Source: Natrialbaceae archaeon Tc-Br11_E2g14 (GTDB lineage Archaea; Halobacteriota; Halobacteria; Halobacteriales; Natrialbaceae). From it: a stretch of 37,138 nt of DNA. The stretch spans positions 1-37,138 of the forward strand of contig LKND01000022.1 of NCBI GenBank assembly GCA_001564275.1, written 5' to 3'. Below, one piece after another: positions 1-37,138 of the stretch (position 1 is the first letter of the stretch; each line of letters opens with the position of its first letter). Position numbers and translations under genes: made by a program. Below the pieces are notes generated by a model, which ran no database searches, was not told where the DNA came from, and saw only the letters and a program-made list of their open reading frames with translations.

Positions 1-1964
1 CCGACCTCGAGGGTCTCGAGTCGGACGTCGATCGTCTCGCGCCGGGAGAGGTCGCGGGCGATGTTGGCGTCCATCTCCCGCTGGTCGGCGACGACCTGGA
101 CGGTGTCCGTTTCGGGGTCGGTGCTGGGGACGGGCGCGGATTCCGGTTCGGTGTCTGCGTCGCCGTCAATGTCGGATTCGGGATCCGAATCGACGTCGTC
201 GTCGGACTCGACAGCCCCACTCGAGGCGTCACTGTCGTCATCGGCGTCAGTGGCATCCGAGACGCCGGCGAAGTCCTGTAACCCCGGCTGTTCACGAACC
301 CCCTCGCTTCCACTCGAACGCCCGCCCGCTGCTTGCGGTTTGTCGTCCCCTCGGTCCACTTTCGCTCCGGTGTCGAACGCCGCCAGCGACTGCTGGCTGT
401 CGTCGAGTTCGGCCTCGAGGTCGCTGGCCATGCCCTTGAGTTCCCGGAGTTCGCTCTCCATCTCCTTCTCGCGGCGACGTGAGATCCAGAAGTACGCCTC
501 GTCGCGGGTGTCCTCGGCCATGAGGACGACGACGCGACCCGCCGATTGTCGACCGGTGCGGCCCTTCCGTTGAATGGAGCGAATCGCCGTCGGGACGGGC
601 TCGTAAAACAGAACGAGGTCGACCTCGGGGACGTCGAGTCCCTCCTCGGCCACGCTCGTCGACACCAGGACCTCGAAGGCGCCTGCTCTGAAATCGTCGA
701 GGACGTCCTGTTGTTGGGTCTGGGTCATCCCGTCGGAGCCCTCGCGATCGCCCTGCCCCACGAACCGACGGGCGTCGAAACTCGTGTTCAGGAAGTCGGT
801 GAGCGCCTCCGCCGTGTCCCGCGATTCCGTGAAGACGATCACGCGCTCGCCACCCTCGAGCCCCAGCGTCTCCGCGAGCAGCATCCGCGCCTTGCGGTAC
901 TTGGGGTGGAGGTCGTCGTAGGATTCGGCGCGTCGCATCGCCTCCCTGACCCGGGGGTCACTCACCAGCCGCTGGCTGGCCTTCGAGGCCCCCGACGAGC
1001 GAGCCTGGTTGCGCTGGCGCTCGAAGTACCGCCGCAGGGCCTCGACGCTCTGGGTCTCGACGAGGGTGACCGCCTGGCGGAGTTTCATCACCTCGGCGTG
1101 GACGGACATCCCCTTGAACCCCTCCGACTGGTCGTTGTTGATCAGTTGCTGTAACTCCGCCCGCATCCGGTTCAGGTCCTGCTGGGACTGGTCGGGCTGG
1201 GTCGAGCGCGCGACGCCCAGTTCCTTCAGTTTCTCGAGGCGCTCGGTGATCACCTCGTTGAGCGCGTCACGGATCTCCAGGACGTCCGCCGGGAGGTCGA
1301 TGCGTTCCCACTCGACGTCCGTCTCGTGGGTGAACTCGGCGACGTCGGCGTCGTCCTCGGTCATCACCTCGACCTCCCGCAAACCCAGGTTGGCACAGAC
1401 CTCGAGGATCGCCTCCTCGTCCCCGCCAGGCGAGGCGGACATCCCGGTGACGAGGGGCTGCTGGGCGTCGGCGTGGTACCGTTCGGCGATGTAGTTGTAG
1501 GCGTAGTTGCCGGTCGCCCGGTGACACTCGTCGAAGGTGATGTGGGTGACGTCGGCCAGCGAGATGCGCGAGCCCACGAGGTCGTTCTCGATCACCTGTG
1601 GGGTCGCCATGACGACCGTCGCCTCTTGCCAGAGGGCCGCTCGATCGTCCGGACTCACGTCGCCGGTGAAGACGACGATCTCCTCGTCCGGAATCCGGAG
1701 CGCCTCCCGGTAGAAGTCGGCGTGTTGCTGGACGAGTGGTTTCGTGGGCGCGAGCATCAACGATTTCCCACCGATCTCCTCGAGCCGTCGCGCGGTCACC
1801 AGCAGGCTGACGGTCGTCTTCCCCAGTCCCGTGGGGAGACAGACCAGCGTGTGGTCGTTCGCCGCCGTCCCCGCGAGTTTCAGCTGATAGAGCCGTCGCT
1901 CGAGGAAGTCCGACTCGAGCAGCGGGTGTTCGATCGACGGGGACGTCTCGTCCGTCGCGGCCAT
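1..1964 (-). CDS. hef: Hef-type DEAD/DEAH helicase-nuclease (3' end outside window)
   Basis: Archaeal Hef (FANCM/XPF family) remodels stalled forks and branched DNA with an N-terminal superfamily-2 helicase and a C-terminal ERCC4 nuclease. From the ATG at 1964 the protein shows the Walker A motif LPTGLGKTT (about residue 45), a DECHRA Walker B box, the TGMSASPGG motif III region and a QRKGRTGR motif VI. An Asp/Ser/Glu-rich linker of about 100 residues follows. The visible end, VQVVADQREMDANIARDL, is the beginning of an ERCC4 nuclease domain, so the nuclease catalytic motif lies beyond base 1. About 654 residues are visible, which fits a family length near 800. The long acidic linker is typical of halophile versions of multidomain proteins. 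The helicase half alone resembles other SF2 helicases, but the ERCC4 start makes Hef the best call. Confidence 0.93.
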   Translation of the reverse strand, partial: MAATDETSPSIEHPLLESDFLERRLYQLKLAGTAANDHTLVCLPTGLGKTTVSLLVTARRLEEIGGKSLMLAPTKPLVQQHADFYREALRIPDEEIVVFTGDVSPDDRAALWQEATVVMATPQVIENDLVGSRISLADVTHITFDECHRATGNYAYNYIAERYHADAQQPLVTGMSASPGGDEEAILEVCANLGLREVEVMTEDDADVAEFTHETDVEWERIDLPADVLEIRDALNEVITERLEKLKELGVARSTQPDQSQQDLNRMRAELQQLINNDQSEGFKGMSVHAEVMKLRQAVTLVETQSVEALRRYFERQRNQARSSGASKASQRLVSDPRVREAMRRAESYDDLHPKYRKARMLLAETLGLEGGERVIVFTESRDTAEALTDFLNTSFDARRFVGQGDREGSDGMTQTQQQDVLDDFRAGAFEVLVSTSVAEEGLDVPEVDLVLFYEPVPTAIRSIQRKGRTGRQSAGRVVVLMAEDTRDEAYFWISRRREKEMESELRELKGMASDLEAELDDSQQSLAAFDTGAKVDRGDDKPQAAGGRSSGSEGVREQPGLQDFAGVSDATDADDDSDASSGAVESDDDVDSDPESDIDGDADTEPESAPVPSTDPETDTVQVVADQREMDANIARDLSRRETIDVRLETLEV

Positions 1965-2039
1965 TGTCAGGGCTTCGGCGTGCGATCGGTTAAGCGTTGG
2001 TGAATCGAGGTGAAAGTGAAGCCGGGGCCAAGCGCCCCC

Positions 2040-2143
2040 GAACAGGCACGTGTTCCGGCGGAGTGGTCCCGAAGAGGTGTAGGGGTTGCGTGTCCATGCG
2101 CAGGCACGTGCTCTCGCCAGAAGAGGCCGCGAACAGGCGCGTG
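2040..2143. repeat. three short CAGGCRCGTG repeats upstream of tspO
   Basis: The decamer CAGGCACGTG occurs at 2043-2052 and 2101-2110, and the variant CAGGCGCGTG at 2134-2143. Copies one and three are preceded by GAA, and copy one sits in an imperfect palindrome (GAACA at 2040 with TGTTC at 2051). All lie in the 229-nt gap between the divergent hef and tspO starts, so they could be binding sites for a regulator of either gene. The function is inference only. Confidence 0.4.
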
Positions 2144-2193
2144 CTTCGATCGAGAGCCCCCGCCGTTTTGTCTATCGGTCCCCAACGGGATAC

Positions 2194-2703
2194 ATGAAAG
2201 CGCTCACCGCCTTTCGCTCGAGACTGCCACCCCGAAGCGCCCTGCTCGAGGCGGGGGCGGTCGTCCTCACGATCAACGTCGTCGGGGCCGTGCCCGCAGT
2301 CGTCGCCGGCCCCGACAGCGCCTGGTTTCGCGGCCTCGAACAACCCTGGTTCTACCCGCCCGAAATCGCTTTCCCGATCGTCTGGACGCTGCTCTTTACC
2401 CTCATGGGCATCGCACTCTGGCTCGTCTGGCGGACACCGAAGGTAGGTCGCTCACGAACCGTGGCCCTCGGGCTGTTCGTCGCCCAGATGGGGTTCAACG
2501 TCGCCTGGACGCCCGCCTTCTTCGGCCTCGAGAACTTGCTGGCCGGCCTCGCCGTGATCGTCGTGCTCTGGGTGCTGATCGTCGCCACCATCGCCGCGTT
2601 CGAGCGGGTCGACAGACGGGCGGCCCTCCTGCTCGTTCCCTATCTGTGCTGGGTGTCGTTCGCGACCGTGTTGAACTATCGACTGTGGCAACTCAACGCC
2701 TGA
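2194..2703 (+). CDS. tspO: TspO/MBR family tryptophan-rich sensory protein
   Basis: This 169-residue, five-helix membrane protein belongs to the TspO/peripheral benzodiazepine receptor family, whose members bind porphyrins and other tetrapyrroles. The family pattern is visible: a Trp-Phe-x-Pro-Pro segment (WFYPPE, near residue 53), a VWTLLFTLMGIALWLVW helix, FNVAWTPAFFG, and a final helix with LNYRLWQLN. Length matches the usual 155-180 residues. The ATG at 2194 is preferred because an upstream in-frame extension has non-membrane, non-conserved sequence. Other TspO proteins are linked to tetrapyrrole metabolism or stress. The hemC-sumT-hemD operon lies about 3 kb away, but nothing in the sequence ties the two together. 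Neighbours are not co-directional, so it is probably monocistronic. Confidence 0.92.
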   Translation: MKALTAFRSRLPPRSALLEAGAVVLTINVVGAVPAVVAGPDSAWFRGLEQPWFYPPEIAFPIVWTLLFTLMGIALWLVWRTPKVGRSRTVALGLFVAQMGFNVAWTPAFFGLENLLAGLAVIVVLWVLIVATIAAFERVDRRAALLLVPYLCWVSFATVLNYRLWQLNA

Positions 2704-2723
2704 TCGGCGACGGAGCCGTCTCT

Positions 2724-3161
2724 TCACTGGCTACTGTATTCGTCCACGGACTCGAGATCCAGGTCGGCCGGCCGATCCTCGGCCGCCGAAACGCGGACCC
2801 GGTCGGTGGCATAGGCGAGGGCATCGTCGAAGGCATCTGGGCCATCGTACTGGGCCTCGAAAAGCGTCATGAACCGGCGAGCGAGTTCGTCACAGCGTTC
2901 GAATCGGAGGACGTACCGGATGGTCGCTGACTCGGCGAACTCGAGCCCCGGAAAGGCCGTGGTGGTGATCGCGTACCCGGGTCGGTCCTCGCCGTCGATC
3001 GAGGCCGGGGCGACACGAACCCGCAGGTCACCGGATTCGTGGCGGTAGGCCACGTACTCCATCTCCCGTGAGCGGTCAGCCGGCGTGTATCGACTGCGGC
3101 GCTCGACCGACCACCCCTCCGGGGCCTCGACAACGTCGGCATCGATCTCGTCTCCGACCAT
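2724..3161 (-). CDS. conserved haloarchaeal hypothetical protein
   Basis: A 145-residue, acidic, soluble protein with no signal peptide or membrane segment. I do not recognise a catalytic motif. The composition (Asp/Glu-rich, with mixed strand and helix propensity such as GYAITTTAFPGLEF and YVLRFERCDELARRFM) is that of a genuine halophile protein. It converges on tspO with a 20-nt gap and diverges from the GNAT gene starting at 3355, so the 193 nt between 3161 and 3355 should hold both promoters. No function is assigned. Confidence 0.75.
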   Translation of the reverse strand: MVGDEIDADVVEAPEGWSVERRSRYTPADRSREMEYVAYRHESGDLRVRVAPASIDGEDRPGYAITTTAFPGLEFAESATIRYVLRFERCDELARRFMTLFEAQYDGPDAFDDALAYATDRVRVSAAEDRPADLDLESVDEYSSQ

Positions 3162-3354
3162 TGGGAGTTCATTGACCAGGGAGCGTTACGCGCGTATCGG
3201 CTCGAGCAATATTTCCGGACGAGCGGTCGCTTATTCGGCTATCGTCCGGTTTTCGGCCCACTGGTGGGTCGATTCGTGGACGAACAGTGACACAGTGCGG
3301 GGACGACCGACCGAAAGCCCGAGCGTTATCCCAATCGACCGCATACGCGAGGGC

Positions 3355-3846
3355 ATGACCGGCGAGGACCACGCCGATCCGAACCACTCGGGCCGAAGGA
3401 CCCAACGGCGGATCCGCCAGGCGAACGTCACGGACGCGCTCGTGGTGCGCCGACTCGTCGACGGCGCGATGCTCGAGATCGCCGACCTCGAGGCCCGCAT
3501 CGATGCCGGTGACGTCCTCGTCTCGACCGCTCCGCGTCCGACCGAACCCGGTCGGCGACCCGTGGGAGTGATCGTCCTGGAGACCTCGCCGAGCCACGTA
3601 ACCGGCGAAGCCGAGGGCGTTCCCGAGTCCCCGGGCGCACACGTCGCAGCCATTACCGTCCAGCGTCGCCGCCGCGGACAGGGCATCGGTCGCGACCTGA
3701 TCGAGGCCGCCCTCGATCGCGAGGGGCGACTCACCGCCAACTTCGACGCATCGGTCCGCCCGTTTTACGAGGCGCTCGCCTTCGAGATCGAGCCCCTCAC
3801 TGACGGGCGCTTCCGGGGAGCCCGCACGCGTGAGGAGCCGTCGTGA
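3355..3846 (+). CDS. GNAT family N-acetyltransferase
   Basis: A 163-residue protein with a single GNAT fold that would transfer an acyl group from acyl-CoA to an amine. Motif A is clear: the strand AHVAAITVQ is followed by RRRRGQGIGRDLIEAAL (residues 104-120), the pyrophosphate-binding Q/R-x-x-G-x-G/A loop and helix. The C-terminal segment VRPFYEALAFEIEPL is the usual motif B, where the 'FY...GF' pattern closes the fold. The ATG at 3355 is chosen because upstream in-frame sequence is not conserved in character. The acceptor substrate cannot be inferred. The first 20 residues are polar and may be a flexible tail or an overcalled start. Confidence 0.85.
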   Translation: MTGEDHADPNHSGRRTQRRIRQANVTDALVVRRLVDGAMLEIADLEARIDAGDVLVSTAPRPTEPGRRPVGVIVLETSPSHVTGEAEGVPESPGAHVAAITVQRRRRGQGIGRDLIEAALDREGRLTANFDASVRPFYEALAFEIEPLTDGRFRGARTREEPS

Positions 3847-3925
3847 GCGCGACCCAGCGGGGCCCGCAGCGCTCGAGACTTGGGTGGCGGTTTTATGCCG
3901 TCGTTCGTGGTAGGAGGCCCCCGCG

Positions 3926-4291
3926 ATGAATCTTCAACGACTCCTCACCGGTGATCCGGGTCGCAGTGCCTGGCTGTACCTCGGCATTGGCGGCCTCTCG
4001 CTCGTGAAAGCACTCGCCGTTCGCAAGGATCGAACGCGATTCCGTCGCGAACTGCTCGATGCCGGGCTCTTTCTCGCCGTTGGGCTCGCACTCCGGAAGT
4101 ACAGCACGGTCAAAAGTGAGAAGCGGGAGGAAATACGTGAGACGGCACCCGACTGGCTGTTCGAGGCCCTCGACGACGACACGCAAACGAAACTCGCCAG
4201 CGCCGCGATGGAGCGCTTCGGCCGCAGCGACCCCGAACCGGAGCCCGAGCCCTCGATCCGAGCGCGGGCGAGGGGCGTCCTCGCCGACTGA
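3926..4291 (+). CDS. conserved hypothetical protein with one or two membrane segments
   Basis: A 121-residue protein. Residues 14-31 (SAWLYLGIGGLSLVKALA) and about 44-57 (LLDAGLFLAVGLAL) are hydrophobic and could form a hairpin in the membrane, followed by a charged cytoplasmic tail ending in a Pro-Glu repeat (PEPEPEP). No enzyme motif is seen. It stands alone between the GNAT gene (79-nt gap) and the convergent tryptophanase gene. It resembles small haloarchaeal conserved membrane proteins of unknown role. Confidence 0.72.
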   Translation: MNLQRLLTGDPGRSAWLYLGIGGLSLVKALAVRKDRTRFRRELLDAGLFLAVGLALRKYSTVKSEKREEIRETAPDWLFEALDDDTQTKLASAAMERFGRSDPEPEPEPSIRARARGVLAD

Positions 4292-4412
4292 GAGGGATCA
4301 TCGGTTCGACGCGAAGAACAGAGAGACAGTGCCGAAAGCGAGGGTTCGAACCCCCCAGTCGGCGACGACAATCCCTACGCGAGTGGGTGCGGTCGAATCG
4401 ACCACCGGAGGG

Positions 4413-5759
4413 TCAACCCGACACCGGCTCGAGTTCCGCCGTGAAGTGACGCAGTTCCGCCACCTCGGGTTCGGTCCTGATCTCGAGCCCCGTCACCTCG
4501 TCGGCGCGCTCTAAGGCGGCGGCGGCCGTGTCGGCAACGTGTTCGAAGTGCTCGCGGTGGTAGGTGCGCCGCGGAATCGCCAACCGCACGAGTTCCGGGC
4601 GGTCGGTCCCCGGGAAGGCGAAACTCCCGAGTTCGACCCCGCGGACGCCACCCTCCCGGTAAAGTTCACAGACGAGCACCTGTCCCGGGAACGCACTGGA
4701 AGCGAGGTGGGGGAAACAGGCTTCGGCATCCAGGTAGACCGCGTGGCCGCCTGTCGGCGTGTAGACCGGGACGTTCCGCGCCTCGAGGAGCGAGGCGAGC
4801 GTTCGGACCTGCGCGATTCGGTCCTCGACGTAGCCGGGTTCGACGGCCTCGCGCAGGCCCACCGCGAGGGCCTCCATGTCCCGTCCGGCCATCCCGCCGT
4901 ACGTCGGAAAGCCCTCGTAGAGGATCGCCCGCTGCCGGCACCGATCGGCTAACTCGGGGTCGTCGGTGGCGACGAAGCCGCCGACGTTCGAGAGGCCGTC
5001 CTTCTTGCCGCTCATGACAATGGCGTCGGCCAGCTCGAGTTGTTCGCGGGCGACCTCGGCGACGGTCGACCCACCGTATCCGGATTCGCGCTCGGTCACG
5101 AAGTGGGCGTTCTCGGCGAAGCGGCAGGCGTCGATGACGAAGGTGGCGTCGATCTCGGCGGCGAATTCGGCGACGGCCCGGGTGTTTTCGACGCTGACCG
5201 GCTGGCCCGCCGCCGAGTTGTTGGTGATCGTCTGGATCACGACGGGGATGCGGTCCTCGCCGACCGCCGAAACGACCTCGCGGCCCCGCTCGAGCGAGAA
5301 GTCGCCTTTGAAATCGCCCTGTGCCCGCGGGTCTGGGGCCCCTGGGATCTGGCAGTCGACCGGGTCTGCCCCCTGGTTGGCGACGTGGGCCCGCGTCGTG
5401 TCGAAGTGGGTGTTGTTGAGGGCGACGTCGTCCGCCTCGAGCAGGGTGCCGTAGAGCACGTTCTCGGCGCCGCGGCCCTGATGGGCGGGGATCACGTGGG
5501 GGAATCCCATCACGTCAGCGACAGCCGATTCGAGACGGTCGAAACTCGTGGCCCCGGCGTATGACTCATCGCCCCGGATCAGGGCGGCCCACTGGTCCTG
5601 GCTCATCGTGCCGGTGCCGCTGTCGGTGAGGAGGTCGACGAAGACGTCCTCGGCGTCGAGATTGAAGACGTTGTAGCCGGCGTCCTCGATGGCGCGCTCG
5701 CGGTCCTCACGGGGCGGGAGGTGGATGCGCTCGACCATCTTCGCCTTGTAGGTGACCAT
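4413..5759 (-). CDS. tnaA: tryptophanase (beta-eliminating lyase, PLP-dependent)
   Basis: This 448-residue fold-type I PLP enzyme would split L-tryptophan into indole, pyruvate and ammonia. Visible hallmarks are QGRGAEN (94-100) that cups the cofactor phosphate, VIDACR with Asp210 that pairs with the pyridine nitrogen, and MSGKKDGL with Lys253 as the Schiff-base lysine. Length fits the family (about 450-470). The family also contains tyrosine phenol-lyase, which carries an Arg in its C-terminal ME-R-G motif to hold the phenol; here the matching segment reads GVELGSFAF, the tryptophanase pattern. The MSGKKD box itself looks more like the phenol-lyase form, so substrate is likely but not certain. 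It is divergent from hemC, and no tnaC-like leader is visible. Confidence 0.88.
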   Translation of the reverse strand: MVTYKAKMVERIHLPPREDRERAIEDAGYNVFNLDAEDVFVDLLTDSGTGTMSQDQWAALIRGDESYAGATSFDRLESAVADVMGFPHVIPAHQGRGAENVLYGTLLEADDVALNNTHFDTTRAHVANQGADPVDCQIPGAPDPRAQGDFKGDFSLERGREVVSAVGEDRIPVVIQTITNNSAAGQPVSVENTRAVAEFAAEIDATFVIDACRFAENAHFVTERESGYGGSTVAEVAREQLELADAIVMSGKKDGLSNVGGFVATDDPELADRCRQRAILYEGFPTYGGMAGRDMEALAVGLREAVEPGYVEDRIAQVRTLASLLEARNVPVYTPTGGHAVYLDAEACFPHLASSAFPGQVLVCELYREGGVRGVELGSFAFPGTDRPELVRLAIPRRTYHREHFEHVADTAAAALERADEVTGLEIRTEPEVAELRHFTAELEPVSG

Positions 5760-5928
5760 GCTGGCATTCGTCTCCGTCGCGTGTTCAATGATGGTGCGGG
5801 TTTCTGGCCGTCACTCGACCGGTTCGTACATCGGTGGACGAAGACCGTGATCGATGTGTGGGCGGGGGACACTCGGTGACGAATATAGCGAGCGGGATAT
5901 TCACCCCGAGACCGCGAGTCCAGAGCGT

Positions 5929-5941
5929 GCGCTTTTCATAC
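5929..5941 (+). promoter_or_regulatory. TATA-like promoter element of the hemC operon
   Basis: The segment GCGCTTTTCATAC is centred about 27 nt before the ATG at 5963. That spacing would place transcription start at or next to the start codon, as in haloarchaeal leaderless genes. It lies in the 203-nt divergent region shared with tnaA. Confidence 0.5.
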
Positions 5942-5962
5942 TCGAGGTGCGGACTAGTGAGC

Positions 5963-7213
5963 ATGCGAACGAAAGGGACGGTCACGCTGGCGACGCGAGG
6001 GTCCGACCTCGCCCGCCAGCAGGCGAAGCTCGTGGGCGAAGCCCTCGAGAATCGCCGCCTTGAGGCACAGTTAGAGACCGTCGACACCACGGGCGACCAG
6101 CTCCGCGACGAGCTGATCCACCGACTCGGAACGACCGGCGCGTTCGTCCGCGAACTCGACGAGCGCGTCCTCGATGGGAGCGTCGACGGAGCCGTCCACT
6201 CGATGAAGGACATGCCGACCGAACAGCCCGACGACCTCGTGACGGCGGCCGTCCCCGAGCGCGCCCAGCCCGGCGACGTGCTCGTGACGCCCGACGGCAC
6301 GAGCCTCGAGGATCTGTCCGAGGGGGCCGTCGTCGGCACCGCGAGCCTGCGCCGGCGCGCGCAGGTCCTCGCCAGGCGACCGGACCTGACAGTCGAACCG
6401 ATCCGAGGTAACGTCGACACGCGGGTCGAGAAGGTCCTCGCCCCCGCGCTGGTCGCCGAACTCGAGGATCGACGGGCGGCCGACGCCGAACGTCGCGGTG
6501 ACGCGAGCGAGCCGGACAAGCCGACGGACGACGACAACGACGCGGTGGCTGCGGGCGAGGACGCGCCGTCAGACGACTCCGGGAACGACCACCGCACCGT
6601 CGACGACTGGCACGCGAATCTCTCGGGCCTCGAGACCCGCGCCCTCGACCGCGGACGGCAGCCAGCGGACGACGCTGTGGCGTACGACGCCCTCGTCATG
6701 GCCGAGGCGGGCATCCGCCGGGCCGGCCTGGACGAGTATGTCGAGTGCGAACGGCTCCCCCTCACCGAGTTCGTGCCGGCACCAGGACAGGGTGCGCTGG
6801 CGGTGACCGCCGCCGACGGCGAGACGGCTCGCCAGCTACACGAGGTACTCGATCATCCACGCAGCCGCGTGGAGACGACGGTCGAACGGACCATTCTCGC
6901 GGAGCTGGGTGGGGGCTGTATCGCACCGATCGGGATCTACGCCGTCGTCCAGGGCGAGTACGTTCACGTCCGCGTGCAGGTGTTCGACCGAGATGGCGAG
7001 ACGTCGGTGACCGGAACGCGTGACGTCCCGATCGAGCGCCACGCCAGCGAAGCTCGCGAGTTTGCCCGGACCCTCGCCGACCGAGGGGCCGCGGAGCTGA
7101 TCGCCGAGGCCCGACGAGCGGACGCAGGGGTGGAAGCCGACGGGCAGGAGACGGCAGACGAGCAACCAGCTGCCCGAGACACGGAAGACGAGACGGAGGA
7201 CACCGATGCGTAA
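5963..7213 (+). CDS. hemC: hydroxymethylbilane synthase (porphobilinogen deaminase)
   Basis: HemC joins four porphobilinogens into hydroxymethylbilane in the cytoplasm, the step before uroporphyrinogen III in haem, sirohaem and cobalamin synthesis. The 416-residue protein shows the N-terminal LATRGSDLARQQA motif, GAVHSMKDMP (77-85), GTASLRRRAQ (125-134), PIRGNVDTR and VPAPGQGALA. Cys319 in GGGCIAPIG is the attachment site of the dipyrromethane cofactor. Bacterial HemC is about 310 residues; the excess is an acidic, low-complexity insertion at about residues 158-240 and an acidic C-terminal tail. Start: the ATG at 5963 fits a TATA box about 27 nt upstream; a GTG two codons earlier is possible. 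It overlaps sumT by 8 nt, implying translational coupling. Confidence 0.96.
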   Translation: MRTKGTVTLATRGSDLARQQAKLVGEALENRRLEAQLETVDTTGDQLRDELIHRLGTTGAFVRELDERVLDGSVDGAVHSMKDMPTEQPDDLVTAAVPERAQPGDVLVTPDGTSLEDLSEGAVVGTASLRRRAQVLARRPDLTVEPIRGNVDTRVEKVLAPALVAELEDRRAADAERRGDASEPDKPTDDDNDAVAAGEDAPSDDSGNDHRTVDDWHANLSGLETRALDRGRQPADDAVAYDALVMAEAGIRRAGLDEYVECERLPLTEFVPAPGQGALAVTAADGETARQLHEVLDHPRSRVETTVERTILAELGGGCIAPIGIYAVVQGEYVHVRVQVFDRDGETSVTGTRDVPIERHASEAREFARTLADRGAAELIAEARRADAGVEADGQETADEQPAARDTEDETEDTDA

Positions 7214-8012
7214 CGAGGGACCCGACACTCGGACCACTGGGACCGTCTACCTGATCGGCAGCGGTCCGGGCGATCCCGAGCTCATGACCGTCAAGGCCAC
7301 CCGCCTGCTCGAGGACTGTGACGTCGTCCTCCACGACAAACTTCCCGGACCGAAAATCCTCGAGTCCCTGCCCGAGGACGCCGAAGACGTGGGCAAGCGT
7401 GCCGGTGGCGAGCGAACCTCCCAGGCCGAGACCAACGACCGACTCGTGACCCTCGCTCGCGAGGGCAAGGACGTCGCCAGGCTCAAGGGCGGCGACCCGT
7501 TCGTCTTCGGCCGCGGTGGGGAGGAAGCCGAGCACCTGGCCGACCACGGGATCCCCTTCGAGGTCGTCCCTGCCGTGACGTCGGCCGTGGCGGCCCCCGC
7601 GGTGGCTGGCATTCCGGTCACCCACCGGGACCACGCCTCCTCGGTCTCGTTCGTGACGGGCCACGAGGACCCCACCAAGGACGAATCGGCCGTCGACTGG
7701 GACGCCCTCGCCGCAACCGGTGGCACCATCGTGGTCCTGATGGGCGTCGGTCGACTCCCCGGATACACCCAGGCGCTGCTCGAGGCCGGCATGGCCCCCG
7801 AGACGCCCGTGGCCCTGATCGAGCGGGGCACCTGGCCCGGCCAGCAGGTGGCGGCGGGAACCCTCGAGACCATCGTCGAGGCTCGCGACGAGGCCGATAT
7901 CTCCCCGCCTGCGGTGACCGTGATCGGCGACGTCGCGGCCTCGAGAGCGCACGTCCTCGAGTTCCTGCAGAACGCCTACGAGGGCGAGGGCGATATCGAC
8001 ATGGAGGGCTGA
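7206..8012 (+). CDS. cobA: uroporphyrinogen-III C-methyltransferase (SUMT)
   Basis: SUMT methylates uroporphyrinogen III at C2 and C7 with S-adenosylmethionine to give precorrin-2, the branch to sirohaem, cobalamin and the archaeal haem route. The 268-residue protein has the canonical tetrapyrrole methylase motifs: YLIGSGPGDPELMTVKA (15-31), VARLKGGDPFVFGRGGEE, VVPAVTSAVAAPAVAGIPVTHR, a VVLMGVGRL strand and a C-terminal VIGDVAA. Length is that of a single-domain SUMT with no CysG fusion. It begins inside the last codons of hemC and ends three bases before hemD, so the three genes form one operon. Cobalt-precorrin methylases share the fold, but the RLKGGDPFVFGRGGEE box is typical of SUMT. Confidence 0.95.
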   Translation: MRNEGPDTRTTGTVYLIGSGPGDPELMTVKATRLLEDCDVVLHDKLPGPKILESLPEDAEDVGKRAGGERTSQAETNDRLVTLAREGKDVARLKGGDPFVFGRGGEEAEHLADHGIPFEVVPAVTSAVAAPAVAGIPVTHRDHASSVSFVTGHEDPTKDESAVDWDALAATGGTIVVLMGVGRLPGYTQALLEAGMAPETPVALIERGTWPGQQVAAGTLETIVEARDEADISPPAVTVIGDVAASRAHVLEFLQNAYEGEGDIDMEG

Positions 8013-8015
8013 ATC

Positions 8016-8759
8016 GTGCGGGATCTGTCCGTCGCGGTGTTCCGACCGGACGACGACCGACTCCTCGAGGCTGTCGACCTGATCGATTCCCTCGGGGCGA
8101 CGGCGGTGGCGGACCCAATGCTCGCCATCGAGGCAACCGGCGCGGTTCCGCGTGAGGACGCCGAGTTCGTGGTGTTGACGAGCAAGACCGGGGCGGAGCT
8201 CGTCGCAAACGCCGGCTGGGAGCCCGGGGGGGCGACCGTCTGTGCCATCGGGCCGAAAACCGCCGAGGCGCTCCGCGAGGTCGGCTACGCGGTCGACGTC
8301 GTCCCCGAAACCTACACCTCGAGTGGGCTGGTCGCCGAACTCGAGGGCGAAGTCGAGGGGGCCCGCGTCGAGGTCGCCCGGAGCGATCACGGCTCTCCCG
8401 TGTTGCTCGAGGGGCTCGAGGCCGCGGGCGCCTACATCCACGAAACCGTCTGCTACCGACTCGTGCGACCGCCCGAAAGCGGTGTGTCGGTGAGACGAGC
8501 GGTCGACGGGGAACTGGACGCCGCCTGCTTCACCTCCTCGCTCACCGTTGCCCACTGGCTCGAGGCCGCCACGGAATTGGGCATCCGCGAGGCGGCGGTG
8601 GACGGCCTCGCCGCGGCCACCGTTGGCGTCATCGGGGAACCGACGGCCGAAACCGCTCGCGAGGCGGGCCTCGAGGTGGATCTGGTCGCGAGCGAGGCCA
8701 CCTTCGAGACCCTGGCCTGTGAGACGGTGGAGGCGGCGGCTCCGACGTACCACGAGTAG
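8016..8759 (+). CDS. hemD: uroporphyrinogen-III synthase
   Basis: HemD closes hydroxymethylbilane with inversion of ring D to give uroporphyrinogen III. The family is poorly conserved, so the call rests on operon position right after hemC and sumT, on the length of 247 residues, and on the typical segments: an N-terminal VAVFRPDDD strand, FVVLTSKTGAEL, a central VEVARSDHGS, and DAACFTSSLTVAHW near residue 170. The two-lobed pattern (N- and C-terminal halves around the central strand) fits the HemD fold. The GTG start at 8016 lies 3 nt after the sumT stop; no upstream ATG fits. Product is available to both SUMT and the haem branch. Confidence 0.9.
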   Translation: MRDLSVAVFRPDDDRLLEAVDLIDSLGATAVADPMLAIEATGAVPREDAEFVVLTSKTGAELVANAGWEPGGATVCAIGPKTAEALREVGYAVDVVPETYTSSGLVAELEGEVEGARVEVARSDHGSPVLLEGLEAAGAYIHETVCYRLVRPPESGVSVRRAVDGELDAACFTSSLTVAHWLEAATELGIREAAVDGLAAATVGVIGEPTAETAREAGLEVDLVASEATFETLACETVEAAAPTYHE

Positions 8760-8853
8760 TCGCGAGCATTACCCCGGTCGACGCGGCGGGCAGCCGAATT
8801 GCCGGCGGTGACTGAGCTGGAGAGCCACTCCAACACCCATGCCGAGGCGCAGG

Positions 8854-8860
8854 TTTATAC
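8854..8860 (+). promoter_or_regulatory. TATA box of the DHH nuclease gene
   Basis: TTTATAC at 8854-8860 is centred about 30 nt before the ATG at 8887. This supports 8887 as a leaderless start rather than the ATG at 8839, which would lie upstream of the promoter. Confidence 0.6.
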
Positions 8861-8886
8861 TGCAAGCCGACCCAACCACCGACAGC

Positions 8887-10458
8887 ATGGCAGGCCCGAT
8901 TCCAGCCCTCGAGGAACGCGCAACCGCCTGTGCAGCGTTTCTTCACGATCAAGGTAGCGTCCTCCTCGCGTCCCACATCGACGCTGACGGGCTCACGAGC
9001 GCCGCCATCGCGGCCTGCGCGCTCGAGCGCGCAGGCATCGAATTCGAGACGGTTTTCGAGAAACAGCTCGACGAGGCCGCCATCGCGGCCATCGCCGACA
9101 CCGAGTACGACACCGTCCTGTTCACCGACTTCGGCAGTGGTCAGCTGGACGTCATCGCCGCCCACGAGGACGCAGGCGAGTTCACGCCCGTGATCGCCGA
9201 CCACCACCAGCCGGCCGACCGCGACACGACCTACCATCTGAACCCCCTGCTGTTCGGGATCAACGGGGCCTCGGAACTCTCCGGAGCCGGCGCGAGTTAC
9301 GTGCTCGCGCGGGCACTCGCCGAAACCGGTGACGGCATCGTCGACGCCGGCGACGAGCCAGGCCACGAGCACGCGACCCCCGACGGCGGGACGACGACCG
9401 ACCCCGAGTCGCCGGGAAGCCACTCCCCTCGGCTCGGGACAGCCACAGCCACGGCACCCTTGAGCCGACCCACCGGCAACTCCCCGCGGGCGGACAACCG
9501 CGACCTCGCCGCCCTCGCCGTCGTCGGGGCCGTCGGCGACATGCAGGCCTCCGGCGGCGAACTCCACGGCGCGAACGAGGCGATCGTGACCGAGGGCGTC
9601 GAGGCCGGCGTCCTCGAGACCGCCACCGACCTCGCGCTCTACGGGAAACAGACTCGTCCGCTGCCCAAACTGCTCGAGTACGCAAGCGACGTGCAGATTC
9701 CGGGCATCTCGAACGACGCCAACGGCTCGCTGCGATTTCTCGACGACCTCGACCTCGAGTTGCGTCGCGACGGGGAGTGGCGCCCCTGGGCCGACCTCAC
9801 CGGGGAGGAAAAACAGGTCGTCGCGAGTGCCCTCGTCCAGCGGGCCGTCACGAGCGGCGTCCCCCCGCACAAGATCGACGACCTGGTAGGGACGAGTTAC
9901 GTCCTCGCGACGGAGGCGGTTGGCACCGAACTCCGGGATGCGAGCGAGTTCTCGACGCTCCTGAACGCCACCGCCCGCTACGAACGCGCCGACGTCGGCC
10001 TGGCGGTCTGCCTCGGGAACCGGGCCGGCGCACTCGAGCGGGCCCGCCAACTGCTCCGGGAGCATCGCCGCAATCTCTCGAGCGGTATCGATCTGGTCAC
10101 CGAGGAGGGAGTGACGAGCGAGGCCCACGTCCAGTGGTTCCACGCGGGTGACCGCATCCGAGAAACCATCGTCGGCATCGTCGCCGGGATGGCGCTGGGC
10201 AACGCCGGCATCTCCCGCTCGAAGCCGATCATCGCCTTTGCGAACAAGGACGAAGAGGCGGTGAAAGCCTCCGCCAGGGGAACCCACAGCCTCGTCCGAC
10301 AGGGGCTGGATCTCTCCGCGGTGATGGGGGAGGCCGCCCGCGCCGTCGACGGGGACGGCGGGGGCCACGACGTCGCCGCGGGGGCCACGGTTCCGGCGGG
10401 TCGCGAGGCTGCCTTTCTCGAGTTCGCCGACGAACTGGTCGGCGAGCAATTGTCCTGA
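8887..10458 (+). CDS. DHH-family phosphoesterase, RecJ/GAN-like single-strand nuclease
   Basis: A 523-residue DHH/DHHA1 phosphoesterase of the archaeal RecJ-like group, which includes exonucleases acting on single-stranded DNA or RNA and GINS-associated proteins. The four metal-binding motifs are present: ASHIDADGLTSAA (Asp32, Asp34), LFTDFGSGQ (Asp81), IADHHQP (DHH at 105-107) and VGAVGDM (Asp218). The C-terminal DHHA1 domain has DGDGGGHDVAAGA. Residues about 155-204 between motifs III and IV are a Pro/Ser/Asp-rich insertion. All catalytic residues are retained, so activity is expected. Which haloarchaeal RecJ paralogue it is cannot be told from sequence alone. The gene follows hemD by 127 nt but has its own TATA box, so it is probably transcribed separately. 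Confidence 0.87.
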   Translation: MAGPIPALEERATACAAFLHDQGSVLLASHIDADGLTSAAIAACALERAGIEFETVFEKQLDEAAIAAIADTEYDTVLFTDFGSGQLDVIAAHEDAGEFTPVIADHHQPADRDTTYHLNPLLFGINGASELSGAGASYVLARALAETGDGIVDAGDEPGHEHATPDGGTTTDPESPGSHSPRLGTATATAPLSRPTGNSPRADNRDLAALAVVGAVGDMQASGGELHGANEAIVTEGVEAGVLETATDLALYGKQTRPLPKLLEYASDVQIPGISNDANGSLRFLDDLDLELRRDGEWRPWADLTGEEKQVVASALVQRAVTSGVPPHKIDDLVGTSYVLATEAVGTELRDASEFSTLLNATARYERADVGLAVCLGNRAGALERARQLLREHRRNLSSGIDLVTEEGVTSEAHVQWFHAGDRIRETIVGIVAGMALGNAGISRSKPIIAFANKDEEAVKASARGTHSLVRQGLDLSAVMGEAARAVDGDGGGHDVAAGATVPAGREAAFLEFADELVGEQLS

Positions 10459-10590
10459 CCCGAGCGTGCCCGACGGCGGGCGCGGTCACCGGCTGCGCAC
10501 GAACGCGTGCTGGTACGGGAACTCGGAGGACGATCCGGTCACGTCGACTGTGGGCGGCCGCCGCCGAATCGAGGGCCAGGACGTGTACGG

Positions 10591-10989
10591 CTACGCGGTG
10601 CGCAACCGAGAGCCGTCGAGTGCGACCAGCATGGCGGTCGCCCGGTTGGTGACGCTGTATTTGCGCCACTTCCCGTCCTTTCGCCGGTCGACGAGCCCGG
10701 CGTCCGTGAGCTGGGTGAGGGCGTGGCTGATCGCACTATCGCTCACCGGCAGCAGTGGCGCGAACTCACAGACACACAGCTCCTCATCGGCTGTGTGGAG
10801 GATGCGAATGATCTTGTATCGGGTTTCGTTGGCCAGCGCCGACAGGACGTCGACATCCGATTCGAGGTCGGGTCCGCCAACGGCCGCTTCCAACTCCTCG
10901 AGTTCCTCGAGTCGCTCCCTGAGTGTCTCGTTCGTGCAACTCCCAAGTTCGTCGCTGAGATACCGCTCGAGCCGATCGCTCGCTGACAT
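10591..10989 (-). CDS. arsR: ArsR-family transcriptional repressor
   Basis: A 132-residue ArsR/SmtB winged-helix repressor, expected to leave DNA when As(III) or Sb(III) binds. The metal-sensing ELCVCEF box (Cys72, Cys74) lies at the start of the recognition region, followed by the HTH SDSAISHALTQLTDAGLV (83-100) and the wing RRKDGKWRKYSV. The N-terminal ~40 residues form a Glu/Leu-rich helix, longer than in bacterial ArsR, with a further Cys at 18. The start at 10989 is preferred over the ATG at 11010 because an AT-rich TTAATTTATG box lies about 22 nt upstream of 10989. It is divergent from the cupin gene and close to arsD/arsA, so arsenite control of those genes is the natural inference. 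Confidence 0.88.
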   Translation of the reverse strand: MSASDRLERYLSDELGSCTNETLRERLEELEELEAAVGGPDLESDVDVLSALANETRYKIIRILHTADEELCVCEFAPLLPVSDSAISHALTQLTDAGLVDRRKDGKWRKYSVTNRATAMLVALDGSRLRTA

Positions 10990-11095
10990 AAGGATGCTTG
11001 ATCGACACATAAATTAACTCTTTTGCAGCGAGCCGCCACTCACCCCGCACCCACCACAGCAGAACAATTTAGTGTTTGTTAATCCTATAGTGGAC

Positions 11096-11209
11096 ATGGC
11101 TATCCGCACAGTACAGCGAAAGACGAGCCGGCCAGCGAGGCGACCGGCGACACAAATACCGGCATGCCCATCGACGACGGGCGAGCCCGACGCGATGGAG
11201 TGGATCTAA
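11096..11209 (+). CDS. possible 37-residue leader peptide or gene remnant before the cupin
   Basis: A short reading frame from the ATG at 11096 to TAA at 11207-11209, whose stop shares its last base with the ATG of the cupin gene (TAATG). A TTTAGTG box lies 25 nt before 11096, so a leaderless transcript would begin at this ATG and its translation would deliver ribosomes to the cupin start. The peptide is basic and Pro/Thr-rich with no recognised domain; its end, GEPDAMEWI, could be the remnant of a longer gene. Whether the peptide has a role of its own is unknown. Confidence 0.4.
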   Translation: MAIRTVQRKTSRPARRPATQIPACPSTTGEPDAMEWI

Positions 11210-11601
11210 TGTCGTACACGCGAATCAACTACACCGACATCGAACCGGTCTCAGGCGCGATGCACAATTTGAGTGAGCCCCTCGATAGCAAGGAGGTCGG
11301 TGTCACGATCGCCCGCTGTGAACCCGGCTGGCGGAACCGCCCACACAACCACGCCGATAACGACCACGAGGAGATCTACATCCTCATCGACGGCCACGCA
11401 ACGGTCCTCGTGGATGACGAACCTGTCGAGATGGAAGGCGGCGATGCGATCCGAATTTCGCCGGAGTCGACCCGCCAGATCAGAAACGGGGAGTCAGAAA
11501 GCGCGTTCGTGCTGGTCAGCGCGCCCGCATCCCGATGTCTCACCACCACTGGAATGGGCGAAGACGGGGACTCGTGGGCCGCAGACGGCTTTGTCGGCTG
11601 A
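11209..11601 (+). CDS. single-domain cupin protein
   Basis: A 130-residue single cupin barrel. Cupin motif 1 is visible as PHNHADNDHEEIYILIDGHATV (about residues 45-66), supplying His, His and Glu ligands for one metal ion. Motif 2 is degenerate around GGDAIRISPESTRQIRN, where the usual second-motif His is replaced, so metal binding would rest mainly on motif 1. The start at 11209 has GGAG about 9 nt upstream and forms a TAATG overlap with the preceding short frame. The gene sits between arsR and arsD; a role in arsenic response is suggested only by position. Small cupins cover many activities, so no substrate is proposed. Confidence 0.8.
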   Translation: MSYTRINYTDIEPVSGAMHNLSEPLDSKEVGVTIARCEPGWRNRPHNHADNDHEEIYILIDGHATVLVDDEPVEMEGGDAIRISPESTRQIRNGESESAFVLVSAPASRCLTTTGMGEDGDSWAADGFVG

Positions 11602-11723
11602 ACCGGACAGTCGAGAGTCGGTTTAGCGATACTCGAAACGTTTAGGTTTACAGTTCACGTTTTGCTCAACTGAGTTCGAGACGAGACGGCTTCGAATCGC
11701 GGTAGACGACTTCACTCAGTCGA

Positions 11724-11752
11724 GATTTGTTTGACCAACGATCGAACAAATC
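11724..11752 (+). promoter_or_regulatory. inverted repeat overlapping the arsD start, probable ArsR operator
   Basis: GATTTGTTTGA (11724-11734) and TCGAACAAATC (11742-11752) are inverted repeats with one mismatch in 11 positions and a 7-nt spacer. The right arm ends at the base before the arsD ATG (11753), and the left arm lies at the -25 position expected for the TATA box. A repressor bound here would cover promoter and start. Assignment to the nearby ArsR is inference. Confidence 0.6.
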
Positions 11753-12084
11753 ATGATCCAAATCCAACTCTACGAAGAAGCGATGTGTTGTTCCACGGGC
11801 GTCTGTGGACCCGATCCGGACGACGAACTCGTCCAGCTGAGCGCTGCACTCGACCAACTCGCGGACGAATTCGAAACGGTCGATATTTCAGCGCAAACAT
11901 CCAGCACAACATCGACCAGTTCCTCGACACCCAGGCGATCTACGACCTCGTACAAGAAAACGGTCCGGAGGTCCTCCCCATCACCGTCGTTGACGGCGCG
12001 ATTGTCGCCACGGAAGTGTAGCTTTCCTACGACGAACTGGCAGCCGAAATCCGTGCCCGACAACCCGAGCCACAGGAGGTCTAG
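11753..12084 (+). pseudogene. arsD: arsD (arsenite metallochaperone) with frameshift and nonsense mutation
   Basis: ArsD hands As(III) to the ArsA ATPase. The N-terminal part is clear: IQLYEEAMCCSTGVCGPDPD with the Cys-Cys...Cys arsenite triad (Cys11, Cys12, Cys17), then a normal helix to ETVDIS. A one-base deletion near 11890 shifts the frame; the rest of ArsD (ANIQHNIDQFLDTQAIYDLV and on to VVDGAIVATEV) continues in the next frame. That frame has a TAG at 12019-12021 where homologues have an aromatic residue, followed by the remaining C-terminus (LSYDELAAEIRA) to the natural stop at 12084, three bases before arsA. The shifted frame runs on to about 12322, through the arsA start, so translation of arsA may be disturbed. 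Confidence 0.85.
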
Positions 12085-12087
12085 GGA

Positions 12088-13053
12088 ATGGCAACAACCC
12101 AACCGACGACGGACGCCCGAGCAATCGTGGAACCAAGCGGCGAGGAAACCCAGTTCCTCTTTTTCAGTGGCAAAGGCGGCGTCGGCAAGAGCACCATTGC
12201 CGCGACCTCGGCCACCAAACTCGCCGAGGCGGGCTACGAGACGCTCGTCGTCACGACGGATCCAGCAGCACACGTCGAGGACATCTTTGGCGAGCCCGTC
12301 GGCCACGAGCCGACCTCGGTGAGTCAGACCAACCTCCATGCGGCCCGCATCGACCAGGAGAAGGCACTCGAGGAGTACCGCGAACAGGTCCTCGACCACG
12401 TCACCGAGATGTACGATGCAAGGGAGGACACGAAGATCGACGTCGAGGCCGCCATCGCCAACGTCGAAGAGGAACTCGAATCCCCCTGTGCAGAGGAGAT
12501 GGCCGCCCTCGAAAAGTTCGTGAGCTACTTCGAGGCGGATGGCTACGACATCGTCGTCTTCGACACCGCCCCGACGGGCCACACGCTCCGACTCCTCGAA
12601 CTCCCATCCGACTGGAAGGGGTTCATGGACCTCGGCTCGCTGACGAAGGGGGCCACACCCCCAAACGGCGGGAAGTACGACATGGTCATCGAGACGATGC
12701 AGAACCCAGAGAAAAGCTCCTTCGCCTTCGTCATGTATCCCGAGTACACCCCCATGATGGAGGCCCACCGGGCTGCCGAGGACCTCAAGGACCAGGTCGG
12801 CATCGAGACCGCCTTCGTCGTCGCCAACTACCTGTTGCCCGAGGAGTACGGCGACAACGCCTTCTTCGCCAACCGGCGCGCCCAACAGCAGCAGTATCTC
12901 GGCGACATCAAGGATCGCTTCGAGACACCGATGATGCTCGCGCCGCTTCGTCGGGACGAGCCGATCGGGCTCGACGAACTCAGCGCGTTCGCTGAGGCAG
13001 TGAGTGGGCTGGACGCCCCCGACCAGCAGGTTCCGGAGGTGCGACCGCGATGA
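12088..13053 (+). CDS. arsA: ArsA-family arsenite-stimulated ATPase
   Basis: A 321-residue, single-domain ArsA/GET3-type P-loop ATPase that powers arsenite export with a membrane partner. The deviant Walker A FFSGKGGVGKSTIAATSA lies at about residues 25-42, the switch DTAPTGHTLRLLELP near 163-177, and ESPCAEEMAALEKF carries a Cys in the region used for metalloid binding. Bacterial ArsA is a tandem repeat of about 580 residues; half-size forms acting as dimers are usual in haloarchaea. The gene begins three bases after the arsD remnant and overlaps the next gene by ATGA. No ArsB or Acr3 exporter is in the window. It is intact although both flanking genes are broken. Confidence 0.9.
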   Translation: MATTQPTTDARAIVEPSGEETQFLFFSGKGGVGKSTIAATSATKLAEAGYETLVVTTDPAAHVEDIFGEPVGHEPTSVSQTNLHAARIDQEKALEEYREQVLDHVTEMYDAREDTKIDVEAAIANVEEELESPCAEEMAALEKFVSYFEADGYDIVVFDTAPTGHTLRLLELPSDWKGFMDLGSLTKGATPPNGGKYDMVIETMQNPEKSSFAFVMYPEYTPMMEAHRAAEDLKDQVGIETAFVVANYLLPEEYGDNAFFANRRAQQQQYLGDIKDRFETPMMLAPLRRDEPIGLDELSAFAEAVSGLDAPDQQVPEVRPR

Positions 13054-13265
13054 GCGACGCCCAGCCCACCCAGAAGATCGAGGAGGGCGTCGCACAGTCG
13101 CTCCAGGCGTTCGTTGACGCCATCGAGGACAGCGAGACTTAGCGGGAGTTCGTGGCCGCAAACGAACAGCTCGAAGCCGATCCCGAGGCCACGGCGTTAC
13201 TCGAGGAGTACCGACAGATCCAGCTCGCGTTCGATCAGTCGCTGCTGGCCGAGTTACGAAAAATT
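13050..13265 (+). pseudogene. YlbF-family protein, broken by an in-frame stop and truncated
   Basis: The reading frame begins with ATG at 13050, overlapping the arsA stop (ATGA), and encodes MSDAQPTQKIEEGVAQSLQA, an N-terminus of the YlbF/YmcA helical family. A TAG at 13140-13142 interrupts it after residue 30. The same frame then continues convincingly with REFVAANEQLEADPEATALL and YRQIQLAFDQSLLAEL before family-like sequence ends at about 13258-13265, where the hairpin array begins. So the gene carries a nonsense mutation and has lost its C-terminus, probably to the inserted repeat. Bacterial YlbF/YmcA act as regulators or complex scaffolds; the role in the haloarchaeal ars context is unknown. 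Confidence 0.65.
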
Positions 13266-13393
13266 CGAGGCGGAAGCCTCGCTTCAGGGGCATGACGAGA
13301 GCGGAGCTCTCGCTGTCGTTCGAAAGCCGTACGTCTTTCGTGATGACGAGGCGCGGAGCGCCTCGAACCACAACCGAAAAGCTTCGCTTTTCG
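13266..13393. repeat. array of five short hairpins with ~27-nt spacing
   Basis: Five perfect stem-loops follow one another: CGAGGC/GCCTCG at 13266-13281 (loop GGAA), CGAGAGC/GCTCTCG at 13296-13312 (loop GGA), CGAAAG/CTTTCG at 13321-13340 (8-nt loop), CGAGGCGC/GCGCCTCG at 13347-13365 (loop GGA) and CGAAAAGC/GCTTTTCG at 13375-13393 (loop TTC). Their starts are 30, 25, 26 and 28 nt apart. The array begins where the YlbF remnant ends and stops 48 nt before a decayed IS right end. A 50-codon open frame (13292-13444) runs through it. The array may be a REP-like or structured-RNA element; its function is unknown. Confidence 0.7.
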
Positions 13394-13440
13394 AGGACGG
13401 GGATGAAGCCGACCAACAGTATTCAACCGTTAACGATGGC

Positions 13441-13672
13441 GTGAAGTACCCCGCGCACGGTGGCGCGGGGCGTCCGTGTTTAATCTTGCACTGCTGAGGC
13501 AACGGACTTTACTTCCTCTCGCACTCGACTCTCGCCTTGTGCCGACGTTCCGTTGCCGGTAACACCCGAACACAAATCGTGTCCGTGAGAGTCGGGGCCT
13601 CCACCAGCCCCCGATGCCGCCCGTCTCACCTTCCGAACTCGTGGAACCACGCAATTGGTATAGCGGCATGCG
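13441..13672 (-). mobile_element. decayed IS200/IS605 (IS1341-type) right end with possible tnpB tail
   Basis: On the minus strand a reading frame ends ...HDLCSGVTGNGTSAQGESR and SVASAVQD before a stop at 13480-13482. It is followed by the hairpin CCCCGCGC/GCGCGGGG (13449-13470, 6-nt loop) and the terminus TACTTCAC. This order (frame end, GC hairpin, short spacer, -TTCAC) matches the right end of the intact element at 15857, which reads hairpin then GATGTCAC. No catalytic TnpB motif remains, so I read it as a terminal fragment. The link of the open frame to TnpB is inference. Confidence 0.5.
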
Positions 13673-14375
13673 CTATACATCAGGCATCCCTGTGAGCAGT
13701 CGACCCCGGTAACAAGACTCGAGTGTCGACCCCTCGAGCGACTCATCGCGGTGGACCCCCTCCACGAGCCGCCGTGGCGCCAGTCCGCGAACCCTCCCCC
13801 ACTCGACCCCAGATCCCGTTGGCCCGAGCGCAGGGCTCGCGTGTGCGTGCTCTGGATGCTGCCAACGTTTGCACAACTGCCCAGCAGAGCAATGGAGCGG
13901 GACTGAATCACTCCGTCATCGAGTACCCAGATGGCAAGGACGGGTGCTGGGACCAGTTAGGACCGCTCCGAGCGTCGACGGGCTGGGGGTGTCCCGCCGC
14001 TGGGACGGACACTCCCTCGAGCCCCCAACCCGACGTGGCGATACGGAATCACACCCGCGTCCCAACCGATGACCCACCCACGGCCAACGGCGCAGTGTGG
14101 AGTGATGTCCATCGTCCCCCTTCCTCCGTTCGCCGCCCCACCCTCCCCAGTCACCGACTGCACACGTGGGATTCGTAGCCGGCTCGAGCGAAGCCGAAGG
14201 CTGAGCCAGCGAAGGCACCCAGTACACGGAGACCGCGCTCGACCCTATTATAAATTGTATAGCGGTATACAGAATGTGTCCACCGACCCCAACCCGTCCA
14301 CGGCGCGCCACACCGGCGCCGGCAGCCACATGCATGCAGCCCAGGAGTATATAGTCATATATAGCAAGATATAGA
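13658..14375. other. gene-poor stretch with AT-rich palindromes and phased ATATAG repeats
   Basis: No convincing gene is seen between 13672 and about 14412. The stretch holds a perfect inverted repeat GTATAGCG-GCATG-CGCTATAC (13658-13678), a related one TGTATA-GCGG-TATACA (14256-14271), and three ATATAG copies exactly 10 bp apart (14349-14354, 14359-14364, 14369-14374). The AT-rich tracts stand out against GC-rich flanks. They could be regulator sites, a promoter region or remnants of a mobile element. Confidence 0.5.
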
Positions 14376-14603
14376 TGTGGTCGGCAACCTCTATCCGACA
14401 CGAGAGACGCGGAGTAGCCGTCCCCTCACCGCGAGCCGAACCATGAGAGAGCCAGCCGATCCAATTGCGACGACCGGTCGACTCGGCCAGGACCAGTCCC
14501 AACCAGCCCCGGTCTGCCGATCCACTCGGGTCATCGAGCAAAACCGCCCCGAGCAGTACCCACCACGCCACAAGCGGGATCAGGACGAATCCAGGCCGAT
14601 CCA

Positions 14604-14611
14604 GGAGGTGG
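14604..14611 (+). promoter_or_regulatory. ribosome binding site deciding the GTG start of the MgtC gene
   Basis: AGGAGGTG at about 14604-14611 is an almost perfect complement of the 16S rRNA 3' end, 5 nt before the GTG at 14616. It fixes the non-ATG start and contrasts with the leaderless starts seen elsewhere in the window. Confidence 0.6.
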
Positions 14612-14615
14612 GCTC

Positions 14616-15860
14616 GTGATCGAGTTCGAGCCGGCCGCCCACCTCGAGGAGGAGGTCGTCAAACTCGTCATCGCCACCCTCCTCGGGATGTTCCTCGGCC
14701 TCGAACGCGAGTGGTCCCAGAAGTCGGCGGGAATCCGGACGTTCGCGCTGATTAGCCTACTCGCTGCAGTGTTCACCATCCTCGAGGAGCCGGGGCTCTT
14801 GCTGGTCGGTGGCGTGTTGATTATCGCCCACGCGGTCTTGCTCGCGGTCCAGAGCTTCATCGAAGCGGAGATCGAGGGGCTGTCCCTGACGACGTCGGTA
14901 TCGATGCTGGTCGCCTACAGCATCGGCGCGCTGGTTGCCAACGGCTTCTTCCTCGAATCGGTGACCGTCGCCGTTCTCTCCTCGCTTTTGCTCGTGTTGA
15001 AGCGCGAACTCCACGAGTTCGCCTGGGGGCTCTCCCGCGAGGAAATGCGCAGCGCCGTCGAGTTCGTCATCCTCGCGTTCGTCATCTTCCCCCTGTTGCC
15101 CGAAGGGACGATCGACCCGTGGGGGGCGATTCCGCCCAGACTCATCTGGTCGCTGGTGATCGCCATCAGCGCCATCGGCTTCGTGAACTACGTGCTCGTG
15201 AAGCAGTACCAGGGCCGGGGCATCGCCGTCACCGGGTTCTTCGGCGGCCTCGTCAACTCCACGGCCGTCGTCGCAGAGATGGGCAAGCGGGCCACGACCC
15301 AGCAGGGGATGCTCGGCCTCGCAATCGGGGCAATCCTGCTCGCGAACGCCGCGATGGCCTTCAGAAATGCCGTCCTGGTCATCGTTTTCGTGCCCGAAGC
15401 CGCCCTCGTGATCGGTGCGCCACTCGGGGCGATCACGGTGGCGGGCATCGCTGCCGCCGTCTGGCGAAGCGACTGGCGCACGAACTTCGAGGCCGACCTG
15501 ACCTCGCCGTTCAGCCTGCGAAACGCCCTGACCTTCGGTGGGCTGTTCCTGATCGTGCTCGTCGTGTCCGTCGGAGCCGAACAGACCTTCGGGACGACCG
15601 GCTTTCTCGCGACGGCGTTCTTCGCGGGGCTGGTCTCGAGCGGGTCGGCCACCACGACGGCCGTCACCCTGGCGAGTACGGACCAGATCACGACCGAGAC
15701 CGCAGTGGCGGGGGTCATCGCCGGCACCGCAGCGAGCATCCTCGTGAAGACCCTGTTCGCGGCGGCGATCTCCCGGGAACTCGTTCGGCCCGTGTTGCTC
15801 TGGAATCTTGCGCTGATCGCCGTCGGCGCAAGCGTTGGTGCGGTCGTCTTACTTCGGTGA
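14616..15860 (+). CDS. MgtC/SapB family membrane protein with DUF4010 domain
   Basis: A 414-residue polytopic membrane protein. Residues 14-135 form the MgtC/SapB domain, with the typical LLGMFLGLEREWSQKSAGIRTFALISLLAA near residues 21-51; the remaining ~270 residues match the DUF4010 arrangement of seven or so helices, including FFGGLVNSTAVVAEMGKRA and LVSSGSATTTAVTLA. Such fusions occur in archaea and bacteria and have been linked to Mg2+ or general ion homeostasis, but the transported species is unknown. The GTG start at 14616 has a strong CCAGGAGGTG ribosome site about 5-14 nt upstream. The stop codon lies inside the right terminus of the IS element at 15857; without the IS the protein would end two residues later (see findings). 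Confidence 0.86.
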   Translation: MIEFEPAAHLEEEVVKLVIATLLGMFLGLEREWSQKSAGIRTFALISLLAAVFTILEEPGLLLVGGVLIIAHAVLLAVQSFIEAEIEGLSLTTSVSMLVAYSIGALVANGFFLESVTVAVLSSLLLVLKRELHEFAWGLSREEMRSAVEFVILAFVIFPLLPEGTIDPWGAIPPRLIWSLVIAISAIGFVNYVLVKQYQGRGIAVTGFFGGLVNSTAVVAEMGKRATTQQGMLGLAIGAILLANAAMAFRNAVLVIVFVPEAALVIGAPLGAITVAGIAAAVWRSDWRTNFEADLTSPFSLRNALTFGGLFLIVLVVSVGAEQTFGTTGFLATAFFAGLVSSGSATTTAVTLASTDQITTETAVAGVIAGTAASILVKTLFAAAISRELVRPVLLWNLALIAVGASVGAVVLLR

Positions 15861-16000
15861 CATCCTCCGCGCCGTGAACGGCGCGGCTTCCCGGCATGGG
15901 AATACCAGCTAAGTTTCGCTGTTGCTGGCAGAGGGTTCCGACCCGTGGAAAGTCGAGAGAGTCATCTGCGAGGGTTCCTCGCTCGTCTCTCGGTGGGTCG
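15840..16000 (-). ncRNA. expected TnpB guide RNA (reRNA/omega RNA) at the right end
   Basis: TnpB nucleases use an RNA made from the 3' end of tnpB and the right end of the element, with the guide taken from the flanking DNA. Here that RNA would cover the tnpB tail and the hairpin at 15867-15886, and the guide would start at 15856 reading away from the element (CGAAGTAAGACGACCGCACC). This is inferred from family knowledge and position; the 5' boundary is arbitrary. Confidence 0.4.
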
Positions 16001-17180
16001 TGGCGCTGTCACAGGCGCTCCCATCCCGTGAGATGTCATCGTCCGCCGGTTTCAGCGGCAGGCTCTCACCCCACGGGTCATGGCGGCCAGCGATGTTGAC
16101 CGCCGCGTTGATGTCTGCGTGGTACTCCGATACCCAACACTCGTCGTTCTGGCACCGGAACACGTCACCGTTCCGGTGCCCGACGTGATCGCACTCGTGA
16201 CACGTCTGACTCGTGTACTCTGGTCGGACGTATTCGACCGGAAGCCCTGTCTCTCGTGCCTTGTCATCGATGCGCTGTTGAAGCCGAGCGAACGCCCATG
16301 CGTGGAGCCGTCGGTTCATCCACTCACCGTAATCGAGGTCTTCACGGATGTCCGAAAGATCTTCCAGCACAAGCACTGGCTTCTCGAATCGACAAGCATA
16401 CTCGACAGCACGTCGAGACGCCTTCTCGATGATGTCTGTGAGTGCGTTCTGGTAGTGATCGAATCGCTCGTCTATCCGCCACTGTGAGGCGTCACGCTCT
16501 TGCAGTCGCTTGAGCGTCGTGAACATCCCTTTGCGAAGGTGACGAGCGCGACCACCATTGATGAGCAGTGGGTCACTCGGAGTGCCCTGCTCGCAGGCAC
16601 AGCCCGCGAGCAGGTGTGCTTCGCCAATGTCGAAGCCGACTGGTGTTACATCGTCGTCTGTCGGTTCGTAGTCCGGTTGTTCGACCGGAAACTCGACGGT
16701 GACGTGGAGTGTCCACGACGTGCGGTGGCGTTGCAGTCGGAGTTGTCCCGCCGAAGCGTCACCGTGTACGAGGTCGTGCCACAGACCGTCTTGTTCGGGG
16801 TTGATACGAAGCGGTATCCAGAAATTCGTCCCGCGACCGGGTTGCGGTGCCCACCATGTAAACTCGTAGTCACGCGCCGCCGAGTGGTCAAACTCGGCGG
16901 CTTGGTTGGTGAGCCGAACCGGGTGGTCGTCGTCCAACTCCTGTGCGTTGTAGATGTCGTGAAGTTGTGGAACGTAGTTGCACAAAGCCGCTTTCGCCTG
17001 ATACGGGAGGTCGTAGGGCGTCACTACGTCGCTGGTTGCGCTCATCGTGTCACACCCGGCTTCGAACGCTTCGTGAAGCCCCTCACGGTAGGTTTCGAGC
17101 AGGTCACACAGTTTCTGCTCTTTGTGTGCTGTCGGCGGGGCGAGCGTGGCTTCCAGCGTTTTCGTGGCTGTTGCGGTCAT
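15909..17180 (-). CDS. tnpB: TnpB, RNA-guided DNA endonuclease (IS200/IS605 OrfB)
   Basis: TnpB is an RuvC-type nuclease guided by an RNA from the element's right end; it is the presumed ancestor of Cas12 and aids retention of the element. This 423-residue copy looks catalytically complete: RuvC-I VGFDIGEAHLL (Asp184), RuvC-II VLVLEDLSDIRE (Glu273), a zinc ribbon Cys327-x2-Cys330...Cys343-x4-Cys348 in SQTCHECDHVG, and RuvC-III HADINAAVNIAGR (Asp356). The start at 17180 lies one base after the tnpA stop, so the pair is co-transcribed. The C-terminal ~50 residues are Ser/Thr/Glu-rich and poorly ordered, as often in haloarchaeal TnpB. No frameshift is seen. Confidence 0.94.
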   Translation of the reverse strand: MTATATKTLEATLAPPTAHKEQKLCDLLETYREGLHEAFEAGCDTMSATSDVVTPYDLPYQAKAALCNYVPQLHDIYNAQELDDDHPVRLTNQAAEFDHSAARDYEFTWWAPQPGRGTNFWIPLRINPEQDGLWHDLVHGDASAGQLRLQRHRTSWTLHVTVEFPVEQPDYEPTDDDVTPVGFDIGEAHLLAGCACEQGTPSDPLLINGGRARHLRKGMFTTLKRLQERDASQWRIDERFDHYQNALTDIIEKASRRAVEYACRFEKPVLVLEDLSDIREDLDYGEWMNRRLHAWAFARLQQRIDDKARETGLPVEYVRPEYTSQTCHECDHVGHRNGDVFRCQNDECWVSEYHADINAAVNIAGRHDPWGESLPLKPADDDISRDGSACDSATTHRETSEEPSQMTLSTFHGSEPSASNSET

Positions 17181-17181
17181 G

Positions 17182-17574
17182 CTACTGGTCGTCCACGTAG
17201 TCCATCAGCACGTCAATACTCACTTGGCCGGTCGTGGCGAGGAAGTACCCCGGTTGCCAGAACGCATCTTCGAGCGTTTGTGTTACTTCGGGATACTCCG
17301 ACCGAATCCGGCGGGACGTGACGCCTTTGAGCGAGTTGATGAACTTCGTGAGGTCTGTGGTTGGTTTGGTCCGAAACAGGATGTGAACGTGGTCAGTTCC
17401 GCCATCCACGTTCTTGATGTCGGCCTCGAAGTCATCTGCAATGTTGTGGGCGATTTCAGCGACACGCTCCAGCCGCTCATCCGTGAGAATATCAGCACGG
17501 TACTTCGTGACGGTCACGAAGTGATACTGAAGCGCGTAAACTGTGTGCGACCCGGTTTGCAGATGATATTCCAT
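17182..17574 (-). CDS. tnpA: TnpA, Y1 HUH-family transposase (IS200/IS605)
   Basis: The 130-residue single-strand transposase cuts and rejoins the element ends through a 5'-phosphotyrosine. The HUH metal motif is DHVHILF (His62, His64) and the single catalytic tyrosine is Tyr126 in VSIDVLMDYV. The N-terminal VYALQYHFVTVTKYRADIL and the central TKFINSLKGVTSRRI are standard for the family, and the length is normal. With both catalytic elements present the copy should be active for itself and for related non-autonomous elements, such as the relic at 13441. The ATG at 17574 begins the family-like N-terminus. Confidence 0.95.
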   Translation of the reverse strand: MEYHLQTGSHTVYALQYHFVTVTKYRADILTDERLERVAEIAHNIADDFEADIKNVDGGTDHVHILFRTKPTTDLTKFINSLKGVTSRRIRSEYPEVTQTLEDAFWQPGYFLATTGQVSIDVLMDYVDDQ

Positions 17575-17681
17575 TTGGCCTTACCAGATACGAGACACCC
17601 AAGTCAAATAACTCTTGTGACGTGAGGTATTCAGCAGGGAGAAACCGAGTCGTTTGTTGCACAGAGCTTACGCGATTCACT

Positions 17682-17747
17682 CCCGCCCTGTTCGCTCCTC
17701 GGTTCCGACTGAGCGTCGGAACACTCGTCACTCACGGGAAGGGCGGG
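17682..17747. repeat. nested palindromes at the IS left end
   Basis: An outer 8-bp stem, CCCGCCCT (17682-17689) with AGGGCGGG (17740-17747), encloses a perfect inner hairpin GTTCCGAC-TGAGC-GTCGGAAC (17702-17722). In this family TnpA recognises subterminal hairpins on single-stranded DNA, so these are candidates for the left-end recognition structure, although an extra older terminus is also possible. They lie about 110 nt before tnpA. Confidence 0.6.
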
Positions 17748-17761
17748 ATTCTCTCGCTGAA

Positions 17762-18139
17762 TCAAGATAGCTCGGGGAGACACCCGACGAGATCGAGGTC
17801 CTCGAGCGCGGCCTGTACGCCCAGTGGATCCGAGGCATCCTCGACGCATTCGTGAATGTGATGCATGCACGCGAGCAGGCCACGGACGGCCGCCCGACGC
17901 GTCGGGACGTGATCGACGGTTTCACAGACCGGGAGTTCGCCGACCTGGAGGCGATACTTGACAGCCCAGCAGCGACCGATACCCAACCCGGGGTGGGCCT
18001 GATCGTGCCCGGTCTGTTCTCCGAGGAGTTCGAGGGCGGGTGAGCGGCGTCGGTACACCAGTCGGTCGGCGTCGACATCAGCCAGACCCCAGCCAGGTGG
18101 AAGCGATTCTGGTGGAATCGGGTGCTGATCGGCCTGCAT
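17762..18139 (-). CDS. conserved haloarchaeal hypothetical protein
   Basis: A 125-residue soluble protein beginning MQADQHPIPPESLPPGWG. The pattern 'LPPGWxxxxxxxDRLVYRR' recalls small haloarchaeal proteins of unknown function. It has a CMHHIHECVED segment with two Cys and three His that might hold a metal, but no known motif. The ATG at 18139 is preferred over an upstream in-frame extension with different composition. Its TGA stop overlaps the TTGAT at which the IS element inserted, so its coding sequence is intact despite the insertion. Before that event it would have ended against the MgtC gene's stop on the opposite strand. Confidence 0.68.
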   Translation of the reverse strand: MQADQHPIPPESLPPGWGLADVDADRLVYRRRSPALELLGEQTGHDQAHPGLGIGRCWAVKYRLQVGELPVCETVDHVPTRRAAVRGLLACMHHIHECVEDASDPLGVQAALEDLDLVGCLPELS

Positions 18140-18290
18140 GGTTACGGGGTGGCCGCTCGCGGATAACACCGTTGACCTTGCACCTGCAGCCACCCCATTA
18201 GGGACACCATACCGGTTCATCGTGCTGAACAGTCACGAGCGAAAGCACACCGATCGGCCGATTTTTACTCGCCGAGGCCAATCCACCACC

Positions 18291-18605
18291 ATGACCGAGT
18301 TCGATCCCGAGCAGTTCGAGGACAAGTACGCCAACTACTTTCCCGAGTTACAGCAAGCCTACAAGAACGCGTTCACCCGGATCAACGAGCGCTACGACTC
18401 CACCCTGGTCCACGGCATCGACCAGCAGGTACTCAACGAGAGCGAACCGTTCTACGACGAAGAAACGGGATTCTGGGTCGAGCTCCCGGCGGACCCCTAC
18501 GAGCGATTGACCGGCGTGGCGGTCGACCGTGACCGTTTTGAAACAGTCCTCGAGGCCCACGTCGAAGCCATCGAGGCCGAACTCGAGCGCGTGTTCGACG
18601 TCTGA
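18291..18605 (+). CDS. small conserved haloarchaeal protein (DUF5783-like)
   Basis: A 104-residue, strongly acidic protein beginning MTEFDPEQFEDKYANYFPEL. I believe this is the haloarchaeal family labelled DUF5783; the name is from memory. It is mostly helical, with no Cys or membrane segments and no enzyme motif. The ATG at 18291 is supported by a TATA-like ATTTTTACT centred about 26 nt upstream, which also indicates a leaderless transcript. A perfect 12-bp hairpin follows 22 nt after the stop, so this is probably a well-bounded single-gene unit. Confidence 0.78.
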   Translation: MTEFDPEQFEDKYANYFPELQQAYKNAFTRINERYDSTLVHGIDQQVLNESEPFYDEETGFWVELPADPYERLTGVAVDRDRFETVLEAHVEAIEAELERVFDV

Positions 18606-18627
18606 TACGCTTTCGGGTCGTCGCTTC

Positions 18628-18662
18628 CCGGTGAGTGCCCGTGTCGGATCGGCACTCACCGG
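18628..18662 (+). terminator. 12-bp perfect hairpin after the DUF5783-like gene
   Basis: CCGGTGAGTGCC (18628-18639) and GGCACTCACCGG (18651-18662) form a perfect 12-bp stem with an 11-nt loop, 22 nt past the stop at 18605. There is no T-run after it, so it is either a 3'-end stabilising or processing structure or a hairpin-type terminator. The rest of the gap to 18919 contains no convincing gene. Confidence 0.55.
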
Positions 18663-18919
18663 TGAGAAGTAGAGGGAACCGTACGAGAGAGGCCGTCGTT
18701 TACCAAAGAGGGCTGACCGTATGGGTTGTTGTCACCATGGTATTGGCACCGGCACCTCCGATGGTTGCGTGCTGGGTCACCAACCCGAGGCGGCGACCCT
18801 CAGCGGCACCATAATCCCGTTTCGGCGGGTCTCAGGTGGGCTACAACGGAGTCACGTTGGCTATCCAGCGGGTGAGCACTCCCCGTCGCGATGACTGGCC
18901 GAACCAGCACCCCTCGAAA

Positions 18920-19726
18920 TCACTCCCGTCGCCGAAGCGCCTCGATATCGGCCGCGTGGGCCTCGAGCAGTCGCCCGAACGCCGTCGCCTCGCGGCGTTC
19001 CTGAGCGCCCCGCCCGTCGGTATCCCGCAGCCGCGTTTTCAACACCGAGAGGGCGTCCCGTGGCCGTTCGGCGACCGTCTCGGCCACCGCCCGGGGATCC
19101 GACTCGAGCCGCGAGACGAGTCCCATCCGTCGTGCCGTCTCGGCGTCGACGACGCGACCGGTGCAGGCAAGATCGAGGGCGTTTCCCTCGCCGACGATGC
19201 GGGGCAACCGGTGGGTGCCACCCCAGGCACCGAACAGCCCGAACGTGACTCCCGGTTCACCGAACGTGGCGTCCGGGGTCGCCACCCGCAGATCACACGC
19301 CAGCGCCAACTCGAGGCCGCCACCCCGAGCTGGCCCGTCGATTCCGGCGACGGTGACCAGCGGCGTTTCCGCGAGGGCGTTGGCGACCCGCTGACCCAGG
19401 CGGGCGAACGCCTCGGCCCCCTCTCGATCGAGAGCGGCGACAACGTCGAGATCGGCGCCGGCGCAAAACGCCGACCCGGCACCCTCGAGGTAGCAGACGG
19501 TAGGGGGTGTGTGGTCGGTAGGTGGTTCCGAGCGCTCGAGATCGAATTCCCCCGCCCTATCGGCCGATGGCGCCTCGAACCGACACTCCTCGCCGACTCG
19601 AGCGCTCTCGAGCGTTCGAGCCGCGCGCCCGAGCGCCTCGAGGCCCTCCGTTGTCAGCGCGTTGCGAGCAGCCGGCCGATCGAGCCGGATCGTCACTACG
19701 TCACCGGTTCGGGTTCGTTCGATCAT
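18920..19726 (-). CDS. enoyl-CoA hydratase/isomerase (crotonase) family protein
   Basis: A 268-residue crotonase-fold protein acting on acyl-CoA thioesters. The start MIERTRTGDVVTIRLDRPAA is typical and fixes the ATG at 19726. The oxyanion-hole segments are GAGSAFCAGADLD and IDGPARGGGLELALACDLRVA; the latter keeps the first hydratase Glu (GGGLE). The second region reads FGEPGVTFGLFGAWGGTHRL where true hydratases have FG-x-PE; the Glu is replaced by Gly. It may therefore be an isomerase, a thioesterase-like or another crotonase activity rather than a hydratase. An insertion of about 25 acidic residues (FEAPSADRAGEFDLERSEPP) follows the first strand pair. The gene is isolated and points away from the helical protein at 19861. 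Confidence 0.85.
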   Translation of the reverse strand: MIERTRTGDVVTIRLDRPAARNALTTEGLEALGRAARTLESARVGEECRFEAPSADRAGEFDLERSEPPTDHTPPTVCYLEGAGSAFCAGADLDVVAALDREGAEAFARLGQRVANALAETPLVTVAGIDGPARGGGLELALACDLRVATPDATFGEPGVTFGLFGAWGGTHRLPRIVGEGNALDLACTGRVVDAETARRMGLVSRLESDPRAVAETVAERPRDALSVLKTRLRDTDGRGAQERREATAFGRLLEAHAADIEALRRRE

Positions 19727-19860
19727 CAGGCACCCCCGACGAGCGGTGATTGCCCACCCCTCGATGCGAATTTCAAGTGGGTTGTCGAGCGAGTCGCGAT
19801 CATGACAGGCGTCGGTGACGGCTTTCCAAAGGTCTTTGCCTACTCCGCCGTAATCACGGC

Positions 19861-20793
19861 ATGATGTATCGGGTCGACACCTGTCGAACCGCCGCCCGGG
19901 ACGCCGTCGCAGACGTCGAACCGACGGCACTCCACGACCTCATTACCGACCGGCTCGAGGCCGCGTCGATGGCCCCGGGGGTCTTCACCCTCGCCTGTGC
20001 GGCCGCCCTCGATGCGGCTCGAGTCAGCGCTCAGAACGGGCGCTCGAACGGGAGCGGTGACGGCGACGGGACGAACTCCAGAAACGGCGACGGCGACGGC
20101 ATACCCACCGATCGTCGGATCGCTGACGATACTGACACCGACCCCCAGGCCGATACCGACAGGCAACCCGAGACCCAGTTCGATCTCGACGCCATCGCCC
20201 ACCACGCCGCCGGCGTCCAGCTCATCTACGAGGGGCTCAGACTCACCCGCACCCTCGCCCACGAAGAGCCCTGGGCCTCCACCGCCGGCGACGGGCGCGC
20301 CGACCTCGAGATCCTGGCCGCCGATATCATGGTCGCCCGGGGGTTCTACCTCCTGGCGCGCACCGAGGCCGCCGAGAGCGCCGTCCGCACCGTCCGTCGG
20401 TTCGGTCGCGATCAGACGCTCCGTGCCGCCGAGGGGATCGATCCCGAGTCCCAGGCCACGCTCGACGACAACCTCGAGCGTGACGTCCTCGTTCTCGCGG
20501 TTCACACTGGCGCGACAGCGGTCGATGCCCACAGTCCTGCCGCGCTCCTCGGCGTCGCGAGCGACGTCGCCGACGAGGCGGCAATCGGCACCGCCGGCGG
20601 CTTTCCGCCGGTTGCGGAGTGTCTGCCCGCACTCGCTGGCGACGCCGAGGGAGTCGCGCTCGAGGCCGTGGCCGATCTTGGGGTTGACGTGGACGCGGAA
20701 CTGGAACTCGAGGGCGATACCGGGGAGCGATCACCGGAACGACCACCGGCAGAGGTGTCGACCGATCGGGCGACCTCGGCTGGGGATCCCTGA
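19861..20793 (+). CDS. haloarchaeal helical protein resembling isoprenyl-diphosphate synthase subunit (DUF7114-like)
   Basis: A 310-residue acidic, helix-rich protein. The middle (HHAAGVQLIYEGLRLTRTLA, then DLEILAADIMVARGFYLLAR) resembles the all-helical regulatory subunit of heptaprenyl-diphosphate synthase or an isoprenyl synthase without the DDxxD catalytic motifs. I recall similar proteins being labelled DUF7114 or 'polyprenyl synthetase' in haloarchaea. Residues about 60-100 are a Gly/Asn/Asp-rich low-complexity insertion and the last 40 are acidic and disordered. No aspartate-rich motif is present, so catalysis by itself is unlikely. Its start is divergent from the crotonase gene, 134 nt away. 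Function is not assigned. Confidence 0.65.
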   Translation: MMYRVDTCRTAARDAVADVEPTALHDLITDRLEAASMAPGVFTLACAAALDAARVSAQNGRSNGSGDGDGTNSRNGDGDGIPTDRRIADDTDTDPQADTDRQPETQFDLDAIAHHAAGVQLIYEGLRLTRTLAHEEPWASTAGDGRADLEILAADIMVARGFYLLARTEAAESAVRTVRRFGRDQTLRAAEGIDPESQATLDDNLERDVLVLAVHTGATAVDAHSPAALLGVASDVADEAAIGTAGGFPPVAECLPALAGDAEGVALEAVADLGVDVDAELELEGDTGERSPERPPAEVSTDRATSAGDP

Positions 20794-20973
20794 CTTCACA
20801 GGACCAACTGCAGCGAGTTACACGGCGGGCGCCGACACGGCTGGTGGTCAGATGTGCAATGATCAGGAGTGGTGACGGCGTATGATGGTAGCTACAGCGC
20901 GATGACAGGCGACCGAACGCATGCTGGCGAATCGAAACCCATAAAGACGGCTCCGGTCAACTGATGAATGCCT

Positions 20974-21045
20974 GCCTGGGTAGCTTAGCGGTAAAGCGCG
21001 TCCTTGGTAAGGACGAGAGCCCGGGTTCAAATCCCGGCCTAGGCT
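20974..21045 (+). tRNA. trnT: tRNA-Thr (anticodon GGT)
   Basis: A 72-nt cloverleaf without intron. Acceptor stem GCCTGGG pairs with CCTAGGC (one G-T), the D stem is GCTT/AAGC, the anticodon stem CGTCC/GGACG encloses the loop TTGGTAA with anticodon GGT at 21006-21008, and the T arm is CCGGG-TTCAAAT-CCCGG. The discriminator is T and CCA is not encoded. GGT reads ACC and ACU threonine codons. An ATAAAG box about 32 nt upstream (20940-20946) is the likely TATA element. Confidence 0.96.
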
Positions 21046-21230
21046 TCCTGTGACGAACGTCGTGACATGACCGACAGTCTCGAGACACTCGAGCGGGCAA
21101 CGTAAACTGGGCCCCAGCAAGGCGACGGCAGTGACACCGGACTTGTCTGACAGCTCGACAGTGCCCACGAGGTGACACGTTGTCGAAGGGCGTGCACACG
21201 CTTTTGTCGATTGCGTCCGCGACGTGAGCT

Positions 21231-22076
21231 ATGCGAGTATTCATTTCGGCGGACATGGAGGGGGTCACCGGTATCGCGACACCCGAAGACGTCGTCAGCG
21301 GCGAGGAGGAGTATCCTCGTGGGCGGGAGTTGCTGGTCGGCGACGTGAACGCAGCGGTCGAGGGCGCACGTGCCGGCGGTGCCGACACCGTCCTCGTCAA
21401 TGACGCTCACTCGACGATGACGAACATTCCACGGGGAGAACTTCACGAGGGGGCGGGGCTAATCCGGGGCAACACCAAACCGCGATCGATGATGCAGGGG
21501 CTCGACCCGGACCACGACGTGGCGCTGTTCGTCGGCTACCACGCCATGGCCGGCACCGCCGAGGCGGTGTTGAACCACACGTTCGTCGGCCACGAACTGC
21601 TTCGACTCCGCGTGAACGGGGCCGAGGTGGGCGAGCTGGGGTGGAACGCCCGTCTCGCAGGGGCCGAAGGGGTGCCGGTCGGACTGGTCACCGGCGACGA
21701 CGCGACTGTAGCCGAGGCGAGCGCGGAACTCGGGGCGTCGACGCCCACGGTCGCCGTCAAACGCGGCATCGACCGATTCAGCGCGGACTGTCGCCCGCCG
21801 GCGGTCACAAGGGAGGCGATTCGCGAGGGAGCGATGCGTGCCCTCGAGCGTGTGGCTTCGGGTGCCCTCCGGGCGATGTCCCCGACGGAGCCGACCCGGA
21901 TCGAGGCCGACTGGTCGGCGACGAACCACGCTGTGGCGGCCGCATCGATGCCGGGCGTCGAGCGTGCAGGCTCGCGCACGACAGCGGTGGCGGCCACCAC
22001 GTACCCAGGCGCTTTCGAGGCGAGTGTGGGGATGCTCCGCGCGGGCGTTGCCGGCAGAAACGAGTGCTACGGCTGA
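21231..22076 (+). CDS. M55 family D-aminopeptidase (DppA-like)
   Basis: A 281-residue zinc aminopeptidase of family M55, whose type member (Bacillus DppA) removes N-terminal D-amino acids. The metal-ligand pattern of DppA is kept almost residue for residue: SADMEG (Asp8, Glu10), VNDAHS (His60), FVGYHAMAG (His104), a further NHT (His116, catalytic-His position) and GAEVGELG (about Glu135). Length is normal (about 275). It follows the tRNA gene by about 185 nt and has no operon partner in view. The physiological substrate in haloarchaea, which lack murein, is not known. Confidence 0.92.
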   Translation: MRVFISADMEGVTGIATPEDVVSGEEEYPRGRELLVGDVNAAVEGARAGGADTVLVNDAHSTMTNIPRGELHEGAGLIRGNTKPRSMMQGLDPDHDVALFVGYHAMAGTAEAVLNHTFVGHELLRLRVNGAEVGELGWNARLAGAEGVPVGLVTGDDATVAEASAELGASTPTVAVKRGIDRFSADCRPPAVTREAIREGAMRALERVASGALRAMSPTEPTRIEADWSATNHAVAAASMPGVERAGSRTTAVAATTYPGAFEASVGMLRAGVAGRNECYG

Positions 22077-22250
22077 CCGAGTACACACAGCCGACCGGTG
22101 TGTTCGCCTGAGAGCGGCCGACGATTGCACACCCACGGGATCGACCCTCGGCGGGCCTGAAGATATCGATGCCACTCAGTTGGCCCGATAAAGCGAGACG
22201 TTCGCCGGAGAACAAAAGGGTATATCGGTGCGACTGTGGGTACTGTATGA

Positions 22251-23123
22251 GTGACTCGAACGATTTCCCAGGAGCGCTATCTCGAGGCGAAACGGACGGT
22301 CGACGACCGATCGCTGAACCGGACTGTCATCGACGAGTTGGCACCGATACTCGCCGATTCGACTGAAATCGTCGAGATCGGTGCCGGGATCGGCACGATG
22401 GTCCAGCGCCTGCTCGAGTGGGAGTTACTCCCAGACCGGCTGACGTACACACTGGTCGACGTCGATGGAGACGCAATCGAGAGCGCACGGGAGCGTCTGC
22501 CCTCGTGGGCTGCCTCGGCGGGCTACACCGTCCAGGAGGACGGCGCGATCACCCTGCGCCGTGAGGGCCAGGCGGTCCGCATCGAGACCGCGGTGATGGA
22601 CGCGACCACCCATCTTGCCACGGCGACGCCGGATCTGGTCATCGGCTCAGCGTTTCTCGACTTGCTGACGCCGGTCGAGGTCGACGAACTGTTCGCGCAC
22701 CTGCCCGAGGGCTGTCACTGCTACTTCCCGATCACGTTCGATGGCGGGACGACGTTCCAGCCGGCTGTCTTCCCGGCGTTCGACGAGCACGTCGTCGATC
22801 GGTATCACGAGAACATGCACCGCCGCGAGAATCCTGGCGATCCACACGCGGGGCGGCACCTGCTCGCACGCGCGGCGAACGATCACACGCTGCTCGCCGC
22901 AGGCGCATCGGACTGGGTCGTCGCCCCCAATGACGGGGGCTACCGGGCCGACGAAGCTGACTTCCTGCATCACCTCGTCGGGACAGTGACGTCGGCGCTC
23001 GCGGAGAGCCCCATGGTCGACGACGATCGGCTGAAGAGCTGGGGGGACCACCGCCACGAACAGATCGATCGCAACGAGCTCGTCTACATCGCCCACCAGC
23101 TAGACGTGCTGCTGACCGTCTGA
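22251..23123 (+). CDS. SAM-dependent class I methyltransferase
   Basis: A 290-residue Rossmann-fold methyltransferase. Motif I is IVEIGAGIGTMVQRLLEW (about 47-64), followed by the acidic strand end YTLVDVDGDAIESARERLP (motif II) and DLVIGSAFLDLL (motif IV). The C-terminal ~120 residues are a family-specific region with several His (GCHCYFPITFDGGTTFQP and MHRRENPGDPHAGRHLLARA). The GTG at 22251 is read as the start; an ATG at 22247 is out of frame, and the TATATC at 22220-22226 fits a leaderless start here. Its 3' end overlaps that of the glycosyltransferase on the other strand by 24 nt. Substrate is unknown, but position ties it to the arfA/PTPS gene block. Confidence 0.82.
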   Translation: MTRTISQERYLEAKRTVDDRSLNRTVIDELAPILADSTEIVEIGAGIGTMVQRLLEWELLPDRLTYTLVDVDGDAIESARERLPSWAASAGYTVQEDGAITLRREGQAVRIETAVMDATTHLATATPDLVIGSAFLDLLTPVEVDELFAHLPEGCHCYFPITFDGGTTFQPAVFPAFDEHVVDRYHENMHRRENPGDPHAGRHLLARAANDHTLLAAGASDWVVAPNDGGYRADEADFLHHLVGTVTSALAESPMVDDDRLKSWGDHRHEQIDRNELVYIAHQLDVLLTV

Positions 23124-24206
23124 ACACCGCTCGAGGAACGATCGGACCTCGCTCATCGTCTCCGCCCACGTCGGCTGTGCGTCGGCCGTCACGAGCGCGT
23201 TCTGGCCCAGTCGAGCCAGTCGGGCCCGGTCGTCGTCGAGGGACCGAAGGTGGGTGGCGATCTCCCGGTCATCTCCCGGCTCGACGACGAATCCGTTGTG
23301 GCCGTGCTCGACGAACTCGGTTGCGCCACCGACGGTTCCGGCGATCGGCACGACACCGTACTCCATCGCCTCGAGATAGACCATTCCGAACGCCTCGTAC
23401 TGTGAGGGGACACAGCAGACGTGGCTCCGCTCGAGGATGGTCTCCAGTTCGGGTGTCTCTATCTCCCCGGTGAACGTTACCCGATCGGCAAGCCCACGTG
23501 CCGTGGCCGCTGTGACGACCGACGCCGCGTACTCGGGATCGGCATCGTGACTGCCGACGACCGTTAGTTCCCAGTCCCGCTTCGGTCCTCTTCGGGCGAA
23601 CGCGCGCAGGAGCGTCTTCGGGTCCTTTCGCGGAATCAGGTTCCCGATGTACACGATCCGGAGCGGCTCCCGCTTGGCTCGCTCCCTGACGTGCGCCGGC
23701 GGTACCCCGCTGCCTTCGGTCCGGCCAGCCGGGGGCGCGACGAGGCTGGGCGTCCCGCTCGTCCGAGGCGCTCGCTCGCGTGCACGGCGTTCGGTGAACT
23801 GGCTGGTACTGATCGTGGCGTCGACCGATTCGAGAAACCGCCGCTCGAACGGGTGGACGACGGACGAAAACCGTTCGCTCGGGTCGTCAGACCGGAGGTG
23901 ATGGACGAGTGCGACGGTCGTTCCCGGCGCGGACAGGCCGTGGTTCTGTCGCCACAGCGACGGATGACAGAGCCCGTCCTGCACGAGCACGTCGACGGGC
24001 CGTTCTAGCCTCGATCGGATCGACGGGGAAACGCCATCGACGAGCGCTCGCGGGTACGAACGCCACGGGAGCGAGATCACCTCGACGGTGTCGCCACACT
24101 CGCGGAGATGCGAGACGAGCTTCCGATCGTATCGAAAGCCGCCGGACGTCGCATCCAAATCGCCGTAGATCACCACCCCAACGTGCATCGCCGTATTCTC
24201 GCTCAC
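23100..24206 (-). CDS. GT-B glycosyltransferase (family 1/4 type)
   Basis: A 368-residue two-domain glycosyltransferase expected to move a sugar from a nucleotide donor to an acceptor. The C-terminal GT1/GT4 domain shows RIVYIGNLIPRKDPKTLLRA, the middle strand LTVVGSHDADPEY, FTGEIETPELE and the donor-binding E-x7-E signature in PSQYEAFGMVYLEAMEYGVVPI. The N-terminal half (VGVVIYGDLDATSGGFRYDR) is the acceptor domain. No membrane segment is seen, so it is cytoplasmic. The GTG at 24206 begins 9 nt after the PTPS-like gene, so the two are co-transcribed; an ATG at 24188 is an alternative start. The coupling to a pterin-fold enzyme makes a pterin-type acceptor attractive but unproven. Confidence 0.88.
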   Translation of the reverse strand: MSENTAMHVGVVIYGDLDATSGGFRYDRKLVSHLRECGDTVEVISLPWRSYPRALVDGVSPSIRSRLERPVDVLVQDGLCHPSLWRQNHGLSAPGTTVALVHHLRSDDPSERFSSVVHPFERRFLESVDATISTSQFTERRARERAPRTSGTPSLVAPPAGRTEGSGVPPAHVRERAKREPLRIVYIGNLIPRKDPKTLLRAFARRGPKRDWELTVVGSHDADPEYAASVVTAATARGLADRVTFTGEIETPELETILERSHVCCVPSQYEAFGMVYLEAMEYGVVPIAGTVGGATEFVEHGHNGFVVEPGDDREIATHLRSLDDDRARLARLGQNALVTADAQPTWAETMSEVRSFLERCSDGQQHV

Positions 24207-24214
24207 GCTCGTGC

Positions 24215-24592
24215 TCAGAGCGTCCGTTCGTGGGTGACGCTCGCGACGTCGTCTTCCTGCAGTTCCACCCGCAATCGCGTCGCCGCCTCGGGTTGGAGCC
24301 GCGTCAGGAGGCTGTCACCGAAGATTCGGGCGAAGTGTTCGGCGCTCGGGTTCCGTCCCTCGAACGCCGGCAACTCGTTGAGCGTCTCGTCCCGGAACGC
24401 CGCGACTGTCGTCTCTAGGGCTTCGAGAACGGCGTCGATATCGACGAGATAGCCGTACTGGTTCAACTCAGGACCCTCGAAGGTCACTTCGACGGTGAAG
24501 TGATGGGAGTGTACCGTCCCCTCCGGCCCCGGGTCAGGAACCGTCAGCCAGTGCTGTGCGACGAACGACCGAGTAACCGAGACCGCATACAT
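24215..24592 (-). CDS. 6-pyruvoyl-tetrahydropterin synthase / QueD family homologue
   Basis: A 125-residue T-fold protein. The zinc triad of the family is visible: His14 in SFVAQHWL and His28/His30 in TVHSHHFTVEV. LVDIDAVLEAL, NPSAEHFARIF and VELQEDDVASVTH are family segments that build the pterin pocket. The catalytic Cys found just before the HGH motif in PTPS and QueD is absent; a Glu (Glu24) lies four residues before His28, as in the PTPS-III variants. It may thus act on dihydroneopterin derivatives with different chemistry. The ATG at 24592 has a TTAATAAC box about 25 nt upstream. It heads a unit with the glycosyltransferase. Confidence 0.85.
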   Translation of the reverse strand: MYAVSVTRSFVAQHWLTVPDPGPEGTVHSHHFTVEVTFEGPELNQYGYLVDIDAVLEALETTVAAFRDETLNELPAFEGRNPSAEHFARIFGDSLLTRLQPEAATRLRVELQEDDVASVTHERTL

Positions 24593-24610
24593 GTTTTTTT
24601 CTTTGACTGC

Positions 24611-24620
24611 GTGTTATTAA
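24611..24620 (-). promoter_or_regulatory. TATA-like box of the PTPS-glycosyltransferase unit
   Basis: On the minus strand TTAATAACAC (24611-24620) is centred about 25 nt before the ATG at 24592. This implies a separate leaderless transcript for the PTPS-like and glycosyltransferase genes. Confidence 0.5.
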
Positions 24621-24703
24621 GTGGATCCCCTGTGTGGCTGTCGGGGCCACCGTCCGTCTGTGGCTCCGATGGGGTCGATCGACCGGGCCGAGTCGCGACG
24701 CCG

Positions 24704-25471
24704 TTATGTCGACCCGTCGAGTCGTCCGGAGACGACGAGCCAGTCCCGCGTGAAATTGAGGAGGAACGGCACCAGTACCAGCCAGGCGAGCAATCGAGAC
24801 AGCGACGCACCCGGAACGGGCAACAGCGCGAGCCAGATGACGACCATCGCGGCCCCACCGAGTGCCCGCCGGAGATCACTCGGATCGAGTTCGTACACGT
24901 CGCTGCCGCGACGGCGGCGGTACTTGATGCCCGCGACGAAGAGGTACCGGGCGAGTCCGACGAGTACGAAGACCGCGGGGGCGACGCCGTACCGAACGGC
25001 GAGGAGGGCCCCCACGAAGACCGTAAGGGCGTCGACTTCTACGTCGAGGCGCTCGCCCCGTTTCGATTCACAATCCAGCCTGCGGGCGATCGCCCCATCG
25101 GCGGCGTCCACCGCAGCCGCGAGCGCGAACAGGACACCGGGTGCCCACGCGATCGCGCCGTCGGGTTTCGGAACCACCAGAAATCCCATGAGCAACACCA
25201 GTGCACCCCCTCTGGCGATCGTTACCCAGGTCGCAACCGTGATCCGTTCCGGGCCGACTTCGGCCAGCGCGAGTTGAAACGTCCGCCATGTCGTCGCCGA
25301 CACGACGGCGAATCCCGCGAGTGTTCCGAGGAGGTACGGGTCGGTCGGACCGCTCTCCCACGCGAACGCGAGTCCGCTTCCACCGATGACGACGAGGAGT
25401 GCCGTTACTCCCGTCGCAACCACCCAGTGGTGGCGGTGTCCCGTCATCGCTGATGCTTGCTCAATCGTCAT
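24704..25471 (-). CDS. CDP-alcohol phosphatidyltransferase family membrane protein
   Basis: A 255-residue integral membrane enzyme that joins a CDP-activated lipid or alcohol to an alcohol. The full signature D-x2-DG-x2-AR-x8-G-x3-D-x3-D is present as DAADGAIAR...GERLDVEVD, in the middle of the protein. Around it are five or six hydrophobic helices (VVATGVTALLVVIGGSGLAF, GGALVLLMGFLVVP, AVFVLVGLARYLF, MVVIWLALLPV). In archaea the family makes archaetidyl-inositol, -serine and -glycerol phosphates, but the alcohol here cannot be told. The ATG overlaps the stop of the ParB/Srx-like gene (ATGA at 25468-25471), so the two are translationally coupled. Confidence 0.9.
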   Translation of the reverse strand: MTIEQASAMTGHRHHWVVATGVTALLVVIGGSGLAFAWESGPTDPYLLGTLAGFAVVSATTWRTFQLALAEVGPERITVATWVTIARGGALVLLMGFLVVPKPDGAIAWAPGVLFALAAAVDAADGAIARRLDCESKRGERLDVEVDALTVFVGALLAVRYGVAPAVFVLVGLARYLFVAGIKYRRRRGSDVYELDPSDLRRALGGAAMVVIWLALLPVPGASLSRLLAWLVLVPFLLNFTRDWLVVSGRLDGST

Positions 25472-26247
25472 TCCGCACCCACCCCGACGAGATCGTACAG
25501 GTCAGGATGCTCGCGATACGCAGCATCAACGGCAGTCAGGCCCCCGTCCCGCACCCGGTCGCGGACGCGCTGCCACTCGCGATGGCGACGCTGGACGACC
25601 ACGGGTACCGCCTCGAGGTCGAGCAACTTCGCGATAGCGAGCCGGTGTTGGCCGTAGGTCCGCCAGTAGATCGTCCCGTTGTGGCCGATATCGACGTTGA
25701 TCTCGTCCGCTCGAGCCCCGAGCGTCGCCCCACAGTCGCGCAGTTCGGCTTGCTCCCGGTAGCCGTCCCGTTCGATCGACCGGTAGAGTCGTTCGATCTC
25801 CCGACACCGCCGCTCGAAGTCGTCGATCGAAGTGTACTCCCAGGCGTTGCCAAACCGCTTCAACTGGTCGACGTACGCGTCGTAGAGGGCGGTCTCCGCC
25901 CACGGGATGTCCGCGAGGAATCGCTGTTCGAGGCCTCGAGGGACTCGCCGGTCGTCGAACGGTTCCCACGCCTGCTCCCACGCGCCGCCGACGACACGCC
26001 CCCACTGCGGTCGCCCCGGCGCGGCCTCCAGCAGGCTCCGGTTGATCCGGCACGGGTCGATCTCGCGCAGGGCGAGTGGGTCGGCGTCAGTGTACCGGCG
26101 GGGCCAGAGCCGTCGCCGGAGGCGATGCCACCGTCTCAGCAACGAAAGCGGGATCCGCCGGCTCACCGGGTTCGCCACGCCACGTCGAATCGCGACGACG
26201 CTCCGCCCACGAAGCCGCCTGAACCGTGAGATCGGTTCGTGGCTCAC
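25468..26247 (-). CDS. ParB/sulfiredoxin-fold-like protein of unknown function
   Basis: A 259-residue basic/acidic soluble protein. The C-terminal part contains INVDIGHNGTIYWRTYGQHR followed by LAIAKLLDLEAVPVVVQRRHREWQ, which resembles the ParB/Srx fold, where a G-x-HR-L motif carries nucleotide-phosphate contacts. The N-terminal ~50 residues are Arg-rich; the middle is helical (DFERRCREIERLYRSIERDG). The GTG start at 26247 is fixed by a GTGA overlap with the 4-TM gene upstream. Its stop overlaps the CDP-alcohol transferase start by ATGA. Proteins with this motif occur beside glycan and lipid genes in haloarchaea, but the reaction is not known to me; kinase or nucleotidyl activity is conceivable. 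Confidence 0.72.
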   Translation of the reverse strand: MSHEPISRFRRLRGRSVVAIRRGVANPVSRRIPLSLLRRWHRLRRRLWPRRYTDADPLALREIDPCRINRSLLEAAPGRPQWGRVVGGAWEQAWEPFDDRRVPRGLEQRFLADIPWAETALYDAYVDQLKRFGNAWEYTSIDDFERRCREIERLYRSIERDGYREQAELRDCGATLGARADEINVDIGHNGTIYWRTYGQHRLAIAKLLDLEAVPVVVQRRHREWQRVRDRVRDGGLTAVDAAYREHPDLYDLVGVGAE

Positions 26248-26615
26248 GACTCGCGTCGATAGAGCAGCACTAACACGATGATCAGGACGACCTGTGCGAC
26301 TTTGTCGGCAATCTCCGCGGTACCGAGTGCTGAGAGACTGTCGGGCTGGTTGACCACGTACCAGCCACCGATCTGTACGAGGGTGAACGGGATCCCGGCG
26401 AGGTAGACGAGCGTGCGTCGGTAATCGATCAGCACAAGCACGACAGCACCGACGAAGCCGCCCGTCGCGAGCAAAAAGAGCACGCCCATATAGTGCGGAA
26501 AGAACCCGATGCCGAGCACGAGGTGGACGAGCGCACTCACGAGGGCCATCGCGATTCCGACCCAGTGCAGCGGGGTCAGTGAACCGAGGGCGAGGACGCG
26601 GTCCGTGGAACTCAT
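26244..26615 (-). CDS. small four-helix membrane protein
   Basis: A 123-residue protein almost entirely hydrophobic, with four predicted membrane helices (LHWVGIAMALVSALVHLVLG, MGVLFLLATGGFVGAVVLVL, TLVYLAGIPFTLVQIGGWYV, KVAQVVLIIVLVLLY). It has no catalytic motif and resembles haloarchaeal DUF membrane proteins of this size. The ATG at 26615 has a minus-strand CATTTATGAC box about 25 nt upstream. It heads a coupled unit with the ParB/Srx-like and CDP-alcohol transferase genes, so it may anchor or support them at the membrane. Confidence 0.8.
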   Translation of the reverse strand: MSSTDRVLALGSLTPLHWVGIAMALVSALVHLVLGIGFFPHYMGVLFLLATGGFVGAVVLVLIDYRRTLVYLAGIPFTLVQIGGWYVVNQPDSLSALGTAEIADKVAQVVLIIVLVLLYRRES

Positions 26616-26803
26616 CGACTGTGTGTTTTCGTACTGTCATAAATGTGTTTGCATAGCGGCACTCGAGCGGGGTCGACGTTCTCACGTCCCCCGAGGGACG
26701 GGCGCGAGCCACGCGAAAGTGCCGTAACGGTTTGGATTGCTGCGTTGAATATCCTGCCGTGCAGTCATCGGTGGATAGCGTCATCCAGTGACGGCGCGTA
26801 TCT

Positions 26804-26819
26804 CCGCCCCGAAGGGCGG
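26804..26819. repeat. GC hairpin in the 239-nt gap after the MDR dehydrogenase
   Basis: CCGCCC-CGAA-GGGCGG at 26804-26819 is a perfect 6-bp stem with a tetraloop, followed on the plus strand by GGGGTTT. It lies between two minus-strand genes. It resembles GC hairpins at the ends of IS1341-type elements, but no other remnant is visible; it might also end the arfA-dehydrogenase transcript. Nothing else is recognised between 26616 and 26854 apart from the promoter near 26640. Confidence 0.4.
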
Positions 26820-26854
26820 GGGGTTTGCGCCTGCTCATCCCATAACAGACCGCA

Positions 26855-27844
26855 TCAGTAGGTGAACACGACCTGCAGCACCGATTCGACGCGATCGTCG
26901 AGCAGTTCGTAGGCTCGCTCGGCCTCCTCGAAGGGGATTCCGTGGCTGATGAGCGCCGCCGTCTCGATCCGCTCGAGCCACTTCAGTGCCGTACCCAAGC
27001 GTCGGTCGGTATCCCACCTGCCACGGAGTTCGGGGGCGATGGTACTGACCTGACTGGAGACGAGGTCGATCCGGTTACGGTGGAACCGCCCACCGAGATC
27101 GATCGGTGCTCGTTTGGTCCCGTACCAGGAGCCGACGATAACCCGGCCATCGTAGCCGACGATCTCGATGGCGTCGTCGAGCACGGCTGGCTGTCCCGAT
27201 AGCTCGACGACGGCGTCGACCTCGCTTGCATGTTCGTCGAGTCGGTCCGGATGACAGACCGCATCGGCTCCAAGCTCCGCGGCGAGCGTCCGGCGGTTCT
27301 CGATCGGGTCGACGACGACGAGTCGATCGAGCGGAAACTCGGACAGCAGTCGCGCTGTACACAGACCGACGACTCCGGCACCGAAGACGACGAGTTCCTC
27401 ACCCAGGCGGGGTTCGGTGTCGAGCGTCAGGTTCGCCGCCGTCTCGACGGTCGGCAGTAACGTCGCGTGTTTGGCCGAGAGGGTCTCGGGGACCTCGATG
27501 ACGTCGTCCAGGCGGGCAGTGAATCGCGTCTGGTGTGGGCTGAACGCAAAGACGCGCGTCCCGATCCGATCGCTCCCGACGTCACACCCGACAGCGACCA
27601 CCGTGCCGACGGCAGCGTAGCCGTACTGCAACGGGTACGAGAAGGCACCGTCGAGGCTCGCGATCGTCTCGTCGACGGCCATTGCCGACGGCATCTCGTC
27701 ACGGTAGACGAGCATCTCGGTGCCCGCACTCACCGCCGAAAATTCGGTCTCTATCAGCAGTTCCCCAGGCCCCGGATCCTCGACCGCGATCGGTCGGGTT
27801 TCGACGGTCCGTTCGCCGGTGAAGTACAGCGCTTTCGGGCTCAT
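26855..27844 (-). CDS. MDR-superfamily dehydrogenase lacking catalytic zinc ligands
   Basis: A 329-residue medium-chain dehydrogenase/reductase. The N-terminal catalytic domain reads EFSAVSAGTEMLVYRDEMP where zinc enzymes have Cys-Gly-Thr-Asp, and LQYGYAAVGTVVAVG where they have Gly-His-Glu, so the zinc ligands are missing. The Rossmann motif ELVVFGAGVVGLCTARLLSE and the strand end RLVVVDPIENRRTLA bind NAD(P). This subfamily includes BchC-like alcohol dehydrogenases that oxidise or reduce side chains of large ring systems. The ATG at 27844 overlaps the arfA stop (ATGA, 27841-27844), which is strong evidence for one operon and a linked reaction, perhaps reduction or oxidation of a pterin or flavin side chain. 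Confidence 0.85.
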   Translation of the reverse strand: MSPKALYFTGERTVETRPIAVEDPGPGELLIETEFSAVSAGTEMLVYRDEMPSAMAVDETIASLDGAFSYPLQYGYAAVGTVVAVGCDVGSDRIGTRVFAFSPHQTRFTARLDDVIEVPETLSAKHATLLPTVETAANLTLDTEPRLGEELVVFGAGVVGLCTARLLSEFPLDRLVVVDPIENRRTLAAELGADAVCHPDRLDEHASEVDAVVELSGQPAVLDDAIEIVGYDGRVIVGSWYGTKRAPIDLGGRFHRNRIDLVSSQVSTIAPELRGRWDTDRRLGTALKWLERIETAALISHGIPFEEAERAYELLDDRVESVLQVVFTY

Positions 27845-28629
27845 CGATCGATGGTCGCCTGTGGGCCGAACCGATCGATCCGCCGACCCGTTTCTCGACA
27901 CTCCTCGAGCGCCAGTTTCGCCCGGTATCCGGCCTCGTGTGGGGTTTCGCCCTCGCCGACTCCCACCTGGAGCGGAATGCCAGTCGTCGCCTGTACGTGC
28001 GCTGTGGCAGCCTCGAACGCTTCCTCCTCGAGTGATGGACAGAGCGCAATGATGTTGTCGCCCCCGACAAATCGAGCCATACCCTCGTGTTCTTCGCGGA
28101 GATAGGACGCAAGTGACACGGTCGCCCGCTGGATCGCAAGCGAGGTCTCCCCAGCGCCTTTTTGATCGGTGAACTCGCCCGTGACGTCGATCACGTCGAA
28201 GTGGGCGACGGTGAGCGAGCCGCTGGTCTCCCCCACTGGCCCGGCCGTCGCGAGACGTGCGGTTCGCTCGGCGTCCTGTGCGCTTCCTTCCGCCTGGAGC
28301 ACTCGTGAGGCAGTTTCGAGCGCCGCCGTCGGCGTCTCGCCGACGCCAACTCCGATGCTTATCGTCACCGGATACTGGTTCCTGATCCGTTCCTGAAGTC
28401 GTTCGTGGTCCGCGACGGTCATCCCGTCGGTGACGGCGATCATGTTGTCGATCCGATCGAGGAAGGCGTAGCCGTCGTGGCCCCCCACGAAATCGGCGAG
28501 CGTTGCGTATAGCCGAGCCTGTAGCGCTTGCAGATCCGTCTCCCGACGGGGTGACGGGGTCACCGTCCACGGCCCGTAGTTGTCCAGTTGGACGAGCGAG
28601 AGCTGGACTGCATCCCGTGTGTTGCTCAC
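27841..28629 (-). CDS. arfA: GTP cyclohydrolase III (archaeal ArfA)
   Basis: ArfA (MptA-independent) opens GTP to 2-amino-5-formylamino-6-ribosylaminopyrimidinone phosphate, the first step to archaeal riboflavin and F420. The 262-residue sequence is highly characteristic: LVQLDNYGPWTVTPSPRRE and TDLQALQARLYATLADF at the N-terminus, FLDRIDNMIAVTDGM, RIRNQYPVTISIGVGVGETP, and the second-half copy with GMARFVGGDNIIALCPS. This duplicated cyclase-like fold is typical. The Methanocaldococcus enzyme is 268 residues. The GTG at 28629 aligns with the family start; further upstream in-frame sequence is not family-like, and a TTATTATC box is 26 nt upstream. No arfB follows; the next gene is a coupled dehydrogenase. 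Confidence 0.94.
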   Translation of the reverse strand: MSNTRDAVQLSLVQLDNYGPWTVTPSPRRETDLQALQARLYATLADFVGGHDGYAFLDRIDNMIAVTDGMTVADHERLQERIRNQYPVTISIGVGVGETPTAALETASRVLQAEGSAQDAERTARLATAGPVGETSGSLTVAHFDVIDVTGEFTDQKGAGETSLAIQRATVSLASYLREEHEGMARFVGGDNIIALCPSLEEEAFEAATAHVQATTGIPLQVGVGEGETPHEAGYRAKLALEECRETGRRIDRFGPQATIDR

Positions 28630-28650
28630 GGATTCATACAAGATTTCCCG

Positions 28651-28659
28651 GATAATAAT
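28651..28659 (-). promoter_or_regulatory. TATA-like box of arfA
   Basis: On the minus strand GATTATTATC (28651-28660) is centred 26 nt before the GTG at 28629, the spacing of a leaderless haloarchaeal transcript. The remaining gap 28661-29026 contains no gene that I can support. Confidence 0.55.
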
Positions 28660-29026
28660 CGGTCGTGTTACGGCAACTGGATCGTTGACCCGACAGGATG
28701 GGGCGTACTGAACCCGGGGACACCGGACGGATAGACACCAAGTGACAGTGACGAGGACGGGGCCGGGGGTGAACTGCCAACGACTCGGGACACCAGCGGA
28801 CCGCGCGACAGACGGCATGTCACGGGTCACTGGCGACTGGTTACACTCGCGTTCGGAGCCGGTGGGCAGTCGCTGACCGGAACCCCAAGTCTCGAACATG
28901 GCCTCGACGGTGCACTGGCCGGCTCGAGCGAGGGGGAATCCTCGTGGGACTCTAGGGCTACCTCACCGCTTCCCGGAGCGTACTCGCCCGGGTCGACACT
29001 ACCTGTCAAACGTACAGGAAACCGTA

Positions 29027-30058
29027 TCAGACGAACGATATCGCCGCCTCGAGTTCCAGGGGAACCGACCCCTTCCGATACCCTTCCACACGACCGTCGG
29101 GTCGGGCGCGATAGACGACGGCCGGTCGGTGGCGGACGTCGGGTTGCTCCCCGCGAACCATCCGCCAGGCGTCGTCGGGGAAACTCGAGCAGTCGACGAA
29201 GAGGGTCGCGCCGCCGCCGTGCTCGGCGAGTTGCCCGCTCGTCTTCGTTTCGGCGGTGTCCCGAACGGCGGCGACGGGCCCGGGGGCGGCACGGTTGGCA
29301 GGAGGCTGGGGGCGGGTCACCTCGACGAGGACGTTCGTATCGCCGTTGCGGGCCCGGTAATCCAGCGAATGCCCGGTCGTCACCTCGATTTCGGGCGTCA
29401 CGTCGTAGCCCGCGTCGACGAGAATCTTGGCGGCGATGAACTCGGCCATGGCGGCACTCATGCGCACGCGATCGACGTGGGAACTGGTGCCGAGTTTGCC
29501 GGCCATCACGTCCCGGTAGTCGTCCAGAGCACCGGTCTCGAGGATCCCCTCGATGAAGGCCGTCGTTTCCCGGCGGGAGGCGTCGGGGAAGCCGGCGGCG
29601 TGTTCGCGAAAGAACGCGCGGGTGGATTCCCGGCCGTCTTTGGACATGAACACGGGGAGGAAAAACCACGAGAGGTAGGGATAATCCGCGAGCCAGGGCT
29701 CTCGGTCGTGCAGGGTCGCGAGAAGTTCGCGCTGGGCCCACCGGGAAACGGGGTACGGGACCGCCTCCCAGGGAACCTTGTCGGTCCGCCAGAGCGAGGA
29801 GGGCGTTTCGGTGTTGCCCATCCAGTAGGCGTCGTCGCTCGAGCGGGCGAACAGGGCGACGTCGCCGTTCGCCATCTCGAAACGATGGGTCTTCCAGGTG
29901 CCAGAAATGGCGTACCACGGCCCGGCATCGGTGGCCCCGAGGTTGCTATCGAGGGGCGTGAAGATCTCTCGGTGGACACGATCGTCGGTCCACGTCTGGG
30001 GCGAGTATCGAAAGCGAAGGGGCCGGGCCACGCTGGTGGATTGGCGGTCGGTGGGCAT
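29027..30058 (-). CDS. conserved haloarchaeal protein (DUF5784-like)
   Basis: A 343-residue soluble protein. I recognise the start (RPLRFRYSPQTWTDDRVHRE, then IFTPLDSNLGA) as a haloarchaeal family I remember as DUF5784. The C-terminal third resembles a restriction-endonuclease-like fold: a conserved helix AEFIAAKILVDAGYDVTPEI, then SLDYRARNGDTNVLVEVTRP with the Asp...Glu-x-Val/Lys spacing of PD-(D/E)xK proteins. If real this suggests a nuclease or DNA-repair link, but the usual Lys is replaced by Thr, so activity is uncertain. The ATG at 30058 is chosen for composition. It is divergent from the small DUF5786-like gene. Confidence 0.75.
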   Translation of the reverse strand: MPTDRQSTSVARPLRFRYSPQTWTDDRVHREIFTPLDSNLGATDAGPWYAISGTWKTHRFEMANGDVALFARSSDDAYWMGNTETPSSLWRTDKVPWEAVPYPVSRWAQRELLATLHDREPWLADYPYLSWFFLPVFMSKDGRESTRAFFREHAAGFPDASRRETTAFIEGILETGALDDYRDVMAGKLGTSSHVDRVRMSAAMAEFIAAKILVDAGYDVTPEIEVTTGHSLDYRARNGDTNVLVEVTRPQPPANRAAPGPVAAVRDTAETKTSGQLAEHGGGATLFVDCSSFPDDAWRMVRGEQPDVRHRPAVVYRARPDGRVEGYRKGSVPLELEAAISFV

Positions 30059-30142
30059 ACGTCTATCCTTTCTTTCAGCCCCGAGTGTATGAACGACCGT
30101 TACATTCATATGCGACAGGAGCCTACGATGTCGGTACTTGCC

Positions 30143-30316
30143 ATGTCAATGGGTGCCTATGACGAAGACGAACACGAGCGCCGCGAACGCCAGGCGTCCA
30201 AAGTCGACACCGACTTCGACGACGAGCGGACGATCCATCACGGCACGATCGAGTACGATTCCGGCGAGTCCGCAGACGATCTGCTCGATCAGTTCCGGGA
30301 AATCAAATCCAACTGA
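30143..30316 (+). CDS. small acidic haloarchaeal protein (DUF5786-like)
   Basis: A 57-residue, highly charged protein beginning MSMGAYDEDEHERRERQASK, the start of a ubiquitous small haloarchaeal family (DUF5786 from memory). The pattern VDTDFDDERTIHHGTIEYDSGESADDLLDQFREIKSN is typical. No function is known to me. An in-frame ATG at 30128 with a CAGGAG site and a TATA-like CATTCATATG near 30100-30110 could add five residues; the family start favours 30143. It is divergent from the DUF5784-like gene. Confidence 0.82.
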   Translation: MSMGAYDEDEHERRERQASKVDTDFDDERTIHHGTIEYDSGESADDLLDQFREIKSN

Positions 30317-30374
30317 CTGCTTCTTCGACGAGCTACCGGAATCGATGACGGGACCATGCCGTCTCGAGTGACGG

Positions 30375-31412
30375 CTACTCCCACCCTGGTGTCTCGGGGG
30401 CGCCACGCTCGCGTTCGACCTCACGAGCCAGGGTCGCCGAATCGAGTGACTCGAGTGGATCGCCCCACTCCGTTCCTGGTGGGGCACGCTGTGTCCATTC
30501 GTCGGCTGCACCGCCAGCCCACGACGCTGCCTCGAGGACTTGCTGGTGGGCACGTTCGCGATGGGGTTCGGAAATCGAGAGCGTCCCCGGCGCTGAGGCG
30601 GCCGCTACGGCGACGAACGCTGCCCGATCCTCGGCGCTGAGTGCGTCCGCCGCGAGTCCCTCGAGTCGACCCTCGAGGTCGTCGGGATCGGGATGGACGA
30701 AGACCTTCTGGCCGACAGCCTGGGGCCCCAGCAGGAGCGACCCGTCGGGGTCGGTGTCGACCTCGATCGCCGGACCGGGTCCCGGTGGCGCGTCGTCGTC
30801 GCGGCGTATTCGCGTCCCCTCGACCCGATCGCACTCGGTTTCGGCCTCGAGGGCGACGTTGTGACCGGGATAGGCTTCACACTCCTCGGGATAGCAGTCC
30901 TCGTCGTGAACGCGACACTGGAGCGTGCCGGGGTCGAGAAAGACACAGGCGGGCAGCCATGTCCGGGCCGAGCGACCGAACGGGGCGACCGGTTTGGGCA
31001 CCTTTCTCAGGCCGACAAAAAAGACGGGACGGCCGGCGATAGCCGCGATCTCGTAACCGTCGATGGTGATCGCGTCGTCGTCGGCGTCGGCCTCCCACAG
31101 TCGAGGGACGAGGACGTCGCCCAGCCCCGCCTCGAGGAACGTCCGGACATCGTCTCGGGTGAGGGGCACGAGATTGTACACGTCGTCGATGGCCGTTCGG
31201 CGGGTTCGTCGGGCCGCTGTAGTGGGGCCCTGGTCGGCGCTGGGAACGGCGTCGGTTCCACCTGGTGACGCCGTGCTGGCGTCGTCATCGCCGGGGTCGT
31301 TACCGCGAGCGTCACTCGAGTCCCCGTCGACCCCCGCGACCGTGGTCGACGACGCCAGGAGCGGTCGCCAGTCGAGACAACACCCGGCACAGCCCTGACA
31401 GTGGACTTTCAT
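30375..31412 (-). CDS. YkgJ-family cysteine-cluster protein
   Basis: A 345-residue protein of the YkgJ (zinc/iron-chelating domain) family. The metal cluster comes from MKVHCQGCAGCCLDW at the very N-terminus and from LPACVFLDPGTLQCRVHDED with CYPEECEAYPG about 150 residues later, giving Cys-x2-Cys-x2-CC and Cys-x8-Cys-x6-Cys-x4-Cys. An Asp/Ser/Thr-rich insertion (residues about 24-70) separates them, and the C-terminal ~150 residues are acidic and helical. Proteins of this family are thought to bind a metal and act in modification or repair reactions, but the haloarchaeal role is unknown. The ATG at 31412 starts three residues after an in-frame alternative and gives the canonical MKVHC. Confidence 0.83.
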   Translation of the reverse strand: MKVHCQGCAGCCLDWRPLLASSTTVAGVDGDSSDARGNDPGDDDASTASPGGTDAVPSADQGPTTAARRTRRTAIDDVYNLVPLTRDDVRTFLEAGLGDVLVPRLWEADADDDAITIDGYEIAAIAGRPVFFVGLRKVPKPVAPFGRSARTWLPACVFLDPGTLQCRVHDEDCYPEECEAYPGHNVALEAETECDRVEGTRIRRDDDAPPGPGPAIEVDTDPDGSLLLGPQAVGQKVFVHPDPDDLEGRLEGLAADALSAEDRAAFVAVAAASAPGTLSISEPHRERAHQQVLEAASWAGGAADEWTQRAPPGTEWGDPLESLDSATLAREVERERGAPETPGWE

Positions 31413-31580
31413 CGATCCCAATACGGGGCACAGGTGCTTGAATCACGGGCCGGTCAGGGAGGGTGGAGCCGCTGTATTCGGGAGCTGCGGCAGCGCTGCA
31501 CTCGGGCCACCCCTCGGTGACGATTCATCCAGAAATTACGCCACGACAACGATTTTCAGCCTCGAGAACCGAGAATCGGT

Positions 31581-31847
31581 ATGGCCCGGACCACGTGCGA
31601 TGGCTGTGACAGCCCCGTTTCGGCGGCCGGCAGCGCAGCCAACCTCTGGACGTTCGGCGACCGCGACGGGAGCGAGGGGTCCGCGATGACGCTCGAACTC
31701 CAGGACGGATCGACGCACCTGCTCTGTTATCCTTGTATCGCGGCCCTGCCGGACGGGCCGACGACCGACGACATCGCGGCGCTGTCGGTCGACGATCACG
31801 ACGACCGTCCAGTCGATGAGGACGGTCCCGGGACCGCTACGGAGTGA
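31581..31847 (+). CDS. small zinc-ribbon protein (DUF7561-like)
   Basis: An 88-residue acidic protein with two Cys pairs: CDGC at residues 6-9 and CYPC near residue 50, spaced as a treble-clef or zinc-ribbon knuckle. The core ANLWTFGDRDGSEGSAMTLE is shared with small haloarchaeal proteins that I recall as DUF7561. Such mini-proteins with CPxCG-type knuckles are abundant in haloarchaea and many are of unknown, possibly regulatory, function. It lies divergent from the YkgJ gene, 168 nt away. Confidence 0.78.
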   Translation: MARTTCDGCDSPVSAAGSAANLWTFGDRDGSEGSAMTLELQDGSTHLLCYPCIAALPDGPTTDDIAALSVDDHDDRPVDEDGPGTATE

Positions 31848-31939
31848 TGGGACTCTCGAGTGCAGCGAACGCGAACCGGGGCGAATTCCAGTGGAGCGAA
31901 CACGAACCGAAGCTGAGAGTCACCGCAGCCGGGCGTGAA

Positions 31940-32128
31940 TCAGTTCGAATCGGCCCCCGGATAGTCGTGCCCGATGACAAAGGCCACCACGTTGATCGCG
32001 ACCAGCACGAAAAAGAGGCCGAGTCTGGTCGCCGAATCCATCCCGGTCAGAAACACCGGCACGTAGACGAACGGCAACAGGGTGGCGAGCCAAAAACCGA
32101 TGGCGGTGATGGGCTGTCCGAGCGACAT
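31940..32128 (-). CDS. small two-helix membrane protein
   Basis: A 62-residue protein with two membrane helices (ITAIGFWLATLLPFVYVPVF and LGLFFVLVAINVVAFVIGHD) and a short polar tail. It matches the size and pattern of widespread haloarchaeal small membrane proteins of unknown role. It follows the htrA gene on the same strand, separated by a 313-nt gap, so co-transcription is doubtful. Confidence 0.7.
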   Translation of the reverse strand: MSLGQPITAIGFWLATLLPFVYVPVFLTGMDSATRLGLFFVLVAINVVAFVIGHDYPGADSN

Positions 32129-32363
32129 TTACGGACCTCTCGAGGTGGTGGGTGCCGGGACACTGTCGGAGCCCCCGAGCCCCGGATACGATCCCCTTAC
32201 TCGGCGGTGTGCGGACGAACGACGATCGGCCTGCCAGCAGTGGGAGGGCATACCTGTGACGGTCGGTCAGACGCGGACCCGCCCCATTGTTATTCGAGGA
32301 CTACTGCGATCCAGCCCAGGGTCGGCGGTGACTACTCGTTGTGCTCGTGACCCCACGTCGAAT

Positions 32364-32380
32364 CTCGTGACGATCACGAG
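32364..32380. repeat. perfect hairpin downstream of htrA
   Basis: CTCGTGA-CGA-TCACGAG (32364-32380) is a perfect 7-bp stem with a 3-nt loop, 62 nt past the htrA stop on the minus strand. It may help end that transcript, but no T-run follows. Nothing else is recognised in the gap 32129-32441. Confidence 0.4.
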
Positions 32381-32441
32381 CGGCGACCAATAATGGCGTC
32401 CATACCGTTCCGGGTGAGAGTCATCAAAACCAGCGCGTCAC

Positions 32442-33557
32442 TCAAAACGGATCGGTGCCCGGGTCCGGGCGCTCACCGAGCGTGAGGTCGACCGTGACTT
32501 CCTCGCCCTCGCGCCCCACGGTGATCGCGATGGTGTCACCGGGGTCGGTCTCGAGGGCGAGATACGTCGACATCGCGTGGTTGTCGGGGATCGGTTCGTC
32601 GTCGAGCGCCCGGATCACGTCCCCACCAACGGGAATCCCCTGGCCCGTCGACTCGCTGGGCTCGAGGACGCCCTCGGCTGGACCGCCGACGTCGACGACG
32701 AGGATGCCCGTCGGCTCCTCGAGGTCGTTGGCCTCGGCGATGGTGGGGTCGACGGGAACCTGGCTGATGCCCATAAACGAGTGGCGGAACTCCCCGGCCT
32801 CGAGGAGGGCAGGCACGACCCGTCGACTCATCGCCGCGGAGATGGCGAACCCGATGTTTTCGCCCTGGGTCGCGTGGACGACGCCGACGACCTCGCCGTC
32901 CATGTCGACGAGCGGGCCGCCGCTGTTGCCGGGGTTCACGGCGGCGTCGGTCTGGACCACGTTCGGATAGGAAAAGTCGTGCCACCCCGGGGAGACGGCC
33001 CGGTTGACGCCGCTGACGATCCCTTTCGAAAGCGAGCCCTCGAGACCGACGGGGTTCCCGAGTGCCAGCACTTCCTGGCCGACGACCGGCTGTTCCTCCG
33101 CGAAGGCGAGCGTGGGCGCCTCCTCGGGGACGGCGTCGACCTCGATGACCGCCAGATCGCTGTAGAAATCGGTGCCGACGACCTCGCCGCCCGTCCACTC
33201 GCCGGTGGGGTACTGCACCTCCACATCTGCGTCCTCGTCGCTGAAGACGACGTGGTCGTTCGTCACCAGATGGCCATCCTGGAACAGAAAGCCCGATCCC
33301 TCGCCCTGGGCGGGCCCACCGAAGCCGCCGTCGCCCTCGACGCGAACGAGCGTGACGGCGTCGTTGATGGCGTCGTAGACCTCGGTGTAGGCGGTACCAT
33401 CGGCGGTGTTTTCGGGATTAGCCCCGGCCGATGCGGTGTCGCTCTGATTGAACTGGACCGTGCTCGCCCCGGGTTGGGCACAGCCCGCGACGGTGGCCAG
33501 GCCGGCCGCGCCGGCGAGCGACAGGAACCGGCGACGGCCCAGTCGTGAATCGGTCAT
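32442..33557 (-). CDS. HtrA/DegP-type serine protease, Tat lipoprotein
   Basis: A 371-residue S1C trypsin-like protease for quality control on the outer face of the membrane. The N-terminus GRRRFLSLAGAAGLATVAGC carries the twin-arginine motif and a lipobox with Cys26, so it should be exported folded by Tat and lipid-anchored. The catalytic triad is His102 (VTNDHVV), Asp134 (YSDLAVIEV) and Ser212 (NPGNSGGPLVD). A single PDZ domain follows (about 255-365, with FMGISQVPV, ILVVDVGGPAEG and GGDVIRALDDEPI). The ATG at 33557 has a minus-strand GTTTACAA box about 28 nt upstream, supporting a leaderless start there rather than at the upstream in-frame ATG. Confidence 0.94.
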   Translation of the reverse strand: MTDSRLGRRRFLSLAGAAGLATVAGCAQPGASTVQFNQSDTASAGANPENTADGTAYTEVYDAINDAVTLVRVEGDGGFGGPAQGEGSGFLFQDGHLVTNDHVVFSDEDADVEVQYPTGEWTGGEVVGTDFYSDLAVIEVDAVPEEAPTLAFAEEQPVVGQEVLALGNPVGLEGSLSKGIVSGVNRAVSPGWHDFSYPNVVQTDAAVNPGNSGGPLVDMDGEVVGVVHATQGENIGFAISAAMSRRVVPALLEAGEFRHSFMGISQVPVDPTIAEANDLEEPTGILVVDVGGPAEGVLEPSESTGQGIPVGGDVIRALDDEPIPDNHAMSTYLALETDPGDTIAITVGREGEEVTVDLTLGERPDPGTDPF

Positions 33558-33784
33558 GCTCGAGGGGTAGGGCCCGAAGATTGTAAACCTCATCCCAACG
33601 CGTGTCGGCGAGGACCGGTTCGAGCGGGGTGGCGCAGTCCCCTACGCAGGCCGGTTGGACCGCCAGGAGAGCCCGAGTCTCGAGCACTGGCCAGGAACGA
33701 TGGCGCAGCCTCGGGCGACTCACAGCCGCCGACGCGGTCCGGAAAATGGAAAGCGTGTTAGCCCCGGCCTCCCCACACCGTGGT

Positions 33785-35182
33785 ATGGATCTCACGGCAA
33801 CCGCTCGTCGCCTGCTCGAGGCGGGGCCGGTCTGTGACGCCTGTCTGGGTCGGCCGGTCGCCGACCGCAGTTTCGGGCTGACGAACGACGAACGGGGACG
33901 GGCGCTCCGGGTCACGCTCGCGCTCACCGACGACGAGGACTTCGAGCCCGTTGCCCCGAGTGAGTGTTGGGTGTGTGAGGGGTACTGCGGGGCGTTCGAC
34001 GCCATCGCGACGACCGTCGTCGAGGCCCTCGAGGGGATCGACTTCGCGACCTACCAGGTGGGCACTCGCGTCCCACCACTGGTCGAGGAGAACGATCGCC
34101 TCCTCCGGGAGGACGCGGGGCTTGCCGAAGACGCCGGGGAACCGCTCAAGCGGGAGGTCAACCGGGAGGTGGGTCGCCGCGTTGGAGCCCGCACCGGAGC
34201 CGAGTTCGACCTCGAGCGTCCGGACGTGCTGGTGGTGATCGATCTCGAGGCGTTCGACCCCTACGACCTTGACCTCGAGGGAGCGGCCGAAGAATCGAGG
34301 GACGACTCCACGAGCGCGGACGAATCAGCCACCACCGAGGTGAGCGTCACCAGCCACGCCGTCGACTGCCAGATCAACCCCGCGTTCGTCTACGGCCGGT
34401 ATCGCAAACTCGAGCGGGACATTCCCCAGACCGAGTGGCCCTGCCGGGAGTGTGGCGCGAGCGGCGTCCAGTTGGGTGAACACGGCGAGGAGCCCTGTGA
34501 TCACTGCGGCGGCTCGGGATACCTCTACGACACCAGCGTCGAGCAGGTCGTCCGCCCGCACGTCGTCGAGGCGATGGACGGCGACGAGGGGACCTTCCAC
34601 GGGGCCGGTCGCGAGGACGTCGACGCCCTGATGGTCGGGTCGGGCCGCCCGTTCGTCCTCGAGGTGAAACGCCCCCGGTACCGGCGGCCGGACGTCGAGG
34701 CTCTCGAGGCCGAAATCAACGAGGAAGCTGACGGGGCAGTCGAGGTTGAGGGGCTCAAACTCGCGACCCACGAGATGGTCGAACGGGTGAAAGAACACGA
34801 CGCGAGTAAACGATATCTGGCCCAGGTCACTTTCGGGAACCCAATCGACGAGGCGACGTTCCGGGAGGCCCTCGAGACCCTCGACGGCGCGACCCTCGAG
34901 CAGTACACCCCCGAACGTGTCGATCACCGACGGGCGAACCTCACCCGCGAGCGAACCGTCTACGAGATCGACGGCCACCTCGAGGATCCCACCCACGCCG
35001 AGGTCGAGGTCCACGGCGAGGGCGGCCTCTACATCAAGGAACTCATCAGCGGCGACGGTGGGCGCACGGAGCCCAGTCTCGCGGGACTCGTCGGGACCGC
35101 AGCCGAAGTAGAGGCGCTCGACGTTCTGGCGGTCGAGGGCGAGGACGAACCGTTCGAGCGTGACGCGTACTTGCTGGAGTGA
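33785..35182 (+). CDS. pus10: tRNA pseudouridine(54/55) synthase Pus10
   Basis: Archaeal Pus10 converts U54 and U55 of the tRNA T-loop to pseudouridine (or its derivatives). This 465-residue protein has the N-terminal THUMP-like region with two Cys pairs (Cys17-x2-Cys20 and Cys61-x2-Cys64), and the catalytic domain with AGREDVDALMVGSGRPF, whose Asp280 is the expected nucleophile. An additional ribbon, CRECGASG (220-227) and CDHCGGSG (238-245), reminiscent of DnaJ-type knuckles, lies between. An acidic insertion (about 165-185) is halophile-style. The ATG at 33785 starts the conserved region. Downstream, the 151 nt to 35334 have no gene. Confidence 0.95.
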   Translation: MDLTATARRLLEAGPVCDACLGRPVADRSFGLTNDERGRALRVTLALTDDEDFEPVAPSECWVCEGYCGAFDAIATTVVEALEGIDFATYQVGTRVPPLVEENDRLLREDAGLAEDAGEPLKREVNREVGRRVGARTGAEFDLERPDVLVVIDLEAFDPYDLDLEGAAEESRDDSTSADESATTEVSVTSHAVDCQINPAFVYGRYRKLERDIPQTEWPCRECGASGVQLGEHGEEPCDHCGGSGYLYDTSVEQVVRPHVVEAMDGDEGTFHGAGREDVDALMVGSGRPFVLEVKRPRYRRPDVEALEAEINEEADGAVEVEGLKLATHEMVERVKEHDASKRYLAQVTFGNPIDEATFREALETLDGATLEQYTPERVDHRRANLTRERTVYEIDGHLEDPTHAEVEVHGEGGLYIKELISGDGGRTEPSLAGLVGTAAEVEALDVLAVEGEDEPFERDAYLLE

Positions 35183-35333
35183 GTTGGGCAACCCCCGAGA
35201 CCCACCATCGCGAAGGCGTCGTTTCTCCACGGAACAGGGAGGGAAGCTCGATCAGCCAAGAATATAGTTTTCAAAGTGACTTTGGTTTCCGTAGTGGTGA
35301 GCTGGCCGCCAGCCGCACCCGCAACCGACCGAC

Positions 35334-35900
35334 TCACCGCTCGAGCGCCACTCCCTCGAGTACCGCCTCGCCGGTCACAACGGTCGCGAACTCCCCTTCG
35401 AGATGGGCGAGGGCCGTTCGATGGACGGTGTCGGGATCGAACGTCTCCACGCCGAGCGATCGCTCGTGGGTCGCCGTCGCGTCCTCGACGACCGTCACCG
35501 CGTAGCCCCGGTTTTCGGCCATTCGAGCCGTCGTCGAGACGCAGTGGTCGGTCGTCAGGCCACACAGCACCAGGTGCTCGTGGCCCCCGGCCTCGAGCCA
35601 GTCCTCGAGGCCGGTGTCCAGAAACGCCCCGTTGACGCGCTTGACGAACTCGGGTTCGTCTCCCTGGGGAGCCAGGCCGGGCTTGAACTGAAACCCCGGC
35701 CCATCACCGCGCAACGGCGAGTCCGGTTCCGTCGAATCGTGGCGAACGTGGGCGATCGGAGCGTCGGCCGCTCGCCAGGCCTCGAGCAGGTGGGCGGCGT
35801 GGGTCTCCGCGTTGGGATTGTTGCGCCTCCCCCACGCAGGATCGTCGAACCCGACCTGGAAGTCGATCAGGCAGAGCACGGGGAGATCGGTGTCGCTCAT
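35334..35900 (-). CDS. isochorismatase-like cysteine hydrolase
   Basis: A 188-residue alpha/beta hydrolase of the isochorismatase/nicotinamidase family. The triad Asp13 (LIDFQVGF), Lys87 (FVKRVNGAF) and Cys120 ([11 protein letters not shown]) is complete, with the family's non-proline cis-peptide region GLTTDHC. Members hydrolyse nicotinamide, ureas, N-carbamoyl compounds or isochorismate. The ATG at 35900 overlaps the stop of the YqcI/YcgG gene by ATGA, so the hydrolase probably acts on something made or degraded by that partner. The substrate cannot be inferred from sequence. Confidence 0.9.
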
Positions 35901-36763
35901 GGGTACCGCTCCATCGACGCCGACTGTCGACGGGTATCGTGGTCGTGATCGGTGTCGTGGCCGTGGCCGTCAAGCAGGGCCTTCGACTTCGGATGCTCGC
36001 GGGTGACGTTGATCGGACAGGCGTCGGGCGCTTGCTCGTCGTCCGCCGAGAGCATGTACTGGGGCCACTCGCGGTCGCCCTCGACGCCCCAGTCGCCCAG
36101 ATCCGCGTGGGGACACACGCCGTCGTAGCCCTCGAGGCGATTCTGGATCACCTCGCGGGCGTGCTGGCCCGCCTCGGTGTCGGCGGTCACGTTCATGTTC
36201 TCGAACAGCCGGCGGGGTTGGAACGTGATCTCGAGACCGATCGGACAGTATCGACTCATCCGCTCGTCGTAGAAGGGAGCCCGGCAAGTGGGGAACATCG
36301 GCTCGCCACCGAAGGAGAACTCCCAGTAGGGGTCGTCGGGATCGGTGGGAATGTCCGCGGGCCAGGGCTCGGGGTCGTGGACGTGCAGGAACTGCAGGAT
36401 GTGCCAGAGGGCGTCGTGGTATTCGGCCTCCGCCATCGCCGTTGCGGGCGGCTCGAAGAACGTCACCAGCGACGCCCGTTCGCTGTGGTCCTCGAAGACC
36501 TCGAGATACTCGAGGATGGTCCGGCCGAGGTCGAGCAGGGCGTCCGTCTCGCTCATCGAGGGAACGGCGGTGTAGAGTGGGTCCCCGTTTGCGACCGACT
36601 CTGCTCCGAAGAAGCAGGGAAACGGCGTGTCGTTGCGCTCGCCGAGGAGCCCGTCGCGGAAGGTCTCCCAGTGGGCGCCGACCCACTCGGGAGCCGCCCC
36701 GGAGGCAACCCGCTCCTCGACCGTGGACTGGGGCACGAGGTTGCCGACGATGGGTTTGGTCAT
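35897..36763 (-). CDS. YqcI/YcgG family protein, putative haem-dependent N-oxygenase
   Basis: A 288-residue protein of the YqcI/YcgG family. Characterised relatives (such as the arginine-derivative hydroxylase of guanitoxin synthesis) are haem-containing N-oxygenases. Typical segments are [20 protein letters not shown], the [14 protein letters not shown] helix, [20 protein letters not shown]-like sequence (here [20 protein letters not shown]) and [20 protein letters not shown] His/Asp-rich tail ([15 protein letters not shown]) might bind metal. The ATG at 36763 has an AATAAATAC box about 27 nt upstream that overlaps the stop of the MOSC gene. It is coupled to the hydrolase by ATGA overlap, suggesting one small pathway for a nitrogen compound. 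Confidence 0.82.
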
Positions 36764-36790
36764 CGGGTATGCTAGGGCCGCGAGCAGTAT

Positions 36791-37138
36791 TTATTCCTCG
36801 GTTCTGGTCACCGACGCTTCGACGAGGTCACCCACACTGATCGATCCGCCCTCGAGGATTCGACAGCGCAATCCACCCCGGCCGACCAGCGCCTCTCTGA
36901 CTCCGCGCTGTTCGAGGTGGGCCTCCAGATACGCACAGGGTGTACAGCGTTCGGTGCCGAGACAGACCGCCTCGCCGACCCGAAATCGTTCGCCGACGAG
37001 CGGGGCAAGTGACACGCCTTCGGTGGTGACGTTTCGTCGGTGGACGCCGGGCTCGAGGGCGATACCGTACTCGCGTTCGACGGTCTCGAGGGCCTCTACG
37101 GCGATGAGCGTGAGGTCGCTTCCCTCCCGGTCGGCGAA
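36791..37138 (-). CDS. MOSC-domain protein (N-terminal part outside window)
   Basis: The last 115 residues of a MOSC (molybdenum cofactor sulfurase C-terminal) domain, running off the window at its 5' end. Visible are LTLIAVEALETVEREYG, VHRRNVTTEGVSLAPLVGER, the MOSC Cys segment LGTERCTPCAYLE, and GRGGLRCRILEGGSISVGDLV, which is the canonical 'RGG-x-R-x-x-x-x-x-x-G-x-x-x-x-GD' ending. Single-domain MOSC proteins deliver or bind sulfur for Mo-cofactor chemistry, and related ones reduce N-hydroxylated compounds. The neighbouring putative N-oxygenase makes this link worth noting. Confidence 0.88.
   Translation of the reverse strand, partial: FADREGSDLTLIAVEALETVEREYGIALEPGVHRRNVTTEGVSLAPLVGERFRVGEAVCLGTERCTPCAYLEAHLEQRGVREALVGRGGLRCRILEGGSISVGDLVEASVTRTEE

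Follow-up and report, generated by a model that had tools for sequence, protein, structure and literature searches.

A candidate gene cluster for a decorated, pterin-like compound made from GTP in haloarchaea and bacteria

GTP is the starting material for folates, flavins, biopterin, F420 and tRNA bases. The closest described relatives of the locus discussed here come from Streptomyces coelicolor, where the structure of the PTPS-fold protein SCO6650 (PDB 3d7j) and the activity of SCO6655 are reportedly known already. We take SCO6650 to lack a zinc site, and SCO6655 to be a GTP cyclohydrolase II with a formyl product, encoded in the neighborhood of SCO6650. Archaeal riboflavin synthesis starts with ArfA, ArfB and ArfC. 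Among the proteins of COG0720, QueD (PTPS-I), PTPS-II and PTPS-III carry the motifs CxxxHGH, CxxxxxHGH and ExxHGH, respectively, as given in the available part of PMC5041015. The available part of PMC9478397 describes BrbF of Sinorhizobium, a creatininase-family formamidase which deformylates the ArfA product, the formyl intermediate of ArfA/RibA, and which serves riboflavin.

The present locus belongs to a window of 37,138 nucleotides (the whole stretch of DNA that was analysed) from Natrialbaceae archaeon Tc-Br11_E2g14. It shares the ArfA enzyme family with the archaeal riboflavin start, but its arfA is a divergent paralogue tied to MDR, PTPS, GT4 and MT genes, another copy being found elsewhere. 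Its PTPS resembles those of COG0720 in fold, in His14 plus HxH and in a pterin-type Glu, but reads ExxxHSH. Where haloarchaea have ArfA, bacteria have RibA; and, in contrast to BrbF, creatininase-family genes are found in or near few of these clusters only. We propose, with a probability of roughly 0.6, that GTP is the starting point for a decorated small molecule of pterin-like type, containing a 2-amino-4-oxo-pyrimidine, which a dedicated, horizontally mobile cluster produces.

Gene content of the block

The five families named in an earlier note on this DNA (ArfA, MDR, PTPS, GT4 and MT) were all recovered by Pfam, the MT with a match below the cut-off. Three genes lying between them had been overlooked, namely those for a CDP-alcohol phosphotransferase, a DUF7475 protein and an unknown protein.

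22251..23123, plus strand: class I SAM methyltransferase (MT); PF08242, E 5.9e-6, below family cut-off
23100..24206, minus strand: GT4 (GT-B) glycosyltransferase; PF00534, E 4.7e-36
24215..24592, minus strand: PTPS/T-fold protein, nearest SCO6650; PF01242, E 1.5e-23; zinc-type His14/His28/His30, Glu24, Glu85, Glu113
24704..25471, minus strand: CDP-alcohol phosphatidyltransferase-family enzyme; PF01066, E 6.2e-14; intact motif
25468..26247, minus strand: unknown protein, GTG start at 26247; without Pfam match; non-core
26244..26615, minus strand: DUF7475 small protein, membrane-like by eye; PF24287, E 1.1e-13
26855..27844, minus strand: zinc-less MDR dehydrogenase, distantly BchC-like; PF00107, E 8.7e-12
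27841..28629, minus strand: arfA paralogue (GTP cyclohydrolase III), putative cluster-dedicated copy; GTG start; PF05165, E 1.5e-84; PDB 2qv6, E 2.8e-53

The MT gene runs convergently with that of GT4 rather than co-directionally, the remaining block genes all being on the minus strand. The ATG of the MDR gene overlaps the arfA stop by 4 bases. With 283.6 bits to PF05165 (profile positions 2-234 of 246) and a match to the solved GTP cyclohydrolase III 2qv6 over residues 8-252, the ArfA of the window is predicted from its sequence to be a GTP cyclohydrolase III.

In zinc-dependent MDR alcohol dehydrogenases the GHE motif and a catalytic Cys usually supply the zinc ligands. The MDR protein has GYA where GHE would stand, and no column of its alignment has Cys in more than 30% of the 82 rows; judged by sequence, it was thus correctly called zinc-less, and an assignment as a zinc-dependent alcohol dehydrogenase was rejected. 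Its match to BchC (TIGR01202) has an E of 1.2e-25, yet reaches only 90 bits against a cut-off of 291. The top Pfam match of MT scores 27.4 bits where the family requires 30, and its profile matches many unrelated methyltransferases (best 7.8e-7), giving no lead to the substrate. The CDP-alcohol enzyme possesses the full DxxDGxxAR...D motif.

Among the structures compared, the best match of the PTPS protein is 3d7j, and both pterin-site glutamates, Glu85 and Glu113, are each kept in 90 of 91 rows; closest fold and conserved glutamates together place it with the SCO6650-type homologues. As the earlier note had it, the catalytic Cys is missing: Glu24 occupies its place, and E is found there in 71/72 haloarchaeal rows. 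The E of ExxxHSH lies one place earlier than that of ExxHGH, and PTPS-III was rejected on this motif. QueD was rejected as well (CxxxHGH is absent, with Glu24 at the Cys place and HSH following, and the QueD model gives 40.1 bits against a cut-off of 89.25), as was a role in the QueD/archaeosine pathway, since the motif is absent and a further gene of the PTPS family stands elsewhere in the genome, at C20:34419.

The haloarchaeal proteins differ from the SCO6650 side in keeping all three histidines, Glu24 and Asp68, whereas the 14 plasmid-borne bacterial members carry Ala24, Ala30 and Tyr68; the third His (His30) is thus present in 72/72 haloarchaeal rows and replaced by Ala in 14/14 plasmid-borne bacterial rows. 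R67-D68 aligns with the Asp-His pair (LDH in E. coli QueD) which is part of the PTPS catalytic machinery, and this pair is not kept. Because the pair is changed and the plasmid-borne bacterial members lack the third His, the protein may bind rather than catalyse. Retention of both pterin-site glutamates makes a pterin product plausible.

Spread in Halobacteria and the arfA copies

Close PTPS relatives (E 1e-6 or better) were found at 72 places in 71 of 116 halobacterial genomes, which represent 32 of 45 genera. Counting neighbors up to 6 kb from PTPS, MDR is present at 65 of these 72 places (absent in 7), MT at 52 (missing in 20), GT4 at 52 (missing in 20), the CDP-alcohol enzyme and DUF7475 at 43 each, arfA at 29, and homologues of the unknown protein, which is therefore not core, at 6. 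A family of Gfo/Idh-aldo/keto reductase fusions occurs in 20 of the 72 loci. The GT4 count is of strong matches; GT4 scored in 57 places, and five weak ones (42-48 bits, other strand) were left out. Neither RibD_C nor creatininase is found within 6 kb at any of the 72 places, a creatininase lying at 6.8 kb in two. The set thus recurs across Halobacteria, and the MDR-PTPS linkage rules out a gene order specific to this strain.

In a set of 28 named haloarchaeal loci, which leaves out Longimonas and in which several loci end at contig borders, the counts are MDR 22, MT 20, GT4 19, CDP-alcohol enzyme 13, ArfA 8 and creatininase 1, the last at 5.1 kb in L002, a locus without MDR. Haloferax profundi (L021) has the order ArfA-MDR-PTPS-GT4, and a plasmid of Haloarcula marismortui encodes three proteins of the cluster (CDP-alcohol enzyme, MDR and GT4), a partial match to PTPS lying among their genes. 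The haloarchaeal loci L047 and L052 have PTPS without any core partner.

The arfA family occurs in 113 of 116 halobacterial genomes. Of the 71 PTPS genomes, 29 have it no more than 6 kb from PTPS (12 with two arfA genes, 17 with one), against a chance expectation of about 0.3, a rough estimate assuming random placement in 3.4-Mb genomes. A single, unlinked arfA is present in 41, and none was found in one. Where a PTPS genome has two, one copy stands beside PTPS in 12/12 cases, as against 17/58 genomes with a single arfA (Fisher 5e-6, kinship ignored). Only G086 and G110 showed two arfA genes without PTPS, the second copy of G110 being partial.

The window's own genome has a second, divergent arfA (G000:C77:2026-2763), which the tree places among those of its congeners G045 and G046. 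In the ArfA tree (70 rows: all 29 linked copies and 41 of 98 unlinked ones, to be read with a long-branch warning), the window copy groups at 100/100 with six others, and all seven are linked to the cluster, two of them coming from single-arfA genomes; for the two classes of linked copies, the tree forces at least 4 to 5 separate changes (starred branches). This grouping and the separate same-genus copy mark the window arfA as a specialised paralogue; linkage of arfA to the cluster seems to have arisen more than once.

With a second arfA in the genome, it is less likely that the window copy serves riboflavin alone. According to the available part of PMC8305020, Haloferax volcanii becomes a riboflavin auxotroph when its arfA (HVO_1284) is deleted, and on that account a linked arfA probably serves both riboflavin and the cluster in species having just that copy. 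The lack of an arfB in the block had been held to speak against simple riboflavin synthesis; taken by itself this is no valid reason, the genome containing two creatininase-family genes (candidates of the ArfB type) and one RibD_C (ArfC-type) reductase outside the window. Nor is the block built around GTP cyclohydrolase III, as had been thought: arfA was rejected as the organising gene, being farther than 6 kb from PTPS, or absent, in 42 of the 71 PTPS genomes, and RibA takes its place in 10 of 19 bacterial and 2 of 5 other archaeal loci.

The PTPS gene is absent from G045 and G046, two genomes of the same genus. Comparison of 16-kb stretches reveals that collinearity with both breaks at 29030-29031, just right of arfA; a left border was not found within these stretches, and an insertion at tRNA-Thr was not borne out. 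Neither of them has the M55 gene that flanks the cluster on its left. The cluster looks like an acquired island, and homologues of it reside on many plasmids.

Bacterial and other archaeal counterparts

The bacterial set comprises 19 loci (L028, L031-L034, L037-L044 and L127-L132; L034 and L131 without annotation). Near PTPS are found MDR in 16, MT in 16, GT4 in 13 and RibA in 10. The CDP-alcohol enzyme accompanies it in 7 loci, a creatininase in 2. The order RibA - MDR - PTPS - (GT4) - MT mirrors the haloarchaeal ArfA - MDR - PTPS - GT4 - MT, except that RibA is divergent from MDR on rhizobial plasmids and lies beyond MT on two Streptomyces plasmids. The combination of opener, MDR, PTPS, GT4 and MT present in the window is matched by L031, L042, L130, L131 and L132. 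Among the exceptions, L034 lacks MT, L129 lacks MDR, and in the Streptomyces loci L040 and L043 PTPS stands by itself. Of 247 genomes from the Longimonas phylum, 5 have this PTPS at E 1e-20.

Of the 19 loci, 13 encode RibD_C, either as a protein of its own or as part of a fusion. Pfam scans of four unfused examples (L031, L032, L033, L041) gave RibD_C and no deaminase domain. RibA::RibD_C fusions occur in L028, L127 and L130 (by Pfam) and in L128 (by our own HMMs only). The MDR of L127, L128 and L130 falls inside the haloarchaeal set (99/98 for a group of 69 rows), as if acquired from haloarchaea; the opener in these loci is nonetheless RibA.

Of 196 genomes searched in the phylum to which the window belongs, 27 matched at E 1e-20, five of them placed no nearer than the same phylum. 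In the five non-halobacterial archaeal loci MDR always adjoins PTPS, and RibA is found in two. In L176, RibA::MDR is a single, uninterrupted reading frame. The order in L180 is MT-RibA-MDR-PTPS-GT4, and a creatininase gene lies some 2 kb off, while in L177-L179 no opener was found in the sequence stretch around PTPS. Because RibA is fused both to RibD_C and to MDR, the fusions imply that ring opening, reduction and the MDR reaction are consecutive or coupled steps. Two unrelated GTP openers beside one core, together with these fusions, point to the start of the pathway.

Creatininase-family genes are found in L037 and L131, and near L101, L103 and L180. The actinobacterial RibA of L037 and L131 has Met at what we take to be the place of E. 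coli Tyr105, and the other ten RibA proteins have Tyr, only one of them (L180) with a creatininase nearby (2/2 against 1/10, p 0.045, the Met type being one lineage). SCO6655, which has the Met form, reportedly goes no further than the formyl intermediate that ArfA also produces. That Met-type RibA marks creatininase-bearing clusters is suggestive only, on thin numbers and with L180 as the exception.

Proposed pathway and alternatives

Building on the observed gene content, conservation, opener replacement, fusions, paralogue status and predicted fold and residues, we infer the enzyme activities and every chemical step after ring opening as follows. GTP would be opened to a (formyl)aminopyrimidine ribosyl phosphate by ArfA or, in bacteria and some archaea, by RibA, and where the opener leaves the formyl group on, formate would be removed by a creatininase-type formamidase. 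A RibD_C/ArfC reductase would then form the ribitylamino side chain; in haloarchaea this is assumed to be a housekeeping enzyme, since neither reductase nor creatininase lies within 6 kb at the 72 places, and in the window's own genome deformylation and reduction could come from the two creatininase-family genes and the one RibD_C. The zinc-less MDR might oxidise a side-chain hydroxyl; if this is at C2', the 5-amino group would close on the ketone to give a dihydropterin. The SCO6650-like PTPS would bind the product through its two conserved glutamates and act on the side chain, after which GT4 would glycosylate and the SAM enzyme methylate, and the CDP-alcohol enzyme may add a phospho-alcohol or a lipid.

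Counting against this pathway are the 41 of 71 PTPS genomes in which the only arfA lies elsewhere and the presence of creatininase in just 2/19 bacterial loci; also against it are PTPS genes free of core partners (L047, L052, L040, L043) and the absence of GT4 and MT from 20/72 places each and of MDR from 7/72. The altered catalytic residues of PTPS and, for haloarchaea, the lack of RibD_C and creatininase within 6 kb at the 72 places weigh against it too.

A bolder version, which we consider rather improbable, is a second pterin route without the chemistry of GTP cyclohydrolase I, leading to a glycosylated, possibly lipid-anchored pterin common to archaea and bacteria. GTP cyclohydrolase I makes the side-chain ketone by rearrangement; here ArfA or RibA with the reductase would give a ribitylaminopyrimidine, which MDR would re-oxidise to that ketone, closure yielding the dihydropterin that the SCO6650-type protein, GT4, MT and the CDP-alcohol enzyme would decorate.

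The GTP-derived unit may instead become a head group of membrane lipid or cell envelope, with the CDP-alcohol enzyme coupling a CDP-lipid to this unit or to a polyol produced alongside, and with GT4 and MT as tailoring enzymes. The intact motif of this enzyme and its frequency near PTPS (43/72 halobacterial and 7/19 bacterial loci) favor this, as do the 20/72 loci with the reductase fusion family and the scoring of LPG_synthase_TM-type membrane proteins in 6/19 bacterial loci (L031, L037, L041, L042, L131 and L132, of which L031 alone was checked by Pfam). We regard it as unlikely, the enzyme being missing within 6 kb at 29/72 halobacterial and 12/19 bacterial loci and neither GT4 nor MT giving a lipid-specific match over cut-off.

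Still less probable is that the block belongs to riboflavin or F420 synthesis only, with arfA supplying a flavin precursor and PTPS or MDR filling the missing ArfB, deaminase or phosphatase step. Bacterial riboflavin genes are ordinarily housekeeping, and the cluster is found also in Rhizobium, Streptomyces and other bacteria; PTPS is present in 71/116 genomes against 113/116 for arfA, and the window's own genome encodes another arfA apart from the block, along with an ArfC-type reductase and two creatininases. On the other side stand the 17 PTPS genomes with a single, linked arfA, the auxotrophy of the HVO_1284 deletion and the gaps remaining in the haloarchaeal pathway (PMC8305020, available part), and an unpublished role of PTPS-IV in F420 mentioned in the available part of PMC5041015.

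Halopterins occur in haloarchaea, and the gene set on the H. marismortui plasmid would suit a specific pathway to the charged phospho- and sulfohalopterin, but this is very unlikely: the core set is found also in soil, marine and plant-associated bacteria, PTPS is absent from 45/116 halobacterial genomes, no sulfotransferase came up when the block was scanned for protein families, the PTPS of H. marismortui lacks an annotation and matches over residues 18-121 only, and the literature searched mentions solfapterin but no halopterins.

The decorated pterin-like compound remains our preferred reading, and a dedicated multi-gene route from GTP, as first suggested from this strain, is kept far beyond it (MDR-PTPS linkage in 65/72 halobacterial and 16/19 bacterial loci). 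The original observation is confirmed and enlarged, and its interpretation was partly right. In the literature searched, the locus tags SCO6650, SCO6651, SCO6653 and SCO6654 gave no results and SCO6655 one table row, among HVO_1280-1284 HVO_1284 alone was found, and at least three of the six cluster gene names were never treated jointly; as far as these searches go, it is new that haloarchaeal and bacterial clusters are equivalent across the two domains. A further GTP-derived compound common to haloarchaea, some other archaea, Longimonas relatives, proteobacteria and actinobacteria, to which the literature searched assigns no identity, would mark a considerable gap in the biochemistry of cofactors or natural products. 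The opener swap and the fusions of RibA to reductase and MDR make the pathway testable, and laboratory models should exist in Haloferax and in Streptomyces coelicolor (SCO6650).

Copies of arfA outside the cluster

The genome carries a second copy of arfA, the GTP cyclohydrolase III gene (C77:2026-2763, locus L117), which clusters with the arfA copies of its own genus. Two halobacterial genomes of one genus (G079 and G089) gave no matches to arfA or to PF01242.

PTPS loci on plasmids and a neighboring reductase fusion

On the Streptomyces plasmids L040 and L043, a cluster-type PTPS is found without the MDR, GT4 and methyltransferase genes, and has cupin and MEKHLA genes nearby. The Haloarcula marismortui plasmid (L174) possesses an unannotated PTPS match (6001-6312), covering residues 18-121 only, which is flanked by annotated MDR and GT4 genes, one on each side. 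A Gfo/Idh/MocA-aldo/keto reductase fusion, of a family present at 20 of the 72 halobacterial loci, is located near the cluster at two loci:

L097:5378-7393, fusion
L174:1869-3839, fusion

Surroundings of the cluster

The window also holds these features outside the cluster:

15909-17180, TnpB-like protein (PF07282, Cas12f1-like TNB domain)
20974-21045, tRNA-Thr (GGT), left of the cluster
21231-22076, M55 D-aminopeptidase
29027-30109, DUF5784 gene, vertically kept

At an E-value of 1e-20, four of the five relatives searched lacked a match to the M55 D-aminopeptidase; the sole match, in G033, shares 35% identity and lies at a different location. Within the stretches compared, same-genus relatives align rightwards only, from position 29030, and the DUF5784 gene marks the synteny breakpoint. 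On the left, the tRNA-Thr gene is a possible insertion site.
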